Assembly (NCBI GenBank): GCA_027923505.1
Contig: BROI01000005.1
Coordinates: forward strand, 1,175,469-1,239,468
Direction of reading: 5' to 3'
DNA length: 64,000 nt
DNA from: Mayamaea pseudoterrestris
Taxonomy: Eukaryota > Bacillariophyta > Bacillariophyceae > Sellaphorales > Sellaphoraceae
Shown here: in pieces, positions 1 to 64,000 of the stretch
Layout: the number at the start of each line of letters is the position of its first letter
Numbering within the stretch: the stretch's first letter is position 1
Position numbers and translations under genes: made by a program
The notes under the pieces: generated by a model
Database searches by the model: none
Seen by the model: the letters and a program-made list of their open reading frames with translations, nothing else
What the model was told of the DNA's origin: nothing

Positions 1-770
1 GGACTCTGCACACATTTGGGAGTGTCCGTTGACGAGGAAGAACCCGATATTTTCAATGGAGCAGCTGGTGGATGGGCATCTCGTGTAAATCGCGCACCAG
101 CAGCTGCTGTACGTTCCAATTGCTCTCTGACTAAACTGTTGTTCGATTGGACAAAATCTGATACATTGGTATTAGATTCCTCGCTTTCGCCTGCCGCAAA
201 TTCTTTATGAGATGTTAAGAAATTCGCCTCAATTTTTTCACCAGGGTTACTCGCCATCATTGAATTTGACTTTAAAGCGGAATTTGGAATAAGCAGCTCT
301 CGCATCGCTCCCATTGTAAGATCTGGTATAGCACCTGTCTCCATGGTACAATTGGAGATGAGATCATGGCATGGCAACAAAGGGGACGAAGCGCATTTTC
401 CTTCGGCAATTCCCTCCGAAACATCGTCATAGTTTTGATGGTCGAGACGTCGTGTAGCGCGGCATAATTTACCATGCATAGATGAGTTGCCTGAACCTGG
501 TGGCGTCGCATAGGCGCTTCGCTTCAAGCGGCCAGGCGCAGAACACTTGGTCGTTTGCTGCAAAGGTACTCTAGTCGGAATAATTGGATGTGTTATATGA
601 ATAAGTTCTTCCTCCTCGTCTTCCGCCAATGCTGGTGCTGGTTGAGCGGGTATGGTATTGTCTTCAATTTCGATTGTTGTCTGAGCAGGCTGACGCTTGT
701 TGATTGTCACATCGTCCTGGAAAAGTGGAGACGTTGGATCGACTAAAAAGTCATCGACAAGCCACTCCAT
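1..770 (-). CDS. Partial hypothetical protein, N-terminal part (runs off window start)
   Basis: Reading the minus strand from an ATG at 770, the frame stays open without a stop to base 1, about 256 codons. It begins MEWLVDDFLVDPTSPLFQDD and is rich in Ser, Pro, Ala and acidic residues, with an acidic run (AEDEEEEL) near residue 55. No domain is recognisable; it looks like a disordered N-terminal region. The start is divergent from the DDX46 gene, and the two share a roughly 600 bp intergenic region containing a tandem repeat array. The C-terminal part lies outside the window, so function cannot be inferred. The long open frame with protein-like composition is the only support. Confidence 0.7.
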   Translation of the reverse strand, partial: MEWLVDDFLVDPTSPLFQDDVTINKRQPAQTTIEIEDNTIPAQPAPALAEDEEEELIHITHPIIPTRVPLQQTTKCSAPGRLKRSAYATPPGSGNSSMHGKLCRATRRLDHQNYDDVSEGIAEGKCASSPLLPCHDLISNCTMETGAIPDLTMGAMRELLIPNSALKSNSMMASNPGEKIEANFLTSHKEFAAGESEESNTNVSDFVQSNNSLVREQLERTAAAGARFTRDAHPPAAPLKISGSSSSTDTPKCVQS

Positions 771-943
771 ATTGGCTGTTAGTTACGCTTAGAAACTACC
801 TCGCATTTACAAGTATCACTTGCGTTATACTTATATTTGTGCTGTCGGGGGCGTACAGTTTTACGACGTAATGCAATGAAGCAATCATGGCGCGACAGTA
901 AAAGAAGAAAAAACCAGAACCTGTTGAATACTTAAGCCATAAT

Positions 944-1280
944 GACGCAGTTTTCACTGGCACTCGTTTCATACTTATGCCTTGTGACGCAATTATCACT
1001 GGCACTCGTTTCGCTATATTGCCTTGTGACGCAGTTTTCACTGGCACTTGTTTCGTAATATTGCCTCATGACACAGCTTTCACTGGCACTCGTTTCATTC
1101 AATTTTCTTGCTGACGCAGTTTTCACTGGCATTTGTTTCGTACTATTGCCTTATGACGTAGTTTTCACTGGCACTCGGTTTGTACTATTGCCTTATGACG
1201 TAGTTTTCACTGGCACTTGTTTCGTACTATTGCCTTATGACGTCGTTTTCACTAGCACTCGTTTCGTACTATTGCCTGCG
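944..1280. repeat. 42-bp tandem repeat array, eight copies
   Basis: Eight imperfect units begin with TGAC just before 944, 986, 1028, 1070, 1113, 1155, 1197 and 1239. Every step is 42 bp except one of 43. The unit reads GACGYAGTTTTCACTGGCAC followed by TYGTTTCGTACTATTGCCTTAT-like sequence. The 3' copies are nearly identical and the 5' copies more diverged. The array ends about 100 bp upstream of the DDX46 start and lies about 170 bp upstream of the divergent gene at 770. ORFs through it exist on both strands only because the unit length is a multiple of three. Confidence 0.95.
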
Positions 1281-1382
1281 TACCGGTACAGTACGCGAGA
1301 TCAGTTCGCCTCCCCTTCCACACCATTGCTTGCTTTCAATGAATTGAAAAAACCATTCTCTGCAGCTTGTTCAAGCGTTACA

Positions 1383-4300
1383 ATGGCAGATTCGGCGGAG
1401 GAAAAAAAGAGAAAGCGTCTGGAAGCTTGGCGCCGAAAGAAGCAGATAGAAAATGCCGATGAAGCCCCTGGCAGCATAACGTCCGTGGCACCAGCCGCCA
1501 GCAGGGTTGCTCTCTCCCTATCATTCTCAAGTCTGAAGCAGAAACCTGGGAGGAAAAGTAACAAGCCACACGTTACCGTCCCTGTGAAAGATTCATTCTT
1601 TGACGCTGATGAAAAATCTGCTGACGAGGAATCGTTGCGCCCCCAGCGACCTCTAATGGAGTTAGAAGCAGTTGTTGACAAGTCGACTTTACAACCATCA
1701 CTTGCGAAAAAAAGACGACAGGGACCTCGATGGGATCAAACTAAGGAAGGCAGCAATATAAATTCATCCGTCGCGAACGAACCAGACGCACTCGATCAAT
1801 TTATGAATCAGTTACAATCAGGCACGCAAGACATGGTTCGCACGCAGGACCTCAACATTAATGTTTCTGGATCCATGATGGGCACTGCTCACAAAAATTA
1901 CAATGGTGTGTTAGTGACAAATGGACCAAAGTATACACCAAATGACTGGATGAGTGACGCTGGGAGCGCTACGGAGGATGACGATGAGCAGGAGGAGGAA
2001 GCTCGCCGCCGATTGATCGATGCGCTGAAAGTGGCACCTGTTCCACCGTCGCCTGGTAACGACTTGATTCACGATGATGACGAACTTCCTATTCAACTTG
2101 CCTCGGAAGTAAAGTCAGAAAAGCTTCGGCGTGAACACCAGCTCAAGCAGCTGGAAATGGAGGCGCAGACAGCTCGCCAAGGATCGGAGCAAGCTCCAGA
2201 CGTCGGTCGCTTGTATAACGATGACGGCGCCGTCATGGAAGAAGCTGAACGCACCTTGCAAGTTTTGCAGCAGGCGCCGGATGCGCTGACCGTATTGGCG
2301 GAACTTAACAAAAAAAAGGAGATTCAGTCTGTAGATCACGACATGATTGACTATCTACCGCTCGTCAAAAACCTGTATAGGGTGCCGCGTAGTCTGGCAA
2401 GTTTGACTCCTGATGAAGTCATTAATCGACGAGCAAAGCTACAAATTAAGGTCCGGGGACAAGGGGCTCCAGCGCCTGTGTCAAGTTTTCAGGAATGCGG
2501 ACTTTCCGATAAGATTCTACAAACGCTCAAGGACCAAGGAATATCGCAGCCGTTCCCTGTCCAAGCCCAATGCATTCCTTGCATCATGGCTGGTCGTGAT
2601 GTTATTGGCATTGCCAAGACTGGCAGTGGCAAGACTTTGGCGTACTTGCTGCCCATGTTACGGCATATTCAGGCGCAACCTCCGTTAGCGTCGAACGAAT
2701 CGGGACCAATTGGATTAGTACTCGCTCCGGCGCGCGAACTGGCCTTTCAGATTTTTTCTGTATGTCGTCAACTCGCCAAGCCGCTGGGATTAAAGTAAGT
2801 ACATTGCATCTCTTGCGACGTTATTATGCAAACTGGCCATTTGCTCAACCATTTCATGTTTGTTGCTGCGGCAGCCAACATGCATCATAGCAGTGTAACA
2901 TGCGTGCTTTTTGTTCCTGTTATACATGCTGATGTTCTTACCCTTGTGTTTTCTTTGATCTAGATCCACAGCAGTTTATGGTGGCGCCGGTGTTGCGGAA
3001 CAGATTGCTGATTTGAAACGGGGTGTCAGTATTGCAGTGTGTACCCCTGGCCGCCTCATTGATATATTAACCATGCAGGCAGGCAAACTTCTTTCGCTAC
3101 AGCGAGTGTCCTACGTTGTCATGGATGAGTCAGATCGTCTTTATGACATGGGGTTCGCACCACAAATCACCGCTGTATTGACCGCAATTCGTCCCGATCG
3201 ACAGACCATTCTATTTTCGGCAACATTCCCCAAAACAATTGAAGCACTTGCTCGAAAGTCATTGAAGTATCCTGTCGAGGTCATAGTGGGTGGGCGCTCA
3301 GTTGCATCAAACCAAATCACACAGTACGCCGAACTATTGGACGAAGGTGACAAGTTTCTACGCCTTCTCATGATCCTAGGAGAGCAAGTAGAAGGAACAA
3401 AGAAGGTCCTTGTCTTTGTCGATACACAAGTCCGAGCTGACAATCTATTCGAACAATTGCTTCGGAATGGATATCCTACGCTGTCACTGCACGGTGGTAA
3501 GGAGCAAGAGGATCGCGATACAACCATTGCGGACTTTAAGCGCAAGGATGGCCCCAATGTTCTCGTCGCAACTGGTGTTGCCGGTCGTGGTTTAGATGTT
3601 CCTGCCTGTACCTGTGTCATAAACTATTGTGCACCCAACCACTTGGAGGCATACGTACATCAGGTGGGAAGGACTGGACGAGCGGGCAAGCAAGGTGTCG
3701 CATACACTTTTGTGAACGGTTCCAACGAAGCCAAGTACGCGCCAGTTATTGTGCGAGCACTCAGCGAGTCCGGCCAGGCCGAAAACATCGACCCGCGGCT
3801 GAAAAAGCTATCGGAAGACTACAAAGCAAAGGTTGAAAAGGGAGAGGCTAAGTTTGCTGGCAGCGGATTTAAAGGCAAAGGATATACATACGACTCAACT
3901 GAATTAAGCGACGCGCAAAAGGTGGCTCACTACGAGAAGCGTCAAGCGCTTATTGAGGCAGGGATGCTCGATCCGGATGACGAAGATATGATTCAAGAAG
4001 AAGTCAAGTCACGCAAGGAGGAGCGAGCAGAGGATGGTAGGGCACAAGGAGCTACTCAAAAGCTTGAAATACCCGAACACTTGACTCCAGAGTTACTAGC
4101 GCTCCCTGGCATGAAGGATGCCTTGCTGCGCAAGGCTGGGATTGTACCGGAATCCGACAAGTCTAGTAGTCTGGCTGGTAACGACACGGAAGAAAACATT
4201 TACGATTCATCGCTCAGTGGCGCCGTCCGCCTGAGTGACACACATTGGCTGCAGGAAGTTGATATAAATGATTATCCTCGCGAAGCACGCTGGAAAGTGA

Positions 4301-4551
4301 CTCAGCGTGAAACTACTGGTCGTCTCCAAGATGAGTTTCGGACGGCCGTAACACTCAAGGGATCCTACTTTCCAGCCGGAAAAATGCCGTCAGGTAACGA
4401 GCGTCGACTGTATCTGCATTTGGAATCAACGAGCGAGCACAACGTGCAAAACTGCGTGCTTGAAATTCGTCGCCTTTTGAATGAAGAGACATTGCGAGTG
4501 AGCGTCAAGGGCACTGTTGGAGGTGGTAGTCATAAATACAGGGTTCTATAG
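1383..4551 (+). CDS. PRP5: DEAD-box pre-mRNA splicing helicase DDX46/PRP5
   Basis: RNA-dependent ATPase of the U2 snRNP needed for branch-site recognition and prespliceosome assembly. Exon 1 is 1383-2794 and exon 2 is 2964-4551. The 169-bp intron (GTAAGT...TAG) restores the frame through LKSTAVYGGAG, giving about 999 aa. The start MADSAEEKKRKRLEAWRRKK matches the family's RKRLEAW element. Visible helicase motifs are the Q motif, AKTGSGKT (I), SAT in LFSATFPK (III), the ATGVAGRGLDVP block and HQVGRTGRAG (VI). The C-terminal KH-like region (DINDYPREARWKV ... GSYFPAGK) is typical of DDX46. Two core motifs are unusual: motif Ia is PARELA rather than PTRELA, and motif II is DESD rather than DEAD. 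No RS domain precedes the conserved part. Confidence 0.95.
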
Positions 4552-6039
4552 CGGTTTCACCACTCTAAAAACTCTTTCTATACAATGTGAACGGATCTGA
4601 TTCACTGCTCGTCTTTAATTACGCCGAAGTCTCACAGGTCCGGTGCGATGACTGCGCCACTATCACCCTCTCTAGTAGTAATACTGTATCGCTCCATCTG
4701 ACCATAAATTATGCGACATTTCCGACGCAACTGGTGCATTTGCATCGCCAACTGTCGAACCTTGGCTTCCATCTTGTCGCTCACAAATCCTGCATGGATG
4801 GAAGCATCGGCTTGTGGGATGGGGAGTCATGGCTGTTGCTTGCGTCTGCGCTCCATCCGAGATGCAAATTTGACTTTGTTTCGTCGATAGATTCGTAAAA
4901 TAAGTACTTTCCATTGGTGACTTATGCTCTCATTACGCTCACGGGAAGCGCTGGTCAGATTCTCGGCATATCCTTGTCGCTGGTTTTTGGGTGTGTCGTT
5001 GGATATGGCTACCTCACTGACAATGTATTTATATTGTCGTCAGCGTGAGCCAAGCACATGGAAGACACGCTGCTTTCAAATGCTGCGAAGCAACCAGGTG
5101 GGTCCTTGCTCAAGCCGCAGTGGGGCTTGAAAGCGGATGGGACAACTTGAGGGGCATTAGAAGCTTAGTAAGTTTCTCGACTTGATTCATAGGCGTTGTG
5201 TTATGTTAAGTATCTGACCCAACTTTTGGTACGGTTTGCGACAGATGGTAACTAGACCACCAGGCGTCATTGGAGACACACCTGCTTCTACTAATGAAAC
5301 TGCCTCTAATAGCAGACACAAAATTACCACGTTCAGCGACTTGGCTGTCAATCCTCAGTCGTTGTCACGTTCCGCATATACGACATCAACAACCAGGGGT
5401 GTAAGGCTCTTGGGTGGCAGGATCACGCAGACGCAAGAACTGCCCGTCTTCGGAATTAGAGATTGAGACGGATTTGACCGACCCTTGAGGATAGGTTGGG
5501 AGGATTTTTATAACTGTATGTGAAGCGCATGGGATTGCGTCGCTGCGGCATGCAAAGTGATCATTCTCAGTCACTGCTGTACTAAGTGGTGGGCTGACAA
5601 CAAGGCCAACATCGATCTGCTAGAGCTTTTCGGCGCTGCAGTTGGCATGTCAGGGCGATCATGAACTAGATTTTGTAACTATCCTATTTGGTTCGTTTGC
5701 AACACATCACACCAAAGATAGCCATGCAACAGCCTATTCTATGTTAGCTACTTGTACCATGCATATTATTATATAAAGATTAAGTATGATTGCAGTAAGC
5801 TGTAGCTGATAGCGTTCGCATCGTACTACCGATAGGTAGTACCATACCGGTATGCGCCGGCTAATTCTTTGCATCGTACCGGTAGTCGCACTTCCGGTCA
5901 TCCGATCCATTTCAGTACCTGTGGGACAGTCAATGCTTGAGACGCCTCTGCAGCCGTCAATTTCGCATGTTGGTGTTGCTCTTTCGACAAAATAGTCGCA
6001 GTCTTTTTTACCATTTATTCCGAGATAAGAACAGCAGTA
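4552..6039. other. Intergenic region between DDX46 and P5CS
   Basis: No intact gene is seen. The middle holds the minus-strand coding-like remnant described separately. The right 250 bp, upstream of P5CS, contains several ACCGGT palindromes (around 5846 and 5877) and the repeated pentamer GGTAG. A plus-strand frame at 4587-4898 has no recognisable domain and starts from a weak context. Confidence 0.6.
4827..5580 (-). pseudogene. Possible decayed coding remnant, unknown family
   Basis: Within the 1.49 kb gap between DDX46 and P5CS, the minus strand shows consecutive short frames with protein-like composition that replace one another at single-base shifts. Examples are EDGQFLRLRDPATQEPYTP (around 5400-5460), VVDVVYAERDND (around 5365-5390), SQVAERGNFVSAIRGSF (around 5285-5345), DPPGCFAAFESSVSSM (around 5050-5105) and ISNDTPKNQRQGYAENLTSA (around 4935-5000). 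The last frame ends at a TGA at 4829-4827. There is no room for introns between some of the blocks. I recognise no family. An intron-rich real gene or chance open frames remain possible. Confidence 0.3.
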
Positions 6040-8494
6040 ATGGAAGGCAGCAAGAACATTACGGGCACCACACCGGAACCTCCGTCGCGAGCCGCACTCC
6101 GCCGAGCTCGCAGGGTGTGCGTTAAGGCTGGTACCTCGGTTGTCGCGAATGAGGATGGCCGTCCTTCCTTGACTCGACTGGGCGCCATGGTGGAGCAGAT
6201 AGCTGAGCTTGTCAATGAGGGAGTGCAAGTGATTCTTGTCAGTTCGGGAGCCGTTGGGATGGGCAAGCTGCTTTTGAGGAAGCAATCAAAAATGATGATG
6301 TCACTCAAGGATTCACTAGCGTCAGGCGGAAGCAACAAGGATGAAGCAATCGGAGCACCACTAGTCAAACGTCACGAGAGCTTTGTCAGCATGCTCAACA
6401 TTGAGCAGCGCCCGCACTCTATGGCGGAACGGAACCGAGTCTACGACAGTGCATGTGCTGCCGCTGGACAGTTTGAAATGATGAACCTTTACAACTCGCT
6501 CTTTGCACAATGTGATGTTGCCGCTAGTCAAGTCTTGGTCACGCAGACGGACTTCACAAACGAAAAAAGATTGAACAATTTAAAGTATGCCATGGAGAGG
6601 TTGCTTAGTCTTGGTATCGTTCCCATTGTCAACGAAAACGATGCCGTCTCGGCTAATTTAGGCTATACGGCTGACGATGTATTTTCGGATAATGATTCCT
6701 TGGCCGCCCTATGTGCGCGATCTTTCGATGCAGAAGTTCTACTGCTATTGACGGACGTCCCAGGTGTATTTGATCGTCCACCCGGTGACCCGCATGCATC
6801 TCTCATTTCATTCTACAGGGCAGAGTATGCGCAAGTGGCGATTGGAGAAAAGTCGCTCCAGGGACGTGGTGGCATGGGATCCAAGATCGACGCTGCTGTT
6901 GCAGCAGTCGCACAAGGAGCAAAGACATCGGCTTGCGTCGTTGGTGCTGGGAGTGACTTGAACTGCATACGGGCAGTCCTTGGACGCGAGACAAGGTTTG
7001 GCGTCAAAGGAACGCTTTTTTGTACCCCAGGAAGCGTTCTCGAGAAGCAGGCCATTCTTGACTTCGAGACTTCGAATAGCTCGGGGCAGACTGCCATTTT
7101 GGATGAGGCGAGAAACATGGCAATTGCTGCGCGCCTAGAAGCACGGAAACTTCAGTTATTGCCGTACTCAGTCCGACAAAATATACTGCGAGCGGTTGCT
7201 CTTGCGTTGATTGAAAGAAAAGAAGAAATTATGGAGGCCAATAAGATTGATTTGGATGCGGCTGAACGAGACGGGATTGCTGACGCTTTGAAGAGTCGCT
7301 TGAAGCTGACTGAAACAAAGTTAACGACGCTCGCGATTGGTTTGAATCAGTTGTCGGACCTACCGGATCCGCTAGGTGTAATCAAGGCAAAGCGTGAACT
7401 TTCGGATGGTTTAGAGCTGACGCAAGTATCGGTTCCTATTGGGGTCTTGATGATTGTATTCGAGTCACGCCCAGACTCAATGCCTCAGGCAAGTATCGAT
7501 CACGACATTCGCTCCATTGCTTCCATTTGATCTGCTATATTCTCATTCATCATCGTTGAGTGCGTTACAGATATCCGCATTGGCTGTTGCCAGCGGCAAT
7601 GGTCTTTTGCTTAAAGGCGGCAAGGAAGCGGCTCATTCAAATGCTTTGATTTACAAAGTTATTGGGGATGCTATTGAAACCGGCAGTGAAAACCAGATAA
7701 AGCGCAACATTATTGGCCTTGTAACCAGTAGAGGGCAGGTGGCCGACATGCTGAGCTTGGATGATGTGATTGATCTTGTCATTCCTCGAGGTAGTAATAG
7801 CCTTGTATCGTACATCAAGGCCAACACCAAAATTCCCGTCTTAGGCCATGCCGACGGCGTTTGCCACGTCTACGTGGACGAGAGTGCGGATGCTGATGCT
7901 GCTTGTAAGATTGCTGTGGACGCCAAGACGGACTACCCCTCCGCCTGCAACGCCATGGAAACATTACTTCTCCATCGCGAAACGATTGACAACAACGTTG
8001 CTTCGACAGTGCTTATGGCATTACGCGCAGCGGGAGTGAGGCTCCTTGGAGGACCCGAGGCGATGAAACGTGGCCTCTGCGATACACCTGCTGTGGAAAT
8101 GAAATACGAGTATGGTGACCTGACTTGTCTGGTGGAAGTCGTCCAGAACATGGACGAAGCAATCGACTGGATTCACAAATATGGAAGTAGTCACACCGAA
8201 GCAATCGTTTGCGGCGAGGAAAGCGAAGCTGGCGAAGCATTCCTTCGTCGAGTGGATTCAGCTTGCGTTTTCAAAAATGCTTCAACCCGCTTTTCGGATG
8301 GCTACCGTTTCGGGCTTGGCGCAGAGGTCGGTATATCCACTGGCCGCATTCATAGCCGAGGTCCGGTTGGAGTGGAAGGCTTACTTTCAACGAAATGGCA
8401 GCTTCGTTCGAGGGGCGGTGTGAACTACGTTGGAGAATTTAGCGGAGACAATCCAAAAGTGTATACTCACAAGGATAAAGTAGTAAATGTGTAA
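6040..8494 (+). CDS. P5CS: Delta-1-pyrroline-5-carboxylate synthase (glutamate kinase-GPR fusion)
   Basis: Bifunctional enzyme that phosphorylates glutamate and reduces gamma-glutamyl phosphate with NADPH, the committed steps of proline synthesis. Exon 1 is 6040-7488, exon 2 is 7571-8494; about 790 aa, normal for the fusion. The N-terminal kinase half shows VKAGTSVVANEDG, ILVSSGAVGMGK and the VNENDAVS and LLTDVPGVF motifs. The C-terminal reductase half shows GVLMIVFESRPDS joined by splicing to ISALAVASGNGLLLKGGKEA, and ACNAMETLLLHRE with the catalytic Cys near residue 609. The 82-bp intron starts CAG|GCAAGT and ends TTACAG, so it is a GC-AG intron. No targeting peptide is obvious; a cytosolic location is likely. 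Confidence 0.95.
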
Positions 8495-8813
8495 TTTGGA
8501 ATCGGCTTATACGCCGATTTGTGGGAGCTACTGTACTAAGGAAGCCCGAACGACGGACACGCGTCAAAGCATTACTACAAGTAGTAGTTACCGCCACGTA
8601 GCCAGGTCTGACCCTCTCCCCACGCGGGCGCAATCATCGAGTCCGTTGAAAAACAATTTCACAGTCAGTTTAAATACTATGACGTCATCAACGGTTTCAA
8701 TCGGGTCGACGCACATACATAACTTGGCAGCGACCATGAAGAGCTTGCTTGATGCCTGTATACCGCTATACCGCACCTCTCCCTGACCGTTGCTCGCATA
8801 GTGCTGCGAAACG
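8495..8813. promoter_or_regulatory. Intergenic region with a TGACGTCA site
   Basis: This 319-bp gap follows P5CS and precedes the coiled-coil gene. A perfect palindromic TGACGTCA lies at 8680-8687, 127 bp upstream of the ATG at 8814. It matches the consensus bound by CREB/ATF-type bZIP factors and includes the TGACGT core of cAMP/CO2-responsive elements described in diatom carbonic anhydrase promoters. Whether it is used here is unknown. Confidence 0.4.
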
Positions 8814-11162
8814 ATGAATACTGTTCCCAGTCGTTGTGTTCGTTTTCGAGACTCGCTCCCGCAGGACTTGATTGATTTGATTGACGCAGCGCAAAGTCCG
8901 GTGCCTCTTTTTTCACCGACACAAGTGCTGCTCCGCACCTACAGCAAGAATACCAATACGCCTGTGCAATATGAGAGCAAGATAGATACTCCGAATAATT
9001 GCGATATGAGCAGTAGGGAAAATTTTGATCCACAATTTGACTCGAGCGAGTCAGATGTCACGAAAACGAAACTTTTCCATGCATCACCAGGATTGACGAC
9101 CAAACGCAGCTCCTTCACGAATAGCGCTCGAGCGGCTCCTACCGTCCTTTCTCCCATTAATGAAGACATGTTTTTCTCACCAGCACAAACCAGTCGCAGC
9201 CTCTACGAATTGCTGACGCCCAATTTTATTGCGACTCCATACAAATCACTACCAAAAATGGAGATGATTAGCTTCAACTACATTCAACAATGCATGGACT
9301 CTACGACGCTCCACGACATTGCACATGTATTGACCAAGGAGAATCGAACGCCATCCCTCCTGAGGGCTGTAAAGAGTCGATTGGGCGAATTGGGTGCTAC
9401 AGCGAGCGAATCATCAAATCAAGGACGGCAACATCAACAATCTGTAGCTGCGGTTACTACAACGCAAGTGCAACCTGCCAGAACTCAAGCAGATGCACTA
9501 CATTATCAGCCTCCTCTTATAAACAAGTTGCCAATGCAGCAGAACTCCTCATTGCTTTCACCGATGGATAGCATCGAAGGAAGGACAAATGAGAACGACG
9601 AGGATGAAAGCTTAGCACCCGAACCTTTGGCGCCCGATTCCATTCAACCAGAGCCACTGCAAAATCCACAATCAACTCGCACACATGCCATGGACGGGAA
9701 AAGACTGAATGATCATGCGTCAAAGGTACAGCAGCATGGAGCTGACGCGCCGCCAGTCATGACGGCAATCACGAATCCAAGTCAGACTGCGCTACATGCA
9801 GAGATATTCATACTCACTCAGAAGTTAGCTAATGTGCAGGACATGCTGTATCGAGAGCAGCGAAAATACCAGGAGCAACTAGAATTACTTGAGTCGTCCA
9901 AGCGTGAAAGTGAACAGACTATCCATGACTTGCAAGCGCATATAAAGCAGTCGCATCTAGCTCAGCAGGCGCTTGCTAGTGCCATGACGCAACTTCGTAA
10001 CGAGAAGGCACAACTGAACGAGCTAATGCTGCGGAAGCAACAAACGTGGGTGCTCCGAAACCAAGAGCAGCAAGAATTGCGGAAGACACTGCATGACCGT
10101 CTTTTAGCACTTAGCGTCAAACTTTCATCGGTTGAGACAGAGCGAGACGGGTTGCAGCGCCACAATCTCAAACTAAATCAATCGTTAGAAATCGCCCATC
10201 GCACTCTTCAAGAGATGAAGCTGGAGCAAGAAGAAGTACTTCGAGTTGTCGTCGATCTCATTAAAAAAGGTGCGAACAACATGGATTTTGGCAGCTTGAC
10301 CCCAGATGAACGGAAGTCCATCTTCAGTGACCTTCGTGCAGAAATGGCAGCAACTGGCGGCGCACTTCGCGCATTGAAGGAAGGGCTCATAACAGCCGAG
10401 GAAGATCGCGCTCGAATTGTACGGACCTATCACAAAACTTACGCCCTTTGGAAGAAGGCGCATGATAAAAGCTTGCGACAAGAGCGCAGTAACAAAGACT
10501 TAATTAATCATGTGGCAAGCTTGTCAAAGGAACTACTGGAAAGTCAAGATTTAACGGCGAAGATAATGGTGTCGGTTGCTAGCGTACAACACCAAAAGAG
10601 CTGGAGTGAGCTTGAAGCTAAGTACTTGCAGCAGATAAAGAGTTTGAAGACACGAATTGCCGACCAGGAGTCCAAAGTTCCTTTTGCATTATACCGAAAC
10701 GCAGTCAAAGAAGCTCGAACGAGAACCATAGAGGCACGAGTGCATCGCGAACAAGCTGACGAATTGAACGCTAAACTTGCCGAGCTACAGCGTAATACTC
10801 CTAAACTCTCGATCGCTGCAACGATACCCATATCTTGTATGAAGACGACGCTGTATCCGTTAACAACCTCGCTCACACCAGCGATGAAAAAGAGCGATAC
10901 ACAATGCAACAAGCAAACAGCCATTTCTCTTCATGGTGTTACGGACGACGCAAAGACAACTAGACGGCTTATAGACGCAAAGGACAGTGAGAATGGCTTC
11001 ACTGACAGTGAGGCACGATCAGGTTGCAGCAAGACTCCCTGTTTCCGTCGCCGAATGGTACCAGTGTCAGGTGGGCGAGCGGCGCTCAAAGGTCGCTACA
11101 GAGCTATTCGTTCGTCGGCAAGGAAGCCTCTCGGCAACCTAGATATGCACACGGTCCACTAA
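8814..11162 (+). CDS. Hypothetical coiled-coil protein
   Basis: A single 782-codon frame from ATG 8814. The first ~300 residues are low-complexity and Ser/Pro/Gln-rich, with possible proline-directed phosphorylation sites (SPINEDMFFSP, LLSPMDS). Residues ~320-640 form a long heptad-rich coiled coil dense in Gln, Glu, Lys and Leu (for example AEIFILTQKLANVQDMLYRE). It ends in a basic tail (GRAALKGRYRAIRSSARK). The architecture resembles centrosomal, kinetochore or cytoskeletal scaffold proteins, but I recognise no named family. It converges tail to tail with the APC4 gene, with only 19 bp between stop codons. Confidence 0.8.
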   Translation: MNTVPSRCVRFRDSLPQDLIDLIDAAQSPVPLFSPTQVLLRTYSKNTNTPVQYESKIDTPNNCDMSSRENFDPQFDSSESDVTKTKLFHASPGLTTKRSSFTNSARAAPTVLSPINEDMFFSPAQTSRSLYELLTPNFIATPYKSLPKMEMISFNYIQQCMDSTTLHDIAHVLTKENRTPSLLRAVKSRLGELGATASESSNQGRQHQQSVAAVTTTQVQPARTQADALHYQPPLINKLPMQQNSSLLSPMDSIEGRTNENDEDESLAPEPLAPDSIQPEPLQNPQSTRTHAMDGKRLNDHASKVQQHGADAPPVMTAITNPSQTALHAEIFILTQKLANVQDMLYREQRKYQEQLELLESSKRESEQTIHDLQAHIKQSHLAQQALASAMTQLRNEKAQLNELMLRKQQTWVLRNQEQQELRKTLHDRLLALSVKLSSVETERDGLQRHNLKLNQSLEIAHRTLQEMKLEQEEVLRVVVDLIKKGANNMDFGSLTPDERKSIFSDLRAEMAATGGALRALKEGLITAEEDRARIVRTYHKTYALWKKAHDKSLRQERSNKDLINHVASLSKELLESQDLTAKIMVSVASVQHQKSWSELEAKYLQQIKSLKTRIADQESKVPFALYRNAVKEARTRTIEARVHREQADELNAKLAELQRNTPKLSIAATIPISCMKTTLYPLTTSLTPAMKKSDTQCNKQTAISLHGVTDDAKTTRRLIDAKDSENGFTDSEARSGCSKTPCFRRRMVPVSGGRAALKGRYRAIRSSARKPLGNLDMHTVH

Positions 11163-11181
11163 CAAGACTACATTAAATAAA

Positions 11182-14049
11182 TCATTCTATTATACTGACA
11201 GCAGATCCCTCGTTTTTAGCGGCCTCATCATTGTCTTCCAGATCGAACAAGTCTACTGACGATTTACTCGTAACAAATGCTCCAATACCCCTAGATCCAG
11301 AGAGATGCAGCCGCCGAGAGACAAAATTGTCATCTTTACCTTGGTAGTTATCGGATGCGAGTATTCTAGTTTTCGCATAGATTGTCCATTGAGGCGAACG
11401 ATCCCTATCTTCCTCAAATGATGCCGGCATGGGGAGGACCGTATAGACGCCCTCATCGTCGTTCGATCGCAACGTCAAACTAATGCGACTGCCAGGACCT
11501 TTGTTCCACGAGCGACGCTCGAACATGCAATGATCGTATATCACTGTCCAGAACTCCAGCACCAGGCCTTCATCAGCTGTCCGCTCCACAAGTAGACCAA
11601 GCGATTGCCGCCGCTCTTTTCCGACTCCACAATCTTGTCTCGACGATAAGGCACTCTTGCCATTGTCTCCATAAAAGCAAAGTTCTACAATTCGATAGCC
11701 ATAAGACAGTCTTAATATAGTAGTCCAATATGCATCGGATGCGACCCCGGGTCGTTCATCTTGCATTGAGTCGAAACCAGAGTATGTCAAGGGCACGGCA
11801 ATGAGTCGAATAGTATCGTGAAACACTCCATTAATTTCACAAATAGCTTCCGCGATCCAGCACCATTCATTGAAGTCTTTTGCAGGAGTTTCGCTACAAA
11901 TGCCTTCGTCGCTTTTTTCTTGAGGCACTTTTTCACGAGGGGCAAAGAAGCCATTATGTGGCTCCTCTCCAAACAACACATCGGCTCTATCGACGCCACC
12001 CATTCCTAGACGAGTGGTGATAGCTGCTATGGGTTGACCAATGCTCGACGAGAGTTCCAGGTCCGTAGAACATACAGCCTTCTCCATGGCATGTTGAGGT
12101 CCTTTAAGTAATGCGTCCAACGCTTTCGAAACGAAGGTGATAAGTTCTGACACAGATCCATCGCTCATATTGTGAAGGCGACTCGCAAACCTTAACCCAA
12201 GAACAGTTTCCGTGACACTAGAGGCAACGACCTCTGTGGACTGCAAGTAATCGAGCATTCGTTTTACGACAGTATCCGAGACGCGGCGGGCCCTAGCATT
12301 TTCCCGTTGAACAGAGTTAGCACCTGTTCCGTTAGCCTTAATTTCCGAACCAACAGATCGTATCCACGCACAAAAGTCTCGGATTCGAAAGCGGGCGTCA
12401 ACCAGTTCCTTCGATGCCATCTCAATCACCATATATAGTCGCCCGGAATATTGCTGTACTGCCTTGGCAATGTCCACATTCAGTAATGTACTACATTTGG
12501 TTGCATCGCAACTATTTACCATGGCGAGTCCAACCATTTCATTCGCGTGGAACAACAATGCATGCGCCGGATTCAACAAGTTTTTGCGAAATTGTGTTTC
12601 CACATTCTGCACCGCCACACTTAAGCTGCTTTCCATTCTCACCAGTAACTGATCATTCATTTGCACATGCGTGAAGAACTGATCCATAGCATTGGCTAGT
12701 GAGGGGGTCGACCTAGTATGGCCCGATAAAATATACTGCACAAAGTAAGCCGTCATAGTCCCTTGGAGACCATACTTAGAAAGCAGACTTGTCAGCAATT
12801 CCAGTTTATTATCAAGCGGCTTGAGCGATGCTTTCCATGAGACTATCAACTCCTGCACCTTGGTTTGAATCGTCTTGACAAGAGCCAGCATGGAGCACGA
12901 TATGGCGCTCAATCTCTGCAGGGTATAGCGCTGTTCAGATATAACCGGTATACTATAGATTGTGAGGCATGCTGTGTTCCGTGGGTATATTATAATGTGC
13001 GTCAAATCATTAGAAACGACAATATCGACAATGCTGCCGTCAGGAATGGCATTTGACAAGGTAGTCGACAGAATGGGAAGACAACCATGCAAGAATACAT
13101 GCAAATTATGCTGCGTCGTCAAGCAGAGGATGCTGAGCGGCGTATCGCTTGATGGTAAAATGGAATTCGCTGCGGCCAATTCTAAAGAAAGCAGGCTACT
13201 CGTCGCATGGTGATGATCAGGGGCATGCTGCTGATTGTGATACTCGGAAGGAGGCAAAAGGGCAGGCGACTGATTGCAAAATTGCTTAGCATATGTCCAG
13301 TAAAGAGTCGCGTTCTCCTCGTCCTGAGGTATCTCCCATGATGGATGATGATTTCCACAATGCGCCCAGTGAAGTCCATTGATGCCGCTGTCAGTAGGAA
13401 TCACATGACCGTCGTCTGCGGGCATAGCGAATGAAAATATGCATGGACTTTCCGTCCCATCATCTGTGGCGTCGTATTGGCTGACATTTTTATTCGCCAA
13501 TACTCCTTCAAGAGTGTAGATTGTCATGCGGGTTGATGTACAAACAGCCAGAATGCGACCATCGGGTCGAAAGCATGCGAAAAGTTGCGAGTGCTGAGGC
13601 GGCTGCGTCGTGCTGCCGACTCCATCAGCATTAGACGCCATCTCGGACATTGAAATGGTTGCTATATTTTGAGCCATAATTGTTCGATGTAGAATCAATG
13701 TCCCTCCTTCTAGTCCAACGACCATGATATCCATCGAAGGACACAGCTGGCAGGCACAAGGAACTAGCGGTGCCCAAAAACGTCGTGACGGAGGGAGCGC
13801 CGTAAAACAAGGCTTTACAGCTGCCATTCTTTCCAGTGAAATTACTTTTCTGTCATCTTCATCTTGCGGCAAACCAACGTCTTGCATGGCGTTTCGGGCT
13901 ACTGTATAATATTGATGGGCGCCCAGGCTACTGGTATTGGTGATTGGTGTACGGTATGCGAAAGCGGTGGCGGATCGAAAAAAGATGGAGTCAAAGCGGC
14001 ACTGAAATGACACATTTTGGTTCCAAATCACGTGCGATGACGTTGACAA
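11182..14049 (-). CDS. APC4: Anaphase-promoting complex subunit 4
   Basis: Scaffold subunit of the APC/C ubiquitin ligase, bridging the platform subunits. The 955-aa frame is intronless. The N-terminal third is WD40-like and APC4-typical: MDIMVVGLEGGTLILHR followed by FACFRPDGRILAVCTST, a family signature. The central region (about residues 390-610) is helical and matches the APC4 long domain: WKASLKPLDNKLELLTSLLS, then a run through FFTHVQMNDQLLVRMESSL and HANEMVGLAM to RIRDFCAWIRSVGSEIKANG. The C-terminal part is divergent. Translation may start at 14049 or at a later Met before QDVGLPQDEDD. It is divergent from the START-like gene with a gap of about 114 bp. Confidence 0.85.
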   Translation of the reverse strand: MSTSSHVIWNQNVSFQCRFDSIFFRSATAFAYRTPITNTSSLGAHQYYTVARNAMQDVGLPQDEDDRKVISLERMAAVKPCFTALPPSRRFWAPLVPCACQLCPSMDIMVVGLEGGTLILHRTIMAQNIATISMSEMASNADGVGSTTQPPQHSQLFACFRPDGRILAVCTSTRMTIYTLEGVLANKNVSQYDATDDGTESPCIFSFAMPADDGHVIPTDSGINGLHWAHCGNHHPSWEIPQDEENATLYWTYAKQFCNQSPALLPPSEYHNQQHAPDHHHATSSLLSLELAAANSILPSSDTPLSILCLTTQHNLHVFLHGCLPILSTTLSNAIPDGSIVDIVVSNDLTHIIIYPRNTACLTIYSIPVISEQRYTLQRLSAISCSMLALVKTIQTKVQELIVSWKASLKPLDNKLELLTSLLSKYGLQGTMTAYFVQYILSGHTRSTPSLANAMDQFFTHVQMNDQLLVRMESSLSVAVQNVETQFRKNLLNPAHALLFHANEMVGLAMVNSCDATKCSTLLNVDIAKAVQQYSGRLYMVIEMASKELVDARFRIRDFCAWIRSVGSEIKANGTGANSVQRENARARRVSDTVVKRMLDYLQSTEVVASSVTETVLGLRFASRLHNMSDGSVSELITFVSKALDALLKGPQHAMEKAVCSTDLELSSSIGQPIAAITTRLGMGGVDRADVLFGEEPHNGFFAPREKVPQEKSDEGICSETPAKDFNEWCWIAEAICEINGVFHDTIRLIAVPLTYSGFDSMQDERPGVASDAYWTTILRLSYGYRIVELCFYGDNGKSALSSRQDCGVGKERRQSLGLLVERTADEGLVLEFWTVIYDHCMFERRSWNKGPGSRISLTLRSNDDEGVYTVLPMPASFEEDRDRSPQWTIYAKTRILASDNYQGKDDNFVSRRLHLSGSRGIGAFVTSKSSVDLFDLEDNDEAAKNEGSAVSIIE

Positions 14050-14163
14050 GGAAACGACCGGCGCGGCAAATCAGACTCCGTTTCCAGCGACAAGCACGTT
14101 TTCAAAAAATAGTACCGGTAGCAGACAGAACCAGTTAACATATCATTACAACTGCACTTGACC

Positions 14164-15177
14164 ATGGCGAACCCTTCCATCAAGAATGAATCCTCTATCT
14201 ATGGTGATGAAATCCAATGCGATTTCGACTTACAAATGCTGCTGGCTACAGTCGACGGCCTTGCTGCCGAAGAACAGCTTTTGGCAGCAGCTCGTCTACT
14301 TGAACGAGTCAAGGATTAAAGGCAACTGCCATTGAAGCATCAGCGAATAGTTAATCAAGCAAAGGATCTCCGCGAATCCGTTGCCGATCTATTTGGCGAT
14401 CCAGAGGAGAGCGATGGCTGGATCCGTCAAGGTGGCGACGTTGACACGCTTATCTACTACAAGATGGAGGGTCCTGCTCGCTTAACCTGTCGGATAGAAA
14501 CGCCTATTGAGCAGTCGCTATTGGTCCCCTTACTTTCAGTGCTGAATGAGGTTGACTTGTACCAAGCTTGGATACCAAAATTTCGCATCCCTCGCCTCGG
14601 AATACGACAAAGTCGCGTCCTTCAAGAAACGGGTAAACGCCGTTGCAACAAAATATTACAGATTCTCTGCGATGTCGCTTGGCCCTTTTGCCCTCGTGAA
14701 GTCATCATACAATCAACCGCAGCTGACGACATCGGGGACTCTGGGTATTTACTTGTTCGTCTCAAGTCATTGTCGACAGAAGAATACTTAATTATTCCAG
14801 CCACATCCAAAAATGTCACGCGAAGTGAGTTTCAAGGAGCCATTTTGTTTCGCGCATGTCCTCACGACCATGCCGTATTACAGCACTCGAAGCGAATATA
14901 TTCTGAGCCGCTGATAATTGTTTCGTTTCAACTATTTTGTGATCCAAAAATGACTGGAATTCCAGTAAGTGTCGTCAACTTTGTCACTCGCACGGCAATC
15001 GGGACCATGTGGAATGCGTTTATAGCTGTTGCTATTGATGTTCGAAGCAACAAGCGGCCTGCGCATATGCGAGAAATTGTGCGGAAAAAGGAGTTTTATA
15101 AGTGGATGGATGATAGAATAGAAACGATGCTGGCCAAACTTGAGTACGGTCGCTTTGTCAACTATCTTCAGAGTTGA
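14164..15177 (+). pseudogene. START-like lipid-binding protein with in-frame stop
   Basis: From ATG 14164 one frame runs 338 codons to 15177 except for a single TAA at 14317-14319 (codon 52). The upstream part (MANPSIKNESSIYGDE...) and the downstream part share the same frame, so no indel is involved. Downstream residues fit the START/SRPBCC family seen in plants and algae: DGWIRQGGD, LVPLLSVLNEVDLYQAWIPK and AWPFCPREVII. No ATG follows the stop until 14464, which would cut into the domain. The gene may be a fresh nonsense allele, may use stop readthrough, or may be spliced in a way I do not see. START domains bind lipids or sterols; the ligand is unknown. Confidence 0.7.
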
Positions 15178-15227
15178 CGGATGTTTATTAGCGCGAATGC
15201 GTACTTGCTCTCATAGAGTTTTACCCT

Positions 15228-17564
15228 TTAGGCGAATTTATGGTTGATGTTAAAACGAATTCTCACACTACAGACAACATCATTTTCGTATGCCCTTGAG
15301 CCAACAACATCACTATCGTAGCTGCTGTAATGCTTGTGCTCCGTTATGGGATCATTGATTGGTCGAGTAGAGATAAGATCCTGATTGGTAGATGCGATTA
15401 AAAGGTTTCGATCTACATCCGTAAACCTCTGCTCTCGGAGATCGTATCGATCAGGAAGCAGGATGAGAATGTGGCCCCAATCATAATTAGGCGAGCTGTC
15501 ACAGCCAAGATGTCTTGACTCCTGCCAACCAAGATCCCAGCCAGTTAATGGATTGTCTCGTCCCAGCGCGTCGCTCAGTGAAATACCTAAAGCACATGGT
15601 CCCGTAACGAGCAACATGGGAGAACAACGTAGCTTCCACACCTCAGCCGACAGGTCTCGGCGACACATGTTGCTTTCAATGTCAAAGTAGTCCATGCGCC
15701 CCAAAGCTCGATTAACAAGGTCCTCCAATGCCTTTATAACGATTGGATGACCAGGCGAGCTTCCAAGAAGCCCATTCCAAACGCAATAGTTTGCATCCGG
15801 CCACATGTCAACGTTCACGTCTCTTGGGACAAAAAAAGAAAGATCGTCAGTAATAAAGTTGTCAAGATTAATTTCAAGCATCAAGTCAATGTCAGCATAA
15901 ACTCCTCCATGAATGGCAAGAACACATAAGCGAAAGAAATCTGCCTTGAATGCTGGTACCATAATTGCATCGTAGGCATTTTGAATAGGCTTGGGCATGT
16001 GCTGCAAAACAAACTCACGGGCCGATTCATCTGTGTAAAATCGGTATTCCCAACCCTTCATAGCTTTCCACGAATTCTGTAAGCGCTGCAGATGCGGATA
16101 CTCGCGAGAGCTTAGCTGTTCAAACCAGGTTTGGTGTATAATGCGGGGAATGCGCTTTGTCGTATCAGTACTATTTCGAGCTTCAATCACTTCGACATTT
16201 AGCTGGATGTACGTTGCGGTGTTCCCAGTGTCATTTGATTCTGACCCGCATACGCTAGTCTGGTAGCAGGTTGGACAAACCCAGCGACCACAGAGCTTGT
16301 GACTACCTATCCATGGTAGCCGAAGGCACCTATGACAAAACCAGCCTGGAGAGCATCCAATATCATGCAATCGGGAGCTCCATGATCGCTTAATTTGACA
16401 GTGGCAAGCAACGGAGGTTTCTGTATCTTGTACCGACACATTCCATCGATTTGTGCTGACTGGCACATTTAGTTGAGCGTCGCCTGTACCAAAGTTCTGA
16501 GTCGTGCTAAGAGATGCAAACGTCTTAAACTTCCTCTTTGCGTTCAGGCAGGAGGTGTCGTCAAGTTGTGGGACGACGGTTCCAGCTTGCTGATCCGACG
16601 ACAACGAAACAAGCCACGTAACAATAGATTCCCATTCAAAGCCATTTACGTCATTCCCCACCTGCTCTACTAGCTTCCGAACAACACAAACAATTGTAGG
16701 GTGATGGGGAGATGCCATTATAATATCTATCTGGCCTTTTGTGTCGTTTTGGATGCGAAACAAACTGGCGCAGTTGTGAGCTTGTTCAATTTCCTCATGC
16801 ACAAAGGTTCGGGTGGACCCGACAAAGATACCACCATAAAGTGCAACATGACAAAGCGCCCACAATTGTACGCGTTTGCTCAATGCAAGACGTTGATATA
16901 AAGGCACGAGGGGGGCATAGTGCTGAAAAATGAGGGCGTCCATGTTTGATGCATCCACCCAGACCACATGCGCATGATACGGATAGCTGCCGTTAACCTC
17001 GAGCGGTCGATACCAATTTCCAAACAGGGGCCGAATGTATCGAAGGTCTGAACAATCGGTTGCCTCGCCATGTAAGGCCTTTGTAGCTTGTTTGTAGTGC
17101 TGATGGCGACGCCAGCTTCTCGTAACAGTTTCGCGCATCCAAGCTTGTGTCAAAACAGGGACGCCAACTTGATTCGTCACTTCCTTCGTCAAGGGAACTG
17201 CGTAATTCAACCCTTTTCGAAAGTCTTGCTGTACCTTGCGCTGGTGCCAATTCCATAATATGCTTCGTATACTATTGTCAAAGGTCTTGCCACACACTCC
17301 TCCTGAAAGAGTTCCTGGGCCAAAGAAATGACGTCGCTGAACAAGACGGAAACATAAGACGGTCAAACAGAAAAGGAGAGTAGGGACATATGCTACACGT
17401 AGCCTGCTTCTTCGTGTCTTGGACTTTTGTCCAATCAAGCTGGTTGATCGCGTCGCTCCCTCACAACGAGCGGCCATGGTAAAATCGAGCGTGCCAAAAT
17501 CCATGGCACTGCCAGAAACCGCTGCGATAAGTGTCGTCGCAAAACCGCTGCGACGTAATCGCAT
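15228..17564 (-). CDS. Membrane GT32-type glycosyltransferase with duplicated domain
   Basis: A 778-aa type II membrane protein: basic N-terminus and TM segment around residues 56-74 (VAYVPTLLFCLTVLCFRLVQ). The C-terminal domain (about 470-690) matches the OCH1/DXD glycosyltransferase family: RIPRIIHQTWFEQL, KADFFRLCVLAIHGGVYADI with the catalytic DxD, and NGLLGSSPGHPIVI. Residues ~195-305 look like a second, degenerate copy: RVQLWALCHVALYGGIFVGS aligns with the DxD region but lacks both Asp residues, and IIMASPHHPTIVCVVRKLVE aligns with the later block. A Cys-rich linker (about 387-440, several CxC/CxxC pairs) lies between. It probably acts in the Golgi on glycans; the sugar specificity is unknown. 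Confidence 0.85.
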   Translation of the reverse strand: MRLRRSGFATTLIAAVSGSAMDFGTLDFTMAARCEGATRSTSLIGQKSKTRRSRLRVAYVPTLLFCLTVLCFRLVQRRHFFGPGTLSGGVCGKTFDNSIRSILWNWHQRKVQQDFRKGLNYAVPLTKEVTNQVGVPVLTQAWMRETVTRSWRRHQHYKQATKALHGEATDCSDLRYIRPLFGNWYRPLEVNGSYPYHAHVVWVDASNMDALIFQHYAPLVPLYQRLALSKRVQLWALCHVALYGGIFVGSTRTFVHEEIEQAHNCASLFRIQNDTKGQIDIIMASPHHPTIVCVVRKLVEQVGNDVNGFEWESIVTWLVSLSSDQQAGTVVPQLDDTSCLNAKRKFKTFASLSTTQNFGTGDAQLNVPVSTNRWNVSVQDTETSVACHCQIKRSWSSRLHDIGCSPGWFCHRCLRLPWIGSHKLCGRWVCPTCYQTSVCGSESNDTGNTATYIQLNVEVIEARNSTDTTKRIPRIIHQTWFEQLSSREYPHLQRLQNSWKAMKGWEYRFYTDESAREFVLQHMPKPIQNAYDAIMVPAFKADFFRLCVLAIHGGVYADIDLMLEINLDNFITDDLSFFVPRDVNVDMWPDANYCVWNGLLGSSPGHPIVIKALEDLVNRALGRMDYFDIESNMCRRDLSAEVWKLRCSPMLLVTGPCALGISLSDALGRDNPLTGWDLGWQESRHLGCDSSPNYDWGHILILLPDRYDLREQRFTDVDRNLLIASTNQDLISTRPINDPITEHKHYSSYDSDVVGSRAYENDVVCSVRIRFNINHKFA

Positions 17565-17656
17565 TGAGAAGGATGGATCCGCCCTCCTCGTTCGTCGTCA
17601 CGAAGAACACGACCATGACTTGACGATACCGTTATATTCTAGCACATTGGCTCAAA

Positions 17657-20600
17657 ATGATTGTTGTCTTTGTAGTTGACACGTCTCCAAGCATGAGTCG
17701 TGCACTGGACGTTTCACCGTCCATGACAACGCCAGGAGAGGGACCGACGAAAGGTGGCAGCTTGACCCGACTTGATCTTGCCAAAATGGCAGTCGAAGAT
17801 TTAAGCCGTCGGCTCCGCAAGGGATTAGCATTACATCAAAGCTATCCGTCTGATCCTGCCATGGCAAGATCGATGGCCAATATTGGTCAGGGAGGAGCAT
17901 TTGTTCCGCAGCAGGATGCTCTTTTATTGCTGTCAACGTCGAGGCAACATCCAGACTCGGCAAGTTGCGCTGCTGGGGGAAGGTTATTAGTCGGATTTGG
18001 GAGAGATGATATTCCAGTAGAGGTTAGTCTGGTGTTTCGGATCGACATTATACGCTTGTGATATATAATTGCTTACATTCACGTATATGCCTCAACAGGA
18101 TCAGCAACCACTACCAGTTCTAATACAAAACGCTGATTATCGTTTAGAATCGTTTCAAAAGGAATTAAAAAGCCTAGAGGCTGCTAAATGGGATCCTGAG
18201 AATAAGGAGACTTTTCCCGAAGATGCTGGTGGAGCCGCTGGTTTAAATGCGGCACTCTCGACTGGTTTACAACTTTTGTCACGTTATCGACTGCACTCAC
18301 GGTACATTGAAAACTTTGGACAAGGAAGGCTTCCATGTGCATCAATGCAGATTGAAAATGAAAGTGGAAGATTACCTGCGACTGCCTTGCAACCAGCTTG
18401 TTTGATCTTGGTGACGGATGGCGCGTGTCTTCGTCATTCTCCAAGCCATGGTGGCGGCAGCCTGCAGCTTCAGTATGGGTCACAGCCTCTGCGAGAATTT
18501 TATAAGGAGCCTTTTCGATGGGATCAGCGCATATTTTGTTTGGCAGTTGGTGATGCACCGGATAGTAAGCAGTATGTGCATCCTCAGCTCCGGGCGTTAG
18601 TGGAAGTTACTGGAGGCTCACACTTTTTACTTCGACATCCGTCGACATTACCGACCGATGCGATTTTGAAACGGATCCGGCCTTTGATGCCACGAGAACT
18701 TCCTTTAAGTGATCCTTTGTTTGCACACTTACCCACCATATCCTACTCGACTTGTCAGTCGATGACACCGGCACCGACCTATCAAATTCCTCAAGGAGCC
18801 AGTTTCGTTAATGCCGGACCGATTATATGCTTACAAGCCTTAGAAGGCGAGGAAAATGGCCGACCGACGCAAAGACGAGCCATGCTATTGTATACATCAT
18901 CGCTGGCCACTAGCACAACTGCTCAGATTCCTCAGCTAGGCAATGAATTAAAAACGATATTCAGCCCACCACTTTGGTGTATCCCAGAGTCGTTCTTTCC
19001 GAGCAAAAAGCTCGATGCGCTGCCTCCTCGCTCGGCACAGCCGTTACTATTTTATAGCAAACATCCAGCCAATCTTGGATCCAAGTCGTTTGATCCATTG
19101 CAAGTCATTAAAGTTCTTCACAGGCTTGACCAACTCGTTCTTGCGAACCGAAAAGCGATGCATCAACAGGCGAGGGTTATCCATCGCGACGTATACATCT
19201 GTGATTGGTTATCAGCAGAGTCGGAGATGTCTACATCAGCAGATTTAAACTCGCAGAACGAATATTTTCCAGTATTTGTACGCGGGGCTGGAAGATCAAC
19301 GCTATCGGACGACGCAGATAGCTTCATCATCAACATTGGTATTCTTCATGCGCCTCTGAGGAAATCTGCCATTCCAGGAAACCCACCGGGATTAACAACA
19401 TTAACAATGCTGCCACCGGAACCACACATTCTTCTTCCCCTGCTGCTGCGTGCCACAGAGGCGGAACATCGCGCTGTGAAGAAGTTAAAAGCTAAACAGG
19501 CTCTTAATAACAGCAACAAGCTCAACGTGATTCTCGATGACAACTGGCGATCAGAATTTCAGGCCTACCTGTTCCGCTTGCCGCCATATTATCAGTCCGC
19601 AATGAAACGATGCTTGCGACCCGTCCTGCCCGCTTGCGCCCATGCAATATTTCATTCCGAATCCATCGACTCGGTGATGCAGCAATGTTTTTCCAAAGCA
19701 TGTTTACAAAAGATACGTAACGGGGAACAGATGTCCAGAGATACAAACGATATGCTAGAGAAGCAAGAATCATGTCTCTATAGCGTCCGAATCCAGCAAC
19801 ATCCTACAGACACTTCAACTATGCATCAGATGCCGGCCGTAAAGTATGGAAATTTTGATATCCGGACAAATGTCGATACTTACCTTCAGACTCTTCGCTC
19901 GCTGCCCCCTCCGTGGCAATTGGAAAATTACATAAAAGGAACAAAAACTACTGCCGCAGATGTAGTGGCGAGCACGCACGTTGCGAATGGCGGTGCAACC
20001 TCACAAACCGTCTTGGATGTGTTGGGCGATCTCCCTGAAAAGTGCCTGATGGCATACTACGAGTCGCGGCGTCGATGGATTTTTGGTGGGCCGCCATTAA
20101 CGACGCGAGGGCTGCATGTCGAGGGTGTGAACAATGGTGGCAGCAATGTGCAACGATGCGGCGGGAAAGCTGGCTGCCGAGACGGGTGTCTATTATCCTT
20201 GGCTGGTGTGGGTGTCTCCATGCTAAACGAAACATCTACAACTCGCATGGGAGATTACAAAGAGCGTCTTATTTATTCTAGGGCACCTATTGTAGGCTAT
20301 GGATCCAATGATGCTGCTGGAGTTGCTGCGACGACAGCATCCGATGGATCACCCGTATGGTCGGTGGACGATGCTGCCATGCCTCAAACGTTCTTCGACG
20401 AAAGGACAGGAGACTTTTCAGATGGCGCACAGGCCAGGAGCTTATCGAAACTATTGGTCAATTTTGGTAATCCTTTCCGCGAGAAAAGAGCAGATTCACT
20501 CATACCAGCTCGGTTCCTTTCGCAAACACCTTCATTACGACGGGGTGAATTTGCTGAATCGGCTACAGAAAATTCACGCACACCTCCTGGGTCGCCACCG

Positions 20601-21302
20601 CATATATCGTTCGATTCAGTCGAAGAAGGGGAGGCACTATTTGTGACAAGAAAGTCTCCCTCTCGCTTATCACCCAAACGCGATGCATTCGAAGATGCTG
20701 ACCTTCCAACTTCAAAGCGACAGCGAGCGAATAGTCGTGATGAGCAAAACAACGTCCTGGCACCCTTTTCTACACCATCAAAACATTCAACGCCTTCACT
20801 AATTAAGCCACATACCATTCTTCGACCAGCATTACCTGGAGCAGCATCAGCTGCACCTGCACCGCCACGACCACCGAAACCACCGGTTCCTAATATTGGT
20901 ACAAACAGGGTTCCTGCATCTCGCCCAGCAGCCCCGGCACGACCACCACCTACATCTATACAGCTGGATAGGCGCAAATCAATGCCGCCAACCCCCCTTT
21001 TAAGTTCACATGAAGTAAATCAAGAACCAAATCAAGGACATATAACTACACATTTGCCAAGCAATGATCCGCTTTCAACGGCCACAGCAGAGGATTTATC
21101 TAATGACCATGAACCGTGCACACAGAACACATCGGCTCAGGTCATTTTTCCCGCAGTGCCTAATTATGAATGTCCCGACAAGCCACCTAACATAAACCTG
21201 CTACCCGACTGGATCTGCGTGTGGTCCAAAAGCCAAAAGCGTTGGTACTTTTGGCATAAAAAGACAAACCAGAGCTTGTGGAATTGGCCTCCAGACGGTT
21301 AA
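17657..21302 (+). CDS. INTS6: Integrator complex subunit 6 with C-terminal WW domain
   Basis: INTS6 is a VWA-domain subunit of the Integrator complex, which processes snRNAs and attenuates Pol II; it helps recruit PP2A. Exon 1 is 17657-18022, exon 2 is 18099-21302; a 76-bp GTTAGT...CAACAG intron keeps the frame (VE|DQQPL). About 1189 aa. The VWA MIDAS motif DTSPSMS is at residues 8-14. Diagnostic INTS6 blocks follow: IENFGQGR, YKEPFRWDQRIFCLAVG, EVTGGSHF and WCIPESFFPS...ALPPRSAQPLL. The C-terminus has a proline-rich stretch (APAPPRPPKPPVP) and ends in a WW domain (LPDWICVWSKSQKRWYFWHK, then SLWNWPP). That ending replaces the usual INTS6/SAGE1 tail. Divergent from the GT32 gene with a 92-bp gap. 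Confidence 0.9.
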
Positions 21303-21328
21303 ATAGTTGGACTACCTGTTAATCTTGT

Positions 21329-23044
21329 TTAAAACGACGTGTAATCATTTAATACCATAAGAGTATCGTCCAAATGCAGCGCGGCAACATCTAGCCGCTC
21401 CAGTCCAAGTTTAAACTTGTCCAAATGGATGCGATCCGCCTCACCTATGTTTTCGTCAGCTGCTACTTCAGAGTCTTTTTGAAAGCGCTCTCGTTCTAAC
21501 CAATGACGACCAGCTTCAATCTGATGTTGACGCCGCAAACGCACATTCCAAAGTGCTGTGGCGACATCTTCAGAACATCTTTGTCGTAAGTTTCTCGGAT
21601 CGACACCCCACAAATAGATAGCATGCGCCGGATTGTGTTGCCGTGCTGTACCCAGCTGCAGAATTTCAACATAACGGCTCCGATACAAACGATGACAGAT
21701 CTCGCGGGTATCTTTGGCGGGAATCATGGCTTGATCGGTAAGCGAGTCAGATTCAAGCCACTTCGACTTTAATAGTATCGAAATGATCCTAGCAGCAATC
21801 TCGCCGTGACGATCTAGAACGAGCTGGTGGACAGCTCGCTCCTGCAGGTAACGTAACAGGGACGGAAAATTAATTTCGAGTCGAGTTCCATCAGACGATC
21901 GCCTAACCACTGCTGGATGGTGTGTACGCTCTACTATCTCGTCCCATGCTCGCCTCATGTTCGCCTTCAAGCCACCGGCCTTCTTCTCCATCTGCTGCAA
22001 AACAGCGGTAGGTATGTACGTGATACAGTCCGTCGCTTGAAATGTCATAAGGTCGTTCGACGCTTCAAAAGCGATCCCATGCAGAGGCGCAACCACATGC
22101 TTTTGATGGGCTCGAAACCGGAGCGCTGCCGTCACCAGGCTTCCACAGTATTGCACCACTGAACCGAATCGTTCCGATACTAGACGGCCGAACATAAAAG
22201 CACTGAGCTGGTCATGAAACATCGCAAAATTGACTTTCCATACGGCATCAACTGGCAGAGCTGTATTATAGCTTGTGTTCCCGTTTAAAGTCTCCAAGAT
22301 AGCATAGGTATTCTTATCATCATCAATGCACATAGGGGCATTTAGACGAGCTCGTTTCAAAGGCGGTCCGGTTTCAAACTCATATTCTTCTTCGTCAACA
22401 TCCATTTGTAACCGCTTGGCACGAATAACATAGCCTTGCGTGACAAGCTTGTGTACCGAATCCACAACTTGGTGTAGAGAAGCGTTTTGATGATCGGATT
22501 CGGATTGCGCCAATGCTCGAGAGATCCAATCAGTTGTTTGTAAGTTTCCAGCGACTAGGATTATCTGTAAAACAAAGGCGGACGCCTCGTCAACGCCTCG
22601 TCGGATAAACTCAATATACTTGGCAAATCTCATCAGATTTCTTGCAATCTTGCCATGATATGTGTAGACTGGCATGCTTGGCATTAACGTTGATGTTCCA
22701 TTCATGCGCTTTTGAAACGAAACGGAAACAATGCCGTGCTGGACAAGCGTGAGAAGCGCTGCGCGAACGACATCGGGATCCGTTGGCTGAACACCAGCAG
22801 GAATACCCAACCGTCTCTGCGGCATTGGACATTTTCTGTTCATATAGGCGACCAAGGCGCCTAATGAAATAGGATGGCCACGCGTTTGCAAGGCGTCTGC
22901 AACAAGTTGAACCGACGGTCCAAAGGCGTCGCGAATGCAGTGCGACGACAGCGAAATAAGCGGATCATGAGAGGCGGACGCTAGCGGCGAAGTGTAGAAG
23001 AAACCTCCCGATTGGCTGCTCGAGCCGACATATGATTCAGTCAT
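21329..23044 (-). CDS. RPC3: RNA polymerase III subunit RPC3 (RPC82/POLR3C)
   Basis: Subunit of the RPC3-RPC6-RPC7 initiation subcomplex of RNA polymerase III (tRNA, 5S and U6 transcription). Start ATG at 23044 (MTESYVGSSSQSGG), about 571 aa, close to the family norm. The N-terminal winged-helix region (FGPSVQLVADALQTRGHPIS, then VVRAALLTLVQHGIVSVS) matches the RPC82 helix-turn-helix. The central domain contains VDAVWKVNFAMFHDQLSAFM, typical of the family. The extended WH region and the C-terminal coiled coil (RLRRQHQIEAGRHWLERE) follow. No introns. Divergent from the SRPBCC gene; the ATGs lie about 90-150 bp apart. It ends 27 bp from the INTS6 stop, tail to tail. Confidence 0.9.
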   Translation of the reverse strand: MTESYVGSSSQSGGFFYTSPLASASHDPLISLSSHCIRDAFGPSVQLVADALQTRGHPISLGALVAYMNRKCPMPQRRLGIPAGVQPTDPDVVRAALLTLVQHGIVSVSFQKRMNGTSTLMPSMPVYTYHGKIARNLMRFAKYIEFIRRGVDEASAFVLQIILVAGNLQTTDWISRALAQSESDHQNASLHQVVDSVHKLVTQGYVIRAKRLQMDVDEEEYEFETGPPLKRARLNAPMCIDDDKNTYAILETLNGNTSYNTALPVDAVWKVNFAMFHDQLSAFMFGRLVSERFGSVVQYCGSLVTAALRFRAHQKHVVAPLHGIAFEASNDLMTFQATDCITYIPTAVLQQMEKKAGGLKANMRRAWDEIVERTHHPAVVRRSSDGTRLEINFPSLLRYLQERAVHQLVLDRHGEIAARIISILLKSKWLESDSLTDQAMIPAKDTREICHRLYRSRYVEILQLGTARQHNPAHAIYLWGVDPRNLRQRCSEDVATALWNVRLRRQHQIEAGRHWLERERFQKDSEVAADENIGEADRIHLDKFKLGLERLDVAALHLDDTLMVLNDYTSF

Positions 23045-23134
23045 TAACAAGGATCAGTGACTACAGGGGAGATTCGGGTTGCAGCAACTGCGTTCAGTTG
23101 GGTCGGGATGGGCGGTCCATGAACAAATAATAAT

Positions 23135-24043
23135 TTGTGGCTGACGATGGCCAAATGTCGTATCGTTACCGATATCGGTACCGGTACGATGCACAATCGG
23201 ATGACTCACTGTCATCCACTCCTGCGATTCATCAATCGACGCGTTGCGCACATGTTCCTCTCCCCGTCGCAATCCTCTGCAAACTTGTATCCCATGCCGG
23301 TTATATCAACATCAACGCGAGGACGTCCATTTTTGGCGTGGATGACAGTTTTTCTCTGCTGTTTGGGTTTGGTGGAGAGCTTTTTTGCTACACCTACCGG
23401 TACGCCGCCATTGAAAGCATTCAGTCATGGTTTTGCGGTGACATTAAATGCACCAAGACGTCAACGGAGAGCGAACATTTGGAATATGCGATTAAAAGGA
23501 GCGATTCATGACGAGTCTGGTTCTAGTGAGTCAAGACGAACAAATGAGATTGTTGTTTCGTCTGAAATCAATCTTCCCTTTTCGGCTGAGACGGCATTCA
23601 ATGCATTCTCTGATATGAGTCGACAAACTTCTTGGTCGCCCTGGTTGCAGTCGGTGGAATACATGGACGATTCACTAAATACAACTTTCTGGAAAATGAA
23701 TTATTTGGGCGTATCCACAAGCTGGGTATCCATGTGCACCTATGAAGATCGCCCCAATACCATTTGCTGGAGCAGCATACAAGGCTTGCGAAATAGGGGA
23801 CGGGTGGACTTTATACCCAGTCACGGAAACACTCTTACGCGCATGAAGATGAGCATGGCCTTTCAGGTGCCAGGTTTAATTGCTCGCATGTTTACTTCGA
23901 ATGGAAAGATTAGTCGCATGGTTGAAAAGCGCATGATTATGCCAACCCTTGAAAGCTTTTGCTTGGACGTTTTACGAAACGATTGCTCTAAAGGTATTTC
24001 GGCGAGTAGTCCAGATCCCGACTTGTTAGTCGCAACCAGATGA
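23135..24043 (+). CDS. Plastid-targeted SRPBCC/polyketide-cyclase-like protein
   Basis: The frame runs from ATG 23135; the more likely start is MPVIS or the downstream MTVFLCCLGLVESFFATPTG. That segment is a signal peptide ending in a Ser-Phe-Phe-Ala motif followed by a basic, Ser/Thr-rich transit-like region, the bipartite signal of complex plastids. The mature part starts near NEIVVSSEINLPFSAETAFN, which with FSDMSRQTSWSPWLQSVEY is the first strand-helix of SRPBCC (Coq10/polyketide cyclase) folds. IPSHGNTLTRMKMSMAFQVP follows as the antiparallel sheet. The hydrophobic cavity suggests binding of a lipid, pigment or quinone; the ligand is unknown. No introns. Confidence 0.75.
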   Translation: MWLTMAKCRIVTDIGTGTMHNRMTHCHPLLRFINRRVAHMFLSPSQSSANLYPMPVISTSTRGRPFLAWMTVFLCCLGLVESFFATPTGTPPLKAFSHGFAVTLNAPRRQRRANIWNMRLKGAIHDESGSSESRRTNEIVVSSEINLPFSAETAFNAFSDMSRQTSWSPWLQSVEYMDDSLNTTFWKMNYLGVSTSWVSMCTYEDRPNTICWSSIQGLRNRGRVDFIPSHGNTLTRMKMSMAFQVPGLIARMFTSNGKISRMVEKRMIMPTLESFCLDVLRNDCSKGISASSPDPDLLVATR

Positions 24044-24113
24044 CTTAAAGAGCAGTGTAAGTCGGTGGTGATAAGCTGATTAATCAAACTTAGAGAAATT
24101 AGAATCAACACAT

Positions 24114-25896
24114 TTACGGCTTGTCTGCAACCGCCGCATTCGTCGAGAGAGCCTTTTCCTGCTTAATTTTCTCCACCTTGTACATGGAATGCTCAGAAAA
24201 GCTGCTCATAAATATAGATGGGTGCTCGCGGTCATTGCCGAAGTCATTTGGACGGAGAAAGCCATCCTTGACTGTGTCAAACGTTTCAAACAGCATGTCA
24301 ATCTCTTTTGAAGTAACATTATCCACCTGTCGAGCCTTCCTATACACTTCCTGGAAGCGATTCTTATCCAGACTATGGCCCGCCTCGACGACCTGATTAT
24401 CGGAGAAGCAAAATTCGTCAGTTTAAACCAAAATGCTTTGTAAACACTGCGATCCTTCCACAAATTTTTACCTTGACAACGTAGTCAAGCGCACACAAGT
24501 CGCTCAATGCATTCGTGAGTGTGTCAATCTCCTCCAAACGCTGCTCGGCACGCGCCCTCATTTTACGACCGCTCAAGTAGTTCATGGATCCCAGGCCAAT
24601 GACACCAGACGTGAGAACTGACAGCGCCGTCACGGCAACAAACGCATCCTGCGTGCCCTCTAATCCATTCACAAGGTTCATGCCGTAAAATCCAGCAATC
24701 GTCGTACAAAACGCCATGCTCAATCCAGCGATACCAATATGAACATTCATGCGCACCATGCGATTCCGGTAACCAGCAAGCGCGAGCGCGACAAACTCTT
24801 GCTTAGATTGAAGGCGGCCGAGCAAAAAGTTGAGCTCCATTGCAATGTTACTAATCTGCCGCGCATACACTCCAATGAGTAGTTCCACGTGCTCATGCCG
24901 ACTGAAATCAACGGGCTGACCAGTCGCAAGTGCCCTGGCTTGCTCGGTCAGCAGTAGCGACAGCATCTCCTCGTCGTCGTTTAGCAATTGCGTAAGACAC
25001 TCTAAGCATGTCTTGACCTGAATCTCACATGATTGCAAACAATCCTTTAGCGGCACCAAGTGATGAACACCCGTGTCAGAGTAAATTTCATCAGCAACTC
25101 TGTCCAAAAAGTTGTCGACAATTGGCTCAAGCAGCCGGAGCCGGCGATAGAATGAGTCAACCGTGTCACGCAACACCATTTCAAGAAAGACGAGCTCATG
25201 GGGTTCCGGATTATCCAAAACTTCGCCCGTCATTTCAGCAAGTCTCTTGGATGAAAATGCTTGTCCGAGTTTTTTCGCGAAGTCCTTGACAGCTGGATTG
25301 TGTGCATCCAGCAGTAGAACCTCCTCCAAATTAGCCACGGCACGAATGTTGCCAAAACTCAGCAGAATCAAGTCGTCCCTCGTGACAATGGCAGCCAATG
25401 CTCGTCTCACTCCTCCTCCACTTTTTGAATTCGACTGTCGCTGCCGCTCCTGCGTGGATGATATATTGAGGGTGAACATCTCTCTAGCGAATATTCTTGC
25501 GGATCGAAGCAAATCGGCAGTGCTCAAAGTCGATGCTTCAATCCTTCCATTTTTGTATAACACCTTGACAACCTTGAAATTGTTATTATTAGAGTTTTCT
25601 GTCGCGACTTCGTCATAGTTTAAGTTTCGATGCGTAGTTTGATCATGCGACGGATGGCTGCCGTATCGTCGAAGAAGAAATCGATGTACAGATAATTGCG
25701 ACGGCATGTTTGCGAGGGAGGAGGTGCTTGCTTGCCGATTAATGACGGAGCGCCATGATCTCATCGATAATTTACTTATCCGGATTCGACATGGTGACAA
25801 GACCATTGCCAAGTATTGTCTCGATTGATCGACCGGTATGAGTGACCGCGTCGCAGCGCTGCTTCGGAGCGCCATGGTGAAGTAAGAAGTTTTCAT
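24114..25896 (-). CDS. MRS2: MRS2/CorA-family magnesium transporter
   Basis: Mg2+ channel of the CorA/MRS2/LPE10 family. Exon 1 is 25896-24472 and exon 2 is 24392-24114; the 79-bp intron (AAG|GTAAAA...AATCAG) is in phase, giving about 567 aa. The first ~80 residues are rich in Arg, Ser and Ala and fit a mitochondrial presequence. A long helical domain precedes two TM segments. The first ends in the selectivity signature YGMN (TIAGFYGMNLVNGLEG) and the second is AFVAVTALSVLTSGVIGLGS. The C-terminal extension encoded by exon 2 holds an EF-hand-like loop (FDTVKDGFLRPNDF), which is not usual for the family. An in-frame alternative start exists at 25875 (MALRSS). Confidence 0.9.
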
Positions 25897-26218
25897 GGAA
25901 CGACGTCGTCGAACGATTGAAATGTTCTTTTCAGTGTCGCTGTCTGCAAGTGCGTCACTTTTGATTGTTTTCCTGTGAAAACTTCCTCCTCAATGACTCC
26001 AGCTGCTCGTTCCATCGATAGCCTGCTGCTTCGCTGCACTAAAGTCTGTTCTGTGACCTAAGTAACTTGTGATGTTCTTTGCGTTACGATTCTCGGCGAA
26101 TTGCATGGTTCGGATCTCGAGCGCGACTCCAACCTTACTCGTCATGTTGAGCGATCGAGACGATCACATTTCGACCTATTTGCCAACGACGCCTTCATAC
26201 CTCTGCCCCAAGCTCAAA

Positions 26219-27153
26219 ATGAAGATTGCACTTCTACCATTTTGCCTCGCCGCTGCATCAGCCTTTAGCGCGCACCCGGTGGCGACGACTCGCTCATCTC
26301 GTACTGATGCTCTCCGCGCTGCTTCGTCCCTCCGTCCCGACGGAAAAAAGAGCGAGTTCGACAAGCCTCTCCATAAAGTTGCGTCGACGGTACCGGTGGC
26401 TTCTCCAAAAGCTCTCAGTGAACGTGAGCGAGCCAAACTTCCGGATGTTATGTTAGACGCAGATTACATTTTGACTATTGGAGTGGCCGCCTTATGCCCA
26501 TTGATCATTTGGTACCATCCTTGTAAGTAGAGTAATAACTTGAAAGGCTCGTTAAGTTGCGCAAAGCCTCTCACGCGTGACATATCTTGATTGCTCGAAA
26601 AACAGCCTACGACCCAGCTGGTGGACCGTCCCTTATTGGCGTCGCCGGTGGTCTCTTTCACGCACTCTTTGCTGCCCTTCTTTGGGTGCAGACTCGTCGG
26701 GTTCGCTGCGTCTTTGAGAAGGATAGTTTCGAGTTTTACAATATCAAAGGTCCGAAACTTGACTTGGAAAAAGGCGCTTGGTTAGAGACCAAGCCAGATA
26801 ACTACGTTGTTGGGACGCTGAATCGTTGGAAGTACGACAAGATTACAAACTATGGATTCTTTCCTTCTTTGGAATTTCCAGTCATTGTCTTTTTCAAGGA
26901 GACGGAGACTGACGAGAAGAAGTGGAATCGATGGTTTGCCGCCTTTGATGGATATGGTCGTGGACAGCCTCACTTCTTTCCTGGTAAGTTGGTCGGACGA
27001 AATAAGCAGTCTGATGATACGTCGACCTGATTGCTCGTTTCTACATCATCTCTCGCAGGCATTTGCAATGCTGGCCAGTTTAAAGAGCAGATGGAGCTCC
27101 GTGGTGTCAAGAGAAAGCCAATTCCCACGTTGAAGGATCAACAGAGCAAGTAG
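26219..27153 (+). CDS. Plastid-targeted DUF3119-like membrane protein
   Basis: Three exons: 26219-26522, 26606-26983 and 27059-27153, with introns of 83 and 75 bp (GTAAGT/CAG and GTAAGT/GCAG); about 258 aa. The N-terminus MKIALLPFCLAAASAFSAHP is a signal peptide with a canonical ASAF cleavage motif, so the product is imported into a complex plastid. Two hydrophobic segments (DYILTIGVAALCPLIIWYHP and GVAGGLFHALFAALLWVQT) precede a region (KYDKITNYGFFPSLEFPVI, FFKETETD, HFFPGICNAGQFKEQM) that resembles the cyanobacterial/plastid DUF3119 family. Function unknown. Downstream, 27168-27215 is an ACA-rich simple stretch, probably 3' UTR. Confidence 0.8.
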
Positions 27154-27350
27154 CTGCATTGCATTTAACGACGACAACAACAAGTACAGCAACAATTACA
27201 CCAACAACACCATCAAGCGCCACAGATGTAACGAGACCCAAGCAAGGATCAGCAACAATCCAATACGATCGCGCTGTCATTTACCGGAAATTCCACAATA
27301 AGAACTATAAAAATGCATCGTTTAAATTTAATTTTAGTTGAAAGTAGTAG

Positions 27351-28346
27351 CTATTTATTTAACTTCTTGGCGGACAGCATTTTGAGGTATCCACCAATGT
27401 TCTTTTGCGTGGAGGCCTGTGTGATAAATCGGACAAAGTCTTCGACGTCTTTCTCTCGACTTGTTCGCAAAATGTCCATTTGCTGAAAGCAGAGCAAGCA
27501 TTGTGAGCGTGCTGTCAGAAACACCGAAACACCACTCAGCTGCATTACAGACGTACCTCGTTTCGAACGAGCATCTTCGACGCGACCCTGGACACAGGCG
27601 GAATCTTTGCCCACTGAGTGGCGACTTGCATTGCTCGCTCTCTTACGTTGTCTTGTTCCACTACTTCGTCGATAAGCGAAATTCTGAGTGCCTCGTTTGG
27701 CGAGTAGAGCGTCCCCAAGCCCAACGCCTTCTCCGCTTCGCGTCGTCCAATGGTATCAATCATTTGCCGGCCAAGCCACGGAGGAGCCACAATACCCAGC
27801 TGACTTTCATTTAGACCAACCTTTCCTACACTGTTTCCCATAATTCGATAGTCACAGCTCAGTGCAAGCATACACCCTGCGGCAGGAGCATGGCCTTCAA
27901 TGGCTGTCAATGAACAGATGAAAAGGATGACATAGTGTAAGTAAATGGAACCAGCAAGTTGCGATTTCGTTCATTCTTTTACCTGCAACACAAGCCAGGC
28001 GACTTCCATATAAATCAAGGTACAATCCCTGAAACGACTTCCAAAAGTCAACGAGTCGGTCTGGGTCGGGCTTGTGCAGTTCCATGATGTCGAGACCACT
28101 GGAAAAGATTGTAGGCAAGGCTGATTGCAGAACCAGAGCCTGAATCGATTGATCTGCTTCGGCATCTCGAATGGCTTTCGACAGAGCTTGGAACATTTCA
28201 AGCGAAAGGGCATTGACTGGTTTGCTCTGCATCGTCAAAACGGCAACACTTGAATCCAAATCAAGAGCGACTAACTCATCCGAGGCCGATGACACAAAGG
28301 TTCTCCGAGGAGCCATGCGGGTTACTCGGAATAAAGCTGAAATCAT
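27351..28346 (-). CDS. ECI1: Mitochondrial enoyl-CoA delta isomerase (crotonase family)
   Basis: Isomerises 3-enoyl-CoA to trans-2-enoyl-CoA during beta-oxidation of unsaturated fatty acids. Three exons: 28346-27983, 27903-27557 and 27482-27351; introns of 79 and 74 bp, all in phase; about 280 aa. The N-terminus MISALFRVTRMAPRRTFVSS is a mitochondrial-type presequence. Crotonase features are NALSLEMFQALSKAI, SSGLDIMEL (first oxyanion-hole strand) and AAIEGHAPAAGCMLALSCDY (second). GLNESQLGIVAPPWL and the C-terminal DVEDFVRFITQASTQKNIGG resemble ECI1 rather than enoyl-CoA hydratase. Convergent with the DUF3119 gene (about 200 bp) and divergent from the thylakoid-lumen protein. Confidence 0.88.
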
Positions 28347-28693
28347 CTTGACCGGAATTATTACGATAGTAGATTGGTTTAAGAGGCAAATGCACGATGA
28401 TGGATATGATAAACGAGTATTATGGTACACAAGTAGGATCAGGAAGCATTGACATAGATGGATCGATCGATCGGATCATCGACGCGATTGCCATGAATGA
28501 CCGCATACGAGGCAAGAATGACTATCAACTGTAACACCGGTACGACATTTTTAGCAATCGTCAGTCACGGCCTCGATGGTTGCTCGCTGGCTATCGACGA
28601 GCGACCACCATGACGAGAGGTGCCAAAACGACTTTCAACATCGCAATCAGCGTGTAACAACTGTCACAACAAAGGAGAAATTTATTTGACAGG

Positions 28694-29209
28694 ATGATAT
28701 CTCGGATATCAGCGCTCATTGCTCTGCTCAATCTCATCGGCAGCGACAAAACTTTGTGCGCAGCTTTTGTCGCACCATCGCTGTCACAGCATACTAGCAG
28801 ACACCGTGTCCAGTCCATGAGCAAGACATACCATGACGAGTCTTTGGTATATCGACATCGTCGAGAAGGGTTATTGAACGCAATCGCCGCCATGGTTTGC
28901 CTCGTGCCACTCACCTGCCTTCCACTGCCGTCGAATGCAGCCATCAGCAGTAACGTCCCAGGCACGGTCTGGCTAACTGGAAAGTATCCTCAAATTCCTG
29001 GCCAGAAGCCTCACGAGAAGAGTGATGTCAAAGGAACGCGACGAGACCCTAGTTTTTTGCGTAGCATATCAGACTGCAAATCTCAATGCGAACGAAACAC
29101 TGGCGCCGACGGCTTGGCTAGAGCAAAGGAAGACTGTTTATCCGAGTGTCAAGACATTTGCTGCGATAGCTATGAGCAGTGTACCTTTGCAATTGTCCCT
29201 CGGATATGA
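28694..29209 (+). CDS. Probable thylakoid-lumen Cys-rich protein
   Basis: 171 aa. The N-terminus has a signal peptide (MISRISALIALLNLIGSDK...LCAAFVAPS) with an ASAF-like motif, then a basic transit stretch. A second hydrophobic segment preceded by HRRE (LLNAIAAMVCLVPLTCLPLP) ends in SNAA. This tripartite layout fits import to the thylakoid lumen, and the twin Arg suggests the Tat route. The mature part is about 95 aa and carries seven Cys in its last third (SDCKSQCERN, EDCLSECQDICC, EQCTF), probably forming disulfides. PGTVWLTGKYPQIPGQKP and GTRRDPSFLR look conserved, and I have a vague memory of similar plant lumenal proteins. Function unknown. Confidence 0.7.
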   Translation: MISRISALIALLNLIGSDKTLCAAFVAPSLSQHTSRHRVQSMSKTYHDESLVYRHRREGLLNAIAAMVCLVPLTCLPLPSNAAISSNVPGTVWLTGKYPQIPGQKPHEKSDVKGTRRDPSFLRSISDCKSQCERNTGADGLARAKEDCLSECQDICCDSYEQCTFAIVPRI

Positions 29210-29499
29210 CCAATCCAACTGGGACCAGGTCACACCCGCCGCCATGGCAAAAGTTTTGTCGGCCTATTGCGCGTTTCTCACCGGTCGTGCTCAATTGATA
29301 TTGCTTTTAAACGGTTTCATCGTCAATTAGCATTAGTTTGCGGTTAAAACAGGATATGCACTGTAGCTACCGGTAGTTTCATTTGATGAGGTATAATACT
29401 ACTTGTACGAGTAGCGGTAGCTAATTAACTTGGTCGAAGTGACAGCGTGTCGAAGCGCGCGCCCGCGCGTCGCACTTTCTTTCGGCGTCCATCGTCACC

Positions 29500-31143
29500 A
29501 TGGCAGTGGCCTGCCGCCGGAGCATTTCATACTGGATACTCATGGCGACCCTTACTTGGCGGACATCAATGTCGCGAGCACTATTAGCGAGCTTTGCTGC
29601 CTCGGCGTCGTCTTATCGTAGGGTAGCAAGCAATTTGGACAGCAATTCGTCAGGACTCTATCCTTCCTACCATCGACAGTCTAGATTGCTCCTCGGCTTC
29701 CAGGATCGGTCATTCAGTAGTGATCAAGACAGGTTCTCTTCACGCCCAGCAGATGAGAAGGAGAATTCAGCCAGGGACGAAGATACTGCTTCCCCAATTT
29801 GGTCTAAAGCTACGCGATCGGTCCGAGAGCTTCGATCCGGCCTTTCCCGTATCTTTTCTGCAGCAGGCTTCCTCTCATCATCAACGACATCACTTTTCAC
29901 TGATCGAAATCAACTGCAGCGTCTCAAGGTCACTGTCGATGCCTTTCAGAACTTTTTGACAAGCAGTGGAATTGATATGGAGCTTTCCGAATCGCTGAAC
30001 ATTCGATTGCTCGACAATCTCATTATTCTGGGGCGGGTTCAAAAGGCAGCTTTCCTTGGAATCGATATTCGAGACACAGTCGCACTGGATACAGTACCAG
30101 CCAATCTACCGTCGTCAGAAGAGTGGTACAAGTACATGCGCTTTGCCACTGCCGCGTATGGTGCAGCAATGATCAGAGCTGCCGAGATTGATGTCAAGGG
30201 CAAGTTTGACGCCAGGTTTTTGAACAGAACTGTGATAAAGAAGAGAATGAGCGAGCATGTTGGAATACCTGAAAACGATTTGGTTGTTCTAGACGTTGAT
30301 TTCGATGGAAACACTAAGCACCTCAGGTACTTTGTGGCGGTCGATCATGCCGACAAGAAGATTGTACTCGCCATTCGCGGTACATTTTCACTCAGTGAAA
30401 TTGTCACGGATGTCGCCGCTTTTTCGAGACCATTTTGTGGTGGCGAAGCGCATTCAGAAATGGCAACTGTAGCAGAACGAACTTGGGAAGTGGTTGGACC
30501 CACGATTCTAAAGTTGCTTGAAAGCAACCCGACGTACGAGCTTGTTTTGACGGGTCATTCACTTGGGGCTGGATGTGCGGCACTCTTGAACATTATGTGC
30601 CATCAAGACGACAATAAACTCGTGAATGGAAGGCCTGTGCGTTGCTTTGCGTACGCATGCCCTCCGGTATTTGCTCCACTGGAAAGTGCATCCGTCGCGA
30701 TTAAAGCATGCACTGGATTCATTAACGAGGAGGACGTAGTTCCGCTTCTCTCGGTCGACTCTGTCAGACATGTGTTCGCGAGTATCAGGGCTATTGAAGA
30801 GCTAAATATACCATGGCGCGAGAGGATGAAGCTAGTGACGGGCTTGGCCGACCTAGACGAGCGATTGACAGATGCCGTGGGCAACGCCAACCAAAAAAGA
30901 CTTACGCCATTGGACGGCGCCCCAGTATTGTGCGTCCCAGCTCAGGCGTCGGTATGGCTGCGAGAGAAAAAATTGTCTGGTAAATTTGACGCCAAGATTT
31001 GCGATCCTGTCAAAATTTCACGAACACCGATACAAATTGGCGTCGATATGCTACAAGACCATTTTGTTTCGCGATATGAGGTTGTCCTTTATCATCTTGA
31101 AGAGACTGAGCAAACGGCAGTGACGGAATATACACAAAAATAA
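29500..31143 (+). CDS. Class 3 (DAG-type) lipase
   Basis: 547 aa, intronless, from ATG 29500. The N-terminal ~180 residues are Ser-rich with short hydrophobic stretches. The alpha/beta-hydrolase domain fits the lipase class 3/diacylglycerol lipase family. It shows KKIVLAIRGTFSLSEIVTD (oxyanion region), ELVLTGHSLGAGCAALLNIM with nucleophile Ser354 in GHSLG, and FINEEDVVPLLS holding the probable catalytic Asp. MLQDHFVSRYEVVL near the C-terminus supplies a plausible catalytic His, as in DAGL enzymes. It probably hydrolyses membrane-derived diacylglycerol or related lipids. Location is unclear; the Arg/Ser-rich N-terminus could be an organellar presequence. Confidence 0.85.
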   Translation: MAVACRRSISYWILMATLTWRTSMSRALLASFAASASSYRRVASNLDSNSSGLYPSYHRQSRLLLGFQDRSFSSDQDRFSSRPADEKENSARDEDTASPIWSKATRSVRELRSGLSRIFSAAGFLSSSTTSLFTDRNQLQRLKVTVDAFQNFLTSSGIDMELSESLNIRLLDNLIILGRVQKAAFLGIDIRDTVALDTVPANLPSSEEWYKYMRFATAAYGAAMIRAAEIDVKGKFDARFLNRTVIKKRMSEHVGIPENDLVVLDVDFDGNTKHLRYFVAVDHADKKIVLAIRGTFSLSEIVTDVAAFSRPFCGGEAHSEMATVAERTWEVVGPTILKLLESNPTYELVLTGHSLGAGCAALLNIMCHQDDNKLVNGRPVRCFAYACPPVFAPLESASVAIKACTGFINEEDVVPLLSVDSVRHVFASIRAIEELNIPWRERMKLVTGLADLDERLTDAVGNANQKRLTPLDGAPVLCVPAQASVWLREKKLSGKFDAKICDPVKISRTPIQIGVDMLQDHFVSRYEVVLYHLEETEQTAVTEYTQK

Positions 31144-32043
31144 AGTGTGACTCTTAAACCAATTCGGTAGTTATAAGCTTTCCTTTTGCTGCTCTCATCT
31201 TACTACTCTCTATTGATACGATAGTCTCGATAGAACAAAGACTGTAGTTAAGTGAAAGTCGCTTTACTGCCGATATTGGGTGTGATTTTGGTGTGATATG
31301 GGTCGATGAAAGGACACTGAAAGACTGAACAAACAAGCAACTAATTGGGTAAAAAAAGCCACGTATGCTCGAGCTCAAATCCACCGGAAGTTGCTTTCAA
31401 CTTGCATCCAAAAAGGCCTGATATGGTGCAAAGTCATGTGCAAGGATGAATGAAGGAATTCCCTGGATTCCCATGGTAATGGCCTGATTATGTGGAACGA
31501 GCTTTCTACGTCAGCACTTTACGCCACTGACAGTGATAGACTTTCTGCTCGACAAAATTGAACGAAGTGGAAGGAAGCAGGTGCATTTTAAAGCGATCAT
31601 GGAGTCAAAACTATCCGATGTCGATAGTGAAGTCGGAAGCCAATAACACATAACACCAATGGCTCGCCACTGTGAAGGCGATGCCCCTTTCAACAAAGGC
31701 ATTGACTTACCCCAAGACGTCGAGAACCTCATTCGATGGTGACAATGCGGCGGATCGATTCCAAAGTCCAAAATTCCAACTAGTGGTCATTTAACGTTTG
31801 CTTATCCAAATGAAAAATGTTCACGAGCGAGTTTGCCTGTGCTGCAGCTTTGCGACGACATTGGAAGCCTTTTTGACCTTGAAGTGGCGAGAAATTGCGA
31901 TGTTTGGACATGCGTGTGTTGCTGTGTCTGCCAACTTAAATCTTCAGTCCAATGAGATTCGATTCTGTACGTGCCCTCCTATTCTATGATAATACCAATG
32001 TGTACGAACAATTCATGTCGCTGATAATAGTATACTGTAGTCG
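31144..32043. other. Intergenic region, no gene seen
   Basis: About 900 bp between the lipase and the next plus-strand gene. All frames are short and without family resemblance. No tRNA-like fold, tandem repeat or inverted repeat was noticed. It probably holds the lipase 3' UTR and the promoter of the downstream gene. Confidence 0.5.
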
Positions 32044-33159
32044 ATGGCAAGAGCAAGGAATGCAGAGTACGACGAGGCTTCTCCCGCGCTGGTCACTGAG
32101 TGTCGTACCGGTGTTGCTTATTGTCACTGCGACATACTCCGCTTTCGTCTGCGCATCACAAATCACAAAACCACCATGTGTGCTATGATAGCCACTCGAA
32201 GCCTACTCTCTCCTATAGGTCCTGGCCTTGGCGGCATACAGAGCAAGCTAATAGTTCCTCCTTCTACTTTCTTCGACGTGGCCAGCTCTGCCCTGTCCGG
32301 AGCTTGGGCTGTCTTGTCAGACCAATCCTCGCGCGATCGCTACGAGGCAGCCATACACGACCACATCATCAAGGACGAAGTATTGAGTCAAGCATCTAAC
32401 GGGAGTGTTTTAACATACGCACTCTTCCACAATATCTATCAGGATGAACTCTTTGCCGACTGTAAGTTTGATGCCAAGGAATTCGCCCGCGTTGTTGGGC
32501 CAGCGCTCGAGAACTTTCATGATACGTTGGAAAGGCTACAAACGACGTTCGCAGCCACAAGCGACGCTGGCATTCACCAAGAAAAGATGACGGGGGCTGA
32601 GAAGAAGTCGGACGATCAAACACTGGCCAAATTACGCGATGCATTTATGGATGTGAACGAGTGGCGCACGGTGGCAGACAATGATCCAGAATCCTTGGCA
32701 GCCCACTTTTCCAAAATGGCAACGCCTACCTGCTTTGACATGTATTATTTCACTACAAAATTGACAGCATCACTTACAGCACCATGTCGGTCCTTTGTCA
32801 AGTGCTCGGTCTATAATGCGGCGCTGCTACGGGCGCGCGCACAGGTGATTCCAAACGAAAATTACGAAGACGTCGTGGGAGAGTACGACGAGTTTGATCT
32901 TAGCAAGACAATTAAGGTGGCAGCGCAGCTAGATGTTTTGTATGAGTATACCTTGACGCACGAGGTGTCCACGAATGGCGTTGCAGACGTTGTCAAGGAA
33001 ACGGCGACGCCGGAAACGATCAGCACTACCAAACTGGGAGTTGCCATAATTGAAGGGTGGTTGAGTGGAGGCCCGGAGAAACACCTACGTTGGAAGGTGG
33101 CCTTTTTGCGTGAGGCCCACGAGTTTCCGGATTATGTGTCAACCATTGAGCGGCAATAG
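32044..33159 (+). CDS. Hypothetical protein, possibly organellar
   Basis: Open from ATG 32044 (371 aa). The better start may be 32176 (MCAMIATRSLLSPIG), which would give a short mitochondrial-like presequence and about 327 aa. The middle is helical (SRDRYEAAIHDHIIKDEVLS, ARVVGPALENFHDTLERLQ). The last 100 residues resemble a Tim44/MRPL45-like fold in outline: a beta-rich run followed by GVAIIEGWLSGGPEKHLRWK and VAFLREAHEFP. That resemblance is weak and I do not assign a function. Convergent with the frataxin-like gene; the stops lie only 25 bp apart. Confidence 0.7.
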   Translation: MARARNAEYDEASPALVTECRTGVAYCHCDILRFRLRITNHKTTMCAMIATRSLLSPIGPGLGGIQSKLIVPPSTFFDVASSALSGAWAVLSDQSSRDRYEAAIHDHIIKDEVLSQASNGSVLTYALFHNIYQDELFADCKFDAKEFARVVGPALENFHDTLERLQTTFAATSDAGIHQEKMTGAEKKSDDQTLAKLRDAFMDVNEWRTVADNDPESLAAHFSKMATPTCFDMYYFTTKLTASLTAPCRSFVKCSVYNAALLRARAQVIPNENYEDVVGEYDEFDLSKTIKVAAQLDVLYEYTLTHEVSTNGVADVVKETATPETISTTKLGVAIIEGWLSGGPEKHLRWKVAFLREAHEFPDYVSTIERQ

Positions 33160-33184
33160 AATAAGGCAGGACGGCAAGTGTAAT

Positions 33185-33820
33185 CTACAATTTAGGTAGT
33201 CCTTGAGCATGATGTAATAGCTCTCGGACCAACATACCTTCCAGTACATGCCCATCCGCAATACTAACCCAATCGTTTGTCAACTTGCTCAAAATATACA
33301 CCGTCTGCCCAATCCGTGGCGTGGACATGGTGACGACCGATTGCTCCACATCCACTTGGATCGAATACTGTCCCTGCAAAGGACCAAAATCTATTAGCAA
33401 AAAGGGTCCCAGGTCATCCTCCATTCCTTTTGTCAGAAAAAAGGGATCGTTAACTTGCTCCATTGGCTGTAATGCCGTGTAAAGCTTGTCAATTAGAGCT
33501 GTCGCCGTCTCACGAAACAGTAAAACTTCTGTGACTGCATCGTGACTGTAACCAAGTGAATTGCGCGAGCCGATATCATAAGAAACATTATTGTCGTCAT
33601 CTTCACTGTCGTCATCACCGTCATGTTGTGGCGGAGTTGGTGGAAGTCTTTTGGATCTCCTTCGCAAAGCAAACGACGAGTGTGGAGTGGCCAAAAAATT
33701 GCGCATCGGGGAACGGAAATGGAATGTATAAGTCGCGGGATACGACAGTCGGGAATCCACTTTCGTCACACTAGTCACGCAACGCGACAGCAGTTGGGGT
33801 CGAAGCATGCGGTAATTCAT
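33185..33820 (-). CDS. Hypothetical mitochondrial protein, possibly frataxin-like
   Basis: 211 aa from ATG 33820. The first ~60 residues are basic and Ser/Thr-rich with no acidic residues, as in mitochondrial presequences. An acidic linker (HDGDDDSEDDDNN) follows. The C-terminal ~110 residues have helix-sheet-helix order: FRETATALIDKLYTALQ, GQYSIQVDVEQSVVTMSTP, TNDWVSIADGHVLEGMLVRE. This recalls frataxin (iron-sulfur cluster assembly), where a ...INKQ..QIWLSSP...G...W... pattern occurs. The match is partial and the acidic first helix of frataxin is not clear, so the call is tentative. Confidence 0.5.
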   Translation of the reverse strand: MNYRMLRPQLLSRCVTSVTKVDSRLSYPATYTFHFRSPMRNFLATPHSSFALRRRSKRLPPTPPQHDGDDDSEDDDNNVSYDIGSRNSLGYSHDAVTEVLLFRETATALIDKLYTALQPMEQVNDPFFLTKGMEDDLGPFLLIDFGPLQGQYSIQVDVEQSVVTMSTPRIGQTVYILSKLTNDWVSIADGHVLEGMLVRELLHHAQGLPKL

Positions 33821-33967
33821 TTTTACAGATTCATAGTAGTTTTTTGTGGAGCGAATGAACGGACGGCGGTTTGTGGCTGTTCATGTTCTTGAGTCGTGCG
33901 TCGAATCAAATGTTTCAGTCGTATTTTGAGGTCGTACCGTTATTGCAAGCGAGCCGGTCATTCAGGG

Positions 33968-35292
33968 GCGATGTTAGCGGACGGTGTTTCATCGTTTCGT
34001 CGTTTCGTCGCACCATGAAACACCAAAGAACCCGGAAACTCGATGCTCCAAGCAACGAGACGCCCATTGCATCGTTGCTTCATTGCGCCATCGTTTCATC
34101 ATCATATACACCACAATGGAGGTTGATCCCGCAGCCCAAATGTAACAGAAACAACTTGTATCAATACAGAAGATATGTTTGGAGCTTATTGCGCGTTTGG
34201 GTGCTCTATAAAGCTTTGACAGGCGAAAGATCCACCTTGACACCAAACACCGCGATGCACCGAGCACCACGCACTGTCGAGCGCGTCGACGACTCACGTT
34301 TCTCCAGGCTGGTACCATCCAGCGCTCATGCAACTGCTTCATCGGCCTTCAAGTTGGTACATACTTGACCAAAATGTGTGCGAGGATAGCGCAATTGCCT
34401 GCATTTTGCGTTGTTCCAGTGAGGCCTGCGCGCAATGGTCGGCACGGTCGCACGGTCTACACGCTCACATTCCATCAACTATCCTCCTTCCAAGCAGCGC
34501 AGAAGCAAGTCATAAGTTCCTACCATCCTACCAATTGATTTTGCCTCTTTGCCAATGACAAGAGCAAGCAAGACTGGTCAGATTCAGTGTGAGACGCTTC
34601 AATACGCATGCATTCCATCTTCCGCATCCATCATGCATTCCGTCGCTTTGAAATCAACTCTCAGCATTGAAAGCAAGACTTTGTGAAATGCGTGGCAATT
34701 CCAACTATATGTTTCTTCCTCTGCTGGATCATAGCGCGTACGTGGTCCATGAAAAGAATCTCAGGTTTTGGCGGCAAGTGGTCGTCTTGCCGACGTTGAG
34801 CTCTTGGCTCCCTTTAAATGAGTCTATGATGCAATAAGCTTCTTTTGTAGATAATAGTTACTATAAAACATTATGTATTTACACCTGTTGCTATTAACCA
34901 ATGTCATGATGGCAAATTCAACAACCAAACGCAGCGTTCATATTTCATCAACTTGTATGGCGTACGCCACGGGAACAAGGAAAAATGAAACCATCGCTCT
35001 TTCACATTGCAATCCCGGGCACTTTAGAGAAGCCACCTGTTGAATCAGAATGTTAATAGCTTTATCAAGAGGCAAGATATGCAGGGGTTTGTGCGGGACC
35101 ATTTTTCATGTCCTTTTGATCGTGGGTTCTCAGTCCCAGGAAATGATAGGCTTAATAAATGATGACGTGGATTGACGTTTTGGCATGAATCAATGAAACG
35201 ACGAAACGACCGCTAACTCCACGGCGCGCGTTGTTTCAAACGACGAAACGATGAAACGCGCAAAACGACGAAACACCGCCCGCTAACATCGC
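33968..35292. mobile_element. 1.3 kb terminal-inverted-repeat element (MITE-like)
   Basis: The left end (33968-33997) begins GCGATGTTAGCGGACGGTGT. The right end (35263-35292), read on the other strand, begins GCGATGTTAGCGGGCGGTGT. The 30-bp termini match at 28 positions. Just inside, both ends carry AAACGACGAAAC-type subterminal repeats, and a second GTTAGCGG-like inverted copy lies near 35210-35219. No transposase frame is present, so it is non-autonomous. I find no convincing target-site duplication in the immediate flanks (ttcaggg / gtctcat). It sits in the gap between the frataxin-like gene and the gene at 35422. Internal frames look non-coding. Confidence 0.75.
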
Positions 35293-35421
35293 GTCTCATC
35301 GGATTCGTATTCATGGCCGACTAATCGACCATGGCGTTTCTCCAGTTCACAGAATGCTACCAAATCGCTGCTACCGGTACCGTTCAGCACAGTATAACGT
35401 ACCGACCATAAGTCTAGCATA

Positions 35422-36705
35422 ATGTACGAATCCAAATTCATGAATGGGACTTCCCCGAGGAATTATCTCCGCGGCTTTTCAGAAGCCAGCCAACCACCAC
35501 CAGAATTGCTCCGAAATCGCGACAATTTTCCTTCCTTGGAGGAAGTGTTTGCGGAACAAGATGGATCTGATAATTTAACAAGTTTTCTTTCTAATTCGAT
35601 GGACTATTCCATAGGGACTCGTGCAGCTCTCAATTGCCACTTGCGTCATGTGTCAAAGTTTGGTATCGACGGCGATGGAAATGACGGTTCGAGTGAACGA
35701 CGAGAAGGATCAAAATCTTCCCATATTCGTATGCAGCAAAATTCCAACGTGCAAAACGATCTTTGGGAGCGCATTTTAGAAGGTGATTTGTCAAGTTTCA
35801 TTTCATTGTCCTTGAACGACACCTTGTCGTCTGCAGTTTCATCGCCATGCGGTAAGAGCAACGAATATGTCGACGCAAATAGCCGTCACTTGACTCCAGT
35901 ACGCATTCGCAACGCAGTCATTCACGGAGTTACAATCAGATGCCAAGAGGAATATGCTTGTGGTTCCAGTGAATCGCCTCATCAAGCGAATCGTTCTGCA
36001 GACGTCCGCAATGATTCTGATGTCTACCTGCCTTTACCTGATAAGGAGTCGTCGCATATAAGTGTTCTAAACTTGTCTCGAATAAGTCATGATGAAAGTC
36101 AATACACGCTGTCAGAGAGTCCGATCGATTGCGTTGAAGAGGTGTCACCCGGCCGGTGCCAAATAGCATACACTCCGACTCGACAAAGTAGCTCGGAGTT
36201 TCGGTCGCTGCAATTGCCACTGTTCCACGAAAAGGAGAACGCCGCACTGGGTATGGTCTATCCGCTCGAGAATTCAGATATTGTTTCCTTTTCGCCGATA
36301 TCTAGTCCAAATCGCGATCATTTCACCATTGGACCTGGTCTTTGGCACCATAAACCTGAACCCATTGTGCGTGATCCCTGTCCGCATCCGCAACCTACGC
36401 ATACCGGTATGCCTTTGCAGGATCAACAAAAGGTACAACTAGCGCCATCTTCCGAAACAAAAAGCGACAATATGTTGGTTTTAACACGCACTACGAGCAA
36501 ACACGCGATCACTTCCTACGACATCCCTTCAACTTTTCTGTCACAGACGCAAGTCGATCGGCGTCGGTTTCGGACTGTGGTACCGCGTCGAGTCTTTATG
36601 AACGACCCAAGTGACTTTTTGGAGTACGGCGACTCATTTGCTCCTCCTACTGCAGGACCTTCTCGGCTGGCGCATGATACTGATATCAGCACATTACGAA
36701 AATAG
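35422..36705 (+). CDS. Hypothetical disordered protein
   Basis: 427 aa from ATG 35422, single exon. Composition is rich in Ser, Asp, Asn and Pro without hydrophobic segments; it is probably largely disordered and nuclear or cytosolic. Scattered SP/TP sites (SRHLTPVR, VSPGRCQIAYTPTRQ, SFSPISSPNRD) suggest proline-directed phosphorylation. The C-terminus has a basic patch (QVDRRRFRTVVPRRVFMNDP) followed by SDFLEYGDSFAPP. No family is recognised. The ATG is about 50 bp downstream of a TACCGGTACC element and about 130 bp from the end of the inverted-repeat element. Confidence 0.7.
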   Translation: MYESKFMNGTSPRNYLRGFSEASQPPPELLRNRDNFPSLEEVFAEQDGSDNLTSFLSNSMDYSIGTRAALNCHLRHVSKFGIDGDGNDGSSERREGSKSSHIRMQQNSNVQNDLWERILEGDLSSFISLSLNDTLSSAVSSPCGKSNEYVDANSRHLTPVRIRNAVIHGVTIRCQEEYACGSSESPHQANRSADVRNDSDVYLPLPDKESSHISVLNLSRISHDESQYTLSESPIDCVEEVSPGRCQIAYTPTRQSSSEFRSLQLPLFHEKENAALGMVYPLENSDIVSFSPISSPNRDHFTIGPGLWHHKPEPIVRDPCPHPQPTHTGMPLQDQQKVQLAPSSETKSDNMLVLTRTTSKHAITSYDIPSTFLSQTQVDRRRFRTVVPRRVFMNDPSDFLEYGDSFAPPTAGPSRLAHDTDISTLRK

Positions 36706-36778
36706 TAGCTTCAGAGGCTTTAATATGTATGTTTTCTCGGTTATTAACTAGCCATGCAGCGATTAATCTTCCTCTAGT

Positions 36779-37613
36779 TCAGGAGTTGTCATCTTTGAAG
36801 CAGTAAGCTTTTGCAATGCTTTCCACAGTCTTCAAGCCGTCTCGTAGCGTATTAGTCATGGCATGCCGTTGGTTTGGATCAGGACGGATATTGTCAAACT
36901 TCGACTGGCTATATCGATTGCCGCCATCCGTTGCTCGCAGAAGCACCAAAGGTTCAATACTTTTGCGATTGGACATCCATCGAATGCTTCCCGGATCAAT
37001 GACAAACGCCTGACCCTTTTCAATATCCAAAGTCTCGACAATTCCACTTTGCGAGAGTTTGCCTGAGCCAGAAATGACATAGTAAAACTCGACGAAACGC
37101 GTCGTGAACGAAGGAATTTCTCGACCTGGTTGGACCGTTAGAATGGACACATTCAACCGCCATGTAGCTGCATTTTTGGGAGACACTAATAACTGCACAG
37201 ATCCATTGTCGCTGTTTTGTATAAAGTCTTTTGAACTAGTCGCCATGGATGGGCGTCGCCAGGGTGCCTCATCTTTCGTTTCCCATTTCCAAAGATAATG
37301 CCATCCAACTTTCATACGAGCAGTCAAGCCGAACTCCTTGTCAATAGATGAATATAGCAATGAGAGTCCCATTCCTAGTACTGCAACAGGGTACAACAAA
37401 GGTGGCATGAGTGGCCTGTTACAAAATGCCCACGCACACTCACACATCGATTAGGTTCCAAGTTTACCTGTACCAGAAAGAAACATGCGATTCAAGCCGA
37501 AAGTGGATGTTCTTAGCACGATTCCCTGCGCTTTCGGTGCATTTTCTGCCTTCTTTTCGCTCAAAAGCGAGGCTAAAATGCAGACTGCTGATACCAGTAG
37601 TCCCCACGACATG
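36779..37613 (-). CDS. Cupin-fold protein lacking metal-binding histidines
   Basis: Exon 1 is 37613-37469, exon 2 is 37380-36779; the 88-bp intron (ACAG|GTAAAC...TTGCAG) joins LSGT to VLGMG in phase; about 248 aa. The N-terminus (MSWGLLVSAVCILASLLSEK) is a signal peptide or anchor, and a second hydrophobic stretch (VLGMGLSLLYSS) follows. The cupin barrel shows PGREIPSFTTRFVEFYYVIS then GSGKLSQSG (motif 1) and KGQAFVIDPGSIRWMSNR (motif 2). The usual HxH of motif 1 is absent (SFTTR), so a metal-dependent dioxygenase role is unlikely; ligand binding or structure is more plausible. Function unknown. Confidence 0.7.
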
Positions 37614-37981
37614 GTTTCGTCGAGCGAAGATGGGTGACACCTCGAAGCGGCCGTATGTCCATTTTGTGATGGGTTTATGTGATTGACTGTGAATGCGTTC
37701 CGATCGCGCACTGTGCTCATAAAAGATGAACGTCGCACCGAATATTGCTGAGACACGGACAAGTACTGCGTGTTGTTTGACGTACTACCGGTATTTGTTT
37801 ACACAATATGCTATACTGTATTTATACATTGATGCTATCGTGTCCAACAATATTCATCAGAATAACTTGCAAGGTTTTAACTATACAATATACTCAGATA
37901 GGGTTAGCGCATGATGATAGATTCGACTGCTGCCGTGACAAACAGTAGCCCATTCACGGCGTCGCCTGCCATCCGGTCAAA

Positions 37982-38965
37982 TCAGTTGCTCCCACCGTAT
38001 CTGTATGCATAATTGTAGTAGCTTCCATCATTATCAGGATTGTAGCCGCCGCTACTAGTACTGTCAGTCGCATCGTCGGCTGTGATTCCATCATCATCCG
38101 CCTGCGCATTTGTATCGGCAACAAGTGTTGCATTCGTGTAATTACCAGCAATAACTGCATCGTCGTCAATGTCGCGATTACCATAATTATATCTGTAAGA
38201 ATTATATGGATCATCGTCGTAGCTCAAGCCCGACACCATGGTCGAATTGGTCCGCGAATCGCTTCCGGAAATCTTGATAGATGTAGTAATCACTAGAAAG
38301 GCAACACTGCAAATGACAGTCCCTATTAAGGTCCATTCAATCAACCTTCGAATTGTCTTCGGTATCCAGCCACCAACCGGAATAGCAGCGCCATAGGAAG
38401 TGTCTTGCGGCGTCCACTCCGACTCGCGAAAGTCGCACACCGAATCGTCCTCGTCAAAAGGCTTTGGCGATGCTGGGCGCTTGTTGGAAGAGAACCACGA
38501 GGAAATTCGTCGAGAGCTTGGTTGTCGTAATGTAGTTCGGTCGTGATCAGCTGGATGCTGAATTGTATCGTTTTGTGTTGGTGATGGATGGGTTTGCATT
38601 GATGAGGATCCATGCAGCGCTTCGACAGGTGATGTATTTGCCAAGGGATGATCACCACTATCCATTGTCCCGCCAAAGTAGGCGTCACCACTCCCAGCTC
38701 GATACTCTAACCAGTAGTCAAGTGTATTGACAGTTGCTCCCGGCGTCTCCGCTCCTCGAGTATTTCGATTGCTCGACGTCCGAAGCCACGAGACCCGCTT
38801 CATCCATGATAAACCAGAGTCAGTGGAAGGGACCTCATCCATTTGGCGTGACGAAACAGCTTGCTGTGTGGATTGGGACCGTCGCTGTGATTGCTGTTGG
38901 TTCGTAGATGCGCTGTCAATGGTGGACCAACTCGCCGTCGCGTCGCTGCTTACTGCTTGGATCAT
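37982..38965 (-). CDS. Hypothetical single-pass membrane protein
   Basis: 327 aa from ATG 38965. The first ~205 residues are Ser/Thr/Gln-rich and probably cytosolic. One strong TM segment (LIEWTLIGTVICSVAFLVIT) follows an amphipathic basic stretch (GGWIPKTIRRL). The ~90-residue C-terminal tail is acidic and Tyr/Asn/Asp-rich with N-glycosylation sequons (NST, NYT, NAT), which suits the lumenal or extracellular side, i.e. type II topology. Asp-Asp and Tyr-Arg-Tyr repeats give it low complexity. No family recognised. Upstream, 38966-39586 separates it from the ATP-grasp gene. Confidence 0.7.
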   Translation of the reverse strand: MIQAVSSDATASWSTIDSASTNQQQSQRRSQSTQQAVSSRQMDEVPSTDSGLSWMKRVSWLRTSSNRNTRGAETPGATVNTLDYWLEYRAGSGDAYFGGTMDSGDHPLANTSPVEALHGSSSMQTHPSPTQNDTIQHPADHDRTTLRQPSSRRISSWFSSNKRPASPKPFDEDDSVCDFRESEWTPQDTSYGAAIPVGGWIPKTIRRLIEWTLIGTVICSVAFLVITTSIKISGSDSRTNSTMVSGLSYDDDPYNSYRYNYGNRDIDDDAVIAGNYTNATLVADTNAQADDDGITADDATDSTSSGGYNPDNDGSYYNYAYRYGGSN

Positions 38966-39189
38966 GATGAAGTCGAATAAGAGTCGATTGTATATTGGAG
39001 GTTTCTATTATCGCGTCTACTTGTTGGCCTAGTCAAATTTTTCGTCTCCTTCACTTTACAGTATTAGATTAGTCGGACCGAGTGCCATTGCAAGCTACTC
39101 CTATATACCCGTACACTTCTGGCAACCGACGGCCGAAATCTCATCGTCGTCCACGCTACTTGCTGCTGGACCGACGCGCTCGAGCGTTA

Positions 39190-39390
39190 ATGCTCCGCAA
39201 ACGCCGATTGGCTAATTTTGCTGATGAAATTTCAAAAACGACTCGTCAGGCGCGCACTCCCGTAGAGTATGTACGTGAGCACCGTACGGCACTGGCGCTG
39301 AAGAAGATTGTGGAAAGCGGAAAACTTCATCGTGTCGCACCGTTGTCGATAGGATCTGGTCGCGGTCGCCGCGCAGTCTGCATGCGTTGA
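39190..39390 (+). CDS. Small Arg-rich ORF (doubtful)
   Basis: A 66-codon frame from ATG 39190 (MLRKRRLANFADEISKTTRQ...), strongly basic. The same frame is open upstream to about 39070 without an ATG, and a possible splice acceptor (GATTAG) lies there, so it could be the 3' exon of a short gene with its first exon near 38960-39020. It resembles no ribosomal protein I can name. It lies in the otherwise empty gap 38966-39586. Coding status is uncertain. Confidence 0.3.
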   Translation: MLRKRRLANFADEISKTTRQARTPVEYVREHRTALALKKIVESGKLHRVAPLSIGSGRGRRAVCMR

Positions 39391-39586
39391 TATTATGGTG
39401 AACTTCCGGCCGACGAGCATCACACTTCCTTCTTCTTAAGGGCGCTTCAAGCCAAAGCCAACCATCCATTCAATTTGTGTCGTTGCGCCTGATTTTAAAA
39501 AAAGGTGCACTGTGTCTGCCAATCGATTGAATCATCAATCGTTTCGCAAACATCAAACTATCTATTCTTTACTAAATCATCGAGTC

Positions 39587-42532
39587 ATGACTTTCGATCG
39601 CTCTGAATCCGATGACTCCTTTGCGAGCAAGGTCGTCATTATGGTCGATCCTTACTCGACAGGCTGTCTTATCGCGCAGGAGATTGCAAAGCGCGGCTTT
39701 TCCATCATGGCCGTTTGGTCTAAGGGCTTTTCCATGGAGATGCGTCAGCATATTCCTCGCGCGTGCGGTCCGATTCAGTATATCGCAGAAGTGGAGGAAC
39801 AGGAAACGATCGAGGAGACTGCCAAGGCTTGTCATGCGGCTGCTGGTCCGGAGTTCAAGTTGCATGCCTGTTTGGCTGGTGGAGAAGCAGGAGTTGATTG
39901 TGCTGATGCGCTTTCGGAATGTCTTGGCCTTTTGACAAATGGAACCAACGGCGAGTTTAAGAATCGACGTGATAAGAAAATTCAGCAGGAACTTATTTCC
40001 AAGCATGGGCTCCGATCGGTTCGTCAAGCTGGCGGTGACAAATTTGAAGACATTGAGGCTTTTCTTAAGTCGGAGGATTTTCCAGTGGTGCTTAAGCCAA
40101 CGGAATCGGCCGGCAGTGATGGAGTCAAGCTCTGCAACGATTTTCAGGAAGCCAAAGACCATTTCCATCTTCTCATGAAATCGCAAATGGTCAATGGCGG
40201 CCTGTGCGGAAAAGTTCTTGCCCAAGAGTTCTTGCGGGGCAAGGAATATGTCATCGACCACACTTCCTATGATGGCTGCCACAAGACCAACATGTTGTGG
40301 GTGTACGACAAACGATCGGCGAACGGATGTGCCTTCGTGTATTTTGGTATGATTCCAATCGACTCGGAAAGTGCGGAAGCTCAAATTCTTATACCATACG
40401 TATGTGAATAGAAATTGTTAACGTGCGCTTGCAAATGTTTGACTTGGGACCCATTGGTGACACTCACAACTACTTCCGTGTATCAACAGGTGCGAACTGT
40501 GCTGGATGCCCTCGGTATGCGATATGGACCATCACACTGTGAGGTGATGATGACAAATGATGGGCCCTGCTTGGTCGAAATGAACTGTCGCGCCCATGGC
40601 GGGGACGGCAACTGGCGACCGCTTAGTTCATTCATCACTGGATATTCGCAGGTCGAAGCCACTGCGGACTGCTACGTCGACCCAAAGGCTTTTGGCCGTA
40701 TTCCAGACAAGCCGCCCAGTCCATTTCGAGCGTCGGGACAGGAGGTCATGTTTGTGAGCTTCTCCAAGGGCAAAGTCAAGAGTATGCCAGGTTATGATGT
40801 CATCCAGAAGCTACCGTCGTTTGTTTCATACGAAACAGGAGTCAAGCCTGGATCAGAGGTTGACTACACTGTGGATTTATTTACTGGTATTGGAGGAGTC
40901 ATTCTCATGCACTCGGACATGGACATTCTTGAAAAGGACGTTGAGTTTATTAGGTACTTGGAGAAAATCAATGGCTTCTTTGTGTATGAGCACCAAATGG
41001 AGAATCTTAAGCGGCCTACTGGAGAGTCCATTGTACTCAGCGCAGTTGGAGGCGGCAAGGGCGCTGCTGCGCACCGTCGTGTCTTTTCATCGGATGGGCC
41101 AAATCTGATTCGACACATGTCAAACGATCGCCCGGAACTGCGTGGGCCATTGATGAAGCGCATGACCACTGTTGACTCCTCAAAGGAGTGCGTTGTCATA
41201 GTCGATCCCTACTCGACTGGTTGTCTCGTGGCAGAGGAGACGATGAAGCGTGGCTTCAAAGTGATCGCGCTGTGGACTCGCGGGTTCTCGCTCGAAATGA
41301 GGAAACATGTCCCGCTGAGTGTGGGTCAGTTGAACTACGTGGCAGAAGTGGAAGAAGACGAGAATGGCGACTTGCAGGAAACATCTAACCGTGTTTACAA
41401 AGCGGCTGGGATTTTGCGCGTGGTGGCCGTCATGTGTGGTGGTGAAGCTGGAGTCGATTTGACCGATGCATTGTCGGAAAAACTTGCCCTTCGCACCAAT
41501 GGTACACACATACCCAATAAGCGAGACAAGATGGTGCAGCAGGAACTCATCCGTAAACGGGGACTGCGCTCGATTCGTGGAGCAAGTGGTCGCAAGTTTC
41601 TGGAGGTGGAGCCTTTCTTACGCCGTGAGAAGTACCCAGTTGTTTTAAAGCCAACCGAGTCCGCCGGCTCCGACGGTGTGAAGCTGTGCTATAATATTGA
41701 AGAAGCAAAGGAACATTTCGATGCCTTAATGGCGTCTCAGATGGTGAATGGCGGCCAGTGTGGCGCCGTCGTATGCCAGGAATTTTTGCGCGGCAAGGAG
41801 TATGTGGTCGACATGGTGTCACGCGACGGAAAGCACCGTTGTATGATGGTGTGGGTTTACGACAAGCGAGTTGCCAATGGGTCTGCCTTCGTCTATTTTG
41901 GGTGCATCCCTGTGGATTCTGAGAGTCCCGAGGCAAAAATTGTCATTTCCTACACTAAGCGTGTCCTTGATGGACTTGAAGTGAAGAATGGTCCATCGCA
42001 CAATGAGATCATGATGATGAACGATGGCCCTTGCCTTGTAGAAGCCAACGTGCGATGTCATGGGGGTGACGGTTGCTGGCGCTCGCTATGCCGCGAGTTG
42101 TGCGGTGGCTACTCACAAGTCGAGTGCGCAGTTGACTCTTTCCTGGATGCCAAGGCCTTTGCTATCACGCCAGAGAAACCACCGAGCCCCTTTAAAGCTG
42201 CAGGTCAGGAAGTCATTCTGGTTTCATACGAGCGGGGCAAGGTCAAGTCCACGCCTGGGTTCGATGCTATTATGAAGCTTCCTTCTTATGTCTACCTTGA
42301 GACTGGTGTCCAGGCTGGAGTGGATGTCGACTACACTACTGACCTCTTTACAGGCATTGGGAGTGTGATTCTTATGCACAAGGATGCAGATATTGTTAAG
42401 AAAGATATAGAGTTTATCCGCGATTTGGAGACATCCAACAAGATGTTTGAGCTTGAACCTTCGCAAATACTGTTCAAGTCTCCAAGTGCCAATGCATTGA
42501 ACGACATAGATGGAAATACAGGAAGCTTTTAA
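39587..42532 (+). CDS. Tandem-duplicated ATP-grasp ligase-like protein
   Basis: Exon 1 is 39587-40399, exon 2 is 40490-42532; the 90-bp intron (TAC|GTATGT...CAACAG) joins ILIPY to VRTVLDAL; about 951 aa. Two homologous halves each begin with VDPYSTGCL(I/V)A and contain VVLKPTESAGSDGVKLC (ATP-grasp nucleotide site), QEFLRGKEYV(I/V)D and GPCLVE(M/A)N(C/V)R (Mg-binding Glu/Asn). Each half ends in a module that includes DLFTGIG(G/S)VILMH. ATP-grasp enzymes make an acyl-phosphate and ligate it to an amine or thiol. The halves resemble amino-acid ligases of the BacD type in outline, but substrates cannot be read from sequence. Both halves keep the nucleotide and metal motifs. Confidence 0.88.
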
Positions 42533-42798
42533 TGATTCATTTCAACAAGGTTATCACTACAAGTTATGTAAGCATCTCATCTTACTACGACGTAGTATGC
42601 ACTGGTAAAAGGACCGGTGTTGGTCGTGAAAGCACCTACCGGTAGTAAACCCGTTGAGAAGATAGATGGGCGTCGTACCGGTACCGGGGTTTCTCGTACG
42701 ATAGCCGGCATTTTTGTGTGCGTCGCTCGCACCATAGCCTTGCTACACTCATTGATTGCAAGTACATTTGTTCACCACAGTCTGTCTACAAAAGAATA
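42533..42798. promoter_or_regulatory. BUB3 upstream region with clustered ACCGGT motifs
   Basis: This 266-bp gap has four ACCGGT palindromes or overlaps within about 70 bp (near 42612, 42641 and 42677-42687, including TACCGGTACCGG), 110-190 bp upstream of the BUB3 ATG. It is the densest cluster in the window. Confidence 0.5.
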
Positions 42799-44002
42799 AT
42801 GTCTGACCAGCAGCCTCCAAATACCAAACTGCTCCCTGACTCTTTTAATGATGGTGTAACAGCGATTTCATATCTTCCCAATCCATCGGTGTCTTTGCTT
42901 GCTGCGAGCAGCTGGGATGGGACGTTGAAAGTTTACGATACCAAGGATACATCATTGCAGCTCAGTCAGGCGATGGAGTCGGGACCCTTACTATGTTTGG
43001 CAACTCCTGGAGACAAGGCTGTCGTGACTGGAGGTCTCGATGGATCGATTCGACGCATGGAGCTCTCGTCGCCATCATCTGAATTGATTGGACGACATGA
43101 ACCGAATCTTGGCGACCCGTCGCTATTGGCGTGCTCATGCTTGGCCGCGTTACCTTCTATGAATGTCATTGCATCAGCGGGCTGGAACAAGAAAGTTTCC
43201 ATTTGGGATCTTCGAACACAAGGTGCCATCGCTGTAAGTTCCGTTGCATTGTAAAACTTCATTTACTGTTAGTCAGCCTCTTTGGTATAGGTTTTTCTCA
43301 TTAATTGCCTTTTGTCTTGGCGACAGAATGTAGCAATACAAGAAAAGGCGTATGCTATGGATGCGGACGACGGCCAAAGCCGCCTCGTTGTCGCGACGGC
43401 TGGGCAAGGAACCACCTTCATTGACGTTCGAAAGACAGACCACGAAACGACAGCAATAATTGCATTGGCGCGGCAATCACATCTTAAGCACCAGATTCGT
43501 TCTGTCAAATTTTTCCCGGATGGCAATGGGATTGCCATTGCGTCAATTGAAGGCCGTGTTTCGATTGAACACTTAGAGGATCTGGGGTTGCCTCCGACTA
43601 GCGCCAAGTACACTTTCAAATGCCATCGTGCAAATGATTGTGTGTATCCCGTCAACTGTATTGCTTTTCATCCTCGGTTTGGAACTTTTGCGACCGGAGG
43701 ATGCGACGGAACGGTTGGTAAGGCAATACATGAGTAACTTCGATATAATTTCTCGAATCGCGTTTAAACTTCCTAACTCATTCTCATTTTCAGTGATATG
43801 GGACAGCCAGAATAAGCGAAAGGTGACAGCCCTTCCGGCCTTTCCAACTTCAATTTCGTCTTTAGCTTTCCATCCGAGTGGCAACGAGCTCGCGATTGCG
43901 TCCAGCTATACGTACGAGGAAGGCGAGAGAGAGCACCCCCGCGATGAGATCTACATTCGGCCCGTTTTGGATAGTGAATGCATGCCCAAGCTGAAGTCGT
44001 AA
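42799..44002 (+). CDS. BUB3: Mitotic checkpoint WD40 protein BUB3
   Basis: WD40 propeller that brings BUB1/BUBR1 to kinetochores in the spindle-assembly checkpoint. Three exons: 42799-43233, 43327-43717 and 43794-44002; introns of 93 and 76 bp (GTAAGT...GACAG, GTAAGG...TTTCAG); about 344 aa. Blades contain LLAASSWDGTLKVYD, VVTGGLDGSIRRMEL and VIASAGWNKKVSIWDLRTQG. The family signatures ASIEGRVSIEHLED, YTFKCHRA, YPVNCIAFHPRFGTFATGGC and SSLAFHPSGNELAIASSY follow. ASIEGRV and FKCHR separate BUB3 from the related RAE1 only partly, but overall spacing favours BUB3. Confidence 0.93.
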
Positions 44003-44054
44003 AACCTTTTTATATGAAACCTGGGCAACAAGAGTACTTTCTTATGAAACATAA

Positions 44055-44774
44055 CTATAGACCGAGAGAGTGTAGCATGCGAGTGTACTTGCGTGACATG
44101 CTTTCCGAAATATCGTCGTAGGCCATCATAATCAATCCCCTATTCAGCGTCTCTTGTCGCTGCCGCCGAATTTGTAAAGCTTCCGCCCAAGCTTCATTGA
44201 CCTCTGCTTCTGTGAATCCTTTTGCTTGCGTCAAAATCTGCTTCCGTTCATATGCATTAATCTTCAATTGCCGACGTGTTCGAGGCGGCCCACGCTCCTT
44301 TTCGTACTCATCAACGTCAACGACACATTTCTTCCCCTGTGATTCATAGTCCAGCATGACTGGAGGTCCATGAGCAGCTGCAGGATGGTGCCCGAGCGTC
44401 AAATCAAACTCGCGAATCTCGTGCCGGGAGAAACTGACTTGGCGGCGTTGAATAATTGACGCACTGCCCAGATTTCTCGAGTCACTCGTCTTAAGAATAG
44501 ATTTTGTATAGTATGGAGCACATTGGCAAGCGCATGTGTTCGCACAAGCCGTTGTTAATGACTCAATAAAGCCATTTTCGATTTCTGTTTCGTCGCTCAC
44601 AGACTGTTTTTCATTGTCCTCGCGTCTTTCCACGATATCGTCCTTTTGTAAATGTTGCAATTCTGAGTTCGAATCTGGAGGCAGACATCTAATGCAATGC
44701 GCATTTTCCTTTCCGTCATAGTATACTTCGACACTACCTACGAGGGTCAAGTGATTGCCGCTGTCTGTTGACAT
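44055..44774 (-). CDS. Hypothetical protein of a diatom-typical family
   Basis: 239 aa from ATG 44774. The N-terminal half is acidic and Cys-containing (CANTCACQCAP). The centre carries QVSFSRHEIREFDLTLGHHP followed by AAAHGPPVMLDYES. This (I)REF/Y...G..P....GPP(V/L)..(D/G)(Y/W) signature recurs, as I recall, in many uncharacterised diatom proteins. A basic stretch (RGPPRTRRQLKINAYERKQI) and a helical C-terminus follow. No enzymatic motif. Function unknown; convergent with BUB3 (about 50 bp between stops). Confidence 0.7.
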   Translation of the reverse strand: MSTDSGNHLTLVGSVEVYYDGKENAHCIRCLPPDSNSELQHLQKDDIVERREDNEKQSVSDETEIENGFIESLTTACANTCACQCAPYYTKSILKTSDSRNLGSASIIQRRQVSFSRHEIREFDLTLGHHPAAAHGPPVMLDYESQGKKCVVDVDEYEKERGPPRTRRQLKINAYERKQILTQAKGFTEAEVNEAWAEALQIRRQRQETLNRGLIMMAYDDISESMSRKYTRMLHSLGL

Positions 44775-45498
44775 TGCGAGACTGTCGCTCTGAGGAGAAG
44801 TAATGCGTCTTTGATGAGTCCTTCCACAGACCCGCTAGGTCTGTTAAGTTAAGTTTTTGTATAGAGAGGGCTCGCTGGGACACTGTCAGTGCATACTACT
44901 GGTAGTTTATGATGAAGAGCTTGTTATCGAGGCGAAACAAAAATATGATGTGTGAGGTGCAAAAATAAGTAGCCGATCGGCGAGCGTTTGCGACGGGGCC
45001 CGCGTGTTTTGTCGCCGGGCGGGTTTCCAATTTCTCGATACAAATAAAACTGCTTGCGCCTTGCGTTCCTCCGGCAGGCGGCAGTCATTGCGCTGTCAAT
45101 GCAGAATGCATCACAGCTGGCAATATGCATACATTGTAAGATGATGAAACTATATAATCGTTAGAAGCAATTGACAGCATCATCTTACTCGTAGCTGCCA
45201 GTTTCCATTCTGGAAGGCGACAACAACGAACCTACGGACTCACGACACTGATCAACACAAAACAAACATAGTCGCTGGATGGTGGGCGCAACCAAGCGTT
45301 TCAGCCAATAAAAGAACGAAAGTTAACTTGCTTGTCTTATGCTTTAAAATTTAGCCGCGGCTTGAAAGACGATAAGTTGCTGCAGCCAATCGGGCTTGAA
45401 TGTGTAATGTACAGTGAACTATGAAGACAATGACAAAAGAGGCGCAGTTCTGCGTTTTGCGGTATGCAGACTGATTTAATACAATCATCTCGTATATT
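44775..45498. other. Intergenic region, no gene seen
   Basis: About 720 bp upstream of the gene at 44774 and downstream of the Sel1 gene. A GC-rich patch (around 44990-45025) and an AT-rich right half were noticed. No ORF with recognisable family, no tRNA fold and no repeat were found. Confidence 0.45.
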
Positions 45499-46704
45499 TC
45501 ACGTATCCCGACTCTCCAGCACCTTATTCTTGCGTCGTCCCATCTCTTCGGACGCTGGCCCAATTGTGAAACGCCGTTCAATATTCGCTCCAGTCCCTTT
45601 AACATCGCCGGCCCACTTTTTAGCCTCGGTATATTCGTCATCTCGTGTTGTAGCTTCTAACATCCCAGCGTCCATGCTCTCATCGTCCTCGTTTAACACA
45701 ATGATTACCCGTTCCCTTGCCAAGTGGTGACCGAGCTCGGCAGCCGTCACCAGCCACTCCAAGGCTGCTCCACGATCGCGCGACACACCAACGCCATCCA
45801 AAAGACACTCACCCAGCATGTATGCAGCTCCAGCATGACCCAGATGTGCTGCTTGTCGAAACAACCGCACTGCATAGTCAGGGTTCTCCGGGCAACCCTC
45901 TCCCGTATAGTATGCAACCGCGAGCTCGTACGTAGCCGTAATGTGCCGGTGCAAGTCGACACACCGACGCCACCAGATGACAGCTTCCTCAGGGTTAGTC
46001 TCCATTCCCGGAAGGCGACCTTCATTCAACATGATCGCGTACAGGCACATGGCGTCTGGGTGTCCGTGGCTGGCAACATCTTGGAGTAGCTTGAAGCCAT
46101 GCTTTTGTCGTTCGAGTTCATTCTCCCGGGTTACGTAAAAGCTTGCAATTCGAAATTGCAGATTCTGGCAATTTGCAGCATTGTTTCGGTAGTTTGGGCT
46201 CATGCTACAAAAGCGCAAGTCAAGTTCGAGCGAAGGGATCTCGTCAACCGTCGGAACGTTGCGTGGCCATGTAATGGAATTATGAATCTGAGCATTGGAT
46301 GACTGCGTCACGTCATTCCATCTTCGCACATAATCGAAAAGTAGTGATCGATGGTACTGCAATCCATTTATAAATCTCTCTCGCTCCGAATGCCCGGATG
46401 GATATCCTTCGTCAAATTCGTGAAGTTGCTCGTCACAACGTGTGGTGCTTGCCTTTGGCGTGAGGGCGTAGGCGCTGTGTCTCGACAAATGCTCACATAA
46501 TTTCCGGCATTGTAGCGAGTCAAACATAGATATGGCGACCAATCCCCCACCCAAGATTATGACACTAAAAGTTGCTGGCTCGGACTGCCACAGTCTTTTG
46601 CTTGCAGTGGCAGCCAAACGAGAAGAATAGTGGTACCAGAATGTTGCTGTCTGATTCCTCCATTCTTTCCAAAAATACAGCCTGGTTCTATTCCATCGCA
46701 GCAT
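45499..46704 (-). CDS. Sel1-like repeat protein, membrane-anchored
   Basis: 401 aa from ATG 46704. The N-terminus is basic and aromatic, then a TM helix (ATFSVIILGGGLVAISMFDS) around residues 45-62. The C-terminal half has at least four Sel1/TPR-like repeats of 36 residues: GFKLLQDVASHGHPDAMCLY, EAVIWWRRCVDLHRHITATY, YAVRLFRQAAHLGHAGAAYM and AALEWLVTAAELGHHLARER. They form a helical solenoid used for protein-protein contacts. Sel1 proteins act in ER quality control and signalling, but this one has no further diagnostic domain. Divergent from the gene at 46973, with an ACCGGTACG element between. Confidence 0.8.
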   Translation of the reverse strand: MLRWNRTRLYFWKEWRNQTATFWYHYSSRLAATASKRLWQSEPATFSVIILGGGLVAISMFDSLQCRKLCEHLSRHSAYALTPKASTTRCDEQLHEFDEGYPSGHSERERFINGLQYHRSLLFDYVRRWNDVTQSSNAQIHNSITWPRNVPTVDEIPSLELDLRFCSMSPNYRNNAANCQNLQFRIASFYVTRENELERQKHGFKLLQDVASHGHPDAMCLYAIMLNEGRLPGMETNPEEAVIWWRRCVDLHRHITATYELAVAYYTGEGCPENPDYAVRLFRQAAHLGHAGAAYMLGECLLDGVGVSRDRGAALEWLVTAAELGHHLARERVIIVLNEDDESMDAGMLEATTRDDEYTEAKKWAGDVKGTGANIERRFTIGPASEEMGRRKNKVLESRDT

Positions 46705-46972
46705 GTTTGTAGCTTGACAAGTTTTGCTTCTTCTGTTGATGACAAAATAATGGTCAAGAGTTGAAAGGGTGATGGATCCGCGGATCGATCGAATGATACT
46801 TCAAGCGGGAATCAAAAGACGTTCCATCACCGGTACGACGTCATCTTGATGATTGGCCGTTTGTGCGTGTTCGTCGAACCTCTGCGTCGCGTCGTCAGGC
46901 ACCATGGTCTGGGTGCACACTGCAAATAGGCTAATGAGACCCTGAGATATAGTCAACAGAGACGAGACGATA

Positions 46973-49230
46973 ATGACAAAAGCGCACGAGTATAAAGTCA
47001 TTGCTTTTCTGGCATGCATCGTCATCCACGTGGAATGCCTTTTACCTTCGATGCTGCCGCAAAGGCCGAGCATTGAATCAATTATCAGTAGACGAAGAAC
47101 CTCATGTGTACTCTCCATGGGATTTAGGTCCATGCTCAGAAAACTATCCAAGGAAGCAGATAATGATGATGAGTTACCACCAAGAAAACGTATACAACCG
47201 ATCATTTCTCCTCGCTTGGAAGATCAACTCGAGCGAGAGCATCAGCAGCATGACGAAATCCTCCAACAAAAACCTTCGCCTGCTCCACTACGAATGGGCG
47301 AGACAACTCCGGGAAGTGGTGTCGTCGATGCTGCCAGAATCACCGAGGATGAGTCCATTCAGGATAAGATAAATCGGGTCAAGAGCGGACAAATGACAGA
47401 GGAGGAGAAAAGAGCGTTTCTTGCGACGGCTCTTTCGGCTGGAATGACGCCCGAATCAAGGAAACCGCTCATTCAACCAAAGCGAATGGAGAATTCATCG
47501 GCCTCACCATTCCCAACTGACTCGATACTTCGCAATTTCGTCAGCGGCAAGGTCAAGCAACGCAAGAAAGATATCAGTCTGTCTTCCATTTCTCTAGATC
47601 TAAACACTGACGCAAAAAAGAAGGAGTACATTGACATGATTATGGATCCGGACCGTTTTTCTCGTCGTCTCAAAAACAAATCCAACAGTAGTTCATACAA
47701 CATCCCGTCAAAACCGACAGCGCCAGCAACAGCAACCATACCATCATCGCCGCCACGAGCGCCACAGCAAACTAACAACAACAGTATTGGGGGCATGGAA
47801 GATCTTGGAGCTCGTCTGGGAATGCACGCGATGGAAGAGGAAGTTAGACGCAGAGAGGCCGAGAAACAACGGGCGCGCGAAAAATTGGAGCATGAGGAAC
47901 GCGAGCGACGCGCTGCGATCCAGCAGCAAGAGGTCGAGCAGCGAGCAGCCGAAGTTGCTCGGCGACAGCAAATGGCTCTGAAGCAGATCGAAGAGCAAGC
48001 TCGTAGACAGGAAGTAGAGGAGGAGCAAATGAAAAAGGAAGAGGCAATGGCGGCCGAACAGGAGCGACTTTCGGCATTGCTGAAGCAACAGGAAGCTTAT
48101 TGGACGGAACGACTGGCAAAGGAGAAGGAAGCTAAGGCCAAGCGTGAGCAAGCGGCTCTTTTAGACGCCAAGAAACAGAAGGAACAGGTGTTGGATTATT
48201 CCGCCACCAACAATGTTCAACAGCAGCAATCTCAGTCGACGACAGCGTACAACACTCGACGGCTGGAACAGAATACCGAAGCGCGTCAATCTATGCAGAG
48301 GGAAGAATTTAATCCAAACGAAATGAATCTACTGGAGGAGGTACGAATGAAGCTGTAGCATATCGTCGCGTGTCGCGTGTCAATTTACTGACTTTGATGT
48401 ATATTCCTTGCCAGGCGCAACACTACCGTAATGCCGGCTGGGAACACAATCAACAGGCTATCCAGTGGGGCGCTACGCATACACCTGGCTTGCCACCTCC
48501 ACTCGCCCCTCCTGTTGTGCAATCAGAATCAGATTTTCTCGAGGAACAAGCGAAAAAAAAGGCTGACATTGATCGCGCGCGCGAGGAACAATTTCTTCGC
48601 CTCAAGGAGATGAACTCTCCCTTACCCACCCCTGTTGTTCGCGTACCATCCCCGGCACCGTCACAGCACCCATCGTCCTTGTTTAGACAGCCGCAGCCTG
48701 TGGTAACAAAGTACCGCCCAACTAAAACAACAATCCAAGACATCCAAGAAGCAAGCAGGAATGCCGAAATGCACAAGCGCCAGGATGCACAGCGAAGTCA
48801 GTCTCTACCTCCATTGACTCGCCCTTATGCGGGTTCTTCAGAAATAATGAGACAGCCCAGTATTCCGTCAATATCGCCACCGCCGTATCCTGTGCAGCCG
48901 CCACGACCGTTGACCAGTGACGAATGGATTGGGCAGACGAGGCCGAACTTGTTTGGAGGGACTAATAAACGTGGTCGATCGCCAACGCCAACCCCACAGC
49001 CTGCATTGGCTACGGCGCCATCGACTACGGTGCGACCGGAACGCCAGGGTCCGATTCGTATGCAGCTGCCTCTTGGTGATGACGTTGAGGATGGAGGTAT
49101 TGATGCCAAGGCCAGTAACGGAATGAGCATAGCAGATGCCATGCGTGGCTCGAATCAGCAGTCGGAGGGTGGCGACCAAAGCAAGCGATCCAAGCAGTGG
49201 GGCGTTGACATGAGCCGATTCCTAGATTAA
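46973..49230 (+). CDS. Hypothetical coiled-coil protein with signal peptide
   Basis: Exon 1 is 46973-48340, exon 2 is 48415-49230; a 74-bp intron (GAG|GTACGA...GCCAG) is in phase; about 727 aa. The N-terminus YKVIAFLACIVIHVECLLPS is a signal peptide, and the following basic region may be a plastid transit peptide, though the ASAF motif is not clear. Residues ~275-420 are a highly charged single helix or coiled coil (EEEVRRREAEKQRAREKLEH...). The C-terminal part is Pro/Gln-rich and low-complexity (SIPSISPPPYPVQPPRP). A short conserved-looking block ends the protein (KRSKQWGVDMSRFLD). Function not recognised. Confidence 0.75.
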
Positions 49231-49650
49231 CTGCTGTCACATTGAACCAGCCATAGACACAATACCTAACAAATATACTGTAGTCAAGTAGGCCGTACGC
49301 ATGATGTCAAGGCGCAGAATGATACAAGCCGTGTAGACGGAACAGTACCTTACCAGGCAAATGTTAACCTTTGGATTCTTAATTCTTTACATAAAGCCCT
49401 GACTACCGTAGATTGGGAACTCTCGTTTTGGTCGCCTCCATCTCATACCGGTAGGTAGGATTGAAGAGACAGATAGCTAACCATAAACGAAATGTCTCAT
49501 GTGTGCCGCATTGGTTTTGCGCACGCCGCGCCGTCGCGCGCCGCGAGCCTTGGACGAGCCGCAACCAGCAACCATGGCGATCATTGAGCGGTCGTCAGCA
49601 TAGTAATCTACTGTAGCAAGACTCACCACAGCTTATTATCTGTTGCAAGC
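49231..49650. promoter_or_regulatory. RFC3 upstream region
   Basis: A 420-bp gap. Contains ATACCGGTAGG near 49445 and a short GC-rich patch of CGCGCC/GCGCG palindromes (about 49519-49551). No gene seen. Confidence 0.4.
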
Positions 49651-50820
49651 ATGCTTTGGGTCGATAAGCACCGTCCAAAACGTCTATCCGATCTCTCGTA
49701 CAATGTAGCAGTGTCGGAGCGATTGGAGGCACTTGCAGAGAACTCCGGTTCCATGCCTCATTTGTTTATCTACGGTCCGATTGGTGCTGGCAAAAAGACG
49801 CGAGTATCTGCTCTCTTGTACGAACTCTATGGTCCCGGAGCAGAAAAGCTCAAACTTGATAAGCGTGTCTTCAAGACTCCTACCGACAAGACTGTCGAGA
49901 TCAACATGGTCACGTCCAACTTTCACATTGAGCTGAGTCCTGGAGATGCTGGCCTAAATGATCGATTCGTTGTGCAGGATGTTATCAAGGAAATGGCGGC
50001 CAATAAAAATATCGCTTCGATTGCAACTGGAAGCTCCAAGGCCCCAGTTTTTAAGACCGTCGTCCTTCTAGAAGTTGAACGGTTGAGTCGTCAAGCACAA
50101 GCAGCGCTGCGTCGGACCATGGAAAAGTATGCTTCATCCTGTCGGCTTATTCTATGCAGCAACAGTCAAAGCAAGGTCATTGAGCCGTTGCGGAGTCGAT
50201 GTCTTGGTATTCGAGTCGCGGCTCCTTCCGTCAACGAGGTATGTATCGATTATCGATTGGCCATTGTGAGAAAAGAGAAACCTGGTCGCACTCATTAGTA
50301 TAAGGATCGTCTCGTTTACAATGAAACACAGATTTGCGCCGTGTTGCAAAAGGTTGCCAGCAAGGAAACTGTTACTTTACCAGACGAGCTTGCTGTCAGT
50401 ATTGCTCGCGAGTCAAATCGCAACTTGCGCCGGGGCCTTTTAATGCTTGAAGCTGCGACAGTTCAAAATCGGGATGGCTTGACCAAGGATCAGCCGGTAC
50501 AAAAGACAGACTGGGAGGTATACATTGGCCAACTGGCATCGGAAGTTACTCGAGAGCAAACGCCGCAGCGTCTCATGGCGGCACGCGAAAAGCTGTATGA
50601 ACTTTTGGTAACTTGCATTCCAGCCACTGTCATTCTGAAGACTCTCACAAAGGAGCTCATGAAGAACCTTGATGATGGCCTCAAGATGGAAGTTTCGGAA
50701 TGGGCAGCTTTCTACGAGCATCGAATCGCCATGGGTAGCAAAGAGATCTTTCATCTCGAAGCTTTCATTGCGCGTTTCATGTGTATCTACAAAAAGTATC
50801 TGACCGACTTGTTTGGATAA
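49651..50820 (+). CDS. RFC3: Replication factor C subunit 3 (clamp loader)
   Basis: Small subunit of the RFC clamp loader that places PCNA on DNA. Exon 1 is 49651-50238, exon 2 is 50332-50820; the 93-bp intron (GAG|GTATGT...CACAG) is in phase; about 358 aa versus ~356 in human RFC3. Matches from the start: MLWVDKHRPKRLSDL, Walker A GPIGAGKKTR, LYELYGPGAEKLKL, the ELSPGDAGLNDRFVVQD block, AQAALRRTMEKYASSCRLIL (SRC-containing sensor region, LRSRCLGIRV) and NLRRGLLMLEA. The Walker B equivalent reads VVLLEVERLS; this divergence is normal for subunit 3. The intron falls at the domain boundary. Confidence 0.95.
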
Positions 50821-50996
50821 TTTAGCCATGTTACTACTCTACTACCGCTATTATGTATAAAGAGTCATTGGAAAATGCCTTTTTGGTGTAGTCATGCGAT
50901 ACACGACGAACATGCCGACGACGTATTAAACAATTAGACAAATGATCACCGGTACCGGTACGCTCTATGTCATCAATCAATTAGTTGGCTATACAC

Positions 50997-52283
50997 TTAG
51001 ACAATGCCGAGTCCACTATGCGACGGAAGGACTAGTGGCGTTGCATTCTTGACCGCCATGTAGTAATACCAGAAAAAGTCCACCATGAGAATCAGCTGGA
51101 CAAACTGCGAAAACAAGGCCAAGTATCCGGGAAGCCTGGAGCCAGAACTGTTTGCGAGCTCATGATAGCTGTATACCCAAAAGAAAAACTCCATGAGACG
51201 GCCAAATCCCAGTGCCGCCACGAAATGAGCCGTCAAAAGCTCCACTACGCCTGATGCCTGCTTTTGGAACATGTACAGTTGTGGAACCAAGGCTGTCGAC
51301 TCTAAGTACATGGCATAAGTCCAAGCCGTGTCACTCAAAAAGTCAGCATTTAAGTTGGGATGAACGAAAATGGCAATAATACCCACGGGAGCTGCCAACC
51401 AAAGTGCGCCATAGCCTGGAGGAACGTTGAACTCGCCAAACTGATCGACGTCCGCCTGATAGGTCGACTTGAATAGAACCAGACATCCATACAGTGCAGT
51501 CCCTGTAAAGACTAAAGCCATGATTTCAATGAGATGATAGAGCCAGTCGCCTGACTTGTCGTACGGCAGGTAACCTTCATGCCGAATAATCGAAGTCAAC
51601 CGAAAGAAAAAGACAAGAGTATAAAGTTGCAGCGTCTTCATGGAGACCCCCGACGCTCGCTGGCTCTTGTACATTTTGACGTTTAATATACCAAATCCAA
51701 ACATGCGAGCCATTGCTCCATACGTCATTAAAAAGGAGAAGTCACCAGCAGACAGCATAAAGTAAACAAACAATGAGGCCGTGAAGAAGCCTGCCCACAT
51801 GTAAACGTTCTGGTTTAGCGCGTGAAGTGCGTGGCTTCGCTTGCCGCTCTTGTGGCCCTTCTCCTCGCCTTGGTTCTGCATGGCCACAAGACAAGGGAGG
51901 GAGAATGATGAGAAATGAGGTCGACTGGCGACGAACAAAATCATTCGTTTTCCGCTGGTCACGAGCTGGCCCTACGAGTCGCGAGTGATGACTCTTGCGA
52001 CGAACCAACGGCTCTGAGCGTTCACCATGGCCGCTCACACGCGCATCACTGCAATAATCCGTACCTGATCACCAGGAATTTGAGCGCCATAAGCATTATA
52101 GTTTCCTCCACCATATCCGCCTGGATATCCGCTGGTTGAGCCGCCTCCATACGAAGCTCCACCCACCGTGCCACCCCCGTAAGCTGGCTGTTGCGGCGGA
52201 GCATATCCACCACCGTAACTAGCTCCACCGCCGCCGGCGTTTGATTGAAAGCCCGGACGGCCGTATGGACCCTGTGAAGACAT
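50997..52283 (-). CDS. ERD2: ER lumen protein-retaining receptor (KDEL receptor) with Gly-rich N-terminus
   Basis: Seven-helix Golgi receptor that retrieves KDEL-tagged ER proteins. Exon 1 is 52283-52065, exon 2 is 51875-50997; the 189-bp intron (CAG|GTACGG...ATGCAG) joins IPGDQ to NQGEEKG; about 365 aa, longer than the usual ~215-270. Exon 1 encodes only a Gly/Tyr/Pro-rich low-complexity region (GYAPPQQPAYGGGTVGGASY). The receptor core shows FGFGILNVKMYKSQRASGVS, LQLYTLVFFFRLTSIIRHEG, LYLESTALVPQLYMFQKQ-like sequence and HFVAALGFGRLMEFFFWVYS. It lacks a strict copy of some human positions (NLFRLTGDLAH), as in the longer plant and protist ERD2-like subfamily. Confidence 0.88.
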
Positions 52284-52866
52284 CAAGAATGAGACAGTGC
52301 AACACACGATCTGAAGTAATGTCCAAGGCTTTTGATGGGTCGGAAGTGGACCATACAGCGCCGAATGGAACCGTCGTCATGACGAGGCGTGCGCGCACAA
52401 AGTAAGTTCTGGCGTGTGTGCTATAATTCGACGTTGTGCTACGGTTGCTAACGGTAACTACCTATAGGTGGCTTGTCCTGCCATTATAAGGCGACCGGAT
52501 ATCATCATAAAGATGTACAATGATGATGCGTCCAAGAGTGCAAGTCAATGCCAATTGAGTGATGATTGTTTGACTATTTGAAGTTTGACGACAAGTGGAA
52601 GAGAATGCCGCACCACAAGTGCTCTACGGTTAACAAGTTTGATCAAAGCACTTTCACAATTATAGACTGGTGGCTACCTACAGGTAGTGCGACAAGTTAA
52701 ATACTGACTAGTCACGGCAAAGATATATGATGGGAAACCAGTAGCTACATTGACAAAGGCTATCCTGTAATACGCAGTATCCGCAAGAGCAACAAGTGTC
52801 ACCAAGAAACCCTTCCGTACAATCACTCATAGAATCGCAGTCTCGGAGTAGTGAAAGAAGTTCATT
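52284..52866. other. Intergenic region between REEP and KDEL receptor genes
   Basis: 583 bp between two minus-strand genes: the promoter of the KDEL receptor gene and the 3' UTR of the REEP gene. AT-rich in the middle. No gene, tRNA or repeat noticed. Confidence 0.45.
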
Positions 52867-53572
52867 TTACTTGTCCTTATCCGACTCGGTCGTCTCTGCA
52901 AATGCTGCATTGCTTGGGTCGGAGGACGCGACGGCACTCCCTTTCTTCTTGGCGTCTGCCATGGCGACATCAATCTTTGACGGCTTCTTCAGGAAGTCTT
53001 TCAAAAACGAATCGTACATAAACGTAGCGCCCTTGGTTTGCGGTAGCATAAGCCAAAGTAGAAAGGCAAGCTTGAATGCAAAATAAAAAGGAATCCAATA
53101 AACCAACGTCACCTTGAAGACCTCAAGCAACTGAAAGAGACTAAAAATAATCCAGTAGACTTGCCACTGAACGATGTCTCCTTTGATCTTTGTCTCAATA
53201 GCTTGAAACGACTTGAATGCAGGGTAAGCGAATCCAATCAAGCGGCTGAGGGAGGAGACTCCAACGCCAAAAACGAGAAAGACAAGTACGATGATAGCAG
53301 CACCAGTTCCCAAATATTCCTTGGGGACTCCCGACTTTTCCTGGATTTTCAATACAGAAGATAGATTTGTAAGTGATGCGATTATATCAAACGATCACGC
53401 TCAATATTCAATGTCACATTGCTCCGCCTCTCATTCATTCATCTTTCATCTTTCCTCATCATTATTAATTCCAAGCGCGCCACGCCATACTCACCTCCGC
53501 CTGCTGAAAGATCGGAAACTTGTCAAGTCGGACTCGCACAGCCTTGATTTTCTCGTTCACGTCAATAGTCAT
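52867..53572 (-). CDS. REEP/HVA22/TB2-DP1 family ER-shaping protein
   Basis: Reticulon-like hairpin protein that curves ER membranes (Yop1/DP1/HVA22/REEP5). Exon 1 is 53572-53495, exon 2 is 53340-52867; a 154-bp intron (GAG|GTGAGT...TCCAG) joins FPIFQQAE to EKSGVPKEYLG; about 183 aa. Two hydrophobic hairpins are visible (LGTGAAIIVLVFLVFGVGVS and VYWIIFSLFQLLEVFKVTLV plus IPFYFAFKLAFLLWLMLPQT). The family block FAYPAFKSFQAIETK and LPQTKGATFMYDSFLKDFL are clear. The C-terminal tail is Lys/Ser/Asp-rich. Start chosen at MTIDVNEKIKAVR because the family has a short N-terminus. Confidence 0.9.
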
Positions 53573-53811
53573 GTTGATGATTATGAAGATCCGGTTCGCA
53601 GCAGCAAGAATTGTCGTGATTCTCTCGTGCCGCTCCCATCGCGCTCCAAGAATTCGGGCCGACACATGATAGTCGGACCGGTTCTCAAATTCTCACGTTC
53701 GATCCAATGCGTCTCCGTTTAGCGGATGGTTGCTGCTGCTGCATATATACACTCAAAATCTTGTTCTTGTGCGATACGAGTAGTCGATTGGTTGTTCAGA
53801 GGTCGATTAAG

Positions 53812-54807
53812 ATGTTTGGTAGGTCTTGTAATGTTGAAAGTCTGTATGTAGGTCCGCAGCAAGTTTAACCCGAGCCGAAACACAAATCGTCTCCTCGAGA
53901 AAGTATCGTCAGTGCATAAAATTGGGTTCGCTGTTCGCTCACGTCATGTCATCTCATAACAGGAATGGATTATCATGGATCAGGTGGCTTTGACCAACAA
54001 GGTGATAGCAGTGGCTTTGGAGGAGGTAGAGGAGGAGAAGGAGGTGGAGGCTACCCAAGTCCCTCGCAGCCAAAGGGCAAGCGCAACTACGACGACCGCT
54101 CCGTCACTCCAATTACTATCAAAATGGCACTCTCTGGATCAAATTCTGGCGAAGGAGGAGCTCTTGTACTCGCGGATGGACGAAAGATGAATCAAGTTTG
54201 TATCGTTGGAGCCACTCGTTCGTATGATGACTTTAGTACCAATATCCTTTTTGCCATTGAAGACGGAACCGGCCTTATCGATAGCAAGCAATGGATTGAC
54301 GATAGCGACTCTACAGGACTTGCAGAAATTCGAAAGCAGACGCTTCGCGAAAATGTATACTTGAAGATTGTTGGGACAGTCCGAGACTATGACGGCAAGA
54401 AGACGATTGTCGCTGATTCCATCCGACCGCTGTCAACTGGGAATGAAATCGCGCATCACATGCTTAGCGTCGTGTACGCAGCTGAAAGTTACAAGCGCCG
54501 ACACTCGTATGTGATGCCGAACGATACCATGATGGGCGGCGTTGGCTTTGGGAGCGATCCCATACCGAGTCGTCCAGGAACGTCCTTTCAGACCGTGCGT
54601 GGTGGTCGCCTGGACGATCTGGTGCTCGATTACATCAAGACGCAGGGCGAGCAGTCGGAAGCAGGAGCCAATTTGCACCAGTGTGTTCAGGCTCTCGCGA
54701 TGCATGGGCATTCGGAGGGAGAAATTCGCAAGACCATTGATACGCTTAACAATGAAGGGCACATTTATTCTACGATTGACGACAATAACTTTAAGGCCGC
54801 CATGTAA
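53812..54807 (+). CDS. RPA2: Replication protein A 32 kDa subunit
   Basis: Middle subunit of the single-stranded-DNA-binding RPA trimer. The main exon is 53963-54807. A 7-nt coding exon (ATGTTTG, 53812-53818) probably precedes it, joined by a 144-bp intron (GTAGGT...AACAG) to give MFGMDYHGSGGF; if not, translation starts at 53965. About 283 aa. The Gly/Ser-rich N-terminus is the usual phosphorylation region. The OB fold contains VTPITIKMALSG, MNQVCIVGATRSYDDFSTNI and FAIEDGTGLIDSKQWIDD. The C-terminal winged helix (LDDLVLDYIKTQGEQSEAGA ... INDTLNNEGHIYSTIDD-type) is present. Confidence 0.9.
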
Positions 54808-54912
54808 TTTACCACTCGCAGACATGCGTGCACAACTGCTTTGTTTGAACACTTACTACAGTATACAGTACTTAGTGAAAGACGTATAACGGTAGTTCGA
54901 CCAATCACCCGA

Positions 54913-55747
54913 TTAAAGCGTTTGGTGAGTAAATCCAGCGTCTTCCAACCTCTTCGCGCAATCAAAGATGTTCGCGACAATGACCGACACCTCCGCAAGT
55001 GCACCGTTGCCATGCTCCCCGCATGCTAATAGTTTAAGCTGCGGTTCGACGACTTGAAACAAAACGGCAGATACGTCATGTTGAAAAAACGTATGGATTG
55101 TATCCAGTTGTTGCTGTGTCAATTTGTGTTCCCACATGGTCGTGTTCATAGCAGGTGCAAGTATCATTGGCTTTGGTCTAGCAGATTTTCGACCAAACTC
55201 CCAAGCTCTAGCTACGCAAGAGAGCGTATCGTCGCAGAAGCCATGCGCCAGCTTGGCGAGAGTGTTCGCCGATAGGGGAGCAATGACTAGCATGTCGGCC
55301 CAGTTGCGCAAGTCAATATGAAGGACGGAATCACCCAGTGTATTCCATTCGTGCAATTCTTTGTATGCGTCTGTTACGGACGCGTCAATTTAAACCAATC
55401 AGAGTTGTAGTTGTACATGGTCAGTATGCAGGTAAAGATGGCATGCAGCACGCTACCGTTGAGGACTCACCGAGCAGCTCCACTTTTCCTTTGACAATTT
55501 CTTTACGTAATTCTTCCCATGCAGTTGGATTGTAATCTCGAGCCTTGTCCCAAAATCTACTTCCTCCCTTGGTCAGCAAGATTCGCACACGACAAGGACG
55601 TGCGTGTTGAACAAGTCGGACCGCTAACTCTGGAGCTTTGACCGCCGCAACGGACCCACTGACGCCCAGCAATACATGCATGGGACGATTGCAGGTACTC
55701 AAACAACAGTCAGCCGAAGTGCTAGCAGGCTCCATTAGAAGGGACAT
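54913..55747 (-). CDS. PPCDC: Phosphopantothenoylcysteine decarboxylase
   Basis: FMN-dependent decarboxylation of 4'-phosphopantothenoylcysteine in coenzyme A synthesis (COAC/HAL3 family). Exon 1 is 55747-55471, exon 2 is 55370-54913; the 100-bp intron (CTCG|GTGAGT...TAACAG) joins ELL to DAYKELHEW; about 244 aa. Visible are the flavoprotein start PMHVLLGVSGSVAAVKAPEL, the catalytic-His strand LHIDLRNWADMLVIAPLSAN, the motif APAMNTTMWEHK and the substrate clamp LLACGEHGNGALAE with its Cys. Length and motifs match human PPCDC. The downstream gap to the broken ChlH copy begins the decayed region. Confidence 0.93.
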
Positions 55748-57459
55748 ACTCGAGTGGCAGCAGGATCACCGGACATTGTTCCACAAGATTGGGAGGTGAG
55801 GGAAAATAGCATTCGCACCGGTTTTCAACTACCTAGCTATCGGTAACTTGGCTGATCCTAACAGCAGCACTGACCTTTCCTAAGTGCCAACAGTATCACT
55901 ATCAGCTAAAATATTTCCTGATAATTGTTTATGATGACAACGTCGCCCTTTGTGCAAACATTCGATGAACAATGACGTTCTGCGACATCTCCAAACGTGA
56001 GTGAGGCAGTTTCAATCACAAACCATGTACTGAGCAGTACGCAATGCCAAATGCCACTTATTGGACTTTGTAGTGCTTTCCTTACTCAACCCATGCAGCA
56101 ACATCTTCACAGCTTTCTTGATTCTTGCCTAGCTACGAAGTACCCCAAACTGCACTGTAGCATGCCCATAGCAGCCTGGTTGTGTTTGCGCGTGCGAAAG
56201 CCTTTGCATTTCCGATCAGATAAATCTCCCTTTGCCGAGTTCGCCATGCAGCAATAAGTCGTAGCTTTGAATAATTCATCTCATATTGTTCAACGTTCAT
56301 CTCACTACCGTTTAAGCGCTTGGGGATGTTTTGCGCGCGAAAGCAGTGCTCCTCCCACCTCCCCGCTCCGCGAATGTGTTTTTCATTGGAAATATACACT
56401 ATGGCGGTGAGACTACCGGTACATATTGGTGGCGCTGTGGCCGACATGGCGTCACAAAAATTGAACACAGGAGTATTTGCACAAACTTGCGCGGCCTAGC
56501 CTTCAATGATGGGAAGCTCCCGGTCCATGCACTGCATGTACTACCACGACACTAACCAAATCATGTCGCGAGATATCAATATTATTGGTACAGTAAAGTA
56601 GACAATCACCTCGATGGCTTCAAGAATGCGAAATGTGTTGTTCGTCTCATGTGGCCTCTCAGCTCACCTGCTTGTAAAAAGTACATTACCTTCCAACTTT
56701 TAACGCCAACTAGGTGATTAGCGCGACAACACGAATGTCGCCAGAAAGAAGAGCATGGCGAGGTCGAACAAGTGCCGATTACAGCACTTAATTTTTTAGC
56801 GATGGTGCCACCGCCAAAGTGTTTGTTTACTTGACAAGAACACAGGATATGGATGTTGGACAAGGAGGTCTTCGCAAAGTTTTTCTCACCAATCTCAACA
56901 GTTGAAGCAACGCACCTTATTGGAATGCATTCGACGGACACGCAGTAGTCCATATCTTAGGTGAGTAATGGATCGCTGCAGACATTGCACTGGTGTTGTT
57001 CATTTCAGCGGTAACAGGCGCAGGTGCGGCAAGTAGCGGCTCGACAGCTTGTCGGTTACGATGTGTGTCACATGTTAAACAACAGCAGCGTCGCCAAGGT
57101 GTTGGTGCGGCCATGCCCCAACCGACTATGATGCACTTGCGCTGCAGCAGTGCGGACTGGCCGCAACGAGGGTTATCGGATGGTGCACCCTCATGGGACA
57201 GCCAAGTATACTGCTTGAATTTTTGAACCATGGAGAGCAAAGCAATTCAAAAATGTGTTGTGCGGTGTTTGTAATCTTTGGCTGCCCTGCACGCAACATC
57301 GGCTGCGCCACTAGATTTGGAGCAGCACGAAACTTGATAATCTTTGGGCCATGCGACAACCCGGATCTTTTGAACCCAACCGAATGCATCAAAATCGCGT
57401 TAATGTCCGTCTCCAGATAAACCATTGGTACGATATTCCTATGTTGCTCTACCATGGCA
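55748..57459. other. Gene-poor region upstream of PPCDC
   Basis: About 1.7 kb with no convincing intact gene. Near 55818 and 56415 there are ACCGGT motifs. The minus strand around 57130-57450 has a protein-like frame (NIVPMVYLETDINAILMHSV, PKIIKFRAAPNLVAQPM) that ends without a recognisable domain and overlaps the 3' end of the ChlH-like pseudogene. It may be another broken gene. Confidence 0.4.
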
Positions 57460-60400
57460 TTAGCTCGATCCCTGCTCCACAAGATCGTCTGCGTCTGCAT
57501 ACAACAATTGCAGTTTTGTTAATGTTTCAGCATCGGTCGACCACATCCCTCTACCGGCAGCTTCCAAAAATCTGCGGATTACGTTTTTGAATGCCTCAGG
57601 ATTTGATCGCTGCAACGTTTTGGCAACATCGTCGTCCAGGGCATAGCGTTCAGCAGCTTGGTCAAAGACATAATTATCTATTTTTGCGGTGGCAGCCCAA
57701 CCGATCAAAGCTGTCATCCGTTGAGATATTTCGTAGGCGCCCCCAGAGCCTTGACCCAGCATCTTATCCCTCCATTTTGGATTAAGCAGCTTGCTTCTAT
57801 ACTCCAGACGCAGTACATCTTCGACGTCTTGGACTGCCATTGGTGCGTCGTCGCCACCAATACCAAATGCTTCGATCACGGAAATTGCCACCTTTTTCCG
57901 TTTGCCTGTTAATGAATCCACGGATCTTCGGTTCTCGGCTGCTATTTTCAACGCACCAGTATTTGCATAATACTCTTGGATGTCCGATAGCCCGTATTCG
58001 ACGCTGTCAATCTCTTGCACAACCCGTTCAGTCGTCGACAATAGTTTATCCAATACTTCTGGTCGGGCCCGCCCTGCAGCTTCAATGCTTCCTTCACCTC
58101 GACCATATGAGAAGCTATTTCGGCTTTGCCAGATTTCGCCTAGCGCGTCTTTGTCCTCCCAATCCCCGGTCCCAACTACTTCATTAACCATGCTTCCGTA
58201 ATCTCCGGGCCTGTAAGAACAATCAAGCTGAATGAGGAAGTGCTTTTTCATGTGCAGTACATGCTATGCTGCGACTTACGGGTTGCTGAAAAGTCGGGCT
58301 GCGACTCGTTCCGAAACTCCGCCTCAGTAGCTCCATGGCATGTTTTCTGACAAAAGTTGCGATTAAGCGGCTCATCAGCTTGCGCCGCCCGCCCGAACAT
58401 GTCATCCAGTAAATCGACAATGTTTGCAAAAGAGTCCCGAAAGATGCCACTCAGCGATGCAAGAACGTCAATGCGCGGACGTCCCAGCTCCTTAAGTGAA
58501 ATGAGATCGTACCGAACAATTCTTCCGGTCGTCTCTTTAATGGGGTGAGCACCGACTAAGGCAAGCACAATGGCTACTGACTCGCCTTTTGTTTTTATTG
58601 AATCTAATCCCCATAGCGTAACAGCCACCGTTTCGGGATACTGACCGCTGTTCTTTTCTTTGTGTTGTCGTAAAATCTCGTCGGCTGCTCGTTTGCCCGC
58701 GCCCATGCGCCAGGTGATGGGATTCGAAAAGGGTCGAGAGCATGAATATTTCTGCCAGTGGGGAGAACGCCAATGCCGTCACGAAGAAGGTCTCCACCAG
58801 AGCAGCAGGCACAAAGCCTCCATCTAGCGTTAATGACATTGTCGAGTTCCTCGGTGGACCGATCCAACAAGTTAATGACGTCCATTACATCGTCCTCGAT
58901 ACTTGAGACTGTAGACAGTGCAGATAAACCAAGTAGGGAGTCAATCGATGCTATCAAATCGGCCTATTCAAATGTTTTGTGATCGATTACTCGATGCTTC
59001 GCGAAACTTTGTAATGGATGGCGAAGTGAATCTTCCGACAGTCGATCACCGAAATAAGCTGACCCGACGCCAAAAGATCTTCATCCGTTGGACGGCTTCA
59101 AAAATATGTAAGCCGCTTGAGAACAACCTATCTTGCAAGAGATTCAGGTGGTCGCTTAATCTAGACACCCAGTCATTCTTGTCGGCTAAACTTAGGATGC
59201 TCAATGCACTGTCATCTACACAACCGTCGTTGAACAAAGGAACATCCTTGATCATGCCGCTGCGAAGCGATAGGTCATATATCGTCTGCAAAAGATACAT
59301 ATCGCTTTCTCCGGTGAAGCTCTATATTCGTCAATCACGTCTTTCAGACTTGCCAGCTCCAGGTAAAGGCCGCTGCGGCCGTATGGCGGAACGTTGTAAG
59401 ACACGATTGTAGCGTAGCCACGTCGCTTCGCCAAAATACTTTCACTTGGATTATTGGCAGCGTATATATAAATGTTAGGAGTTCACCAAGAAGCTCGTCG
59501 CTCCATGACTTCCGATCATTCCCAAGCGGTTGGCCTGGAAGCCATTCCACGGTTCCATGCATACCTAGATGAAGAACTGCATTTGCTCCGAACCCACCGC
59601 GCGATTCCGGTAATTTCATCCACTCATAAGTGGCGCAATATTGTGGATGGGGCGTCAAATCCCTTTCAAACAAGAGCCTCATAGGATCCCCTTCCACACC
59701 CAGCATCGGTTGCACAAAAATCCATACATTGCCAACCTGCAAACCAGCAACAACAAAGTCTCCATTAGCCGAGACGCCGGGTCCGCGTTGTTTTTCATTC
59801 CAAGCACGGCGAACCTTTTTGTACATGTACTTTCCCACCATCTTCTCCAGCTCATCAGATGATATATTCTTCGCGACCACGCGAGCACCGCCGAGACCCC
59901 GCCATTTCGACCGAGTGATTCTGCCACAGTCCTGTCGCCGCCAGAAGCTCGCTCAATCTTGTTCTCTAGTGCAGCTGGCATGCGGTCTGCACCCCCAACG
60001 ACAACGCGGTCCTCGCACAGTACTGCCAGTGCGGCGACAAGACTTTCGCCAGACGCATCAGGGTAAGCCGCCCAGTCACCAAGATTGTAACTTTCCTTGT
60101 GCAAACGAGCTAGCAGCATTTCGAGTGATCTGGGGACGTCCAGCAAGGCAGCAGTACCGACGGCACCAACGTTTGGTGGAAAGCCATATACTGATATAGC
60201 TATTTTTCGATCACTGGTGGCGTTCTTCGCAGCCGCACCCATCCATCAATGCGCTGAATCAGTTTACGCACTCGCTCTGGCACCAGCGCAATCTTGTCAC
60301 CAACAAGACCACCGAGTACAACGGTGTCCACCGCCCCATCTAGCTCGGGCAATGAATAGAGAACGACTGATTGTAACCCCTGAACACCATTTCTTTTCCA

Positions 60401-61849
60401 TTGCTGAATCGACTGCAAAAGCAAGGGGCTCGCTACCATTACGGAACATTCATGGATGTCAGCAGTTCCTTTGTAATGTCCACGTTGCGTCCTGCTCCAT
60501 ACTACCAGCAGGGCCACCCACCAACGGAAACCCAATTGTATTCACAATTGCTTCAACGGGCAACGGCGTTGTTGTGTTGGTACGTATCAGCACGATGAAA
60601 CTTCCCTCGTTTCACCATTTCGTCTCATACTCGCTCGTCAGCAAGTCCCGCACAATTGTATGCGCCTCGACTCCATTGATGAAAAGCGATAGGAATAATA
60701 CCTTGCTCCTCCACAATGGTCAATAAATCCTGCAGATAGCGTTGCTCCGTAATGACATGCTTTCGATACAGCAACATTGGCAACCCGAGGAGCACCTGCT
60801 GGTGCCAAACGAAAGTTATGCTTTATTGCTAAATGTTTCGTCCGGTCGGACAAACCTAAGAAGTAATCGCGAGGAGACTCGAAATAGGGTGAGACGCCAT
60901 CGCTGCTTCGATAAAATAGCGGGATGAATAAGGCCAATGTCTGGTGTAACTTGAAGCTGAGGTAGTTGTGTCATTCTGAATGAGCCGAGCGACAAAGTGT
61001 GTTGATAATTTGAAGCATGGACTGACGTTGCTTGCACCGCCTTGATTCCAGTAACGATATGCTTCTAGCCAGGTGCGCAAATCGCTTGCTTTGTCACCAG
61101 GCACAAACTTCAACAGGTCCGGCCCAACCTTAAAGCTTCAAGTATCCACTCAACTTGTCTTCCTCTTTTGCCAGAACCAAATGTAGACAGAATTGTCTTG
61201 ATTGCTGGAGGAGGACCAGGCGCAGATCCATCGTCTACTTTCGCCATGTTAAAAGTGCCGACGCTGTTGAATTCCATCAGTTCGGTAGCACTTTCTCAAA
61301 GATGAGTCGCGGACCAAATTTTCGGCAATAAGCCTTTAGATGTGTTATCGTAATCAAAGATCAGTGAACCGATAAAAGCATCTGCGTCCAGTAGAGCTTG
61401 CCGAAACGAAGGGATGAAGACTTAAATCGTTTGATCCAAACTTGGCAAATTGTTGGCTACCGAATATCCGAATCTGCAAACACATGGAGCTCAATGTCAA
61501 TATCATCTGCCGCCTTTTATATAGTTCTCGGTTAAATGACTCGAAAGCCAGCCACTAACACGATTTTCGGGCGCTCAGATGCGGGCAGTCCTCCGTGTCC
61601 GATCGTCGAGGGCGATTGGTTTGGGGAAGCGAAGTTTGACGAAGCTGCATTTCGACAAACTTTGTGCACTACAAAAGCCAAGAGACTCCGCAAGGAACTG
61701 GTAGGAAAGAAGGAAGGCGAAGCGGGCGGATCGATGAGACTGACGAGACGAGTTTGTCCAATGAGAACACAACGTAGTTTTTGTGAATGAACAAACGGGA
61801 CTGGATGATCAGTTCCTGTTCGTGTCGTGTTTTTGGCACGCAGCGCCAT
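57460..61849 (-). pseudogene. chlH: Magnesium chelatase H subunit, BchH-type, multiply frameshifted
   Basis: ChlH/BchH carries protoporphyrin IX while Mg2+ is inserted, the first step specific to chlorophyll. Almost the whole protein can be followed in order on the minus strand, but in changing frames. Blocks are KIVLVAGF (~61550), ADAFIGSLIFDYDN (~61350), KFVPGDKASDLRTWLEAYRY (~61090), SLPELDGAVDTVVLGGLVGD (~60350), KIAISVYGFPPNVGAVGTA (~60190), LHLGMHGTVEWLPGQPLGN (~59540), AKRRGYATIVSYNVPPYGR (~59400), GVLPTGRNIHALDPFRIPSP (~58740), GQYPETVAVTLWGLDSIKTK (~58610) and an intact C-terminal exon (58210-57460). A 69-bp intron (58279-58211) keeps its splice sites. At least ten frame changes break the rest. 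GMHGTVEWLPG and NVPPYGR are BchH-like rather than plant GUN5-like. Confidence 0.88.
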
Positions 61850-62058
61850 GATCCGATCAGAACGGTGACAATCATTTTGATGTCGATGCGTTTTCGGCCG
61901 CCATCATTTTCGCTGCGTTATTGCATTCGAGTCAAGTAACGAACAACCAGCAACCAGATTTTTTCCCCTTGACTCGATGCGCTCATGAACAAGATATTAA
62001 TATTTGGATAAGCCCGCCAAATCAATTGTTCAGTGCAGTCGTCAACGAGCCAATCAAT

Positions 62059-63003
62059 GGCGACGGCTACGCTCCTCGGCAAAGCGAAGTCCGATCCAGA
62101 ACGTCAAGATCACAACAAACGCAACCTCCAACAATATAATTCAGAAATTAAGGGACTTCCGATTGGCCAGCCATATTCGCATTACGGCAGACACCAAGGG
62201 GGCAATAAGGTGTGATCAGACATGGGCAGAAGTGTCACCGGATTTGCGACGATCACTCCAAATGGTTTTGCACCCTGTTACGAGACTTTGGAGATTGATT
62301 CCGAGATCAAGGACAGAACCGTTTGTCAATCCGAGAAAGGGAAACTTAATGATCCAAACGACTTACATCCATACCTGCGCTCTCGTTGCTGCAAGCTTGT
62401 TTCAAAAGATTAACGACAAACTTGACGACGGTGCCCCAGAGCCTGCTGCAACGCAAGTATCGCTTTGAGCATTGCGATATGATTGCTCAGAAAAAGAGCA
62501 GATACCAGAGTTTCTATAGATAAATCCGGATCACGGTAGACCATCCCGCCGATGAGCTTCGCGGCATGGATGAAGCATTTGATTTTGCCGACTGGGCGTA
62601 CGACGAGTTTGAAGATGACAAAATGGCAAAAGAGTTGGCCAATCACAAGTTCTACTTGTGGTAAGACTATAATTGTATTTCCTTTGCATTAATCTACTCA
62701 AATCACTTAAATCTCACTTAGGTTTGTCGACAGAGACACGACAAGTTCAAGCTTCCTGGATGGCTCACCGTAAGGTAAAGAGCGTAAGACGGTTTATCAG
62801 TATCAGGGTCGTGGTTTTTTGAAGGATTGTGACCGATTGTGCGGCCACTCGATCAATATTGGTGGACCATTCATTAGGGACGGTCCCACGCAACTTTATG
62901 GCCATGAAGGCATTCTCGCGGCAGCAAATGGTTGGCTATCAGTCGAGATACTCATCGAGGAACTTTTTACCAAATCGATACAAAATTTTCATCATGTCAC
63001 ATA
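62059..63003 (+). pseudogene. Broken plus-strand coding remnant, unknown family
   Basis: Successive protein-like blocks on the plus strand: MATATLLGKAKSDPERQDHN (from ATG 62059), SHIRITADTKGAIRCDQTWA (~62170), QRKYRFEHCDMIAQKKSRYQ (~62450), DELRGMDEAFDFADWAYDEF (~62560), HDKFKLPGWLTVR (~62735) and KDCDRLCGHSINIGGPFIRD (~62820). They sit in different frames and one stop (TAA near 62520) splits a continuous frame. A possible intron (TGTG|GTAAGA...CTTAG, about 62661-62721) is present. The pattern fits a decayed gene, or a real gene with unrecognised introns. I cannot name the family. Confidence 0.35.
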
Positions 63004-63828
63004 GTTGGGTGAGGCGTCGTGCTTTGTGGTGTCATGCGAGCCAGATTCCGATTCCTCGAAACAGGGAAACAGGTGGTCATTATGATGTAGCGAAAGAGAA
63101 AGCTGTCACTTATTGCTATCTACATCGTGGTCGCCGCTATTTTCGCAAAATCCGACAGGTTGTAGCTTTCGCGTCGCCGCCGGTCCTATCACGAGAGCTT
63201 TGGCCTGCAGCCTTTTCACGACATTGTCAACAAAGGACGCCGTCGCACGTGCGTCGCCAATATGATATGCAGAATTTCGGAGTGGGCGAGAAACCGCAGC
63301 AAAAAGGCGTGAGTCCTGAAATTTTGTAACGGGCTTTCGTCCGATGCGTCGAAAGGGCGGTTGGTCAACTTTTAATGACGCAAAAAAAAACGGATGCGCC
63401 AACCACTGAGCAGGTTGAGGTCAAGGACCCATTATTGTGCTGGCAGAGTGTTTCAATGTAAGGGAAAGGAGGCGCCATCAACAACGGTGGGACGAAGAGT
63501 GAAACACGAGGACGGACAGTAAAAGACCGTGGATAACTGATGGTACATCATTAATGCTTCAGTATATCGAAATGGAGAGTAACGTAAGTAGCGATCATTG
63601 AAAAGTCGTGTGATCGTGAAACGGTTCCTGCTTCTTTGGGAGCGTTACGGCCTATTTTTTATGCTACCAGCGACCACATATCATCTAGTACCGCAGTTCG
63701 ATCAGAAGTTTGCTGCAGAATTAGCGAAACCGTTTTAGATTTGTCTGTACTTCAATATTCACTGTAACGACACTGCTCCTAACGCGACGATGTTTCTTTG
63801 TAGTGCGCTGAGGTTTATCTTCACAATC

Positions 63829-64000
63829 TTAAAGTGCCGTTTCGCTTGTCGTCGATGCGGCTTTAGCTTCCATCTCATCCCAATCGAGGCTTGTTCAATC
63901 GTCAATTCTTTCGTCAAACTCAGGTTTTGCAGAACCTTCGTTCTTCCTTATCTTCATCAAACTCAGAGTCGGTACTCGCTTCCTCGTCCTCATCATCGCC
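63829..64000 (-). pseudogene. Spt16-like acidic C-terminal tail, frameshifted, partial
   Basis: From base 64000 the minus strand reads GDDEDEEASTDSEFDEDKEE, then after a one-base shift EGSAKPEFDERIDD, a TGA, then SLDWDEMEAKAAS and a final TAA at 63831-63829. A long acidic run followed by DWDE(L/M)E.KA is the ending typical of the FACT histone chaperone subunit Spt16, but acidic tails are common, so the family is tentative. The frameshift and stop suggest a non-functional copy. The rest lies beyond the window. Confidence 0.35.

Follow-up and report, generated by a model that had tools for sequence, protein, structure and literature searches.

The question raised by this locus is whether a conserved gene is broken in the organism or only in its sequence as given. 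The gene, CHLH2, is a nearly complete magnesium chelatase H gene at 57463-61567 on the minus strand of the window, which is the whole 64,000-nucleotide stretch of Mayamaea pseudoterrestris DNA that was analyzed. Both the gene and its breaks are genuinely present in the sequence as given. CHLH2 is the porphyrin-binding H subunit in its second isoform, which would bind protoporphyrin IX and take magnesium together with ChlI and ChlD, as is usual in the family. Should the breaks prove to be errors, what looks like an algal loss of a chlorophyll-pathway isoform would come down to a false pseudogene, and this species would be misrepresented in comparisons of ChlH-2 gene content. Real breaks would mark a fresh natural loss of ChlH-2, which could reveal what this isoform is for.

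Structure of the CHLH2 locus

The locus was delimited by profile matches and by a frame-aware alignment, in which the minus strand of 57300-62100 was compared with a profile of 74 cyanobacterial ChlH-2 proteins (1228 columns). The aligner, which was our own, allows frame changes, stops and GT-AG introns. Columns 3-1224 of 1228 are aligned in order from 61567 to 57475, with 1205 columns matched and 54% identity to the consensus.

Ten minus-strand ORF pieces of the locus were compared with protein families. PF02514 is found in six of them (2.6e-11 to 9.3e-56), DUF3479 is matched below its cut-off in two, and two are without any Pfam family. TIGR02025 is matched by seven of the ten pieces and not by the other three. 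Because the gene is in pieces, none of them reaches the TIGR02025 cut-off, the best score of any single piece being 256.3 bits against a whole-protein cut-off of 829 bits. From 57463 to 61295, the matches of the pieces to magnesium chelatase H follow the correct order, and these ordered profile matches over the whole length place the gene in the family defined by TIGR02025 and PF02514.

The last exon (57463-58210, minus strand) is open to the C-terminus, with no frame change called and with alignment to column 1224 of 1228; the ORF at 57463-58263, which contains the PF02514 match of 9.3e-56, is uninterrupted. This exon is preceded by a spliceosomal-type intron of 69 nt (58211-58279, minus strand; GTAAGT...TTACAG), which lies between the AARLFSN and PGDYGSMVNE blocks. 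Since the intron is retained, CHLH2 is not a retrocopy. An earlier reading of the letters by a model, here termed the first-pass annotation, had described a nearly full-length magnesium chelatase H gene with an intact intron and an open 3′ end, and had excluded a retrocopy on the same ground; all of this holds.

The remaining coding sequence (58280-61567, minus strand) contains its conserved blocks in order with 16-23 frame changes, and is recognized by homology, by codon usage up to 60803 and by the gaps at its junctions. An in-frame stop at 60612-60614 (minus strand) is present under all alignment settings. A second, at 58964-58966 (minus strand), lies in a weakly conserved stretch and appears under the third setting, while other settings read a possible intron there, within about 59.1-58.9 kb. 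On the 5′ side of the first conserved block, 61568-61903 (minus strand) is open as part of the ORF 61532-61903, and this open stretch could encode a putative plastid presequence.

The window is eukaryotic by its genes, with POLR3C-type, ER lumen retaining receptor and RPA families among the ten ORFs scanned, and with intron-sized gaps in several genes. CHLH2, with its 1205 aligned columns and one short intron, is probably a real nuclear gene of a photosynthetic eukaryote.

Assignment to the ChlH-2 class

Judged by sequence relationships, the gene is a member of the ChlH-2 class, a known second isoform of which the window holds a frame-broken copy. The split between ChlH-1 and ChlH-2 is described in PMC6078071 and PMC10156173, and the former records ChlH-2 from restricted lineages only. 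The window sequence joins nine cyanobacterial ChlH-2 proteins at 100/100 in a tree of 34 rows, although its branch is long (0.99), the intron is read through in its row, and the tool cautions that long branches may be joined falsely. The other branch (99/96) comprises four purple-bacterial BchH and ten ChlH-1 proteins, with ten CobN-type rows (one annotated, nine labelled as such by us) standing separately. Two ChlH-2 rows that are cut short in their loci (L108 and L109) were left out of this tree.

Sequence identity agrees with the tree. The window gene is 54% identical to a cyanobacterial ChlH-2 over 1179 columns; between the ChlH-2 consensus and ten cyanobacterial ChlH-1 rows, identity is 33-35% over 740-790 positions. 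The C-terminal exon is 52-58% identical to cyanobacterial loci (80 loci kept of 331). In all ten of the genomes searched, representing 10 of these 80 loci, another copy of the family outscores the found locus against TIGR02025, and for this reason the found cyanobacterial loci are read as the second isoform.

The first-pass annotation had called the gene BchH-like rather than cyanobacterial, with GMHGTVEWLPG and NVPPYGR as markers. The tree contradicts this, with no grouping of the window gene with BchH, and both motifs are present in the cyanobacterial ChlH-2 consensus. The BchH of purple bacteria is of the same family as the window gene, but its four rows side with ChlH-1, and the C-terminal exon is 28-33% identical to the six records that carry a magnesium chelatase H annotation among 30 listed of 84 plasmids. 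The ubiquitous isoform, ChlH-1 (CHLH1), likewise shares TIGR02025 and PF02514 with the window gene but occupies a separate clade. The likeness to ChlH-2, which occurs in cyanobacteria, green algae and other restricted lineages, consists of the full domain order and the 100/100 clade. The window copy differs from it by its 16-23 frame changes and its intron, and it branches outside the nine cyanobacterial rows, the comparison having been made with cyanobacterial ChlH-2 alone. No relatives of the gene were found in the viral contigs searched. In Phaeodactylum, two CHLH genes are recorded in PMC2766053, and a CHLH_2 transcript that peaks in darkness is recorded in PMC3592843; this CHLH_2 is a possible member of the ChlH-2 class.

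Number and nature of the frame changes

Under three penalty settings, 22, 16 and 23 frame changes are called in CHLH2, of which 16 are common to all three, and outside the real intron there are 1, 2 and 2 in-frame stops, respectively. The settings disagree on one change near 59.85-59.92 kb, which was assigned manually in the set of 23. As given, the sequence has no continuous frame after splicing. In comparison, none of 11 intact ChlH, BchH and CobN-like genes of 31-74% identity receives a frame change, although one of these (L099) is itself represented in the profile. Since the same kind of alignment calls zero changes in 11 of 11 intact genes, those in CHLH2 are not due to chance. The aligner did place one spurious intron in six of the 11 controls, and the introns that it proposes are therefore treated with caution.

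The first-pass annotation had counted at least ten frame changes, a number that is exceeded, and the sites it had named were recovered at 58355 beside a TTTT run, at 58828 and 58799 around LDGGFVPAA, and at 59480 before PNIYIYAANNPSE.

The breaks are of nearly zero length. In 18 of 18 tested pairs of conserved blocks around frame changes, the blocks are separated by only 1-7 nt, which rules out introns as the source of the changes at these junctions. One further pair is 72 nt apart and contains the GTAAGT...TTACAG intron. The segment 60023-59932 is taken as an intron under some settings, but it contains no stop when read through, and a single small frame change accounts for it equally well.

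A codon-usage model that uses no homologue also detects a frame-hopping coding signal on the minus strand over 57471-60803, with a score of 76.0 compared to a maximum of 5.5 in 30 shuffles. The model, for which the window's other ORFs served as training data, is weak: it calls the N-terminal part of the gene, above 60803, non-coding, and it also fails on the neighboring flavoprotein gene (3.9 compared to a shuffle maximum of 6.4).

Decay compared to sequence error

Under neutral decay, indels should be accompanied by stops and by the loss of residues. The number of stops to be expected was estimated by placing 22 indels into the intact ChlH-2 gene L099, with six runs per ratio of indels to substitutions. 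The simulated genes acquire 0-2 stops without substitutions, 1-3 at 1:2, 6-12 at 1:8 and 14-25 at 1:30, L099 being in the profile and closer to it (74%) than the window gene. Stops are rare in CHLH2, and their count of 1-2 fits a ratio of about 1:2 or higher. If 4.7% of substitutions are assumed to be nonsense, the Poisson probability of at most two stops is 0.008 at 1:8 and 5e-12 at 1:30.

Conserved residues were compared between the broken part of the gene and the open part. Of the columns invariant in both cyanobacterial ChlH-1 and ChlH-2, the broken part retains 205 of 231 and the open part 46 of 52 (Fisher p 1.0). For columns that are invariant in ChlH-2 and not in ChlH-1, the figures are 183 of 281 and 59 of 74 (p 0.017), and for all ChlH-2 invariants they are 390 of 513 and 105 of 126 (p 0.095). 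The poorer retention of ChlH-2-only columns may reflect mild relaxation or an N-terminal region that evolves faster. The agreement of ChlH-1 and BchH with these columns is lowest toward the N-terminus, yet higher in two middle regions. Taken together, stops and residue loss do not keep step with the indels, with the ChlH-2-only columns (p 0.017) pointing the opposite way.

The frame changes are also unevenly arranged. The gain and loss classes are clustered, with 7 runs among the 23 changes (p 0.015) and 3 among the 16 robust ones (p 0.002), and the 837 nt at the 3′ end, intron included, are without a frame change (p 0.005 and 0.026); these clustering tests were made after the pattern was seen. 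Elsewhere in the window, 11 ORFs of at least 500 codons in 1-55.8 kb (22.9 kb in total), picked because they are long, are uninterrupted, where about 160 breaks would be expected at the density seen in ChlH. At four other points in the window where ORF pieces of one gene are separated, the gaps measure 88-163 nt, which leaves room for introns; RFC3-like and BUB3-like junctions were excluded from this control count, as the downstream motif was found elsewhere.

Alternative explanations of the breaks

From their pattern, the frame changes are probably local sequencing or assembly indel errors. Small insertions and deletions would have arisen in a poorly determined stretch of the assembly, at about 58.3-61.6 kb, rather than as mutations of the organism, and the gene would be intact in the organism and work as CHLH2. 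PMC12007338 reports that long-read errors can introduce frameshifts and stops and so pseudogenize genes. Local indel error fits better than neutral decay because of the stop count, the dual-invariant columns, the clustering of gains and losses and the spared 3′ end. Slow decay under ordinary neutral mutation, the picture given by the first-pass annotation, would fit the many disruptions of a gene that belongs to a class restricted to certain lineages (PMC6078071). It is nevertheless highly improbable, as six to twelve or more stops would be expected compared to the one or two observed, and as the dual-invariant columns are no less well kept in the broken part than in the open one. The description of a gene "caught in decay", with loss of a second ChlH, is therefore doubtful, and a story of decay and loss does not follow from these data.

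Several points weigh against the error reading. Among them, the position of a bad stretch within a single gene is itself unusual, although the stretch may run on beyond 61.6 kb, where no coding signal was found, and the ChlH-2-only columns are less well kept in the broken part (p 0.017). The latter would suit a genuine CHLH2 pseudogene, broken recently by small indels that far outnumbered substitutions, in a lineage that then relies on CHLH1 alone. Such a young pseudogene is possible, though less likely; it would explain why frame changes are present in the given sequence while long ORFs elsewhere in the window are uninterrupted. Many natural indels, however, are longer than the 1-7 nt found at all 18 tested junctions, and both the clustering of gains and losses and the spared 3′ end speak against this origin. 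The restriction of ChlH-2 to certain lineages (PMC6078071) is in its favor, but the stops need a ratio of about 1:2 or higher, compared to about 1:30 in a diatom, where a study of Phaeodactylum mutation-accumulation lines gives 1.58e-11 for indels and 4.77e-10 for substitutions (PMC6604790).

It is also conceivable, if extremely unlikely, that the gene is functional as written and that its frame is restored about twenty times by ribosomal frameshifting or by nucleotide insertion/deletion RNA editing. The persistence of dual-invariant residues through the breaks and the coding-like codon usage over 57471-60803 would agree with corrected expression. However, changes in both directions would be required, the other window genes examined need no correction, and no shared signal is visible by eye at the breaks beyond short single-base runs beside some of them. 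To our knowledge, there is no precedent for such repeated frame correction in such algae. The clean long ORFs and the intron-sized gaps elsewhere, along with the results of the decay tests, together suggest a stretch of poorly determined sequence over a conserved gene.

Neighborhood of CHLH2 and other features of the window

The flanks of the gene (55.4-57.5 kb and 61.6-64 kb, six frames each) contain no Pfam family above its curated cut-off. The nearest case is the first piece of the neighboring Flavoprotein family gene, which reaches 21.6 bits compared to a cut-off of 22.7. This gene, used as a control, lies at 54916-55765 (minus strand) in two ORF pieces with an intron-sized gap between them, and we take it to be PPCDC-like. 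On the other side, 61900-64000 adjoins the broken gene; neither strand there holds a recognizable gene or, under the weak codon model, a significant codon signal. A single PDB match (E 0.28) comes from the three plus frames of 61.9-64 kb. The segment 33881-35390 is likewise without codon signal. No tRNA or Rfam match was found in the window.

Several other genes have features of their own. At 7489-7576, there is an 88-nt gap in a gene, presumably P5CS-like, with a match to the amino acid kinase family in its first piece; the gap starts with GCAAGT, and the intron may be of the GC-AG type. At 39440-42529, two successive ATP-grasp modules are seen by eye from the translations in what is apparently one gene, with Pfam ATP-grasp hits for the second ORF piece only, and a 99-nt gap around 40391-40489 fits an intron. 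Finally, a tandem array of 8 copies of a 42-nt unit with 83% matches, at 942-1277, runs into the 5′ part of the open frame 1059-2795, which continues into a DEAD-box helicase gene.
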